DNA of 39,388 bases from a virus. The position numbers and the translations under genes were made by a program. Shown piece by piece: positions 1 through 39,388 of this stretch. The notes below the pieces were generated by a model that saw nothing but the letters and a program-made list of their open reading frames with translations, made no database searches and was not told the DNA's origin. How positions within the stretch are numbered: the stretch's first letter is position 1; every line of letters starts with the position of its first letter. The DNA is taken from positions 1 to 39,388 of IMG/VR virus record IMGVR_UViG_3300007539_000055; one strand, given 5' to 3'.

Positions 1-1
1 C

Positions 2-3000
2 CTGAAGATTCCTAAGCACATGCTTAAGGAAATACAAGGGTACAAGATCTATTATGCTAAGCGTACAAACTCTGACAGACTTATTAGTGGGCAAAGTTTG
101 GCCATACCAGCTATGCCTAGGTATGCATCTTCCCCAAACCAGAACAGACTGCTGGCGCGTAAGGGGCCATACTTCAATGCATTCTACGCATTTGGTGGAT
201 TGAGAAGCGACATGGAGACCGCTATGGCTGTAGCGTCAAAGTGGAAAGCAGCTTACCACACAGACAACAATCCAGATGCTGCAGGAAGGGGACAGGAACA
301 AGTACCCAACCCCAACAGGGCTGAGCAGTTTCCTTACGCAGGCCCTACGATTGTAGACAGGATGTTCCGTTACTACGCGAACCCAGTCTTTACATTCCAC
401 GATTTTAACATGCTGCGTAAGAGACCAACTCTTAACACAGTCACACACATACAATGCCAGGCGGCTATTGCATTTAGACAGTTCCAGGGCGGTCCTGGTG
501 TATTTGGGGCTCGTAAAGAAGATGAGGAGAACAAAGAAAAGCTCACAACCTTCCCATCACTGGGATGGATATCACAAGCGTTGGGTAACACTGTCGACTA
601 CAACGTAGATGGTGAGATCTATGACGTGACTGATACGTTCATCGATGCAGATGAAGATGTGAGCAATCCCTACGGTAGTGACAATCCACCTGCTGACCAA
701 GAAGACAAGCCCGGTGGTTTGTTCAAGAGAGCATTCAGACGTCTGCGCGGTAAAGAAAAAGACGTAGATGACATAGAGGATTACAGCGACGTGTCCGAGC
801 TGCGTGCTCGTAGATACCGCATCCGTTCATACAGAGGTGGGGCATACGTAGCTTGTGCACACTATCACCCAGAGCAGATATATAGACACCGAGAGATCAT
901 CAAGGGTGGTGACCACAGATGGAATGGACAACAAAACATATGGTACAACAGCGCAGGCAAAGATTGGTCTTTAATAAAACCTGCAGGATTTGAGTTTGTA
1001 GATTCTTACTGCGCACCTAGAAACTCTCAGTTTACATTCATGCTTGACCCTGGTAGCAAAACATACCTGCCAGGGCAACGTAACTTGAAGACAGCAGAGT
1101 CTAGTTCATTCAAAGGAGCTCAGTACATCTTCAACAGGGGTGGGGAGAGTTCAATTGTTATGGCGCTCGTCAGCGGACTCCCACACCTAAAAGGACTTGT
1201 ACCGTTTAAGGGTAATGCACTACCCGGATTCCCTTGGTACCTAAGCGAGGAAGAGACGTCTCAAGGAGGAGGGGTGTATGGACCATTTAACATAGCAGCT
1301 TGGGGAGACGATGACAAGTTCTTGTTCCCTGACGCTTGGTTCCAGGCAAGCAAGGACCCCAAGCCTATGCGTCCAATTCCTGACTACGCTGCTTACCTGT
1401 ACGGGTCAGACGTAACTACAGAAAACTCCAACTTCAAAGGATTGAACTACACCCTAGCTGGTGCAGACTATGAGTGGGGCTATCCTATGGCTTGGCTGAT
1501 CAATGTGTGCTCGCTAAAAACTGATGTATATACACCATTCGACAAGCAAGAACTGGTGTGGACTGGTTACTACTACTCAATCGATGAAGAGTTCAAAGAG
1601 TGGGAAGACCAGTATGATTTAGAAGAAGGAGCATGTTATGCAGCATTGAAGACTGGTACAACCGCAGCCATAAACGCTCTTGACTACACTCCAGGTAGTG
1701 GTAGCTCGGTCTTGTCTCCAGTGAAAAAATACTTCAGTGGAGCAGAATCAACAGAAATATATGGTGGGGATACTTACATTTCTAAGTACGCATTCCGCAC
1801 TACATCTCATAGCTATGGCCACTCTTGGTTCAGAGCGTCTAGTGCTTTGGGTGATGCAGGCCCTAAGCTTAAAGATCAAGCTGCCGACAACCTGGATGCA
1901 ATGAAAGTTATTGCAGCTCCAGGTAACGGCAACATTAACATCCCGTATGCAAGGAACACAAGACAGAAGGACGTACCTGATTTCTTGAGCTTAAATGACT
2001 TCCTCACCAACTGGGGTACAACAGGGGGCATGAGCGTGTGGCAGGGAGAGCACATTACTAGTATCACAGATACAACATATCCAGAGTTCCCTAACAGCAC
2101 AGAGGTCGGCAAAATAGAGTCGTTCATATCTGAAACACTGCTAAACGCTAACAACTGGCAGCAAGGCAACTCTAACCCAGTGACGTCATTGTTTACGTTC
2201 ATGATAGAGTCTGATGACAACATAGGACTCAGACACCAGAAAGACAGCGAGAAGGGGCAGGCGACGAAGTTCTTTGACTTCAATACAGCAGCAGAGGTAT
2301 TGTTCTCACCCCCAACACAGGACTTCACAAAGCAAGACCAATTGCTGTACGAGGACCACTTCAGCTTTGTGCAGGATAAGAGGGTAGCAGTTCCATTCCC
2401 TAAAGTGAGAGCGGGGACAGAAGAGAACGATCAGTTCAGAAATAGAATCATCAGATCTAAATCTGCAACAGGATCACTGTCTGACAGGTACAGAGAGTTT
2501 TTGGCAAACGATTACGCTGACATACCTAAGAAGCGTGGTGACATCACAGACATGTTCACCATGAACGACACGCTGTACGTACATACAGAGAAAGCTCTCT
2601 TCCAAACTAAGGGTAACGAACAGCTGGAACTAGGCAGTGTCAAGGCATTCATTGGTAGCGGTGACATATTCGCAATACCACCAACCGAGCTACAGGAATC
2701 TGAGATAGGGTATGGTGGTACTATGTCAGGACTTTCGTCGTACACAACTGAGGTAGGACACTTCTATGTATCACGTAGAAGCAGAAAAGTACACATGCTT
2801 ACCCAAGGCATCACAGAAGTGATGGGGAACATGAACCATTGGTTCAGAGAGAACATACCGTTTGAGATAGAACGGTACGGTATAAACGTGGATGCTCATG
2901 AGTTCCCGTATTACCCAGACGCTCCTACAAATACGAATGTACCCATGGGCTTTATCGTAGGATATGACCCCAAGTTCAAAAGGATCATTCTTACAAAGCG

Positions 3001-4006
3001 AGAACCTCTACCAACACAGACTCTAATAGATGGGCTGCAAGACGGTACCATAGAGATACAGAACAACATGTTCTTTGCTGTACAGCAGAACAATTCTAAA
3101 ACTGGTGTTAAGCTCAGCAAGAGCGAGAGAGAATACACACATAGACGTAATCTCGAGGCATTCAGAGAGAACACAGCTATAGACAAGCTTGGTCCTTCTG
3201 ACACAGCAAGGGAGATTGTTTCTGACATAAACCACCCAGCCAACAAGGGTAATGTGAAATCAGGACCTATAGGCCTGAGTAACCCTACGTACTTTACACA
3301 AAGTGGGTGGACATTGTCATACTTACCTGACCTGCAGATATGGATCAGCAGACACAGCTACGTACCAGACATCTTCATTACGGGTGAGCAGACATACTAC
3401 ACAATGTACAAGGGTAGTGTGTACATGCACAACGATGAAGACAACCCAGGTAACTTCTACAATACACTGTACAACTTTGAGCTAGAGTTCATTGACAATG
3501 CTAACCCAGCAATGGCTAAACTGTACAGCAACGTGTACTACTGGGCTGATGCAAAGAGTAGAAGTGAGGACTATACAACAGAGTTCAAGAGGCAGACATT
3601 CCCAATCTTTGACAGATTCTATGTCTACAACACTACGCAGATATCCGGAGAGTTTACAGAAATCAACTACCTCAACAACTGTAGGCTTGTGGATGGGATA
3701 TGGTACATCAACTCATTCAGAGATTTGGCCGCTGTCGTAGTAAATACCAATAGCTATATTAATACAGGTGAACCTAACGTAGTAGGTAAACTCACAACCA
3801 AAGTTGAGTCAACTAGGGAGGACACTCCTATGTTTACCTATGAGGGGGTACCTAACCCAGAATACATAAACGCGGAAAAGCAGTGGTACGAACAGAAGAA
3901 GTTCATTGGACACTACTTAGGAGTACGCCTTATCAGCAATAACGAGAGCAAAAATTTGATATATTTGTATTCTGCCGGTACCAAGTTCCGTAATTCGTAC
4001 AGATAA
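2..4006 (+). CDS. Tail muzzle-like virion protein (crAss gp44-type), 5' partial
   Basis: Large virion protein of at least 1,334 residues. The frame is open to the left edge (L-K-I-P-K-H precedes the first ATG at base 20), so the true start lies outside the window and the ATG at 20 is probably internal. The C-terminal half has features I associate with crAss-like tail muzzle/stabilisation proteins. One is a beta-rich stretch around residues 840-1000 with MNDTLYVHTEKALF. Another, near residue 1100, is the pattern SYLPDLQIWISRHSYVPD followed by a YYTMYKG..YMHN..NPGNFYN segment. Aromatic and Asn residues are very common and there is no signal peptide or membrane helix. Residues around 215-260 are charged and low-complexity (KRAFRRLRGKEKDVDD). 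The stop overlaps the next start as TAATG, so the gene is coupled to the cargo-like gene downstream. Assignment to the muzzle rests on pattern memory and gene order, not on a search. A different tail-tube or hub protein is possible. Confidence 0.7.
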   Translation: MKIPKHMLKEIQGYKIYYAKRTNSDRLISGQSLAIPAMPRYASSPNQNRLLARKGPYFNAFYAFGGLRSDMETAMAVASKWKAAYHTDNNPDAAGRGQEQVPNPNRAEQFPYAGPTIVDRMFRYYANPVFTFHDFNMLRKRPTLNTVTHIQCQAAIAFRQFQGGPGVFGARKEDEENKEKLTTFPSLGWISQALGNTVDYNVDGEIYDVTDTFIDADEDVSNPYGSDNPPADQEDKPGGLFKRAFRRLRGKEKDVDDIEDYSDVSELRARRYRIRSYRGGAYVACAHYHPEQIYRHREIIKGGDHRWNGQQNIWYNSAGKDWSLIKPAGFEFVDSYCAPRNSQFTFMLDPGSKTYLPGQRNLKTAESSSFKGAQYIFNRGGESSIVMALVSGLPHLKGLVPFKGNALPGFPWYLSEEETSQGGGVYGPFNIAAWGDDDKFLFPDAWFQASKDPKPMRPIPDYAAYLYGSDVTTENSNFKGLNYTLAGADYEWGYPMAWLINVCSLKTDVYTPFDKQELVWTGYYYSIDEEFKEWEDQYDLEEGACYAALKTGTTAAINALDYTPGSGSSVLSPVKKYFSGAESTEIYGGDTYISKYAFRTTSHSYGHSWFRASSALGDAGPKLKDQAADNLDAMKVIAAPGNGNINIPYARNTRQKDVPDFLSLNDFLTNWGTTGGMSVWQGEHITSITDTTYPEFPNSTEVGKIESFISETLLNANNWQQGNSNPVTSLFTFMIESDDNIGLRHQKDSEKGQATKFFDFNTAAEVLFSPPTQDFTKQDQLLYEDHFSFVQDKRVAVPFPKVRAGTEENDQFRNRIIRSKSATGSLSDRYREFLANDYADIPKKRGDITDMFTMNDTLYVHTEKALFQTKGNEQLELGSVKAFIGSGDIFAIPPTELQESEIGYGGTMSGLSSYTTEVGHFYVSRRSRKVHMLTQGITEVMGNMNHWFRENIPFEIERYGINVDAHEFPYYPDAPTNTNVPMGFIVGYDPKFKRIILTKREPLPTQTLIDGLQDGTIEIQNNMFFAVQQNNSKTGVKLSKSEREYTHRRNLEAFRENTAIDKLGPSDTAREIVSDINHPANKGNVKSGPIGLSNPTYFTQSGWTLSYLPDLQIWISRHSYVPDIFITGEQTYYTMYKGSVYMHNDEDNPGNFYNTLYNFELEFIDNANPAMAKLYSNVYYWADAKSRSEDYTTEFKRQTFPIFDRFYVYNTTQISGEFTEINYLNNCRLVDGIWYINSFRDLAAVVVNTNSYINTGEPNVVGKLTTKVESTREDTPMFTYEGVPNPEYINAEKQWYEQKKFIGHYLGVRLISNNESKNLIYLYSAGTKFRNSYR

Positions 4007-6675
4007 TGAGTGATAACAAATGGATACAGAAAGCCAATAGGCGAATGAAGCGGAAGGGCACTGTCGGCAAGTTCACTGAATACTGCAAAGGAAAGGTAAC
4101 TGCTGAGTGCATTGCCCGTGCCAAAAAGTCAAACGACCCAACTCTAGTAAAGAGAGCAATCTTTGCAGAGAACGTGCGAAAGAAGCAAGAGGGTGGAGCA
4201 CTTGACTTCTTGGGTGGGGGACTAGACTTCTCAGATGGAAGCACCCCAATTGTATCCGATGCAGCTTCAGGTTTGACGAACATGGGTGGACTCAAAGGAG
4301 CCATCCAAAACTTCAAAATGAAGAAGCAGAATGAGCTTGCAGATGCTGGGGGAGTTAAAGGCATATTTGAAGACGGGGCAAAGGGACTCAAAGAAGGACT
4401 GAAGGGAGCTGTCAGCATGGGTACTGCAGTCAATGCATTATCCCAGCTTGCTGCTAAGCATGCAGAAAAGAAGGCTGGTAAGGCTGCAGTAGCCGATCCA
4501 TACCGCAACAATGTAATGGAGCGTAAGGCTGCAAAGCGTGCAGGGTTTGGTACAGGCTTTAAAGCAGCAGCAGACAGCCAGGTAGGCCAAGCATTGGCCA
4601 AGGTACCTGTGTTTGGTAAGGGACTACAAGCTTTGGCAGGCGTAGCTGGTGGTATCTTCGGAGCTAAGAAAGCCAAGAAGCAGCAAGAGAAAGACCGTAA
4701 GGAAGCTGTAAAGCAAATGCGTACTGCACAACAAGCTCAGCTTGCACAACAGGCTGCAGAAGCAAAGCAGTTCGAGACATCAGGTGAGACAGGATTTGCT
4801 GACGTCGGCTCCATCACAAACTCATATCTGGCACAGCGAGGCATGCGTGACGGGGGTGAGTACAGCAGGTCATACATATACGGTGGAACCAAACTAGAGG
4901 GAGGAAAGACAGAGCCATTGCCGGGCGGAGCTGTAGAGTTCATAGGCAAGAAACATTCACAGGGCGGCATCATGCTCGATCCTCAGACAGAAGTCGAGGG
5001 TGGGGAAACAATGGACAAAGTACACATGAAAAAAGACGGTAAAAAGACAGACTACATCTTCTCTGACTACCTGAAACTGGGTGGTAAGACGTTTGCACAG
5101 AGGCATAAAGAACTCTTGAATGGTGGTGCTAGCCAGAAAGACATACAGAAACTTGCTCAGATGCAAGAGAAGAAAGCTGGTAGAACCCCTAAGGTGATGC
5201 AGTTTGGTGGAGAGTCTTCTGTGTACGCAGAGGGAGGTGTACGCAAGTATCAAGAAGGTGATGCACTCCCACCAGAAGAAAAGCCTAAAACAGGTATACG
5301 TGAAGGAGAAATAGAGATCGGGTCTGACCACCCACTCTACCCCAAAGATGCTAAGGAGGGAGAAAAGTTCTACATCAAAGATGGTGAAGTAACTAAAGAA
5401 ACAGACAACGAGTCTGGTACAGCTAAAAGAAGAGAAGAGGTGACTCGCTGGTCAGAAGGCCTGCTACAATTCAAGACTGGGGATAACCTTTACTCTAACG
5501 TTACACTCAAAGACGTAGACGGTAGACTGCAGAATGAGAGCCACTGGGTGAAAGACATCGACTTCGGTGAGGATGGGTTTAACGTAGATGACACAGAGGA
5601 TGTAAAAAAGTACCAAGAGGAGTACAACTCTCGTGTACCAGACAACCAAAAGATTAAGGTAGACGGTAAGTGGGGTGATCAAACTCAGAGTGCTACAATA
5701 CCGCAAAAGCCGGAACAACCTAGGGAAGTACGCAGGGAGATGCCGGAGGTAGAGCAGGAGATTATTACTACTCCAGGATGTGAGTGTGAAGACGGTACAA
5801 AGAAGCAAGAGTGCTGTGAGAAAACACCAGACGATCCAGGAGACATCGAAGACGTTAAGACTAGAGAGATCCCAACACTGGCAATGCTTGGTATGGGAGC
5901 TCAGCTTATACCACCCATCTATGCATTTAAGTCACAGCCTGCATACATAACAGGCCCAGGTGCTGCATCAGTGCAGGCACCTAACATGCCTAGAGTTAAC
6001 TTGAATGCTGAGCGTTCTGCAAATGCAAATGACTTCCGCTCTACCATGGCTGCAATTGAAGGCAGCGGTGGGGGTCCAGCTAGCATGGTTAATATGATTG
6101 CAGGGTTGGAGAGAAAGCAAGCAGCCGATAGAGAGATTGCAAATGCAGAGAACAAAGCAAACAAAGAGCTGTCTGCAGAAGAAAAGCGCATGAAGCTTGA
6201 GGCAAACAAAGCCAATGCTGAACTTGGATTGGAGGCTGGTCAGTTCGCTGCATCTCTTGCACGTGAGCAGATCAGAGACAGACGTGAAGAGAAGCTTGGT
6301 GCACTTGATGCTATGGCTGACAGACTTGCTGGTATGGCAGGAGACAGCTTGGAATACAGAGCTCAGGAGAGACTTGCAAGAGAGGTTGGGGCTGATGGCA
6401 TATACGAAGCACAGCAGCTCAGAGACATGGGCTACACAGAGGAGCAGATAAATGCATACTTCGCCCGTAAGAAGCAAGAGAAGAAGGAGCAGAACAACCA
6501 AGACATTGCAGAAAAAGAGTCTAAGGAAGCTGTAGCACAACAAGAAGAGAAGCTAGAGGAGAGCGAAGAAAAACAACTGGGAGGACGCGTGAGAAGAAGA
6601 GTAAAAAGACCAAGTGGTAACACAGGTGGTTATATTCGCAGAGCGAAAGCAGTGAGACGTAAAAGAAGAAGATAA
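4006..6675 (+). CDS. Lys/Glu-rich virion (cargo-like) protein with peptidoglycan-binding-like repeat and basic tail
   Basis: An 889-residue protein rich in Ala, Lys, Glu and Gly. Visible parts in order are: a basic N-terminus; a Gly/Ala hydrophobic stretch (about 196-220, GVAGGIFGAKKAKK) able to form an amphipathic or membrane-active helix; a Gly-rich block at about 305-340 (LPGGAVEFIGKKHSQGG, then EVEGGE) of a kind seen in Bacteroidota phage structural proteins; a segment at about 528-566 (VKKYQEEYNSR...VDGKWGDQT) resembling a PG_binding_1 repeat; a Cys cluster at about 591-605 (CECEDGTKKQECC); long charged helices from about 670 to 850; and a C-terminal tail of about 30 residues that is mostly Arg/Lys. 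The tail suggests nucleic-acid contact and the repeat suggests cell-wall contact, which fits an ejected protein. Both junctions are TAATG overlaps. Function is inferred from composition and its place upstream of the polymerase; I cannot name a family. Confidence 0.75.
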   Translation: MSDNKWIQKANRRMKRKGTVGKFTEYCKGKVTAECIARAKKSNDPTLVKRAIFAENVRKKQEGGALDFLGGGLDFSDGSTPIVSDAASGLTNMGGLKGAIQNFKMKKQNELADAGGVKGIFEDGAKGLKEGLKGAVSMGTAVNALSQLAAKHAEKKAGKAAVADPYRNNVMERKAAKRAGFGTGFKAAADSQVGQALAKVPVFGKGLQALAGVAGGIFGAKKAKKQQEKDRKEAVKQMRTAQQAQLAQQAAEAKQFETSGETGFADVGSITNSYLAQRGMRDGGEYSRSYIYGGTKLEGGKTEPLPGGAVEFIGKKHSQGGIMLDPQTEVEGGETMDKVHMKKDGKKTDYIFSDYLKLGGKTFAQRHKELLNGGASQKDIQKLAQMQEKKAGRTPKVMQFGGESSVYAEGGVRKYQEGDALPPEEKPKTGIREGEIEIGSDHPLYPKDAKEGEKFYIKDGEVTKETDNESGTAKRREEVTRWSEGLLQFKTGDNLYSNVTLKDVDGRLQNESHWVKDIDFGEDGFNVDDTEDVKKYQEEYNSRVPDNQKIKVDGKWGDQTQSATIPQKPEQPREVRREMPEVEQEIITTPGCECEDGTKKQECCEKTPDDPGDIEDVKTREIPTLAMLGMGAQLIPPIYAFKSQPAYITGPGAASVQAPNMPRVNLNAERSANANDFRSTMAAIEGSGGGPASMVNMIAGLERKQAADREIANAENKANKELSAEEKRMKLEANKANAELGLEAGQFAASLAREQIRDRREEKLGALDAMADRLAGMAGDSLEYRAQERLAREVGADGIYEAQQLRDMGYTEEQINAYFARKKQEKKEQNNQDIAEKESKEAVAQQEEKLEESEEKQLGGRVRRRVKRPSGNTGGYIRRAKAVRRKRRR

Positions 6676-9482
6676 TGGCGTACAAGTTCAAACCATATAG
6701 AAGTGTATACAGAGATCCGCAGTCTGTAAAGATTAACGAGATACTTCGTAAAAGATATGTAGATGCTTTTGCTGCAGATACACTGACACAGAATGCACTG
6801 TCAGACATGCTGGTGTCTGCAGACTTTGCAGGTGACGTAGAAAAAGCAGCACAGCTGAGAGCTACAATAGATGCTAGATCTAAGAAGTACGCAGAGAGTG
6901 GTAGGTACGAGATGTACGGTACAAACATTGCACGTGATGCAGGAGAGTTTTTGCAGGGCTACAACCCTTTGAAAAAAAACTACGAGGAAAGAGAGAAAGC
7001 TAAGACTGCTGCACAGCAAAAACTAAACCCTGACGACTATGAAAAGTGGTTGGGGTGGAGTCTCACTCGCAGGGACGAGAATGGTGAATATCAACCATAC
7101 CAGGGCATAGAGTATGATGAGAACGGGTATGTTGTACAAAGCTCATACTACCAAGCTGAACCTGTCCCTGAAGCAGTAGACATCAATGCAGAGATACTCA
7201 AGCAGGTCAATGCCCTCCCCATTATGAAAGAGGGTGGGTACACTGCAGCCAGCTTTGACTTCCAGACATATACAGATGAGCAGGGTAACACAATGAAGAT
7301 ACCTGTCATCAGAACTACACAAGGCCAGACCATCAGTGGTAAGGACAGCGAGGCTGTATCACAAGCAGTGCAAGCTGCATTGGGATCACCTGAGGTACAA
7401 GCCTACTTGAACTTCAAGTCTGAGATAAACACGTGGGACATGGAGCCTGGTAGCCTGCAGACACAGATAGAAGGTAGAGTGCAGGAACTCGAACTCGAGA
7501 TGGCTGGTGCAACAGGTACCAAGAGAGACAACATACAAGCACAGATTGCAGACCTGAAGACTGCGCAAGAATCAGGTAGATTGGGTCAGATGCGTGAGGC
7601 TGTAGCTAACATCTACAAGCAGCGTGTCGTAGACAACTACCAGTCAGATGCAGAACGCTTCACAGGTCAGAGTGTGTACGGTGGAGGGAACACCTTCCAG
7701 ATCAACCCATTGTGGCTCAAGCAGCTTGAGAATCAAGCACAGACTCAGGATGTGGTTAACCGACCTGTGTTTAGTGGTACAACACAAGATGTTGTTGCAG
7801 CCATCGCTCAGCAGCAGGGAGTTGATCCTAACAATGTTAACGTTACTGCAGACCTTCTTAGACAAGGGGAGGAGACATTGCACAACAAAGCTATCGATAG
7901 ACTCAATGCTGCTACACAAGCTTACCCAGAGCTTTCAATGGCGCTTGAGGCCAACAACGTTGACCCTGGTAACCTTGAAGAGGTAGAGTCGTACATAGAA
8001 GACTTGAGCTATGACGAGGTTGTAGAGCTTGCTAGCGATATGTCAGCCGGCGGCCAAAGAGATCAGCAAGTAGTATTGAAGGACCTCTTGCAGTTGCAGG
8101 GTGCTTTGATGAACCATGCCGACAGGTCTAACCAAGTTGATGCTATGATTGACTATGCAAACACTGAAGTTGGTAATACTCCTCAAGCTATTCACAGTGC
8201 GGCTATTGCTGCTTCAGGTGACATCACACAGGATGCAATCAATTACGTCATAAGACCACAGGGTGATACAAGACCAGACAACGTGGTTGCTGGTGAAGCT
8301 CTTGCATTTGAGATGATAAGGGACTTGTTTACAGACGGAGGCTTCTGGAATGGTAGACCTAGTGCTATGTCACCAAACAATCAAAACATCTTCGACATGC
8401 TTACCCCACTCTTAACTGGCACAGATGTAGGAGAAGGTACAGCCGGCCTGGGACTTGATCCTGCAGAGGCAAGAGAGGTGTTCAATACAGCCCTCAGCTA
8501 CGTACAAGGAATGTACGATGCTAGACGAGTTGACGCGGACACCAATAGAAGACCAGACGGAAAGAATCCTACAGTCGGTGGACCAGAAAACAATCATACA
8601 ATTGCTACTCTACCTAAAGGTGGTGTAGGAATGGATATGGCATATGAGAACTTCCTGACCAACTTGGATGCAGAAGCAAGTAAGAGATCAGAAGCTGCAG
8701 ATGCATTCATCAATGAAGCTAGCAGAACTACATTTAACTGGCCTGAGTACCCTGTTGCACTTGGGGATGCAGATGGTGAAGAATCAGATGCACTGCGTAA
8801 AGCTGCAACGCAAACAGACTTGTCTTCGTTTGCTGGGGCAGTTGATCTTACAGACCCAACAGCTCAACAGATTGGTGCAGAAACAGCAGCATGGAGAACT
8901 GCAATCATCACAGACTCTAAAGGCAACCAAGATGAGCAGTTTGCAGATAACCCTCTGTCTGATTGGAAAATTGACAACGTCATGTACGGTTTCTGGTCAG
9001 TCAATGGTGAGACCATACCTACGGTAAACCTGCATGTATCTGCAGGATCAGGGAATAACAAGGTTAGCAGAGTAATAAGAATGGATGCAGATCAAGCAGT
9101 TCGTGGATACCTGAATGCAGAACCTGGATTGGGCACAACTGGATCATTTGGACAAGCCATACTTGGTTACACCCCAGCACACCAGTTCCAAGTTCAGGTC
9201 TTGAATGCATTGGCAACATCCGGTGGTGTGCCTGAAGTAGATGTAATGCTGCCAGGAAATAGAAATACAGGACGTATACAAGTGAGCATACCAGTAGAAC
9301 GTAATGAGAAGGGTGACCTTACTGGTAGATACCCCGTGGTAGAAATGCACATGTCCAAATCAAACGGAGGTGGTACTGACAGCAGCGACATCAGGATCGA
9401 TCAGGACTGGGCTCAGGCAAACGGGTTCCAAGACGTGCTTGAAGCAGCCGCATTTGTTTACATGCAACTCATTCATTCTTAA
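6675..9482 (+). CDS. Putative virion cargo/ejection protein
   Basis: A 935-residue protein starting at an ATG that overlaps the previous stop (TAATG). I do not recognise a catalytic motif. The sequence is mostly helical, rich in Gln, Asn and Ala, without cysteines worth noting, membrane helices or a signal peptide. An early segment (about residues 245-300) is coiled-coil-like with repeated Glu/Gln/Leu. Residues about 760-930 look more beta-rich and end in a helix before the stop. Position between the muzzle-like and polymerase genes, and the shared coupling, suggest a protein co-packaged with the virion RNA polymerase. That is inference from context. Twelve bases separate its stop from the polymerase start, the only real gap among the five large genes. 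Confidence 0.7.
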   Translation: MAYKFKPYRSVYRDPQSVKINEILRKRYVDAFAADTLTQNALSDMLVSADFAGDVEKAAQLRATIDARSKKYAESGRYEMYGTNIARDAGEFLQGYNPLKKNYEEREKAKTAAQQKLNPDDYEKWLGWSLTRRDENGEYQPYQGIEYDENGYVVQSSYYQAEPVPEAVDINAEILKQVNALPIMKEGGYTAASFDFQTYTDEQGNTMKIPVIRTTQGQTISGKDSEAVSQAVQAALGSPEVQAYLNFKSEINTWDMEPGSLQTQIEGRVQELELEMAGATGTKRDNIQAQIADLKTAQESGRLGQMREAVANIYKQRVVDNYQSDAERFTGQSVYGGGNTFQINPLWLKQLENQAQTQDVVNRPVFSGTTQDVVAAIAQQQGVDPNNVNVTADLLRQGEETLHNKAIDRLNAATQAYPELSMALEANNVDPGNLEEVESYIEDLSYDEVVELASDMSAGGQRDQQVVLKDLLQLQGALMNHADRSNQVDAMIDYANTEVGNTPQAIHSAAIAASGDITQDAINYVIRPQGDTRPDNVVAGEALAFEMIRDLFTDGGFWNGRPSAMSPNNQNIFDMLTPLLTGTDVGEGTAGLGLDPAEAREVFNTALSYVQGMYDARRVDADTNRRPDGKNPTVGGPENNHTIATLPKGGVGMDMAYENFLTNLDAEASKRSEAADAFINEASRTTFNWPEYPVALGDADGEESDALRKAATQTDLSSFAGAVDLTDPTAQQIGAETAAWRTAIITDSKGNQDEQFADNPLSDWKIDNVMYGFWSVNGETIPTVNLHVSAGSGNNKVSRVIRMDADQAVRGYLNAEPGLGTTGSFGQAILGYTPAHQFQVQVLNALATSGGVPEVDVMLPGNRNTGRIQVSIPVERNEKGDLTGRYPVVEMHMSKSNGGGTDSSDIRIDQDWAQANGFQDVLEAAAFVYMQLIHS

Positions 9483-9490
9483 TATATTTG
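9483..9490 (+). promoter_or_regulatory. Candidate Bacteroidota-type -7 box (TAnnTTTG) before the virion RNA polymerase gene
   Basis: TATATTTG fits the Bacteroidota primary-sigma -7 consensus TAnnTTTG exactly and fills most of the short gap before the ATG at 9495. A TTTG at 9453-9456 could be a -33 element, but the gap between the two is about 26 bases, longer than usual. Transcription from here would begin at or next to the start codon, giving a nearly leaderless message. The exact match may be chance in an AT-rich gap. Confidence 0.3.
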
Positions 9491-9494
9491 CATA

Positions 9495-12400
9495 ATGTCA
9501 GAAGTTATCAATCCCCTGACGGGGTTACCGTTGCAGGGCAGAAATGCTAAGAAGGATGGTCCTGTAAATCCATTTACAAAACAAAACTTTGGTCCCAGGT
9601 TTAGCACAGCCCAGGGACCTTTGTCTACTAGCTATGCACGAACTGGTGACTTCTCTGACTTCTCTAAGTACGGAGTCAACTACTCACCCTTCGCTAACCT
9701 AGAAGAGGAGAGAGCTCGTAACCAAAGCAACTGGGAGAAGGTAGGCAACGGTTTGTACAAAGCTGCCAACACGTTTGTGGGTAGTGCTGCAGAGAACACT
9801 GTAGGTTATGCACTTGGTTTGACTGACTGGGTGATGAGTGGGTTTGAAGACTTTCAAGAGTCTATGACAAACAACCCTGTAGGGGTGTACTTCGACGAAC
9901 GCAACAAGATGTTGCAGGAGGAGATGCCTAACTTCTACACACAGGAGGAGATGGACAAGCAAGGAACGCTTGGGTCGTTGGGTAGTATAAACTTCTGGGC
10001 AGACAAGTTTGCCAACGGTATGGCATACAGCTTAGGTAGTGTAGCTACCATGATGCTGACTGGTGGTACAACTGGATTGGTGACAGGACTTGGTAAAGCA
10101 GCTAAGATTGGGACAGGTGTAAGTAAAGGTCTTGCATCCCTGCATGCAGCAAGAGCTCTGAACGGGGCCAAGAAGTCAGGTGATATCATTAGGAGAGCTG
10201 CTAACATTAAAGCAATGGGTCAAACCAACAGAGCATCAAACGCTCTGGGATACTTGGAGACTGGTGCTATGATGTCCATGGCAGAATCGTCTGTTGAGGC
10301 AAGGGAAGTTAAGAACAGAGTCATTGAGTCTCTGAACCAGCAGGTGATGACAGAGATGGGGCTTGACAGTGTAGATGATATACCTGTATCTGAGAGACGT
10401 AAGATTGAAGAGATCGCAGCTCAGAAAGAAGCCATTGCATTCTACGGTAACATGGGCATACTCATGCCTACAAACTTGGTGATGTTCGGTAAAGGGCTTA
10501 TGCCGTTTACTCCAAAGAGTATGCGCAAAGGTCTTACACACAAGATCGCATCCAAGCCTGGTGAAAGAGCAGGGTGGAGACAGTACACTGAGGCCATTGA
10601 TAACCTGCCTGGATATGCACAAAAAGGAATCAGGGCAAGTAGAGTTGCTTACCCATTCATAGAGAAGGGTGCTACTGAAGCATTTCAAGAAGGGTCACAG
10701 TACGCAATCTCAGAGGGCTTGAACGAAAGAGCTAAAGCCATGTACTCTGAGTATGGTGGGGCTGAAGTAGCTGAGGGTTTGTTGAGAGGGGGCTTGTTTG
10801 CAAAAGCGATTAGAGACTACGAGCACATAGGGAGCACAGCACTTGAAACACTCAACACACCTGAGGGTAGAGAGCAGATGCTTATCGGTGCACTGGTAGG
10901 GATTATCAGTGGTGGTAGAGGTTCTATACAAGCAGGTAAGAGAAAGAGCAAGGCTACAGAAGAAGCTTTGAATGATCTCAACATGGACCCTGAGACATTC
11001 TTCAACCTGAGAGCTAGAGCCAAGAGCTCAGCCATGGGACAATACTACCTAGCACGTATGGATGCCGCACAAGCTAGAGGTGATAAGAAGTCTTACGACG
11101 ACTACAGATCCCGCTTGATGAATGAAAGTGCACTGCTGCACGCAAAGCTCGGTACATACGATCAGTACAAAGAAAGACTGGAGGAACTCAAGGCAATGCC
11201 TGCTGATGAGGTCAGCAAAATTGTGGGTGAAGAAGTCACAGAAGCTGAGAAGCATGAGATGATCAACCAGATCTTGGAAAGCTCAGACAACGTAGTAGAC
11301 AACTACGCAAAGATCTCTGACGCATTCCCAGGCCCAACTCTCCCAACAGGTCTTGCTGGTAGGTTCATGTCCCAGAATGGGCAAGACAATGTCCGCAATC
11401 AGATAGCAGAGAACGAAGCATTGAAGGATGCTTTGCTGTTCTACGAGAGCTCATTGTTTGATACTGACCAAAGGGTAGAGGACATCATCAAAACGTTCGA
11501 GACACTTGACCCAAAGTTTGACGGGGAAAAGCTCCGCAACCTGGTGAGGGAAGAAATGTTTCAGGAGGTGGCTGTATCTGAGAAAGACGGTAAGGTGCAA
11601 ACCCAATACCGCCAGCCTCAAATGAATCCACAGGTATCCGCTGAGATACGGCAGGCACTGCAGGAAGAGATGGATAAGTCCATTAGACGTATCCGATACG
11701 GTAAGAAGAATGATCTTGATTTGCGTAGTGAGTATGTAGGCAAGAACCGTAAGAAGAACCTGGAGCAGGAGAGAGACATCCTCATGAAGTTGTTGGATGA
11801 CAGAACTGTTGCAGCAAAAGCCTACGAGCAGCTCATGACAGACCCTAACGAGAGGGAGCTGTACAAAAAGAGAGCTATAGCTCTGGAGCGACTCGAGGAA
11901 CAAAAGTCCATAGACCAACAGGTTGATGCTACGATTGGGAAGACAGCCACCAGTAAGGAGCTTGTTGTAGCTAGAGACGGGTTGGAGGCTGCTGGAGTAA
12001 GTCCAGCGGCTCTAGAAAAACTTGACGATGAAGCTATAGAAAGAGAGCAGCAGGAGTCAAAGAAGAACAAAGAGTTTGGGGGCATGAAGCTGAGTGACGT
12101 CAAGAAGCTCAACCCAGACGACATGACCCCACTCGAGAAAGCTGTGTGGGAGAAGCACATAAAGAATAGAAGGCAGGAGGAACCTCTGCACAACTTGAAG
12201 TCTAGCGACAAAGCAAAAGCAGACAAGCGGAAGCGAGATGTAAATGAAGCTGCCGAGAGCAGAGATACAGGAGCTGCACTCTCAGAGCAAGAGGGTAAGA
12301 CTCAAGCTAAGGAGCAAGAGGTTGTAGGAGAAGCACAAAAGAGAGCGGTCAGTGACAACTCTAGCCGTATGACCAGAGAGGCTAGGGGCGCTACACTTGT

Positions 12401-15400
12401 GATTGATAAGAATGGTAGAGTGCTGGTAGATGACAGTGGTCAACAGATAAACAAAGATGATTCCACTAATAGGCATACTGCAGATGGTCAGTACATTATA
12501 ACCAACAGAGCATATCTCCATGACAACTTGGAGGGTAAGACTGTCACTATAGTAGTAAGACAGGACACAGACTGGTGGAACAACGAGGCTACACCTGAAG
12601 AGAAGATGGACCCCGCATACAACGTACCTATGTACGTTGAGATAGACGGGCAGGTCGTTGGGGTGCTTGATGCATCAGACTCTCCTATGCGTCAGGTAGC
12701 TTGGGAACAGGCCAAGCAGGGCAATCCAAGAGCAGTCACTACGACTGTATCTAACATGCTGGCTAGCAACATTTTCACTGCAGCCAATAGCGACACACGT
12801 AACCCACACTTCTACAACCCATCAGAAGCACTTGGTCCAAACACCATTGTAGCTGTGATTGGGGAGAACCCTGACACTGAGGGTAAGACAGTAGAGCTGG
12901 GATTGTTCGACGATGGTCTTGCCAAAACAATGACTGCAGAGCAACTGGTGCAGTTGAGAACAGATGTTAATGAGATAGAAGCTAGACTCAACGACGTCAC
13001 TGACAACGGCATGAACATCGCCAAAGGTCAGGTAGTGTTCCTCGTGGCTGACCCTACAGGTAAGCACAGAGTCATTGTAGCCAACACAGCTAACCTTACA
13101 GAAGAGGCTGTGGCAAAGGCCATTGACTATATGAAGGAGGGTAACGAAGCAATGCTCAGAGCTTTGGTTGGTTTGAACGTTGCATACCTCCTTGATGAAT
13201 CAAACGAGCTAGCACTGCAGGACAAGTTCCTGGCTGCTGAGAAGATGGGTGAGACAGGAGAAGCCATCTTCACATTCAGACCCGTAGATAGCAAGGGTGA
13301 ACCTTTGCTTCCTGACGGGCTCATGATGCAGGTGAGCAGTGAGGTCATACGTCGTTGGTATGATGGTAAGAGACGAGGTGACCTGTTGTCACAAGGCAAT
13401 AAGGGTACTGCAGAGGTAATCAACCTTGTAGTCAAGCCTTACAGAAACGATGAGGGTGAGGTCTCGTTTACACCGCTTACAGCTGAGTACACGGATCAGG
13501 CCAAGGAGTTGACAGATAACCTGGACACGATACTTAGAAACGTGCTGTCACGTAAGAAGTTCCAGGTAGACAAGAACCTGTTGAACGGTGACGATACCGG
13601 GCAAAGAATTGTAAACCCACTGAGACCAGAGGCAGAGAACAGCAGTGCTACATACTTCGAGTACCTGACAAACGAAGCTACAGGTGCCCCACGTGACCAT
13701 GGTACTAAAGGTATCCTTGGTTCTACTGCAAAGAATGTAGATGGTAAGACCCCGTTCATTGATATAGGTTTGGAGTTCAGCCCCAAGTTTGAAGTCAATG
13801 GTGAGAAGCAACAAGAAGCTCCCCCACAGACTACGGCTAACAAGACTGACGAGGGTGTATCAGATGTGGTTACCCCATCTCCTGAAACTTCTAGACGTAA
13901 CACAACAGTAGAACAAGACAACGAAGGATTCTCCCCGTTTGCACAGTCACCTATTGGTCAGACAGAGCAGAAGAAGTACGAGCCCTACAACGAGGAGGAA
14001 GCTCGTAGGAAGTACGAAGAGGGTCAGAAAGAACTGGAGGATCTTACTAAACAGTGGGAAGAAGAAGGAAGTCAGGAAGCCGCTGAGCAACTAGAGAGGG
14101 CAAAGAGGGGCATTGCAGAAAGACGCAAGAGAAGAGCCAGCACAATGTATCAGCGTATGCTCGACGAAGGCATACCAGAAGCAGAGGCTAGAAAGACAGT
14201 CAATGAGTCTTTCCCTGACATAAACTTCGTACCAAGACTGATGACATCCTTGGAGTACCAGATGCTGGATAAGCAGAAGGCTGCATCATGGTTGTCAGCA
14301 AGGGGCATACCAGTAGAGTTCTACGAACAGGCTAGACAGATTGGTAATGGATATGTGCACGGATACATGGAGCGTGCAGGTGTCAAACTGTGGACACAAG
14401 GTGAGGTAGGTACAGAATACCACGAAGGATTCCACTTTGTATTCCGCACACTGCTCAGTGACCAACAACGTATGGGGTTGTATGCTGAAGCAATGAAGAG
14501 GTTCGGCAGACCAACCCAAGACGAGATCGGGGCACTCAAGAGAATGTTCCCCGAGCTTAGCACTAGAGAGCTGAGAGAGCTTGCACTTGAGGAGAAGATG
14601 GCGGAGGACTTCCGTGACTATGTGTTTGCTCAGCAAGAAACAGCCAACTCGCTCCCAGGCCGTATCCGTAAGTTCTTCAGAGACTTGTACAACATGATAC
14701 GTGCAATGCTTACAAACCCTGTAGGCATGCGTCAGCTGTACTCTTTGATAGAAGCGAACAATGTTCCTAAGAGCTATGCACGCACAGCAAAGACTTTGGC
14801 ACCACCTGTAGGCGGGGTCAACAGATTCAATGAGCGGTACGCTTCACACAAAGAACTGCACAGAGATCTGAGAGAAACCATAGCTCTGCAGTTTGAGAAA
14901 GACTACCACGATAGGTTGTCAGAGATCAAAGGTGAGTATGGTGAGGTGTCCCCAGCAACAGTCGGTGACATCATCGGTAACAAGAACGACAAGGGGTCTG
15001 TAGCATCATGGTTCTTGAGAGCCAGCATGTCCAATGCAAATGGTTCACAGCTGGACAACGATACATTCGAGTACATCAGATCACTGATCGATGCAGGCCA
15101 ACTGCAGGAGGCAAGAGAGTATATGCAGGAGAACGGCATACAAGACATGCCACACAACGACGTGCATACTGGTACGCTAGGCCTCCCAACAAGCATGCAG
15201 CAGAACATCTCGTTCATGTATCAGGATGTGTACATGAACTGGAATGATCAAAGCACAAACGATCAGTTCGAGAACCCGTTGACTACTGGGTGGAGAAGCA
15301 TCATGCTTGAGTCACTGCAGCAGAAAGGGTATGACGTTAAGCTGATAGATACAGTAGCTGAGTACGAGACAATGTCAGAAGAGCAGCAACAGCACTTCGA

Positions 15401-18400
15401 CAAGATATACGACAAGGGTCAGTTCGAGATGTCACCACTTGACGATGCACGCATGTCTCGCATGGCTCGCATTGCAATCTCTAAGATCAAGTCAGCAGCA
15501 CCCAACAGACTTGGGGTTGTCACTTACGCTAACATGGATACCATTGTCCGTAAAGCAGTTTCTGCAGCTAAGAACCAGCAGAGCACAGACAACATCATGG
15601 ATGCTCTCCGTAAGGCTCAGAGTTTCAACCCAGAGTTGAGACCACTGGTAGACTACTTGGACTCCCCATCTATACAAGCACATGAGCATGCTCTGATCAC
15701 TAACCTGTTTAGACTTGACTACACAACTCACATGGTGTTCGAGCGTGACTTCTCTGATGACAAGAAGAGAGTCTTCAGCTACGACTCAGATAGAATGTCT
15801 CAGGACAGAACGATGCTGGAGCGGTGGAGAACAAACCGTGAGACCCTTGGTATTGAGAACCCAGACGCTTTCTATGTCGAAGATGAGAACGGTAAGCTTA
15901 CTGTTAAGGACGCAGAGGAAAGAGCTAAGCGTATAGAAGAGAGCCGACAGATATACCAAGACCCATCAAGACCTTTGGCTGACAGAGTGGAGGCTATGTC
16001 TGACATGCTGTTCGACTTGGGTCTGAGAACAACTGACTCAAGAGAGCTGTCCAGACAGATACTTAAGACATACATCTCTGCCAAGACAGACGAGATGAAC
16101 CTCGTACGTCAGGGGCAGCTGGATGAGATCGATGTCTTGAAGCAGTTTGCTCAGAAGATATTCATCAACCAGCTGATCGGTAGTGCATTCGACACACGTC
16201 AGATAGGTAACGACATAGGTAAGATCTCCCCCTCTGAAAATGTACGTGACATGTTCACTGCAAGAACACCAAGAGGTAAGAGAATCTATACAGGCATACA
16301 GTACTTGGCCAAAGAAATAGCTCCTCGTATAGAAGCTATGGAGGCCATGGGCTTTGTGGGTGGTGATGGTAAGATGCGTTACGCATACAACCTCCCAACA
16401 CACTTCAACTACCTGATGTCACAGGTAACGAACGGGGATGCTACTTCACTGCACAAGCTGATGGAGAAAGACCCGAGGTTCAGTGTGTATGGTAGAGCAG
16501 AGTTCCAAGACCCGTTCTTCCTGCTGATGAAGAAGAGCAAGTTCACCCCGATGTTTGGTGAGTTTGACGTGGTGAAGAACACATCAGACGAGGTAGGTAA
16601 GACTACGTACAAGACTTTGTTTGAACGTGACTCTCTCATACTTCGCATAGATGCATACCTGAACAGCAACAACCCTACAGAGAGCACAATAGCAGTATCT
16701 ACACAGGAGACTCGTAACAGGCTTACACTTATCAAGGGTCTGCCTAAGCTCACCAAGGCTGGTGCTGCTACTGAGTATGGTATCACCAACTCAGATGTCA
16801 AGACTTACATCCGTAACATCATGGTGCAGGACCTGCTTGGTATTGGTGCAGCACTTGAGACCATAAAGAATGGGGGTGAGTTGATACCTGGGTACCACAA
16901 CAAGTATGGAAAGCAGGATACCACATTCCGTGATACTTACCTGCTTGGTAGAGTGAAGAAAGGCAGCAAGCTTGAAACGTTGGCTAAGAGATTGCACAAA
17001 GCATTCAAGGAGCAAGACGAAGGGGACATGTACAGAGACACCGTCAACGAAGTGATAGGTCTCGCAGAAGAGTTCCATGACAACAACTTCAACAAGGCAG
17101 TCAGTGAGGTCAGGCAGAAGCTCAAGGATTACGGTATCATACGTCAGATAGAAGGCACACAGAAATTCGAGCACAGCTTTGACTCTGCTGGCATCAAGAA
17201 CGAGGGAGGACTTGACTCTGCCATCAGACAGTTTGTGGCAGATGATATGATCTATCGCATCTCAATGTCTAAGACATTCCGTGGTGGAACTCAGATGTTC
17301 AAGGATACAGTAGACTACTTCAAGCGTATGGGCCTGATCAACACACCAGGTAACCGCATGTACATGGAGGGTGACTTCTCTAGAAGCCCGGAGTACGGTA
17401 TGAAGAGAGTCTTCAACACAGCAACCCTAGAGGACTTCACTACATCTGACCCTGTCCATACCGAGATAGCTGCTGGTATAAAGAAAGCCGCTTTGGCAAA
17501 CGGAGCTACGGAAGAAGAGGCAGACGGGATGGCCAAGAGATACATGACTGGGGTAGCAAATGCTACTGACGCACAGGGTATCATCTCCCCAGCATTCGCT
17601 CGTAAGATCGAACAGGGTAATGGTAGATGGACACCAGAACAGGAAGAGTGGTACAAAGAGTTCGACAAAGCTGGTTCTAACATAGCAGCTGCTATGGGTA
17701 AGTGGAAGGCAGAATACACTGCACCTTACAAGTTCTACTACGAGAACCTCAAACTGCACGGAGGCAACACACTTACCATCGAAGCAGACAAGAACTCATA
17801 CTTCGTACTGACACCTGAGATTGCTGCACAGAGTGATGTGCTGGGACGGTTGTACGAACGTATGATGGACCCCACTGCACCAATTGATTTGGTCAACTTT
17901 GTTACAGGCAAGAAGGGCAGCAAGGAAAGAGCTGTACCATACGAGCAGTTCTTGGAGATGAAGAACGAGCAGGTCATCGTGCAGCAACAGGGTGAGAGAT
18001 TGCTGATGCCTCAGAACATAGCAGACAAGGGTACTGACGTTGTGAGATTGAACAAGCAGATCACCAAGAGTACACTCATGCTTGTCAACCCAACTGACAC
18101 ATACGTGCTCAACTACGGTACAGACATACAGTCCGAACCAATATCTGGGTTGGAGATTAAGGAGCGATTCCACAACTCATTCAAGGAGCTTCAGAGAAGA
18201 GCAATGCAAGAGCTCAAGGAAGAGCTGGGACTTGACGAGGTTGACCCAAGAACAGGTTTGATACCTGAGGACAAAAAGGTGGAGGCCCTCAAAAAGATGC
18301 GGGACGTGTTCCTGAGAAACAAGATGGAGAGAGACCAGCTTGATGAGAACATAGAAGCTCAGCTTAACATCATAGCTGACCCGATCACCAACGAGGTGGA

Positions 18401-21158
18401 CTTCGCTCTCCCACTTGGCTTCCCAACATACCTCAAGGAGTACGAGAACTTGTTCTTCTCTATGTTCCGTACCAGAGTGTTCAAGATGTTCATGAAGGGT
18501 AAGGAGATGGTGCAGGTTGCAGCGCCTGGTACGTTCAATGTGTTCAACTACGAGACAGGTGAGTACGAGAAGAGAGAGCTGAGATACCTGAGTGTGGATG
18601 ACAACGGGTTTACAAGACATGCTGAGGTTATGATCTCACCAGACATAGCCAAGAAGTATGGTCTCAAGCCTGGAGATAACTTGTCAGAGATACCTGAGGA
18701 GTTGAGACGTATGGTGATGTACCGTATACCACACCAGGGTAAGTCATCGACAGTGATAGCCAAAGTGGCAGGTATACTCCCAAAGTCTCACAAGAAGACT
18801 GTGATGGTGCCAGCCAACATTACCGAACAAACGGGTTCTGACTTTGACATCGATAAGATGTTTACCATGTTCCCTGAGTTCAGTGGTAGTGCAAGAGAAG
18901 GATTCACAAAGGATGCAATAGACCCACTGCTCCCATTGGAGATGCAGTCTGAGTCAGCCATACGTAACAGCATGTTGGATATCATAGAGGCCATCTCTAT
19001 GTCACCCAACCACACTGTAGAAACGTTCAAGCCTCTGAACACAAACAGACTTGAGGCGTTCACTAAAGATGTACTGAAGAAGGACCTGCTTAAAACAGAC
19101 TACCCATTCTGGCACCCACTCGTAGAGATAGAGATGGAGCAGAAGTTTAAGTCATCTGCAACAGGTGTGGGTGTGTATGCAAAAGCCATGGCAGGATATG
19201 CAATTGCCAGCCAGGGTGAAGTTGTACAAGACGGTAAGCAGGGTACATCTGTTAACGGTAGGTCTCACTTCACACTCAATGGTGTGTCAAGAACAGGCAT
19301 CAGATCATCTAGAGCTGTGGCAGGATACTTCCAAGAGAAGCTGTCTTCACACCTCGATGCGGGTAAGACTCCTATCCCTGGTTTGACAAACGACAACAAG
19401 TTCACACACGCAGCTACAGTGTTCTTCGGTTCTTTCATGACAGATGCAACAGTCAACGATGACCTTGTAGCAATAGAAGGACTCATGAACATACCATCAG
19501 TCCTCAAGTTTGTGGAACTGCGTAAGGGTATCGGTAGTGAGACAGGACCTCTCAGTGTAAAGATGGCATTGAAGGAGATGGGTATCAGCTTCATGGACCA
19601 GAAGCAGATGAAAGCTAAGACTCGTATACAGAGTTTCACAAAGGACGATGTACTCAGTGTGTTGCAGAGTGCACGCCGAGCTGGTAAAAAGGGGCTGCAA
19701 GGCGAGGCCAAAGAACTCGAGAACAAGCTGTTCAACAACTTTGCAATCGGTCTGATGAGGGGTGAAGAACTGCAAGAGTTCTACGAGATCATTGCACCTG
19801 ATACCCTGGATGGGTTGGGTGAGATAGGGGAGATACAAGGATACCTTGGCAAGCTGCAGAAGTATTCTAAGAATACAAGCCCCATCATCAGCATGGGTGC
19901 TGTACAACAGTTCTTGGTGGACAACCAGTTCGGTATATCACAGTCGTACTACAACTTGATAACCGAAGTACTGTCCCTCTCCAACAACTACTTTGGTTCA
20001 TCTAGCCAGTCTATGAACAACTTCAAGACGAGGGTGATGGAAGCTGTAGGTACAAGAGACTTTAGTGCTGCCCAGCACAGAGCAGTCAACCGTGCAGCGT
20101 TCTACTGGATGATGACCAGACCAGAGTTTGTGAGCATCAACGGGAAGCAGACAGACATCAATCCGTTTGCTGATATGCTTACAACCGAGAGAGCGAAGGA
20201 GCTATTCCTGGACAAGAGAACCAACATAGCAGCCAAAGCTGCTAGGCTCAGAAGAGCTGTACCTAGACTGCAAGACAACTACGTAATCTCCAGGATAGCG
20301 TCAGTGAAGACCACAAAGAAGAGCAGAACGTTTGGTGTTGAGATGAACAACATAGACGACAAGTCTACGGACATGCGTAACCTGATGAAGAGGGACTTCC
20401 AGGAACTCTTGGAGAATCCAAGGAAGTATACCTCTGACCCAAAGCTGCAGACAGCCATCAAGGAGTTTGCTGAGGACCTCATCTTGAACTCACTGGTTAG
20501 AACTGGTGCATCTCCTACGTTCGGTTCGTACTTCGACAGCATACCTGTAGAGTACTTCATGACAAAGAGACGCTCTGAGCTCAAGGATCAGAACGGTACA
20601 CCGCTGTTCCCTACAGCTGCAGAGTTCGTCAGACGTCAGATGAGCAGAGCTCAGAACAACCCACAGTACTTCGACCCATTCTTGTTCGAGTACATGAGAA
20701 CCTACGGACTCTCCACAGTTGATGGTAGAGACTTGGTTCAGACTGTTGGGTACGACACCAAGAAGCTCAAGGGTATGTTCAAGAAGAACGCTGACGGTAC
20801 GTTCAGTGCAAAGAAAAACCCAGATGCATACCCAGTGTTCATCAAGGTGCGCAACATAGGGTCAAAGAAAACTGACAGGTATACCCTGCTGCAGAGAAAG
20901 AGCAAGTACACCTGGGAGCCTGTACAACAGAAGAGTATCAATGGTAAGTTGTTTGAGGTTAACTTGCGTGATGAGAGTGGGACAACCTCAGGAACCAGCA
21001 GTATCATAACTGCACAAGCAAACAAGGACGTTACCAGAACCGGTGCAAAATCTATGGCAGGTTATGCTGTAGAGATGTTGAATGCACAGACAGAGAAAGC
21101 GATAGATGACTTCGAGGAAATGAAGCAGGTAATGTCCATACAAAAAAAGTGTGAATAA
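9495..21158 (+). CDS. Giant virion-packaged DNA-dependent RNA polymerase (crAss-type) with zincin-like metallopeptidase domain
   Basis: A 3,887-residue multidomain protein. The polymerase assignment rests on D3116-F-D3118-I-D3120-K, the Mg-binding motif of the beta'-type double-psi barrel in crAss-like virion polymerases (phi14:2 gp66 family). It is preceded by a conserved-looking stretch, R3077-I-P-H-Q then VAGILP. A Lys-rich segment around 2800-2870 (FVTGKKGSKER, NKQITKST) could be the beta-type barrel. Upstream, H1643-E-G-F-H1647 is an HExxH zincin motif, with EEKMAEDF at 1699-1706 offering a third Glu ligand. Other parts are a hydrophobic Gly/Thr-rich region (about 163-205), a second hydrophobic stretch (about 461-478), a charged linker (about 830-955), a beta-rich block (about 965-1430) and a Pro/Thr/Glu linker (about 1436-1540). 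phi14:2 gp66 is about 2,180 residues, so the extra N-terminal half looks like fused cargo modules. Role: carried in the virion, ejected, and transcribing early genes. The polymerase call is firm; protease activity is inferred. Confidence 0.92.
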   Translation: MSEVINPLTGLPLQGRNAKKDGPVNPFTKQNFGPRFSTAQGPLSTSYARTGDFSDFSKYGVNYSPFANLEEERARNQSNWEKVGNGLYKAANTFVGSAAENTVGYALGLTDWVMSGFEDFQESMTNNPVGVYFDERNKMLQEEMPNFYTQEEMDKQGTLGSLGSINFWADKFANGMAYSLGSVATMMLTGGTTGLVTGLGKAAKIGTGVSKGLASLHAARALNGAKKSGDIIRRAANIKAMGQTNRASNALGYLETGAMMSMAESSVEAREVKNRVIESLNQQVMTEMGLDSVDDIPVSERRKIEEIAAQKEAIAFYGNMGILMPTNLVMFGKGLMPFTPKSMRKGLTHKIASKPGERAGWRQYTEAIDNLPGYAQKGIRASRVAYPFIEKGATEAFQEGSQYAISEGLNERAKAMYSEYGGAEVAEGLLRGGLFAKAIRDYEHIGSTALETLNTPEGREQMLIGALVGIISGGRGSIQAGKRKSKATEEALNDLNMDPETFFNLRARAKSSAMGQYYLARMDAAQARGDKKSYDDYRSRLMNESALLHAKLGTYDQYKERLEELKAMPADEVSKIVGEEVTEAEKHEMINQILESSDNVVDNYAKISDAFPGPTLPTGLAGRFMSQNGQDNVRNQIAENEALKDALLFYESSLFDTDQRVEDIIKTFETLDPKFDGEKLRNLVREEMFQEVAVSEKDGKVQTQYRQPQMNPQVSAEIRQALQEEMDKSIRRIRYGKKNDLDLRSEYVGKNRKKNLEQERDILMKLLDDRTVAAKAYEQLMTDPNERELYKKRAIALERLEEQKSIDQQVDATIGKTATSKELVVARDGLEAAGVSPAALEKLDDEAIEREQQESKKNKEFGGMKLSDVKKLNPDDMTPLEKAVWEKHIKNRRQEEPLHNLKSSDKAKADKRKRDVNEAAESRDTGAALSEQEGKTQAKEQEVVGEAQKRAVSDNSSRMTREARGATLVIDKNGRVLVDDSGQQINKDDSTNRHTADGQYIITNRAYLHDNLEGKTVTIVVRQDTDWWNNEATPEEKMDPAYNVPMYVEIDGQVVGVLDASDSPMRQVAWEQAKQGNPRAVTTTVSNMLASNIFTAANSDTRNPHFYNPSEALGPNTIVAVIGENPDTEGKTVELGLFDDGLAKTMTAEQLVQLRTDVNEIEARLNDVTDNGMNIAKGQVVFLVADPTGKHRVIVANTANLTEEAVAKAIDYMKEGNEAMLRALVGLNVAYLLDESNELALQDKFLAAEKMGETGEAIFTFRPVDSKGEPLLPDGLMMQVSSEVIRRWYDGKRRGDLLSQGNKGTAEVINLVVKPYRNDEGEVSFTPLTAEYTDQAKELTDNLDTILRNVLSRKKFQVDKNLLNGDDTGQRIVNPLRPEAENSSATYFEYLTNEATGAPRDHGTKGILGSTAKNVDGKTPFIDIGLEFSPKFEVNGEKQQEAPPQTTANKTDEGVSDVVTPSPETSRRNTTVEQDNEGFSPFAQSPIGQTEQKKYEPYNEEEARRKYEEGQKELEDLTKQWEEEGSQEAAEQLERAKRGIAERRKRRASTMYQRMLDEGIPEAEARKTVNESFPDINFVPRLMTSLEYQMLDKQKAASWLSARGIPVEFYEQARQIGNGYVHGYMERAGVKLWTQGEVGTEYHEGFHFVFRTLLSDQQRMGLYAEAMKRFGRPTQDEIGALKRMFPELSTRELRELALEEKMAEDFRDYVFAQQETANSLPGRIRKFFRDLYNMIRAMLTNPVGMRQLYSLIEANNVPKSYARTAKTLAPPVGGVNRFNERYASHKELHRDLRETIALQFEKDYHDRLSEIKGEYGEVSPATVGDIIGNKNDKGSVASWFLRASMSNANGSQLDNDTFEYIRSLIDAGQLQEAREYMQENGIQDMPHNDVHTGTLGLPTSMQQNISFMYQDVYMNWNDQSTNDQFENPLTTGWRSIMLESLQQKGYDVKLIDTVAEYETMSEEQQQHFDKIYDKGQFEMSPLDDARMSRMARIAISKIKSAAPNRLGVVTYANMDTIVRKAVSAAKNQQSTDNIMDALRKAQSFNPELRPLVDYLDSPSIQAHEHALITNLFRLDYTTHMVFERDFSDDKKRVFSYDSDRMSQDRTMLERWRTNRETLGIENPDAFYVEDENGKLTVKDAEERAKRIEESRQIYQDPSRPLADRVEAMSDMLFDLGLRTTDSRELSRQILKTYISAKTDEMNLVRQGQLDEIDVLKQFAQKIFINQLIGSAFDTRQIGNDIGKISPSENVRDMFTARTPRGKRIYTGIQYLAKEIAPRIEAMEAMGFVGGDGKMRYAYNLPTHFNYLMSQVTNGDATSLHKLMEKDPRFSVYGRAEFQDPFFLLMKKSKFTPMFGEFDVVKNTSDEVGKTTYKTLFERDSLILRIDAYLNSNNPTESTIAVSTQETRNRLTLIKGLPKLTKAGAATEYGITNSDVKTYIRNIMVQDLLGIGAALETIKNGGELIPGYHNKYGKQDTTFRDTYLLGRVKKGSKLETLAKRLHKAFKEQDEGDMYRDTVNEVIGLAEEFHDNNFNKAVSEVRQKLKDYGIIRQIEGTQKFEHSFDSAGIKNEGGLDSAIRQFVADDMIYRISMSKTFRGGTQMFKDTVDYFKRMGLINTPGNRMYMEGDFSRSPEYGMKRVFNTATLEDFTTSDPVHTEIAAGIKKAALANGATEEEADGMAKRYMTGVANATDAQGIISPAFARKIEQGNGRWTPEQEEWYKEFDKAGSNIAAAMGKWKAEYTAPYKFYYENLKLHGGNTLTIEADKNSYFVLTPEIAAQSDVLGRLYERMMDPTAPIDLVNFVTGKKGSKERAVPYEQFLEMKNEQVIVQQQGERLLMPQNIADKGTDVVRLNKQITKSTLMLVNPTDTYVLNYGTDIQSEPISGLEIKERFHNSFKELQRRAMQELKEELGLDEVDPRTGLIPEDKKVEALKKMRDVFLRNKMERDQLDENIEAQLNIIADPITNEVDFALPLGFPTYLKEYENLFFSMFRTRVFKMFMKGKEMVQVAAPGTFNVFNYETGEYEKRELRYLSVDDNGFTRHAEVMISPDIAKKYGLKPGDNLSEIPEELRRMVMYRIPHQGKSSTVIAKVAGILPKSHKKTVMVPANITEQTGSDFDIDKMFTMFPEFSGSAREGFTKDAIDPLLPLEMQSESAIRNSMLDIIEAISMSPNHTVETFKPLNTNRLEAFTKDVLKKDLLKTDYPFWHPLVEIEMEQKFKSSATGVGVYAKAMAGYAIASQGEVVQDGKQGTSVNGRSHFTLNGVSRTGIRSSRAVAGYFQEKLSSHLDAGKTPIPGLTNDNKFTHAATVFFGSFMTDATVNDDLVAIEGLMNIPSVLKFVELRKGIGSETGPLSVKMALKEMGISFMDQKQMKAKTRIQSFTKDDVLSVLQSARRAGKKGLQGEAKELENKLFNNFAIGLMRGEELQEFYEIIAPDTLDGLGEIGEIQGYLGKLQKYSKNTSPIISMGAVQQFLVDNQFGISQSYYNLITEVLSLSNNYFGSSSQSMNNFKTRVMEAVGTRDFSAAQHRAVNRAAFYWMMTRPEFVSINGKQTDINPFADMLTTERAKELFLDKRTNIAAKAARLRRAVPRLQDNYVISRIASVKTTKKSRTFGVEMNNIDDKSTDMRNLMKRDFQELLENPRKYTSDPKLQTAIKEFAEDLILNSLVRTGASPTFGSYFDSIPVEYFMTKRRSELKDQNGTPLFPTAAEFVRRQMSRAQNNPQYFDPFLFEYMRTYGLSTVDGRDLVQTVGYDTKKLKGMFKKNADGTFSAKKNPDAYPVFIKVRNIGSKKTDRYTLLQRKSKYTWEPVQQKSINGKLFEVNLRDESGTTSGTSSIITAQANKDVTRTGAKSMAGYAVEMLNAQTEKAIDDFEEMKQVMSIQKKCE

Positions 21159-24100
21159 TGGCGTGTAAGTATGATTTCAATGGAGTAAGTGCTCCTGAGC
21201 TGGACAGTATGCTCAACTACATTGAGGAGACAGATCCTGGATCGAGAACCCCTCTTCAGTTAATGGAGAAGTTCGCTGAGTCTGGGATGGTAGAGTTCGA
21301 TGAAGGCATAGGTAGCTATGTTACACTATCAGATGCTGCAGAGGACTCAATGAAAGTTATCAATGCCATCAACAGAATGACGGTTGATGTGTTTCGAGGA
21401 GGCAAGCCACTCTTCTTGACAGACAGCTTGGGGAAGCTGAACAGAGTCAGGGTGGACAACAGCGTGCTTACACGCATGACCATACTGCCCGGGGACTTCA
21501 ACTTGCTAGACTCAAATGATGCTAACAGCAATGCTCTCAACAATCCGAATAAGGATAACGAGCAGGGAGATGAACAGTCTGAACTAGAAGAGGAGAACGG
21601 GGACGTCAGAGAAAATGCTGACATACTCACAGACCGTATCATCACCAACTTGGAGTATGAGATTGGGAGGATAAGTAGAATACCAGAGAGCGACAGAACT
21701 AGAAAGCAGATAGCTGACTTGAAGGTGTTGCAACGTAACCTCAGAAAGGTAAGAGATAAGCACCAGAAGGTAAGTGACTACTTTGACTTTGTAGACTATG
21801 TAGCTACCGTAGCCAAGGCAGGTAACTCATTGATAGCACGCATCGAGAAGGATGTTGACAGGGTGGATCAGATGTCTGACAAAGAGAAGATGCAGACACT
21901 TAGAGATATCTCTGAGCTCAAGGAGTCGATCGATGCATTCTACAACCAGGACGACAAGAAGTCTGTGCTTGCATTGCTTGAAACAAAGTTGCTGAGGGAG
22001 GGAGTAGTAGGTACCGAAGCTGAGAGAACATTCCTGTTGGCTAAACTGCAGGAAGCAGTGAGCAGCATGCGTGCTGTGAACAACGAGTACTTGGACACAG
22101 CCATCCCAGTGTTGGCGAGAACACTGCATTCATTTGCCCCCATCGAGATAAACGAACAGTTGAACTCTCAGATCAAGAACCTGAAGGACAACATGGAAAA
22201 GGGCATCTTCCTCACTTCAGGTTTGAGCAGACTCGACAAGAGATTCCTCAAGGCTAGAACCAAAGGTAGAAGAGCAGTTACTGAGCTGAATATCAAGCAG
22301 TTGGAGGAGAAGAGAATCGGGGTAGAGGAGATTGAGAACGAGTTGCGTGAAACACATAACAAGGTCAGCTGGTTCTCTCTGTGGACAGACCCTGCAGTAT
22401 ACAGCAGTGACACCATCACCAAGTTGGTGGCTGCAGCAGTCAGAGATAAGCTGGTTCAATCTAATGACGATACCATAGCAGTCAAGTACAAGCTGCGTGA
22501 TGCATTCAAGAACTTCGTTAACTGGAAAGGGGTAGGACAAGACAGACCCGACAAGTTGTACGAGGACATATACGAGACAGTGATGCGTCCTATCTACAAC
22601 CCAGAGACAAAGACATCTGAGTTGAAAGAAGTCGTACAGTTTGTACAGCAAGAGGACATGAACAAGTTCTACAAGAACAGGAGTAGAGCTTACGAGTCTT
22701 TCAGAGAAAAGTACAACTACCCAACAGACCCCACACTCCTCGACGAATACTTCGAGGGTGCTGAAGGGAGAGCATATCTAGAAGCTACAGCCCAGTGGTA
22801 CTACGAGAACACAGAGAAGATAGACGGTGCAGAACTGGTGGAGGCAGATCTTGTACGTAGAAGAGTTGCTCTCTTCCAGCAGATCAATGATCCCAACACT
22901 AGTCCAGTTGAGAGGCAGGCACTCAGTATAGAGATCAACGATATAACCAGCACACTGCGTAACAGCGTCAGGAGATATCAAGGCAAGAAAGTCTACATCG
23001 GTAATCTTGCTAGGCCTAAGATGAGCGAGTACGAAAACAAGAAATACACCAACATGCCAATCGAGGCTAAGCAATACATGGAGTTGTTGCTGGAGGTGTA
23101 CCACGATACTCAGAGAATGATCGGTAGAAACCCTCTGCTCAAAGATCAGTTCAGTGATGTGTCATTCGTATTCCCAAGTGTACGTAAGTCAAGCTACGAC
23201 TCGTACAGAGAGAAAGGATTCAAGGACTCTGCAAAGAACATGTTGGGTGATACCTTCACAGCACAGGAGACAGACACAGAGTTTGGTGAACTGAGAAGAG
23301 CCAACGGTGAGCCGTTGAAGATGATACCTCAGTACTATGTGAACTACATACCTGCAGCATTGGTGTCCAAGGACATCACTAACAGCATCATCAAGTTTGC
23401 AGACATGGCTCACAGATACAAAGCAAAGTCTGAGCTGACTGGTGTGGTGAACTTGACTCGTGCTGCCATGATCAGCAGGTCTCAATTGGAGATGGCCACT
23501 ACAGGTGATTACCTGAAGGATGCTGTAGCTAAGAAGGCTGGGATAGATATGGTTGACAGGCAGGGTGCTCGGAACAGCAATGCATTCAAGCAGTTCGAGT
23601 CGTTCGTGGACAACGTATTCTACGGGCAGTCCATGATACGTAAGGACGATGTGATAGCTACCATTACAGGTAAGTTGGACAGTAACAAGCTGTCCCAGTT
23701 TGCAGGTACCGTTACAGCTGTCACTGCTCTAGCAGGTAACTGGATACAAGCTGGTAACCAGATCATACTTGATAGCACAATGAATGCATCAGAGGCATGG
23801 GCTGGACAATACTACAGCAGGCAGGACTTGCTCTGGGCTAGGGGTAAGACCTATCGTTCCGGGAATGGGCTGGGTGCATTAGCTGAAGGAGTTACTAGAC
23901 CATTTGCTACAGACAACAAACTGGTAGCACTCATGGAGTGGGCAGATGCTCTGCAGGAGTTTGGTGGTCAGTTTGGTACAGAGGCAGGGTCAGCACTCAA
24001 GAAGAAGATGAACTTGGATAGTGCATTTGTCTTGCAGCACGCAGCAGAGTTCCAGACTACAGCCGAGAGACTCTTGGCTTTGGGTAGATCCTATAAGGGT

Positions 24101-24985
24101 AAGTTCCAAGACAAGAACGGTAACGTTATACTCAACAAAAATGGTAAGCCTGCTGACATGTGGGACTTGTTTGTAAAGGGAGAGAACGGCCAGTACAACT
24201 TGGACAAGCGTGTTGCTAAACTGAATGGGAGGAAGTGGAGCAAGTCAGAGTTCATTGGTAGGCTGCATGGTCTGAACAAGAAGACCAACCAGCTCAAGGG
24301 TAACGTGGACAAGCCACTGGTCAACAGACATGCCATGGGTAGGATGCTGATGTTCTTCCGCAACTACTTTGTACCTGGGTACCGTAAGAGATTTGGTTTT
24401 GGTAGTGGTGGTATACACACAGACATAGAGAGTGGGCAGGTCATAGAAGGTTACTACCAAACGTTCTTCAACGTCATGTCCAACGCTTGGCACAACAAGT
24501 CCGATCTCCGTAGCGTGTATGCCGGCATGACTCAGACAGAGAAGCAGAACATGGCGAGGTTCATGCACGAGCAAGGCTTTGTGTGGATGCTGGGTTTGTT
24601 GGGTACACTGATGGGTAGCATGCTTGACGATGACGATATGGATTCGTACGTAGCAGACTTCCTGGCATACCAAGGACTCCGCCTGCACTCAGAGATGAGA
24701 GCGTACACTAACCCAATTGAATTTGCTAGAATACTGAGCTCACCCTCAGCTGTCTCTACACCGATCAAGAACTGGTGGCAGTTGTTCGGGGCAACAAAGA
24801 ACTTAGGATTGTACTACCTGGGTGCAGACAACGAAGCAGATGTGTTCTACCAGCGTAGGTCAGGTAGATTCCAGAAGGGTGACAAGAAGTGGGTGAAAGA
24901 GTTCCTGGATATATTCCCAGGTGCGGCTGGTACATTCAAGTCACTCGATCCAGCAGAGGCTGCAAAATTCTACCAGTTAGAGTAA
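21158..24985 (+). CDS. Large crAss-like virion/ejection protein downstream of the RNA polymerase
   Basis: A 1,275-residue protein whose ATG overlaps the polymerase stop (TAATG). The N-terminal half is acidic and strongly helical. An Asn/Glu/Asp-rich linker lies near 125-150 (DNEQGDEQSELEEENGD), then coiled-coil-like helices run to about 420. Around residues 722-760 the pattern IPQYYVNYIPAALVSKD followed by FADMAHRYK resembles a segment I associate with large proteins neighbouring the polymerase in crAss-like phages. Two hydrophobic stretches follow: residues about 849-870 (TAVTALAGNWIQAG) and about 1140-1156 (FVWMLGLLGTLMGSML). Between them, near 1060-1090, is a basic aromatic segment (MLMFFRNYFVPGYRKRFGF). 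No catalytic motif is visible. The combination suits a protein that enters or crosses the host membrane during ejection. It could instead be a polymerase-associated subunit, since the two genes are tightly coupled. Confidence 0.75.
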   Translation: MACKYDFNGVSAPELDSMLNYIEETDPGSRTPLQLMEKFAESGMVEFDEGIGSYVTLSDAAEDSMKVINAINRMTVDVFRGGKPLFLTDSLGKLNRVRVDNSVLTRMTILPGDFNLLDSNDANSNALNNPNKDNEQGDEQSELEEENGDVRENADILTDRIITNLEYEIGRISRIPESDRTRKQIADLKVLQRNLRKVRDKHQKVSDYFDFVDYVATVAKAGNSLIARIEKDVDRVDQMSDKEKMQTLRDISELKESIDAFYNQDDKKSVLALLETKLLREGVVGTEAERTFLLAKLQEAVSSMRAVNNEYLDTAIPVLARTLHSFAPIEINEQLNSQIKNLKDNMEKGIFLTSGLSRLDKRFLKARTKGRRAVTELNIKQLEEKRIGVEEIENELRETHNKVSWFSLWTDPAVYSSDTITKLVAAAVRDKLVQSNDDTIAVKYKLRDAFKNFVNWKGVGQDRPDKLYEDIYETVMRPIYNPETKTSELKEVVQFVQQEDMNKFYKNRSRAYESFREKYNYPTDPTLLDEYFEGAEGRAYLEATAQWYYENTEKIDGAELVEADLVRRRVALFQQINDPNTSPVERQALSIEINDITSTLRNSVRRYQGKKVYIGNLARPKMSEYENKKYTNMPIEAKQYMELLLEVYHDTQRMIGRNPLLKDQFSDVSFVFPSVRKSSYDSYREKGFKDSAKNMLGDTFTAQETDTEFGELRRANGEPLKMIPQYYVNYIPAALVSKDITNSIIKFADMAHRYKAKSELTGVVNLTRAAMISRSQLEMATTGDYLKDAVAKKAGIDMVDRQGARNSNAFKQFESFVDNVFYGQSMIRKDDVIATITGKLDSNKLSQFAGTVTAVTALAGNWIQAGNQIILDSTMNASEAWAGQYYSRQDLLWARGKTYRSGNGLGALAEGVTRPFATDNKLVALMEWADALQEFGGQFGTEAGSALKKKMNLDSAFVLQHAAEFQTTAERLLALGRSYKGKFQDKNGNVILNKNGKPADMWDLFVKGENGQYNLDKRVAKLNGRKWSKSEFIGRLHGLNKKTNQLKGNVDKPLVNRHAMGRMLMFFRNYFVPGYRKRFGFGSGGIHTDIESGQVIEGYYQTFFNVMSNAWHNKSDLRSVYAGMTQTEKQNMARFMHEQGFVWMLGLLGTLMGSMLDDDDMDSYVADFLAYQGLRLHSEMRAYTNPIEFARILSSPSAVSTPIKNWWQLFGATKNLGLYYLGADNEADVFYQRRSGRFQKGDKKWVKEFLDIFPGAAGTFKSLDPAEAAKFYQLE

Positions 24986-25005
24986 CCTTATCGGTTCGTG
25001 CTCGT

Positions 25006-25224
25006 ATGCAGAGTATGAACTGGAGCAACTACATCATGAACTTTCTGCTGCTGCTGATGGGGTTTGGTAATCCTATCACACCCGGATCAGACATGGCGCA
25101 GTTTGACTTTAACAATAATGGTGAAATAGACATGCAGGATTTTCTCCACATGTTATCCCTTCAGCCCCCTATCACTGAGGATACCACCATATATTGTACA
25201 AGTCATGAAAAAGCAAGTCGTTAA
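25006..25224 (+). CDS. Small protein with hydrophobic N-terminus and one EF-hand/dockerin-like calcium loop
   Basis: A 72-residue ORF. The start could also be the ATG at 25015, giving MNWSNY; the open frame extends upstream into the previous gene, so a start inside the gap is more sensible. Near the N-terminus is a short hydrophobic run (IMNFLLLLMGFG), then a 12-residue loop D-F-N-N-N-G-E-I-D-M-Q-D followed by FLHML. This fits the canonical calcium-coordinating pattern (acidic or Asn at 1, 3 and 5, Gly at 6, Ile at 8, acidic at 12). Asp at position 12 and the following helix are more like a dockerin type I half-repeat than a standard EF-hand. Role unknown; a small membrane-anchored or virion-surface protein is possible. 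It overlaps the next gene by 20 bases and ends the late cassette. Confidence 0.6.
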   Translation: MQSMNWSNYIMNFLLLLMGFGNPITPGSDMAQFDFNNNGEIDMQDFLHMLSLQPPITEDTTIYCTSHEKASR

Positions 25225-25423
25225 AGTAGTATGTTCTAAGGATCTGAGATTTCTGCATATCGATGCTGGTATGGATGACGCGGGTAAGCAGCGCACTTCT
25301 ACAGAGACCAGCGAAGAAGCGGTCATACACCACTTCTTGCAGCCTGCAATAGATGAGGAAATCAGGACATTGTTCCCAGACCTCAGGAGAGCAGCGATCA
25401 CAATTGAGTTCACCTTCGTCTGA
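25205..25423 (+). CDS. Hypothetical small protein
   Basis: A 72-residue ORF starting at an ATG 20 bases inside the previous gene, with an A-rich lead (GTCATGAAAAAGCAAG). It has a plausible soluble alpha/beta composition (KKQVVKVVCSKDLRFLHID near the start, EEAVIHHFLQPAIDEEI in the middle) and ends just before the terminator hairpin. I see no known motif. Its position as the last + strand gene before the convergence point makes it probably real, but function cannot be given. Confidence 0.55.
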   Translation: MKKQVVKVVCSKDLRFLHIDAGMDDAGKQRTSTETSEEAVIHHFLQPAIDEEIRTLFPDLRRAAITIEFTFV

Positions 25424-25432
25424 AGGGCCAGT

Positions 25433-25461
25433 AAAAGGGGGACCGTAAGGCCCCCTTTTTT
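25433..25461. terminator. Bidirectional intrinsic terminator between convergent gene blocks
   Basis: AAAAGGGGG at 25433-25441 pairs with CCCCCTTTTT at 25451-25460. Inner CC/GG pairs flank a short loop with one bulged A. The T-tract follows the stem on the + strand and the A-tract gives a T-tract on the - strand, so it can stop transcripts from both sides. It lies 9 bases after the last + strand stop and its T-run overlaps the uracil-DNA glycosylase stop codon (25460-25462). Confidence 0.85.
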
Positions 25462-26194
25462 AAACTTGTTCTGGTATAGCGTTAAAGAAATCTATGGACT
25501 TCTCAAGATGTTTATTGATCTTGACAAAGTGGTCGCACCCAAAGAACCCTGCCTTACCACCTGAGTATGCTTCAGCCGCAGGATGCGGTGCAGTCAACAG
25601 ATAGTGTGACGTCTCACACTCCTCAGGGAAGAGGGACATGATAGGTTCTTCGTGCTTGACATAGGCTTTGGTCATCAGGTCAGCAGCATCCTTACCCCAC
25701 GCTACGAACACAACGTTCTTGTGGTTGGCAATGATGCGTTTGATTACCTGAAGAGTAAACCCATCCCATATCTTCTTGTGAGAATTAGGCTGCCCCTTAC
25801 GCACAGTCAGTGACGTATTGATGAGGAGCACACCCTGCTTCGCCCAGTGCTCGAGGCTTGTGTCAAAGTCATCCTTGACATCTACATAGTAGCTGTCATG
25901 CAATTCCCTGACAATATTCCTTAGACTGGGAGACATCTTCCCATTGTTAGTTGCAAACGCTAGACCAGTGGCGATCCCATTGTGATATGGGTCCTGACCT
26001 AGTATGACTACACGCAAGTCATGAAACTGCGTGAGCTCAAAAGCACGGAATACGTTACCCGGAGAGGGGTAAACTTGACCTGAACTGTATTCCTGCTTAA
26101 GAGCGTCACGCAGAGCCATAAACTTCTGTGAGTCAAAGATGGGCTTGAGGACCGGCCACCAGTCCCCAAGCTTGTTCTTCAACTTATCATTCAT
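25460..26194 (-). CDS. ung: Uracil-DNA glycosylase (family 1, Ung-like)
   Basis: A 244-residue enzyme that removes uracil from DNA, starting base-excision repair. Motif A is intact: GQDPYH at residues 66-71, with the catalytic Asp at 68. LLINTSLTV (123-131) matches the uracil-pocket strand with its Asn. Motif B is altered: H204-P205 is kept but continues AAEAYSGGKA before GFFGCDHF (216-223). Usual Ung proteins read HPSPLS then about three residues before GFFG, so this one has roughly three extra residues and lacks the usual minor-groove Leu. Length is normal (E. coli Ung is 229). Its start overlaps the upstream gene as ATGA. It is last in the replication operon. Probably active on the phage's own DNA or recycling uracil-containing DNA. 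Confidence 0.95.
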   Translation of the reverse strand: MNDKLKNKLGDWWPVLKPIFDSQKFMALRDALKQEYSSGQVYPSPGNVFRAFELTQFHDLRVVILGQDPYHNGIATGLAFATNNGKMSPSLRNIVRELHDSYYVDVKDDFDTSLEHWAKQGVLLINTSLTVRKGQPNSHKKIWDGFTLQVIKRIIANHKNVVFVAWGKDAADLMTKAYVKHEEPIMSLFPEECETSHYLLTAPHPAAEAYSGGKAGFFGCDHFVKINKHLEKSIDFFNAIPEQV

Positions 26195-26970
26195 TTTAGT
26201 ACACTTAATTCTATATCGTAGTATTCAGGATTAAATATCTCTTTCTCTGGATTAGGTTTATCATACAGTTCACTATCTGGTGGGAGGGTTACGTCGAGCT
26301 TATCCTCAAGCTCGTAGCGCAAGCTATCCGACTGAAAGAGAATCTTGCCTGTATGCCCATCGATATCAAACCCATGGAACTCAAGTATCTTGAGCTTCCA
26401 CAAGTCATCTATCTCAGAGTATCTGCCGTTGACATAGTGTTCAAACGATGCTTGACAGCTCTTGGGCACGTCAAATACAAACATCACATGGTATGGGTTT
26501 GGGTCATACCTGCGACGAAAGTTTCTGAATGCGCAAAGCGCAGACTCGAACTTCAGGAACATGGAGTCCCCAGAGTATCGATACAAAAGACAAATACAGT
26601 TCTCGTCCTCAGGTGTACCAATGAAAGCATTGACGAATTGTGAATCCCACATGAACAGCTTTCTATTGCCGCCCATGAAGGGGAGAGCAAACACACTGGT
26701 GGTGTTCACCTCTGCTATCATGAGGTCGTAGCATACAATCTCTGTAGCCGTACGCCCAGCTGCAATCACATTCACACGATGTGGGTGCTTGGGTTTTGGC
26801 CTGACTGTTTGCCCAACCTTGATAGTCATGTCACAATCATCATACTCACAATTGATAGAGACGATCTTCTTGTTGTCATCCTTCTTAGTCTTACACTTGG
26901 TGAGATCACCTGACAGCCGAACGGTTCTTCCACTGATAGGGGTCAGCTTGATTTTACCACAGGTCACCAT
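26191..26970 (-). CDS. Conserved-looking hypothetical protein
   Basis: A 259-residue protein without a motif I recognise. The first 70 residues are Cys/Lys-rich and beta-like. The centre (FMGGNRKLFMWDSQFVNAF, then ENCICLLYRYSGD) is aromatic and looks like a globular alpha/beta core. The C-terminus is acidic with Tyr/Pro. Six or more cysteines do not form an obvious zinc-finger spacing. It overlaps the exonuclease gene upstream by 17 bases and the glycosylase gene downstream by 4 (ATGA), so it belongs to the same DNA-metabolism operon. A repair or replication accessory role is a guess from context. Confidence 0.75.
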   Translation of the reverse strand: MVTCGKIKLTPISGRTVRLSGDLTKCKTKKDDNKKIVSINCEYDDCDMTIKVGQTVRPKPKHPHRVNVIAAGRTATEIVCYDLMIAEVNTTSVFALPFMGGNRKLFMWDSQFVNAFIGTPEDENCICLLYRYSGDSMFLKFESALCAFRNFRRRYDPNPYHVMFVFDVPKSCQASFEHYVNGRYSEIDDLWKLKILEFHGFDIDGHTGKILFQSDSLRYELEDKLDVTLPPDSELYDKPNPEKEIFNPEYYDIELSVLK

Positions 26971-27724
26971 TGTCTTGGGGCTTTACTTGTTTAACATCTA
27001 GTGGAGGTAGCTCTAGCTCAGTCTCACGCCACACATCCTCGTCTGTCTTCAATAGATAGACAAGCCTGAATGTTTTGTGAAACTCCATGAGTCCTTTCAC
27101 CATACCAAACTTTTCGACATACTGCTTTACGGCAAAGCCCTCGAAGTCTTTCGTTCGATTCTTTAGCCAGTTGTCTGATGTCTTTTCCCCAACACCAGGT
27201 AGACCCTTGATGTTATCTGTGCTGTCGCCCATAAGCACCTGCTTCCACAAAAACTTGTTAGCTTCTGCAGGGGTCGTGTGCCAGAACTCTCCCTTCTGAT
27301 AGTTGTAGTGCATGCCCAGACACTGGCCAAGCACATCCTTATCAGGAGAACATACGATGGTAGATCGATTATCACTGTATGAATAGTAACTCACGAGATC
27401 GTCTGCCTCCAATTGCTTCATATACCAGAAGCCATACCTCTGGATGAGGTACTCTTTCATAGCATAAAAGATTGGGGGTTTAGGTCTACCATTCTTTCTG
27501 TTCCCTTTGTATCCGGGGTCCACATCATACCGAAAGCATCGGCCTGATGTGAAGTACCCGTCATACAATGTAGTGTTGCACGCGTCAAGGATCTGCTTGA
27601 TACGAGTATCCAATCCATAGATTGCTTCCTCATACGTAGGCTTATCCATCTCATAGTACAACAGAGAGTCTGCATCGATGAGACATATGTTCCCATCGGG
27701 CGGAAGTCGTTCGACGCTACTCAT
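26954..27724 (-). CDS. 5'-3' exonuclease / flap endonuclease (PolI N-terminal-like)
   Basis: A 256-residue metal-dependent nuclease expected to remove RNA primers or flaps during lagging-strand synthesis. Family signatures in order: ICLIDADS with D17 and D19; YKGNRK at 72-77; E106-A-D108-D109; PDKD with D128 and D130; GDSTDNIKG with D167 and D170; and the helix-hairpin-helix GLPGVGEKT at 174-182, which binds duplex DNA. Length suits a stand-alone phage enzyme (T4 RNase H and T5 D15 are about 290-305). The start forms TAATG with the rIIB-like stop. All main acidic ligands appear present. Confidence 0.93.
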   Translation of the reverse strand: MSSVERLPPDGNICLIDADSLLYYEMDKPTYEEAIYGLDTRIKQILDACNTTLYDGYFTSGRCFRYDVDPGYKGNRKNGRPKPPIFYAMKEYLIQRYGFWYMKQLEADDLVSYYSYSDNRSTIVCSPDKDVLGQCLGMHYNYQKGEFWHTTPAEANKFLWKQVLMGDSTDNIKGLPGVGEKTSDNWLKNRTKDFEGFAVKQYVEKFGMVKGLMEFHKTFRLVYLLKTDEDVWRETELELPPLDVKQVKPQDNGDLW

Positions 27725-28881
27725 TATAGCTGTCTAACTTTCTCTATTCTGCCGGTATGCTTATCTATTATCTCATCCTTCATCTCTTCCCACTGCTCAT
27801 CTGTAAGAGCAGCATAGGTAGAGGAGTGATACATACTACCGTTCACACCAGCCAAGCTAGAGTGTACGAAGTACTGCAGACAACGAATAGCTCCGTCCTG
27901 AGAATCAGGGACGGCACCAACATGCATAGGATCGATAAACACATTGTGAATCTCTCCAGAGTACCAAGCGATATACTTGAGACCACCAACGTGGAGACCC
28001 TTCACACAGCTTCTATCATCGTCAGTGTCTACCATATCCCATGATGGGAGTCTGTGTACACAACCAACCTTGATGAAGTACTGTGGGTCAGAGTAGCCGT
28101 TGGCACCCTCACAGTAGAACTTATCACCGCTACTCCAGACAGCAGGTTCGAAGAGTCTGTCCTCCACGTGTTCGGGGAGTCCCTCACTATCGATCTCACC
28201 TGTGTCAGGATTGAAGGTCCGCTGATAGCGAGGAACTTCTTCCCCAGTCTCAGTGTCATACTTAGTCATGATCTCTTTCGAGACCTTGAAAGCATTGACC
28301 AGACCCTCTTTGGTGATCTTCACTTGGTACATGGTTGCTCGCTCTGTAGCGAGCTCTTCACTCAGTCCATGCTCCTCCATATACTCCAGACGGAGTGCAG
28401 GGTGCACGTACTTCATGTCGATAAATTCAAAGAAGCGCTTGGTGAACTCTTCACCTTTACCCTTCTTTGTCTTCTTGCGAAGTATAGGATTACGTAGCCA
28501 TCTCAGCCAGAGCTTGACGAGTGGTGTTGTCTCAATACCGCTGTCAAATGAGTCAAGCATCCTGTTGACCAGGGACTCAGGTAGTGGGGTATTGATGACA
28601 TCACCATCTTCATACTCTAGGAAATACCTACCAGCGGAATCCTTACTCAAGAATATATCACCTGCAACATCTGCAACGTGACGTCTTGTAGTAAGATCCT
28701 CTGTAGTTAACAATGCGAACTCAGCGAGCACATCATTGTATTCTTCCACCGTAGCAACATTGTCTGCTTTGTCAGCAAGCTCCAACATCTGCTCATAGAT
28801 ATCCTTCTCGAATGAACGAGAGAACGGGGTGTTGCCGTAGCTACCGGATATCATGTCACCTATAACATTAATAGATATCAT
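27724..28881 (-). CDS. rIIB: rIIB-like protein
   Basis: A 385-residue protein. The C-terminal third carries the rIIB pattern known from T4: a Cys followed by GLHVGGLKYIAWYSG (about 295-309), then VFIDPMHVGAVPDSQDG (about 314-330) and a Cys/aromatic strand CLQYFV. The N-terminal part (1-200) is helical and acidic. In T4, rIIA and rIIB are membrane-associated and affect lysis inhibition and exclusion by lambda Rex; the biochemical function is not settled. It directly follows the rIIA-like gene with a 4-base ATGA overlap, the same order as T4, which strengthens both calls. T4 rIIB is about 312 residues, so this one is longer. Confidence 0.85.
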   Translation of the reverse strand: MISINVIGDMISGSYGNTPFSRSFEKDIYEQMLELADKADNVATVEEYNDVLAEFALLTTEDLTTRRHVADVAGDIFLSKDSAGRYFLEYEDGDVINTPLPESLVNRMLDSFDSGIETTPLVKLWLRWLRNPILRKKTKKGKGEEFTKRFFEFIDMKYVHPALRLEYMEEHGLSEELATERATMYQVKITKEGLVNAFKVSKEIMTKYDTETGEEVPRYQRTFNPDTGEIDSEGLPEHVEDRLFEPAVWSSGDKFYCEGANGYSDPQYFIKVGCVHRLPSWDMVDTDDDRSCVKGLHVGGLKYIAWYSGEIHNVFIDPMHVGAVPDSQDGAIRCLQYFVHSSLAGVNGSMYHSSTYAALTDEQWEEMKDEIIDKHTGRIEKVRQL

Positions 28882-31583
28882 AATGGTGGTTCAAAATTGT
28901 GTCTGTCTTTCAGTTCAAGGTACGCACGGATCTCCTTCCAGAACTTATCACAGTCGTTATTCTCACTGCGGTAAGGGAAGTTGATACGTTCGAAGAGTGG
29001 ATATAGTGGCTCAAGGAACTCGTCCAAGTACTGACCGAGTATGTGGATGTCAGCGTCAGCAATCGTACAATCTGCATCCGCCACCTTAAACAGCTCCATA
29101 GACTTCTGGGCAACGGCTTCATCATCGTGATCATCTAGCATGAAGGACTGCAGCTGGTGCATCTTCTTCATGAGATCAATGATCTCTTTGAATTCATCAT
29201 CGTTGTGATTCCAGTATCTACTGTGGTGACGGTACTTGTCATACGGCCGAAGCTTATCCAGCACATCTTTGTACTTAGGATCGACTTCTTTCAACTTTTC
29301 AAACCAGTTGGGTACATGAGGCAACATACATCCTGTTGCCCACTCTCGAACTTTACTGTGCATACTCCATTTGTTTTCATGTAGGACGGAAAAGAATTCA
29401 CTGATGTGCTTAACGTTATCCCCAACCATCTTCTTAGACAATGCACCTGATACTTTGAACAGTTGTATGTCTGTAACCTTGGTGGGTTCTGTGTCTACCT
29501 GACTCATCCAACTACCGTTATGATCATTGCGGAACCTATGTGGCCTGAACTCTGTGAACACAGGGTTCTCGTTAGCCACTTGAGTATCCGTGTTTGCATA
29601 CGGGTGGTACATGGATAGTGTAGGATACACATCTTGCCAGCTAGGAACTGTGGGGGCGCAGATAGTAGCAGCCAGCTGCAGCATAGACTCGTCTTCACTG
29701 GTACCATAGTACGTTTCTATGTCAGTGTTCTGAATCAACTGCAGTGGTGCTTCCACTTTGTCCCATGTCCAATCTGAAATATCGTTACACCACTTCTTAT
29801 CACCAGCGTACGGACGTCGTAGCGTGTAGAGTACTACCTCGTTAGCTACATTACGTCTTTCCTCTGGTGTCATGAAGCGGTATCTGTTCTTCAGACCTTC
29901 AACTTCTTCCTGCTTTTCTAGAACCTTGTTGAAATCGGCCGGTACTTCTATCTCGTCATAGTTGAACTTCACCAGCGGCGAATCCTTAAACAACTCCCAG
30001 TTAGCAACTCGAGAGAGATTGATGGAGTCAATCTTCGCTTGTACTTTAGGATCGTTGTAAGTATTCGTTGGGTGATGTTCTGTAATGAGAGTAAGGGTTC
30101 CCTCCTGCAAAAGGTACAGGTCCTTATTGGCCGAAGGGTTACCTTGGACGAAGTACAGGTTGTCCCAATTGACTTGGCCCCATCCTACTTCTTCTCTTCG
30201 TAATTCATAGTTTCCTTTACTGTAAATCCTGCTTACGTTGCGAACCTTGTAACCTTTCAGGATGCCTCCAGGAGAGGCAAAGGTTATACCAGTGTCGCTG
30301 TACTTAGGTTTGATATTCTCTTTGTCTACCATCTCACCCAGCTGTCGAAGTACACTGTCGTTACCGGTGTTCTTGTAGATCACCTCACTGCACTTCTTAA
30401 CCCAGGTAAGAAAATCATCTTCGTCTAACTGCTCACTAATCACATTCGCTGCGTCTTGAGCTGCCCTCTCAATAGCGCCTTGAATGTATTTCTTAGTGTG
30501 CTCATTCCATATTACTTTCTCACGCGATGGAGTAACTTCGACGCCATCCTGAATGACGACCTCGTTACCCTCATCATTTAGATAAGCCTGACGTGCTGGG
30601 CATTTGATTGCCACTGCACCCCATAGCTGCTCCATCTCAAGCTCTTTGAAGTCCACATACCCATAGTTAATTCCCGTAGTGGCTCCTTGGGATTTAACCA
30701 TGACAATGTGAGGCCTTCTCCAAGCCCAAGTGTCAGAGATGATCAAGTTGTCGGAGTTGTAGAGGACTTCACTCCGAACACTCTTATCCATCTCATGTCC
30801 ATCTTCATAGACATACTTCATGTCAACGTTGTCGATGTAGTTCAGTTGATCCTGCACTGCATCGATAAACTTCTGGCGGTTGTGCCGCTTGACACCGAAG
30901 GATATCTTAGTGAAGTTGGGTTCGCTTGTATTTATGTAGTTAACCTTGGTCCCATCACTCAGTGTGATATGACCTGCAGCAGTGAACTTCCCAATTAGGA
31001 AGTCTGTTTTGTAGGCATAGCAGTTCATCTTGAACAGCTTCCCGTTGTGTGCTGTCTCTACAGTGTAGAAGTCGACGCCCGTCGAGAGCGGGACTTTGGC
31101 TCCGAGCCCGAACGCTCCGAAGTTCTCCGCTGTGTTTCTCTTAGTTGAGAATCCCAGTTCGAGGTATCCTTCGAGTCTAGACTCGCCGATACCCACGCCG
31201 TAGTCAGTAACGCTAAAAACATCACAAAAGCCAGTACCGTCATTCTCTTTGTATCTAACGATAACTCTGTTGTTATCGGCGCAAAGATACTCAGGATCAT
31301 AGTACTCTGGTGTGAAGTTAGAGTCAACATATTCATCATCATCTCTGGTGATGTAGTAGTCCTCGACCTTCTTCTTGCCAGACAATATCTCCAACGCAAT
31401 CTCTTTCTCACGTTGTGAATCGCAGGCGTTGGTCACCAGCTCACGTACGGTTGAAGGTATCGGTGTAGAGTATTGTGAGGATTGAAGAACGTCAAAGACA
31501 AGTTTCTCAGCGGACTTGTTGATCCGCTTCTGTAAGCCAGCCGAGCTACTCTGCACTGCCTTACCAATTGTCTTGATGCTCAT
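28878..31583 (-). CDS. rIIA: rIIA-like protein with GHKL (HSP90-type) ATPase domain
   Basis: A 901-residue protein. The N-terminal 170 residues form a GHKL ATP-binding fold: the N-box E48-L-V-T-N52-A-C-D55, the G1 box D127-Y-G-V-G131-I, and the G2 box GAFGLGAK at 156-163. This is the arrangement of rIIA-like proteins, HSP90 and MutL. The middle is mixed alpha/beta and the C-terminal 200 residues are charged helices (for example HDAEAV-like acidic runs near 820). T4 rIIA is about 725 residues, so it is extended. The start sits just 7 bases after a strong hairpin at 31590-31614, so expression may be set by read-through or by that structure. Downstream is the rIIB partner. Confidence 0.87.
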   Translation of the reverse strand: MSIKTIGKAVQSSSAGLQKRINKSAEKLVFDVLQSSQYSTPIPSTVRELVTNACDSQREKEIALEILSGKKKVEDYYITRDDDEYVDSNFTPEYYDPEYLCADNNRVIVRYKENDGTGFCDVFSVTDYGVGIGESRLEGYLELGFSTKRNTAENFGAFGLGAKVPLSTGVDFYTVETAHNGKLFKMNCYAYKTDFLIGKFTAAGHITLSDGTKVNYINTSEPNFTKISFGVKRHNRQKFIDAVQDQLNYIDNVDMKYVYEDGHEMDKSVRSEVLYNSDNLIISDTWAWRRPHIVMVKSQGATTGINYGYVDFKELEMEQLWGAVAIKCPARQAYLNDEGNEVVIQDGVEVTPSREKVIWNEHTKKYIQGAIERAAQDAANVISEQLDEDDFLTWVKKCSEVIYKNTGNDSVLRQLGEMVDKENIKPKYSDTGITFASPGGILKGYKVRNVSRIYSKGNYELRREEVGWGQVNWDNLYFVQGNPSANKDLYLLQEGTLTLITEHHPTNTYNDPKVQAKIDSINLSRVANWELFKDSPLVKFNYDEIEVPADFNKVLEKQEEVEGLKNRYRFMTPEERRNVANEVVLYTLRRPYAGDKKWCNDISDWTWDKVEAPLQLIQNTDIETYYGTSEDESMLQLAATICAPTVPSWQDVYPTLSMYHPYANTDTQVANENPVFTEFRPHRFRNDHNGSWMSQVDTEPTKVTDIQLFKVSGALSKKMVGDNVKHISEFFSVLHENKWSMHSKVREWATGCMLPHVPNWFEKLKEVDPKYKDVLDKLRPYDKYRHHSRYWNHNDDEFKEIIDLMKKMHQLQSFMLDDHDDEAVAQKSMELFKVADADCTIADADIHILGQYLDEFLEPLYPLFERINFPYRSENNDCDKFWKEIRAYLELKDRHNFEPPL

Positions 31584-31589
31584 AATAAA

Positions 31590-31614
31590 ATAGCCCCTAT
31601 TTAGTAGGGGCTAT
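31590..31614 (-). terminator. Intrinsic-terminator-like hairpin between nuclease and rIIA genes
   Basis: ATAGCCCCTA (31590-31599) pairs perfectly over 10 bp with TAGGGGCTAT (31605-31614), with a 5-base loop. Read on the - strand, TTTTATT follows the stem, then the rIIA ATG at 31583. The nuclease stop codon (31597-31599) is inside the stem. It may end or thin out transcription before rIIA, or form a structured leader for it. Confidence 0.75.
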
Positions 31615-32070
31615 CAGTTCTAGAATTTTGTTTACTGTTTCGATGTTCTGCTTCTGGTTCCTCGGAACGAAGAGTACAGGAGGATCATCCTGTTCCATCA
31701 GCAGTTTCTTGAACATCTTCCACTTGAGTGGGAAGCGTTCATTCGCATAGCCTTTACACTCTATCACCCATCGACCTTGTGGGTCGACGAAGTCAGGAGT
31801 GTAAGTAATATCCCGGACTTTGTATTTCTGTTTGTCCTGGAATCCTGTCTTACCATTGTCCTCATAGGACTCGTTGCTGTAGTGAAAGCCTTCCATGAGA
31901 ACATACTTCTTCTTCTCATAGTCTGACTTGATACCAGCATCTCTAAGTTGCCTGTAGCAGTGGGCCTCTAGCTGAGACCTAAACTTGATACCGTCTACTT
32001 CTTTACTCTTGGCGTTCCGTACTTTCTTTCTTGATGTACGTGCGCCTGTTCTCTTTCCTCTCGATGACAT
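31597..32070 (-). CDS. PD-(D/E)XK endonuclease, DUF1064-like
   Basis: A 157-residue small nuclease. The first 25 residues are strongly basic (MSSRGKRTGARTSRKK). The core then shows the family pattern: E35 in FRSQLEAHCYRQL, D93 in YTPDFV, and E104-C-K106 in WVIECKGY followed by FPLKWKMFKKL. This E...D...ExK set is the PD-(D/E)XK active site. Similar phage proteins are annotated as DUF1064 or VRR/Holliday-junction nucleases. A role in resolving branched DNA before packaging, or in host DNA breakdown, is inferred. The gene starts 68 bases inside the primase end; no later ATG before residue 59 would keep E35, so the long overlap is probably real. Confidence 0.85.
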   Translation of the reverse strand: MSSRGKRTGARTSRKKVRNAKSKEVDGIKFRSQLEAHCYRQLRDAGIKSDYEKKKYVLMEGFHYSNESYEDNGKTGFQDKQKYKVRDITYTPDFVDPQGRWVIECKGYANERFPLKWKMFKKLLMEQDDPPVLFVPRNQKQNIETVNKILELIAPTK

Positions 32071-33025
32071 TTTTTGCTTCTTGTAACCCGTGATCCTTTA
32101 TTAGATCCGAGATATCCTTGGACCTATAATACGAAGGTATGACAAGATTGTCAAGTCCGTACTTCTCGCAGATCTTAACGGCCATTGTCTGGCCAGGGTT
32201 ACGAGGATTGTCAAAGTCGTTGTCGTAGAGGACGATTACTTTTTTGAAACGCGCTTGCGCTTCTTCGATGGTGCCTTCACTTGGCACAAGCATCTCTGAT
32301 TGTAAAGCAATGGATGGGTAGTCAAGCACCGCCAGACACATGACATCCTTGAGGGAACTTGTGAGAACCAAAGTCTCACCACGTTCAGGTAGCTGCCGAT
32401 AGCCTTGAAGACATTCCATCCCCACGTTAGAAAACCATTTAAAATCTCCTTCAAGCGGACGGTAAATCTTATAACCGCAGTCAAAGCGGTAACGATAGCT
32501 GATACTATTGCACGAAAAACGTTGTTCATTAATCCAGACATGTGTAATGGGTTGAACATCAAAGATACGTAATAATTTTTTACTGATACCAAACTGTTTC
32601 CAGTAGGCCGCATCTCTGCTGTCCCAGTCCCTTACTCTGACTCGGATTTCTGCTTTTGTTTTTGCTCGTACTTGTGGCTCCACCTTTCGTACAGGCCGCC
32701 CAACACGTACACCAGTATAGAGACCCAACCCAAAACAGCCATCAATGTGTATAAGTGTTCCATAGAAATCTAAATTGTATTTGTAACCGACATATGCAAA
32801 GCAATCGAACGTATGATCTGGGTGACCGAAGTCCTTGTACAATAACCTCTGCCCAATAAGGGAGATGTCAACTGTGGGGGACTTGTCGTCTCGAAGATCA
32901 CTACGAAACTTTACACCTATCTCTTTGAAGTTTCTACAAAAGTACTTAAATATCTGATACTCAGAGACTTTTTCAAGTACGTTATCTCTACTTAGGTATA
33001 CGTCACTCTTGCGTGCTTCGATCAT
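32003..33025 (-). CDS. DnaG-type primase with divergent Toprim domain
   Basis: A 340-residue predicted primase. The N-terminus (about 38-75: FRSDLRDDKSPTVDI, LYKDFGHPD, CFAYV) has the sequence outline of the CHC2 zinc-ribbon domain but without its cysteines, so metal binding is probably lost. The Toprim domain follows: LVLTSSLKDVM (219-229), VIVLYDND with D268 and D270, then RSKDISDLIK (301-310). The first motif normally has a catalytic Glu (as in EGYFD); here Ser223-Ser224 occupy that place and K226-D227 follow. A TxS-x-KD version occurs in other phage primases as I recall them. It sits between the SSB-like and nuclease genes. Makes RNA primers for the DnaB-like helicase encoded upstream. 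Confidence 0.85.
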   Translation of the reverse strand: MIEARKSDVYLSRDNVLEKVSEYQIFKYFCRNFKEIGVKFRSDLRDDKSPTVDISLIGQRLLYKDFGHPDHTFDCFAYVGYKYNLDFYGTLIHIDGCFGLGLYTGVRVGRPVRKVEPQVRAKTKAEIRVRVRDWDSRDAAYWKQFGISKKLLRIFDVQPITHVWINEQRFSCNSISYRYRFDCGYKIYRPLEGDFKWFSNVGMECLQGYRQLPERGETLVLTSSLKDVMCLAVLDYPSIALQSEMLVPSEGTIEEAQARFKKVIVLYDNDFDNPRNPGQTMAVKICEKYGLDNLVIPSYYRSKDISDLIKDHGLQEAKNVIERKENRRTYIKKESTERQE

Positions 33026-33034
33026 GATAAGTTA

Positions 33035-33064
33035 GGGCCAGACTATAAAGATACAGCCTGGCCC
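33035..33064 (-). other. Intergenic hairpin between SSB-like and primase genes
   Basis: On the - strand, GGGCCAGGCTGTA and TATAGTCTGGCCC fold into a 13-bp stem with two G-U pairs and a TCTT loop. It fills most of the 45-base gap and lies directly after the SSB-like stop. No T-tract follows on the - strand, so it is a poor intrinsic terminator. An mRNA-stability or processing element is more plausible. Confidence 0.6.
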
Positions 33065-33070
33065 CTTATC

Positions 33071-33850
33071 TTATATCCAGTCAGCAGCTACATCAGCTTC
33101 AGCAGACTCAGTCGATGCTGCAGTATCGTTAGGCTGAACAACACCAGGTTCCCACTTCTTGAGAGTCAGATCGTTAGGATCATACTCTGCACGGAAGTCA
33201 CCATAGTCCTCGTTGAGTGCCTTGATAAACAAGTCATCACGACGTGGCTTCTCACGACCAAAGTGCTTGGTGTATACAGTCTGATACTTGTCATCCTTGA
33301 CACCCATCAAGAGACGCAAGCGGTTCTCCTTGAGAGAGCTTACATACTGCTTGAGCTCAGTCACATCACCGCTAGTCACAGCTGCGATGTCATCGATGGC
33401 ACACTCACCATCACGACCGACGTTAGCCCATGCACGCATGAAATCTATGAGCATCTCCTCACCCACATAGGAGCGACGGACACCCTCGTTCTTGAACCAC
33501 TCATACTGAGTAGATGGGTTCTCTGTGCCCCATGCTGTCTGACCAAACTTGTTGATCCACTGGTACTTACCAGTGCGAGACTCGGGACGTTCTTCAGGTT
33601 GAACAAGTATGTCAAAGCGTGTAGTGAACTCATGCTCAGCGTTGCGAACCCAGAAGGTCAGCTTGTTGAGTGCTCGTTCCCCCATCAGAATACCAGTGTA
33701 GTTCTGCTCGCTCTTGACATTGATGCCAAGTGAGTGCAGCTCACCGAGTGTGGGGTTTACAGCGATAACGTTTACTGTAGCAACGCCACAGTACAGGGGT
33801 ATACCCCCACCTCCAACTTCTATGCTGGAATCATTAGATGCAATAGCCAT
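33071..33850 (-). CDS. Predicted single-stranded DNA-binding-like protein
   Basis: A 259-residue protein. The N-terminal half reads as beta strands with a pattern I associate with phage SSB-like proteins (GIPLYCGVATVNVIAVNP, then LTFWVRN...RFDILVQPE). The last 25 residues are acidic and end in a hydrophobic tip (ESAEADVAADWI). A flexible acidic tail is typical of bacterial and T7-type SSBs, where it recruits replication partners. Its neighbours are the RecA-like ATPase upstream and the primase downstream. The start overlaps the previous stop (TAATG). I see no canonical bacterial OB-fold SSB signature, so this is a prediction from layout and tail. Confidence 0.65.
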   Translation of the reverse strand: MAIASNDSSIEVGGGGIPLYCGVATVNVIAVNPTLGELHSLGINVKSEQNYTGILMGERALNKLTFWVRNAEHEFTTRFDILVQPEERPESRTGKYQWINKFGQTAWGTENPSTQYEWFKNEGVRRSYVGEEMLIDFMRAWANVGRDGECAIDDIAAVTSGDVTELKQYVSSLKENRLRLLMGVKDDKYQTVYTKHFGREKPRRDDLFIKALNEDYGDFRAEYDPNDLTLKKWEPGVVQPNDTAASTESAEADVAADWI

Positions 33851-34170
33851 TAGTCTTTGATTTCGTCTTGGTTGTCTTCGTGTGGATCTGCTTGCGCAAT
33901 GCCTTGCTGCAATGTCATTTGCTGTGAGGCGGTGTCATCAACGAGTTGAATGCGCATCACTCGTTGTCTCTTGATACGGATACCCTTCAGCTTTGGGTGA
34001 GAGAAAATCTCCTTCGCCTCAGCGATAGTCATACCGTACTTCTTACGAATATCATCACGGCTCATGCCATCATCCTTGATGTGGCGGATGAGCTGAGAGA
34101 TAGTCAACACCTGTGGTGTTTCTTCTTGCACTACTTCTGGGGTAGCTTCTACTCTTGCGTCAAAAGACAT
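33850..34170 (-). CDS. Small HTH-like hypothetical protein
   Basis: The frame is open further upstream, but I chose the ATG at 34170 (MSFDARVEATPEVV). It lies 10 bases after the ATPase stop, has an A/C-rich AACAACAACATG lead typical of these genes, and removes a long overlap with the ATPase. The product is 106 residues. Residues about 23-63 (ISQLIRHIKDDGMSRDDIRKK, then GMTIAEAKEIFSHPKLKG) look like two or three helices with a helix-turn-helix spacing. The tail is Gln/Asp-rich. Possibly a small DNA-binding regulator or replication accessory protein; not proven. Confidence 0.6.
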   Translation of the reverse strand: MSFDARVEATPEVVQEETPQVLTISQLIRHIKDDGMSRDDIRKKYGMTIAEAKEIFSHPKLKGIRIKRQRVMRIQLVDDTASQQMTLQQGIAQADPHEDNQDEIKD

Positions 34171-34180
34171 GTTGTTGTGT

Positions 34181-34888
34181 TTAATCGATGAAAATTTTCG
34201 TCCAGTCCAGCTCAGCATCAAGTCCTCGTAGATGCTCACAGCGTGAACCTGCCGTGTCGTCGTTCGTAGAATCGAACGATATCTTTGTGGCTCCCTCACC
34301 CCTGTACACATAGCCGATAGCGTCAGAGTTTGCACATGCAATCTCACGGAGCTTACCAGTCAAGGACAGGTCATTAGCCTTGACTTCTTTCCCGTTCTTC
34401 GTGAGGTACTTGTCTTTCAAGTGACCAACGAAGATGACGTGATCAGCCAGCTTGTTGAGGTTACGGAACCATTTTTGGAAAGACTGTCGCAAGTAGTTGT
34501 AGCCTGCACCATTGGGCAGTGTGAGTACAGACAAACCTTTATTGTCCTTGTCGAAGTTCTTACCCATGGGTGTGGCTTGATACATTTGCTTTGCATCCTG
34601 CTCACACCACACTTCCAGTTGGGTAATAGTGTCGATAGCAATATACTTGTACGGCTTTCCCTCGCTAATAATAGCTTTCCCGACCTGAGCCAACTCAGCG
34701 AGGGAGTTGACTTTGATCTTGAGTGCGTCCACCATATCTGACCCGTCCTCCAGGTCAATGATGAGACAGTTCTCAAGCTGGGACAAAGCTGTGGTCTTAC
34801 CGATCTTCGGTGGACCATAGATAATCATGTTCTTAGGTGATTTGCGGGCAGCTTTAACCACCTGTTTTGGAAGTACTAGTTCGCTCAT
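34181..34888 (-). CDS. RecA-fold ATPase, Sak4-like (AAA_24-type)
   Basis: A 235-residue P-loop ATPase. Walker A is GPPKIGKTT at 25-33, and a Walker B strand YKYIAIDT ends at D86. A later strand VIFVGHLKDK fits the sensor strand. The size, the early Walker A and the SSB-like gene nearby match Sak4-type phage recombination proteins, RecA-core proteins that anneal single strands with SSB help. The first 34 bases overlap the helicase gene. Alternative: a helicase-loading or packaging-unrelated AAA_24 protein of unknown substrate. Confidence 0.78.
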   Translation of the reverse strand: MSELVLPKQVVKAARKSPKNMIIYGPPKIGKTTALSQLENCLIIDLEDGSDMVDALKIKVNSLAELAQVGKAIISEGKPYKYIAIDTITQLEVWCEQDAKQMYQATPMGKNFDKDNKGLSVLTLPNGAGYNYLRQSFQKWFRNLNKLADHVIFVGHLKDKYLTKNGKEVKANDLSLTGKLREIACANSDAIGYVYRGEGATKISFDSTNDDTAGSRCEHLRGLDAELDWTKIFID

Positions 34889-35825
34889 TGATTGTGAATG
34901 TTGATAGATCTGTTTCGAATGGTATCATACCGAGCAAACCATCACGGTTCTTCTCGATGTGCACAGCCATGAGACCCACAGGGTCCTCACCACAGTATTT
35001 GTCAGTAATCCCATATAGATCGTAAGGTCTTTGCAGCATCATCACGACATGTGCGTCCTGACCTATGGAATCACCCCCAAATAAATCTGTGAGCATTGGC
35101 TGGTACTGTTGCTTAGCACGATATTCTTGCTCGATGTTACGGTTCAGCTGAGACAGCAGTATATTGATACAGGTCATACGAGCCTGCATCCACATGCATG
35201 CCTTCGACAAAACATTGAGTCGTTGTAGTTCTGTCTCAGCACTACCGAGTACCAAACGAGAGTGGTCAATTAGATTGACGATTGTTGCAGATGGGTAACG
35301 ATGGAACACCTGTTCGTTGATGTTCTTCACCTTCTCCATATCCTGCGGGATAGAACAGAAGTAAATAGGGTAATCCTTGTACTTCTGTACTGCTTGCACA
35401 TACAAGTTGTACTTATCCTGTGTCAGCTTAGCTTCAACTGACAACAATTCGAACGTCTGTAGCTTTGTGTCTTTCGAGCCAGCACGCAGTATCTGCTGCT
35501 CACCCGGCATCTCAAAGCTCCAGTAGAGTACAACTACATTCTTGTCTGTGTTCTTGTCCAGGAGATCAAAGATCAACTGGTTTGAGAACGCAGATTTACC
35601 TACACCAGGACGCCCAGCAATGACGTACATCTTGCCGGGTTGTAGCCCACCCATCAAGTTCTTGTTCAGTCTTGCCCAGTTAGTGGGATACACCAACCTG
35701 TTACCACGTATGCCTTTCTGGACATCCATGATAGATCGCTCGACTGACTTAGAAATGTGACGGAGTTGGGGTATGTCCGTTATCTCATAGTTGGCGCGTG
35801 TTGCGCCCTTGGGAGGATTGCTCAT
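34854..35825 (-). CDS. DnaB-type replicative helicase core
   Basis: A 323-residue hexameric-helicase-type protein. Walker A is GRPGVGKS at 71-78, within the DnaB context MYVIAGRPGVGKSAFSNQL. YWSFEMP follows, as in the DnaB motif with SLEM. Then come LLSQLNRNIE (motif H3) and HIEKNRDGLLG (motif H4, with the arginine finger region). DnaB is about 470 residues; the usual N-terminal helical domain that contacts primase is missing, leaving about 60 short residues before the ATPase core. Located downstream of a possible loader gene, with which it overlaps 41 bases. Unwinds DNA at the phage replication fork. Confidence 0.9.
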   Translation of the reverse strand: MSNPPKGATRANYEITDIPQLRHISKSVERSIMDVQKGIRGNRLVYPTNWARLNKNLMGGLQPGKMYVIAGRPGVGKSAFSNQLIFDLLDKNTDKNVVVLYWSFEMPGEQQILRAGSKDTKLQTFELLSVEAKLTQDKYNLYVQAVQKYKDYPIYFCSIPQDMEKVKNINEQVFHRYPSATIVNLIDHSRLVLGSAETELQRLNVLSKACMWMQARMTCINILLSQLNRNIEQEYRAKQQYQPMLTDLFGGDSIGQDAHVVMMLQRPYDLYGITDKYCGEDPVGLMAVHIEKNRDGLLGMIPFETDLSTFTINERTSTSKTGG

Positions 35826-36333
35826 CTTCTACATCTTCATACTTCTCCCATGTGTAGTTATTCACCCAAGTCTGTAGCTGCTGCATGTAGCCGAGAGTGT
35901 TGGTCGACTTACGCAGCTCAAGCTCATTTATCAAACATTTGATTATAAACTTGTGCTTCTGCGTATCCGACCCCACAATCTTCTCATACTTCAGCTTAGG
36001 CTTGGCGTTTGCTCTAGCGTTGGCATCTTTAGCCCTCAACACCCGCATATGCCCTTGATTGTAGACCTTGAGAGGAAAGTGGGAGAGAAGCTCGGACCAC
36101 ATCTGATCAAACGAAGTCTGGAATATATCCAGAAATCCTTGTCGTACTGTGTGGTCTCGCAGCTCCTCCCCCAACTTAAGTAGGCCCTTGGTTTGCAGGG
36201 ATTCGGTGTCTGGATTTAGAGATAACTCTTCTAGACAATCATAACTTGTGGCATGCAAGAGGTACAAATATAAGAAATCATCAGCTGTTATCCCAAATTC
36301 CTTGAGAGTTTCTGTGTTGATCTCTACAATCAT
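35785..36333 (-). CDS. Putative replication accessory protein (possible helicase loader)
   Basis: A 182-residue mainly helical protein with no catalytic motif. Near the C-terminus, YMQQLQTWVNNYTWEKY (about 148-164) resembles the short Trp-containing segment found at the end of several phage replication initiator and loader proteins of the DnaT/DnaD kind. Its stop lies 41 bases inside the DnaB-like gene. Because that helicase lacks an N-terminal domain, a nearby loader or initiator would make sense. This is inference from a short motif and from gene order. Confidence 0.6.
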   Translation of the reverse strand: MIVEINTETLKEFGITADDFLYLYLLHATSYDCLEELSLNPDTESLQTKGLLKLGEELRDHTVRQGFLDIFQTSFDQMWSELLSHFPLKVYNQGHMRVLRAKDANARANAKPKLKYEKIVGSDTQKHKFIIKCLINELELRKSTNTLGYMQQLQTWVNNYTWEKYEDVEDEQSSQGRNTRQL

Positions 36334-36338
36334 ACCAA

Positions 36339-36677
36339 TTATTTAAACACCATAGTTATCTCCACCCCTCTGACGTTCATGGTAATGACATCAGATACCG
36401 TCGTAGCCTCCTTCTTTTGGTAACTGATTACCTCAGCTTTAGAAGTCTTAGGCTTGACAGACTTGGGTGGTGTGGGTGTCTGGTACCCACGGCTCAACAA
36501 TGTGTAGTATCTGCCCTTGATTTGATGAGGAGTGAGCAGAATCCTGTACTCTTGCTTGATCCGCCTTTGGACCTGCAGAGTTGCTTCGTGTTGAGTTGTC
36601 TTGCCTCTGTTGACAAGAGTGCTCATGATCATATAGTCCATATGATCGTCATAAGGTGCAATGGTTTTTGCTTTCAT
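36339..36677 (-). CDS. Hypothetical protein
   Basis: A 112-residue protein whose start overlaps the SF2 helicase stop (ATGA). Residues 10-60 look like three helices with many Gln/Arg (TTQHEATLQVQRRIKQEYR, then TPHQIKGRYYTLLSRG), compatible with a small DNA-binding fold. A Pro/Lys-rich linker (TPPKSVKPKTSK) and a short beta tail follow. No named family. Five bases separate it from the next gene. Confidence 0.65.
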   Translation of the reverse strand: MKAKTIAPYDDHMDYMIMSTLVNRGKTTQHEATLQVQRRIKQEYRILLTPHQIKGRYYTLLSRGYQTPTPPKSVKPKTSKAEVISYQKKEATTVSDVITMNVRGVEITMVFK

Positions 36678-37927
36678 TTTAGATAGTATTGTAGGTCTTC
36701 ACCCTTTTGAACATTAGTTATTTTCTTAGTGGCTTCTTTTAGCCATTTCTCTTCCTGCGAATCGATCATGTAGAAGATGAAGATCTTACCGACCTTGTCC
36801 CCATCCTTACGAATGATTCGTCCCATACGTTGTATCAAAGGCAAGGACTTGCTGTCCAAGCCTACGATGATACCAACACCAACATCAGGGACGTCAGTGC
36901 CTTGGTTCAGAGCTTTTGTAGAACACAGGATTCTTAGCTCTCCACTAGCAAATCGAGACAACATGTCCTCCCTCTGCTTCTTAGTCTTACCAGAGTGATA
37001 GCTCTCACCACCCAATCTCTGAGCTGTAGCATCTGCAAACTTGTTTGTGCCACCGAAGGTTAGGATCTTCTCCTTGTCGTAGAAGTCAGCAACTTCTCGT
37101 GCACCGTTAAGTTTACTGCTAGCCTCTTGGATAACCTTACGCCTACCACGTACAGCATTCATGTACTGTGCAGCTGCGCCTACGTTACCCTTGATTGTAC
37201 CAGCTAGAATACCACTGGCTTTTGTCCATGCATCGTGACCACCCAGTGCCATCTTCATCTTGACGAACATCTTCTGATGCTTGTTATACTCTTCCCTTTC
37301 ATCAGGATCGAGCTCGAGTCCAATGCACACAAGCTGATACTCTGCGACATAGCCAGCCTTTACTGCCTCATCCAAAGTAATCTTGTAGCATACAGGTGCT
37401 AGGTTGACTAGCATTGTACGATACTCAGGGTTCTCTGGTATAGTTGCAGTGAGACACATCAGCCTATTGTACGTGTTCTTCTCAAAGAACTCACTGTACA
37501 CAGGTGACAAGCCCAGGTGTATCTCATCACACACGACGACATGATAGTGCTTACCCTCCAGCTTGTGAGCTGACTGATAGCACATAAAGTCAATGCGGTC
37601 GAGGTAGTCCTCGAAGCCCCACTTGATAAACTCTTTGGGGAACTGTTCCTGCAACTGTGTTGTGGGTACAAGAACTAGGCACCGTGCCTCAGTATCTTCC
37701 AGTTCATCAAGACTATTACCAATAGCGAGAACGGCAACACGAGATTTCCCAAAGCCAGTAGCAGCAATAATGCTGCCTTTAAACCCTTTACGGGCCCAGC
37801 TGTTGAGTGCTTCTCTTTGTGCTCCATCTCTTGATACTGCCTTGCCTTTGGTTACTTGCTTGTTGATCTCTTTCATCATTCTACGAGCTCGTCTTATCTC
37901 AGTCGGGCTGACTTTCACGTATTTCAT
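36674..37927 (-). CDS. SF2 DEAD/DEAH-type helicase (DEIH box)
   Basis: A 417-residue superfamily 2 helicase. The motifs are all in order: Walker A ATGFGKSR around 56-63, motif Ia LVLVPTTQL, motif II D134-E-I-H137, motif III TAT at 160-162, motif V STKALNQGTDVPDV at 335-348, and motif VI Q365-R-M-G-R369-I-I-R372 with the arginine fingers. The layout resembles phage UvsW/RecG-like or Rad25-type DNA helicases, which remodel forks, D-loops and R-loops. No extra nuclease or zinc domain is attached. It sits near the head of the replication operon. The start overlaps the preceding gene by 29 bases. Confidence 0.9.
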   Translation of the reverse strand: MKYVKVSPTEIRRARRMMKEINKQVTKGKAVSRDGAQREALNSWARKGFKGSIIAATGFGKSRVAVLAIGNSLDELEDTEARCLVLVPTTQLQEQFPKEFIKWGFEDYLDRIDFMCYQSAHKLEGKHYHVVVCDEIHLGLSPVYSEFFEKNTYNRLMCLTATIPENPEYRTMLVNLAPVCYKITLDEAVKAGYVAEYQLVCIGLELDPDEREEYNKHQKMFVKMKMALGGHDAWTKASGILAGTIKGNVGAAAQYMNAVRGRRKVIQEASSKLNGAREVADFYDKEKILTFGGTNKFADATAQRLGGESYHSGKTKKQREDMLSRFASGELRILCSTKALNQGTDVPDVGVGIIVGLDSKSLPLIQRMGRIIRKDGDKVGKIFIFYMIDSQEEKWLKEATKKITNVQKGEDLQYYLK

Positions 37928-38132
37928 CTTCTATTTCTTCTTCCAAGAACCTAATGATGTCGGGATCAAAGGCTTGCTCTGGTTTAATTTCAATATCCAG
38001 TATGGATATTTCAGGATGTATGGTAGGTGTGTAATAGTCCCCATGTTGACCGGGGATAACCTCATACTTTACCTTGATGTCCAAGGGTCCGATGTCGGAG
38101 TCTATCTGTGTCTCCCAAAAACGCTCTTTCAT
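37899..38132 (-). CDS. Small acidic hypothetical protein
   Basis: A 77-residue protein. The first half is beta-like (VKYEVIPGQHGDYYTPTIHPE), and the second half is acidic, ending in a helix FLEEEIEDEIRES. The outline (beta strand, Pro/Glu-rich turn, acidic final helix) is common among small phage proteins of unknown function. It overlaps the helicase start by 29 bases. The lead before its ATG is A-rich (AGTAGAAAATG). Confidence 0.65.
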   Translation of the reverse strand: MKERFWETQIDSDIGPLDIKVKYEVIPGQHGDYYTPTIHPEISILDIEIKPEQAFDPDIIRFLEEEIEDEIRESQPD

Positions 38133-38241
38133 TTTCTACTACTCTTATATTTAGTCTAACAATTTGCCTCTTCAATGCACTGAGGTCTCTTCTTACTAGC
38201 TCCACCTCAGACCGGAGCTTCTGGCATTCCGTCAAATTCAT
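38062..38241 (-). CDS. Small coiled-coil ORF (59 residues)
   Basis: A short ORF (ATG at 38241, TGA at 38062-38064) bridging the DnaA-like and acidic-protein genes. Residues 9-34 have hydrophobic side chains at L9, V13, V16, L20, L23, I27, L30 and V34. That is an unbroken 4-3 heptad pattern, as in a leucine zipper, with charged residues elsewhere (RSEVELVRRDLSALKRQ). It fills the 74-base gap between the two annotated genes but overlaps the downstream gene by 71 bases, which counts against it. Its short length explains why it is easily missed. Function unknown; dimerisation or partner binding is likely if it is made. Confidence 0.45.
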   Translation of the reverse strand: MNLTECQKLRSEVELVRRDLSALKRQIVRLNIRVVENERAFLGDTDRLRHRTLGHQGKV

Positions 38242-38617
38242 AGCCGTTTAGTTTTAGTCTTTGTCTTGCTATCATTTTAGCATGATTGTACTTGACTCTA
38301 AATGAGCGATCAATCTCTGTGAGTTCTTCTGCACGCTGCACTGCAACAGTCACTGTCGAATGATCCCTACCCGTATACATGCCGAGTCTTTTGCACGTAA
38401 ACTTGTGTAAATCTCTTCTACATATTAAGTAGAATACTTTGCGAGCATCAGCCAGTGTACGTAGTCTGGTTCTGCTCTTGAACTCTTTGATGGTGATGTC
38501 ATATTCATCGCAGCATGCTGCTGCTACGATGTCTAGCTCACCAGTTCCGAGTATTACTCCATGTTTGATTAGGGTCTGAGCTGATATACTCAAACCAGGA
38601 TAGATGTGATGGTCCAT
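38207..38617 (-). CDS. DnaA domain IV-like DNA-binding protein
   Basis: A 136-residue protein. Residues about 40-95 match the C-terminal DnaA domain: ITIKEFKSRTR, then ARKVFYLICRRDL, and the signature GRDHSTVTVAV at 83-93 (DnaA signature G-R-D-H-S/T-T-V). In DnaA this helix-turn-helix reads 9-bp DnaA boxes at the origin. The AAA+ ATPase domain and DnaB-binding domain I are absent, so it cannot act alone as a full initiator. It may mark a phage origin, recruit host DnaA, or regulate transcription. It is the first protein gene of the replication operon, 15 bases after the CAU tRNA. Confidence 0.85.
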   Translation of the reverse strand: MDHHIYPGLSISAQTLIKHGVILGTGELDIVAAACCDEYDITIKEFKSRTRLRTLADARKVFYLICRRDLHKFTCKRLGMYTGRDHSTVTVAVQRAEELTEIDRSFRVKYNHAKMIARQRLKLNGYEFDGMPEAPV

Positions 38618-38632
38618 GTTGGAATCGTTTTG

Positions 38633-38705
38633 TGCGCCCTGCAGGACTTGAACCTGCGACCGGATGATTATGAGTCATCTGCTCTAACCACTGAGCTAAG
38701 AGCGC
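38633..38705 (-). tRNA. tRNA with CAU anticodon (Met or, more likely, Ile2)
   Basis: A 73-base cloverleaf. The acceptor GCGCTCT pairs with AGGGCGC, with a U5-G68 wobble. The D arm is GCTCAGTGGTTAGAGC, the anticodon stem GATGA/TCATC has loop CTCATAA (anticodon CAT), and the T arm is GCAGG TTCAAGT CCTGC. CCA is not encoded. The initiator features (GGG/CCC anticodon stem pairs) are absent. The body strongly resembles E. coli ileX tRNA-Ile2 (TTAGCTCAGTGGTTAGAGCAG, GGTCGC) and C4-G69 is kept, so decoding of AUA after lysidine modification is plausible. Confidence 0.93.
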
Positions 38706-38710
38706 GAAAA

Positions 38711-38736
38711 AGGGCCAGTGACGTTTCACCGGCCCT
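38711..38736 (-). terminator. Intrinsic-terminator-like hairpin between the two tRNA genes
   Basis: On the - strand, AGGGCCGGTGA (from 38736) pairs with TCACTGGCCCT (to 38711) around an AACG loop, then TTTT follows just before the CAU tRNA. The one non-Watson-Crick position is G-U on the - strand but A-C on the + strand, so the functional strand is the minus one. Confidence 0.7.
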
Positions 38737-38784
38737 ACCTGTAATTGAATGAAACACGTCTGAGCTGTTATCGCCTCACACGCG

Positions 38785-38858
38785 TACCCCGGGCGGGACT
38801 CGAACCCACAACCTACAGCTTAGAAGGCTGTTGCACTATCCAGTTGTGCTACCGAGGC
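38785..38858 (-). tRNA. tRNA-Arg (UCU anticodon)
   Basis: A 74-base cloverleaf. The acceptor GCCTCGG pairs with CCGGGGT, with G-U pairs at the end and at position 4. The D arm is GCACAACTGGATAGTGC, the anticodon stem ACAGC/GCTGT has loop CTTCTAA (anticodon TCT), and the T arm is GTGGG TTCGAGT CCCGC with discriminator A. CCA is not encoded. It reads AGA and AGG, and AGA is visibly the favoured Arg codon in the giant genes. It overlaps the end of the upstream gene by 10 bases. Confidence 0.95.
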
Positions 38859-39388
38859 AATTTGAAGTGTTTCAAAGTATTAAAGGTATGATCTAATTTG
38901 GTGTGGTTTATCGCCTGCAGAGGATTAATCTTCCCACTTACTAGTGCTGGATCAGTCTCTAAGAAACCTGCTTCCCCTGCGTCGATTTGCCACTTGGTTG
39001 GTGGTGCTGGTGGGACAAATAGTTTCACCCCATTTCTACGCAAGTTACCACTTAGATGTATGTCATCTACGAAGAAAGAATCTTTTACTTCATGTTTGAA
39101 TACACGTTCATCGAAATGAGATGGTCGTACAGCCACACCACTGTAACCAAGAAGAATATCCACTTGCTCCGGCTTGCGAATATTTGCAGAACATATCCTT
39201 TCCTCACCCCAAGGGTTCTGATAGATAATGCTACCCATTCTGCATGCTGCATGTCCCCTGTCTAACAATCCACTACGTAACAGGATCTCTACAGCATTGC
39301 TGTGGTAAGCTCTATCATCATCGAAGAAGAAGATGAAAGGCTCAATGCTTTCCTTCTTCCCCATCTCTTGTTCTAAGACACCGAGGAG
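38849..39388 (-). CDS. Putative glycosyltransferase-like protein, 5' partial
   Basis: At least 179 residues; the frame is open to the right edge (L-L-G-V-L-E-Q-E precedes the ATG at 39364), so the start is beyond the window. The sequence FFDDDRAYHSNAVEILLRSG carries a DDD motif typical of nucleotide-sugar-binding glycosyltransferases of the GT-A fold. A second acidic pair (SFFVDDIHLSG) may be the acceptor or catalytic region. Phages use such enzymes to modify DNA or virion glycans, or the host surface. The stop codon and the last two codons (Pro-Arg-TAG) lie inside the tRNA-Arg acceptor stem. The family call is from the motif only; another DxD enzyme is possible. Confidence 0.65.
   Translation of the reverse strand, partial: LLGVLEQEMGKKESIEPFIFFFDDDRAYHSNAVEILLRSGLLDRGHAACRMGSIIYQNPWGEERICSANIRKPEQVDILLGYSGVAVRPSHFDERVFKHEVKDSFFVDDIHLSGNLRRNGVKLFVPPAPPTKWQIDAGEAGFLETDPALVSGKINPLQAINHTKLDHTFNTLKHFKLPR

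Follow-up and report, generated by a model that had tools for sequence, protein, structure and literature searches.

Between a gene for a DnaA-type DNA-binding protein and a gene for a 77-aa protein, in a virus record of 39,388 bases that was analysed at its full length (the window), lies a 59-codon open reading frame (ORF) whose predicted product carries a leucine-zipper heptad, raising the question of whether this ORF is a gene and what such a product might do. The ORF was found with the position and length given in the original prediction, which had named no strand; it is read from the minus strand, and an in-frame stop precedes its ATG by three codons. It had been described as spanning the only sizeable gap in this part of the operon. 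A free gap does exist there, but it is just 74 nt long, and 106 of the 180 nt of the ORF (59%) are shared with the neighbouring genes on its two sides (Table 1), overlaps that the description had not mentioned.

Table 1. Features of the window at and around the small ORF.
Feature	Position	Strand	Details
Small coiled-coil gene (candidate)	38062..38241	-	59 aa; ATG at 38241, stop ends at 38062
Stretch exclusive to the small gene	38133..38206	-	74 nt; basis of the codon test
Overlap of the small gene with the tail of the DnaA_C-type gene	38207..38241	-	35 nt
Overlap of the small gene with the start of the 77-aa downstream gene	38062..38132	-	71 nt
Heptad segment L9-V34 (d a d a d a d a)	38140..38217	-	Sequence; AlphaFold2 helix of residues 3-55
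Most conserved segment, residues 24-32 (KRQIVRLNI)	38146..38172	-	Alignment of 20 members
Upstream gene, 136 aa	38207..38617	-	Bac_DnaA_C helix-turn-helix, PF08299, E 1.9e-12, 47.4 bits against a cut-off of 31.5
Downstream gene, 77 aa	37899..38132	-	Conserved; AlphaFold2 three strands and one helix, mean pLDDT 82.7
SF2-type helicase (Helicase_C, ResIII)	36674..37927	-	Next after the 77-aa gene in the arrangement
tRNA-Met (cat)	38632..38705	-	Upstream of the DnaA_C-type gene
tRNA-Arg (tct)	38784..38858	-	Upstream of the DnaA_C-type gene
RIIA lysis inhibitor-like, 901 aa	28878-31583	-	PHROG 612, E 6.9e-22

Residues L9, V13, V16, L20, L23, I27, L30 and V34 occupy heptad positions exactly as had been claimed, and a run of eight was reached in 36 of 20,000 residue shuffles of the small ORF. 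The accompanying argument, that such a run is unlikely by chance in a non-coding frame, was overstated. Among the 240 window ORFs of at least 40 aa, runs of at least seven were found in 13 and runs of at least eight in six, the small ORF included; the five others, with runs of 8 to 11, are shadows of larger ORFs, either in another frame or on the opposite strand, ruling out the heptad run alone as proof of a gene. Because runs of at least eight recur in shadow frames of the window, the heptad by itself is weak evidence, and the coding status of the ORF is settled by its relatives instead. The heptad segment of the small ORF has a hydrophobicity of 0.46, against 0.59-0.72 in the five shadow-frame ORFs, and three of its four g-e' pairs are attractive with none repulsive, compared with none of either kind in each of the five; its freedom from Pro and Gly is shared with one of them. 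The shadow-frame runs, together with the large overlapping share of the ORF, would suit a reading in which the ORF is a chance product or a non-coding element, acting in translation coupling or through RNA structure, with the heptad a by-product of the overlapping frames.

The helicase, DnaA_C protein, downstream protein and small ORF each served as query for relatives in IMG/VR. This yielded contigs in which the DnaA_C gene is followed by the small ORF, then by a gene of some 73-85 aa and then by the helicase. The helicase alone as query gave 15 loci, 11 of which hold the small ORF (L001-L011, the contig of L010 not reaching the DnaA_C gene); in L012 and L013 the neighbours are present and the small ORF is absent, L014 has a different neighbourhood, and L015 holds the helicase end only. 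The family profile, A5, was made from 20 members including the window, leaving out L001, L002, L008-L011, L025, L043 and L048 as near-identical in the small ORF, while L039 and L049 were not read for it. This profile matched 24 of 29 records, that of the window included, once each (E 3.5e-19 to 4.9e-33), a proportion that is not an unbiased frequency because many of the loci were found using the small ORF as query. The five records giving no A5 match are those of L012, L013, L014, L053 and L055, and three of them (L012, L013 and L053) have both the DnaA_C gene and the downstream gene. The frame is kept wherever the ORF was compared: none of the 21 sequences (window, L001 and 19 others) is interrupted between its ATG and the one stop at its end, and 3-15 stops break up each of the remaining two forward frames. 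Six records flagged with one stop in the profile search (L007, L008, L024, L025, L026 and L047) have intact ORFs, and for L042 and L047 the start codon was set at an internal ATG, GTG or TTG starts that give a longer ORF being possible. In bacterial and archaeal genomes, 35 pattern matches yielded none confirmed as a relative. Among annotated phages, the small protein of L054 gave E 3-5 matches in five records, four of them to portal proteins and the fifth unannotated, and the DNA region matched at tRNAs with nothing at the ORF among the 20 of 643 matches listed. Nothing recognisable on the small gene was found in the literature, of which subscription journals were poorly covered.

Synonymous-biased change, the second expectation raised for this ORF, was present in most informative pairs when the stretch exclusive to the small gene was compared, a short stretch comprising 24 codons in the closest pairs and at most 29 nt in 6 of the 20 members. 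Between the window and L003, 15 of 72 bases differ, 8.5 counted as synonymous and 6.5 as nonsynonymous, where random placement of the substitutions gave a mean of 4.4 synonymous (P 0.0085). Placing the observed substitutions at random, a synonymous excess at P < 0.05 was obtained in 9 of 15 pairs, and for L054-L057 none of 2000 placements reached the observed excess. Four of the six non-significant pairs are nearly alike (window-L001 with three differences, L003-L004 with none, L003-L005 and L004-L005 with one each), and L003-L054 was also non-significant (P 0.087). L056-L057, with four nonsynonymous changes and no synonymous one, is an exception to the bias, and counting by amino-acid differences left L003-L057 (P 0.28), window-L057 (0.056) and window-L056 (0.051) also short of the 0.05 level. 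Nei-Gojobori dN/dS over the exclusive stretch was 0.15 for window-L003, 0.07 for L065-L068, 0.09 for L054-L070, 0.11 for L054-L056, 0.12 for L054-L057 and 0.23 for L038-L047, all of them pairs in which dS is finite and synonymous changes number more than one; synonymous sites were saturated in L065-L070, and L003-L005 and L068-L069 have one synonymous change each. Pooling three disjoint pairs, chosen from ten, gave pS 0.56 and pN 0.11 (Fisher P 5e-11).

The overlaps could be examined for which of the two frames is the better kept. In the upstream overlap, the 26 differences of three disjoint pairs (window-L003, L024-L028 and L068-L069) fall 8/3/15 on codon positions 1/2/3 of the small frame and 15/8/3 on those of the DnaA_C frame; by these counts the small frame is better kept than the DnaA_C frame in the three pairs. 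For L024-L026 the two frames come out almost equal (3/2/4 against 4/3/2), L003-L004 points the opposite way (0/3/1 for the small frame against 1/0/3), L003-L005 has two differences and L028-L007 has none. Neither frame dominates overall in the downstream overlap, from which L028-L007 was dropped as out of register via an indel, and for window-L003 the downstream gene dominates there (0/0/3). The small gene of L056 is intact without any overlap. As judged by codon comparison, the small frame is under purifying selection. The low dN/dS of six pairs, the lead of the small frame in the upstream overlap of three pairs, the complete and overlap-free gene of L056 and the matches in most of the records already contradict the chance-ORF or non-coding reading, which we consider hardly credible. 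A hidden coding gene with a leucine zipper, as originally proposed, is thus supported by frame conservation and synonymous bias in relatives, and on this comparative evidence the small ORF is almost certainly a selected protein-coding gene.

The architecture of the product was examined in the 20 sequences, aligned on an invariant R-Q (R25 and Q26 of the window protein) and with L, I, V, M, F and Y taken as hydrophobic. The eight a/d positions at offsets -17 to +8 are hydrophobic in 65-100% of sequences, and 10 of the other 18 positions of this span are never hydrophobic. Hydrophobic residues outside a and d are found at +2 (b, V28 in the window) in 20 of 20 sequences, at +6 (f, I32) in 19 of 20, at -11 in 60%, at +5 in 45% and at four further positions in 15-35%. 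Exceptions within the core are Gln at -13 in 7 of 20 sequences, Gln at -10 in L024, His at -17 in L026, and a polar residue at -6 or -3 in members of the L006/L042/L047/L038 group. Of 80 g-e' pairs, 48 are attractive and none is repulsive, these cells being non-independent in that the 20 sequences cluster into about five sets of relatives. With this spacing applied to the remaining six registers, 3 attractive and 33 repulsive pairs of 360 were counted, with just two of these registers joining two surface positions (120 pairs, holding all 36 charged ones). The g-21/e-16 pair, D-K or E-R elsewhere, is reversed to K-E in the L024/L007 group, and the g-14/e-9 pair, otherwise E-R or E-K, is reversed to R-E in the L006/L042/L047/L038 group. 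This charge pattern with its swaps is what parallel, in-register self-association predicts. AlphaFold2, run on 16 sequences as a monomer model that cannot show oligomer state or direction, returned one helix with a mean pLDDT of 98 over residues 11-30, dropping to 59 and 52 in the last two blocks of the small protein.

From these sequence features, it is very probable that the 59-aa product is one long helix associating with itself in parallel and in register; that the ORF is a gene and its product such a self-associating coiled coil, taken jointly and leaving aside any role, we hold to be likely with good confidence. The N-terminal two thirds of the helix would form the oligomer. The peak of conservation is not the zipper as a whole but the segment [KR]RQ[ILVM][VI]x[LV], with its extra hydrophobics on the outer face; hydrophobic at b and f, on the outside, as well, this segment may form a second contact surface, which would dock a partner or stack dimers into a larger bundle. 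The conserved C-terminal DRLRHR tail was not accepted as a functional motif: it lies opposite IDSDIG of the downstream gene, all three window-L003 differences in this overlap are at third positions of that gene, and L056, where the overlap is missing, has the tail in a loose version only.

Pairing with a different protein was weighed against self-association. The partner of the helix could be a helical part of the DnaA_C-type protein, such as the extension present in L054, L056 and L057, or of another phage protein. The two genes are adjacent and mostly overlapping, and one DnaA_C type has a helical-looking C-terminal extension, as judged by eye; however, a single sequence paired with itself in parallel register accounts for the g-e' charges, two swaps included, and the small gene accompanies DnaA_C types both with and without the extension, leaving hetero-oligomerisation improbable. 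The extension, again by eye, was seen in L012, L013, L053, L054, L056 and L057, the last three of which also have a separate small gene while the first three do not. A fused coiled coil ("Rosetta stone") in L012, L013 and L053 was considered and rejected, a similar extension (by eye) together with a separate gene being carried by L054, L056 and L057.

Going by database searches, no named family of PHROG, Pfam or PDB fits the small protein. The best values for the window protein were E 0.18 in PHROGs and E 0.015 in Pfam (15.7 of 30 bits), and no significant, consistent family match was obtained. PHROG 7330 (82 positions) resembles the family in that 7 of the 20 members match it weakly (best E 0.0028); the window protein, by contrast, is unmatched at E 0.1, and the match may be one between coiled coils that reflects composition only. 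At E up to 1, the family profile matched 26 PDB sequences, 14 of which name GCN4 (the best of these at E 0.018), and its top match, to mitochondrial ribosomal protein S15 (E 0.0061), is probably due to chance. The small family is like GCN4/bZIP zippers in having mostly Leu at d, aliphatics at a and opposite charges at g and the next e, and favourable g-e' salt bridges are described in PMC4335062. Unlike them, the small protein has no basic DNA-binding region and has a second conserved hydrophobic surface at b and f. The likeness is one of sequence pattern, with no homology shown. A bZIP transcription factor was discarded as a candidate: the window protein has eight residues before L9, one of them basic, and the longer N-termini of relatives are without a basic region by eye.

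What the small protein might do has to be read from its surroundings. Further genes on the same strand match a DnaB-like helicase, a Sak4-like annealing protein, a primase, an exonuclease, RIIA and a uracil-DNA glycosylase, and the region therefore looks like the replication region of a tailed phage. For the 77-aa downstream protein, no sequence family was found, and fold searches gave none at E <=0.001 in PDB (best 0.34) or in a viral fold library (best 2.6e-3, an uncharacterised Caulobacter phage protein). Because the small gene sits between a DnaA-type DNA-binding protein and an SF2 helicase, an oligomer of the small protein could serve as an adaptor in the replication or early-gene module of the phage, a role we propose tentatively. 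The 136-aa upstream protein has a DnaA-type helix-turn-helix and no room for an AAA+ domain, and in a bolder and unlikely version the phage initiator is split, with the small gene as its detached oligomerisation module. If so, the small coiled coil would supply the multimerisation by which the DnaA_C protein marks the phage origin and brings in the SF2 helicase, one run of nucleotides would code for both the end of a DNA-binding protein and the body of its oligomeriser, and the arrangement would be one disallowed by the overlap limit of a standard gene caller.

Phage proteins having only the DnaA C-terminal helix-turn-helix were observed in L003, L006, L024, L042, L047, L054, L070 and the window; those tested against Pfam were the proteins of the window, of L012 (just below the cut-off) and of L013, and a search of annotated phages with the DnaA_C protein gave 12 records with a best E of 1e-3. 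The DnaA_C proteins at this site fall into three or more highly divergent types, whose identity can be as low as 16-20%, and exchange seems to have taken place immediately before the small gene. Identities of the small protein and its neighbours are discordant. Between L070 and L054 the small proteins are 79% identical and the DnaA_C proteins 17%, between L068 and L006 the DnaA_C proteins are 79% identical and the small proteins 29%, and between L056 and L057 the small proteins are 77% identical and the downstream proteins 27%. Over 19 loci, in which pairs are non-independent, identities correlate at 0.53 for small and DnaA_C proteins, 0.69 for small and downstream proteins, and 0.64 for DnaA_C and downstream proteins. 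By these identities, the small gene is exchanged as a unit between phages. The discordance supports an independent gene and weakens the notion of a tightly co-adapted adjacent partner.

Small host-directed phage genes are often exchanged on their own, and the small gene is exchanged alone among differing DnaA_C types and downstream genes in the three pairs given above. This pattern would also fit a host-directed early protein, whose coiled coil binds a host replication or transcription protein, such as host DnaA, and not a phage neighbour. YabA, an initiation control protein of low-GC Gram-positive bacteria, offers a comparison through its small size, N-terminal heptad helix and DnaA context. 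According to PMC4705661, the N-terminal domain of YabA consists of an extended helix that has an L/V/I heptad and belongs to a four-helix bundle, and the isolated C-terminal zinc domain (one His and three Cys) binds DnaA or DnaN. The small protein of L007 gave a sub-threshold YabA match (E 0.035). However, this match is far under the cut-off (15.1 of 30 bits), the window protein and that of L006 have no match to PF06156, and identity with YabA was rejected. The zinc domain, to which that source attributes binding, is absent from the small protein, and C6 is the only Cys of the window protein. The position of the gene between replication genes is kept as well, and a host-directed role appears possible but rather doubtful. 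For this phage group, the finding extends the DnaA-like/helicase replication module by a small, putatively oligomeric protein.

Small overlapping phage genes are short, overlap their neighbours on the same strand and are easily missed by length or overlap limits. Compared with such genes generally, the small family has a downstream overlap of 62-95 nt in a single phase in all 19 overlapping members. For L006 the overlap is 71 or 92 nt depending on the start chosen (3745 or 3724), both above 60, and the downstream start of L038 was taken as 1371 or 1368. The limit that Prodigal sets for the overlap of genes on one strand is 60 bp, as given in PMC2848648. Since the downstream overlap exceeds this limit in 19 of the 20 members, the limit may explain why the small gene was overlooked, although Prodigal could instead keep the small gene by picking a later start for the downstream gene. 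The small gene would thus represent a conserved family that ordinary annotation tends to drop. Should phages often have overlaps of this kind, small conserved proteins may be systematically lost as a class, and such genes could be found by relaxing this one overlap limit.

The tRNA-Arg(tct)/tRNA-Met(cat) pair lies upstream of the DnaA_C gene in five of eight relatives scanned (L005, L006, L024, L042 and L047); at the same place L070 has tRNA-Arg only, L056 has tRNA-Lys and L054 has none. The helicase matched 87 annotated phage records, all below 60% identity, of which 29 are named for Flavobacterium and 27 for Bacteroides; the 20 of the 87 matches listed are Flavobacterium phages at 28.5%. The gene set of the window may point to a Bacteroidota host and crAss-like kinship. 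A 3887-aa ORF on the plus strand (9495-21158), with no Pfam match at E 0.01, contains GSDFDIDKMF, which we take to recall the metal-binding motif of crAss-like phage RNA polymerases.
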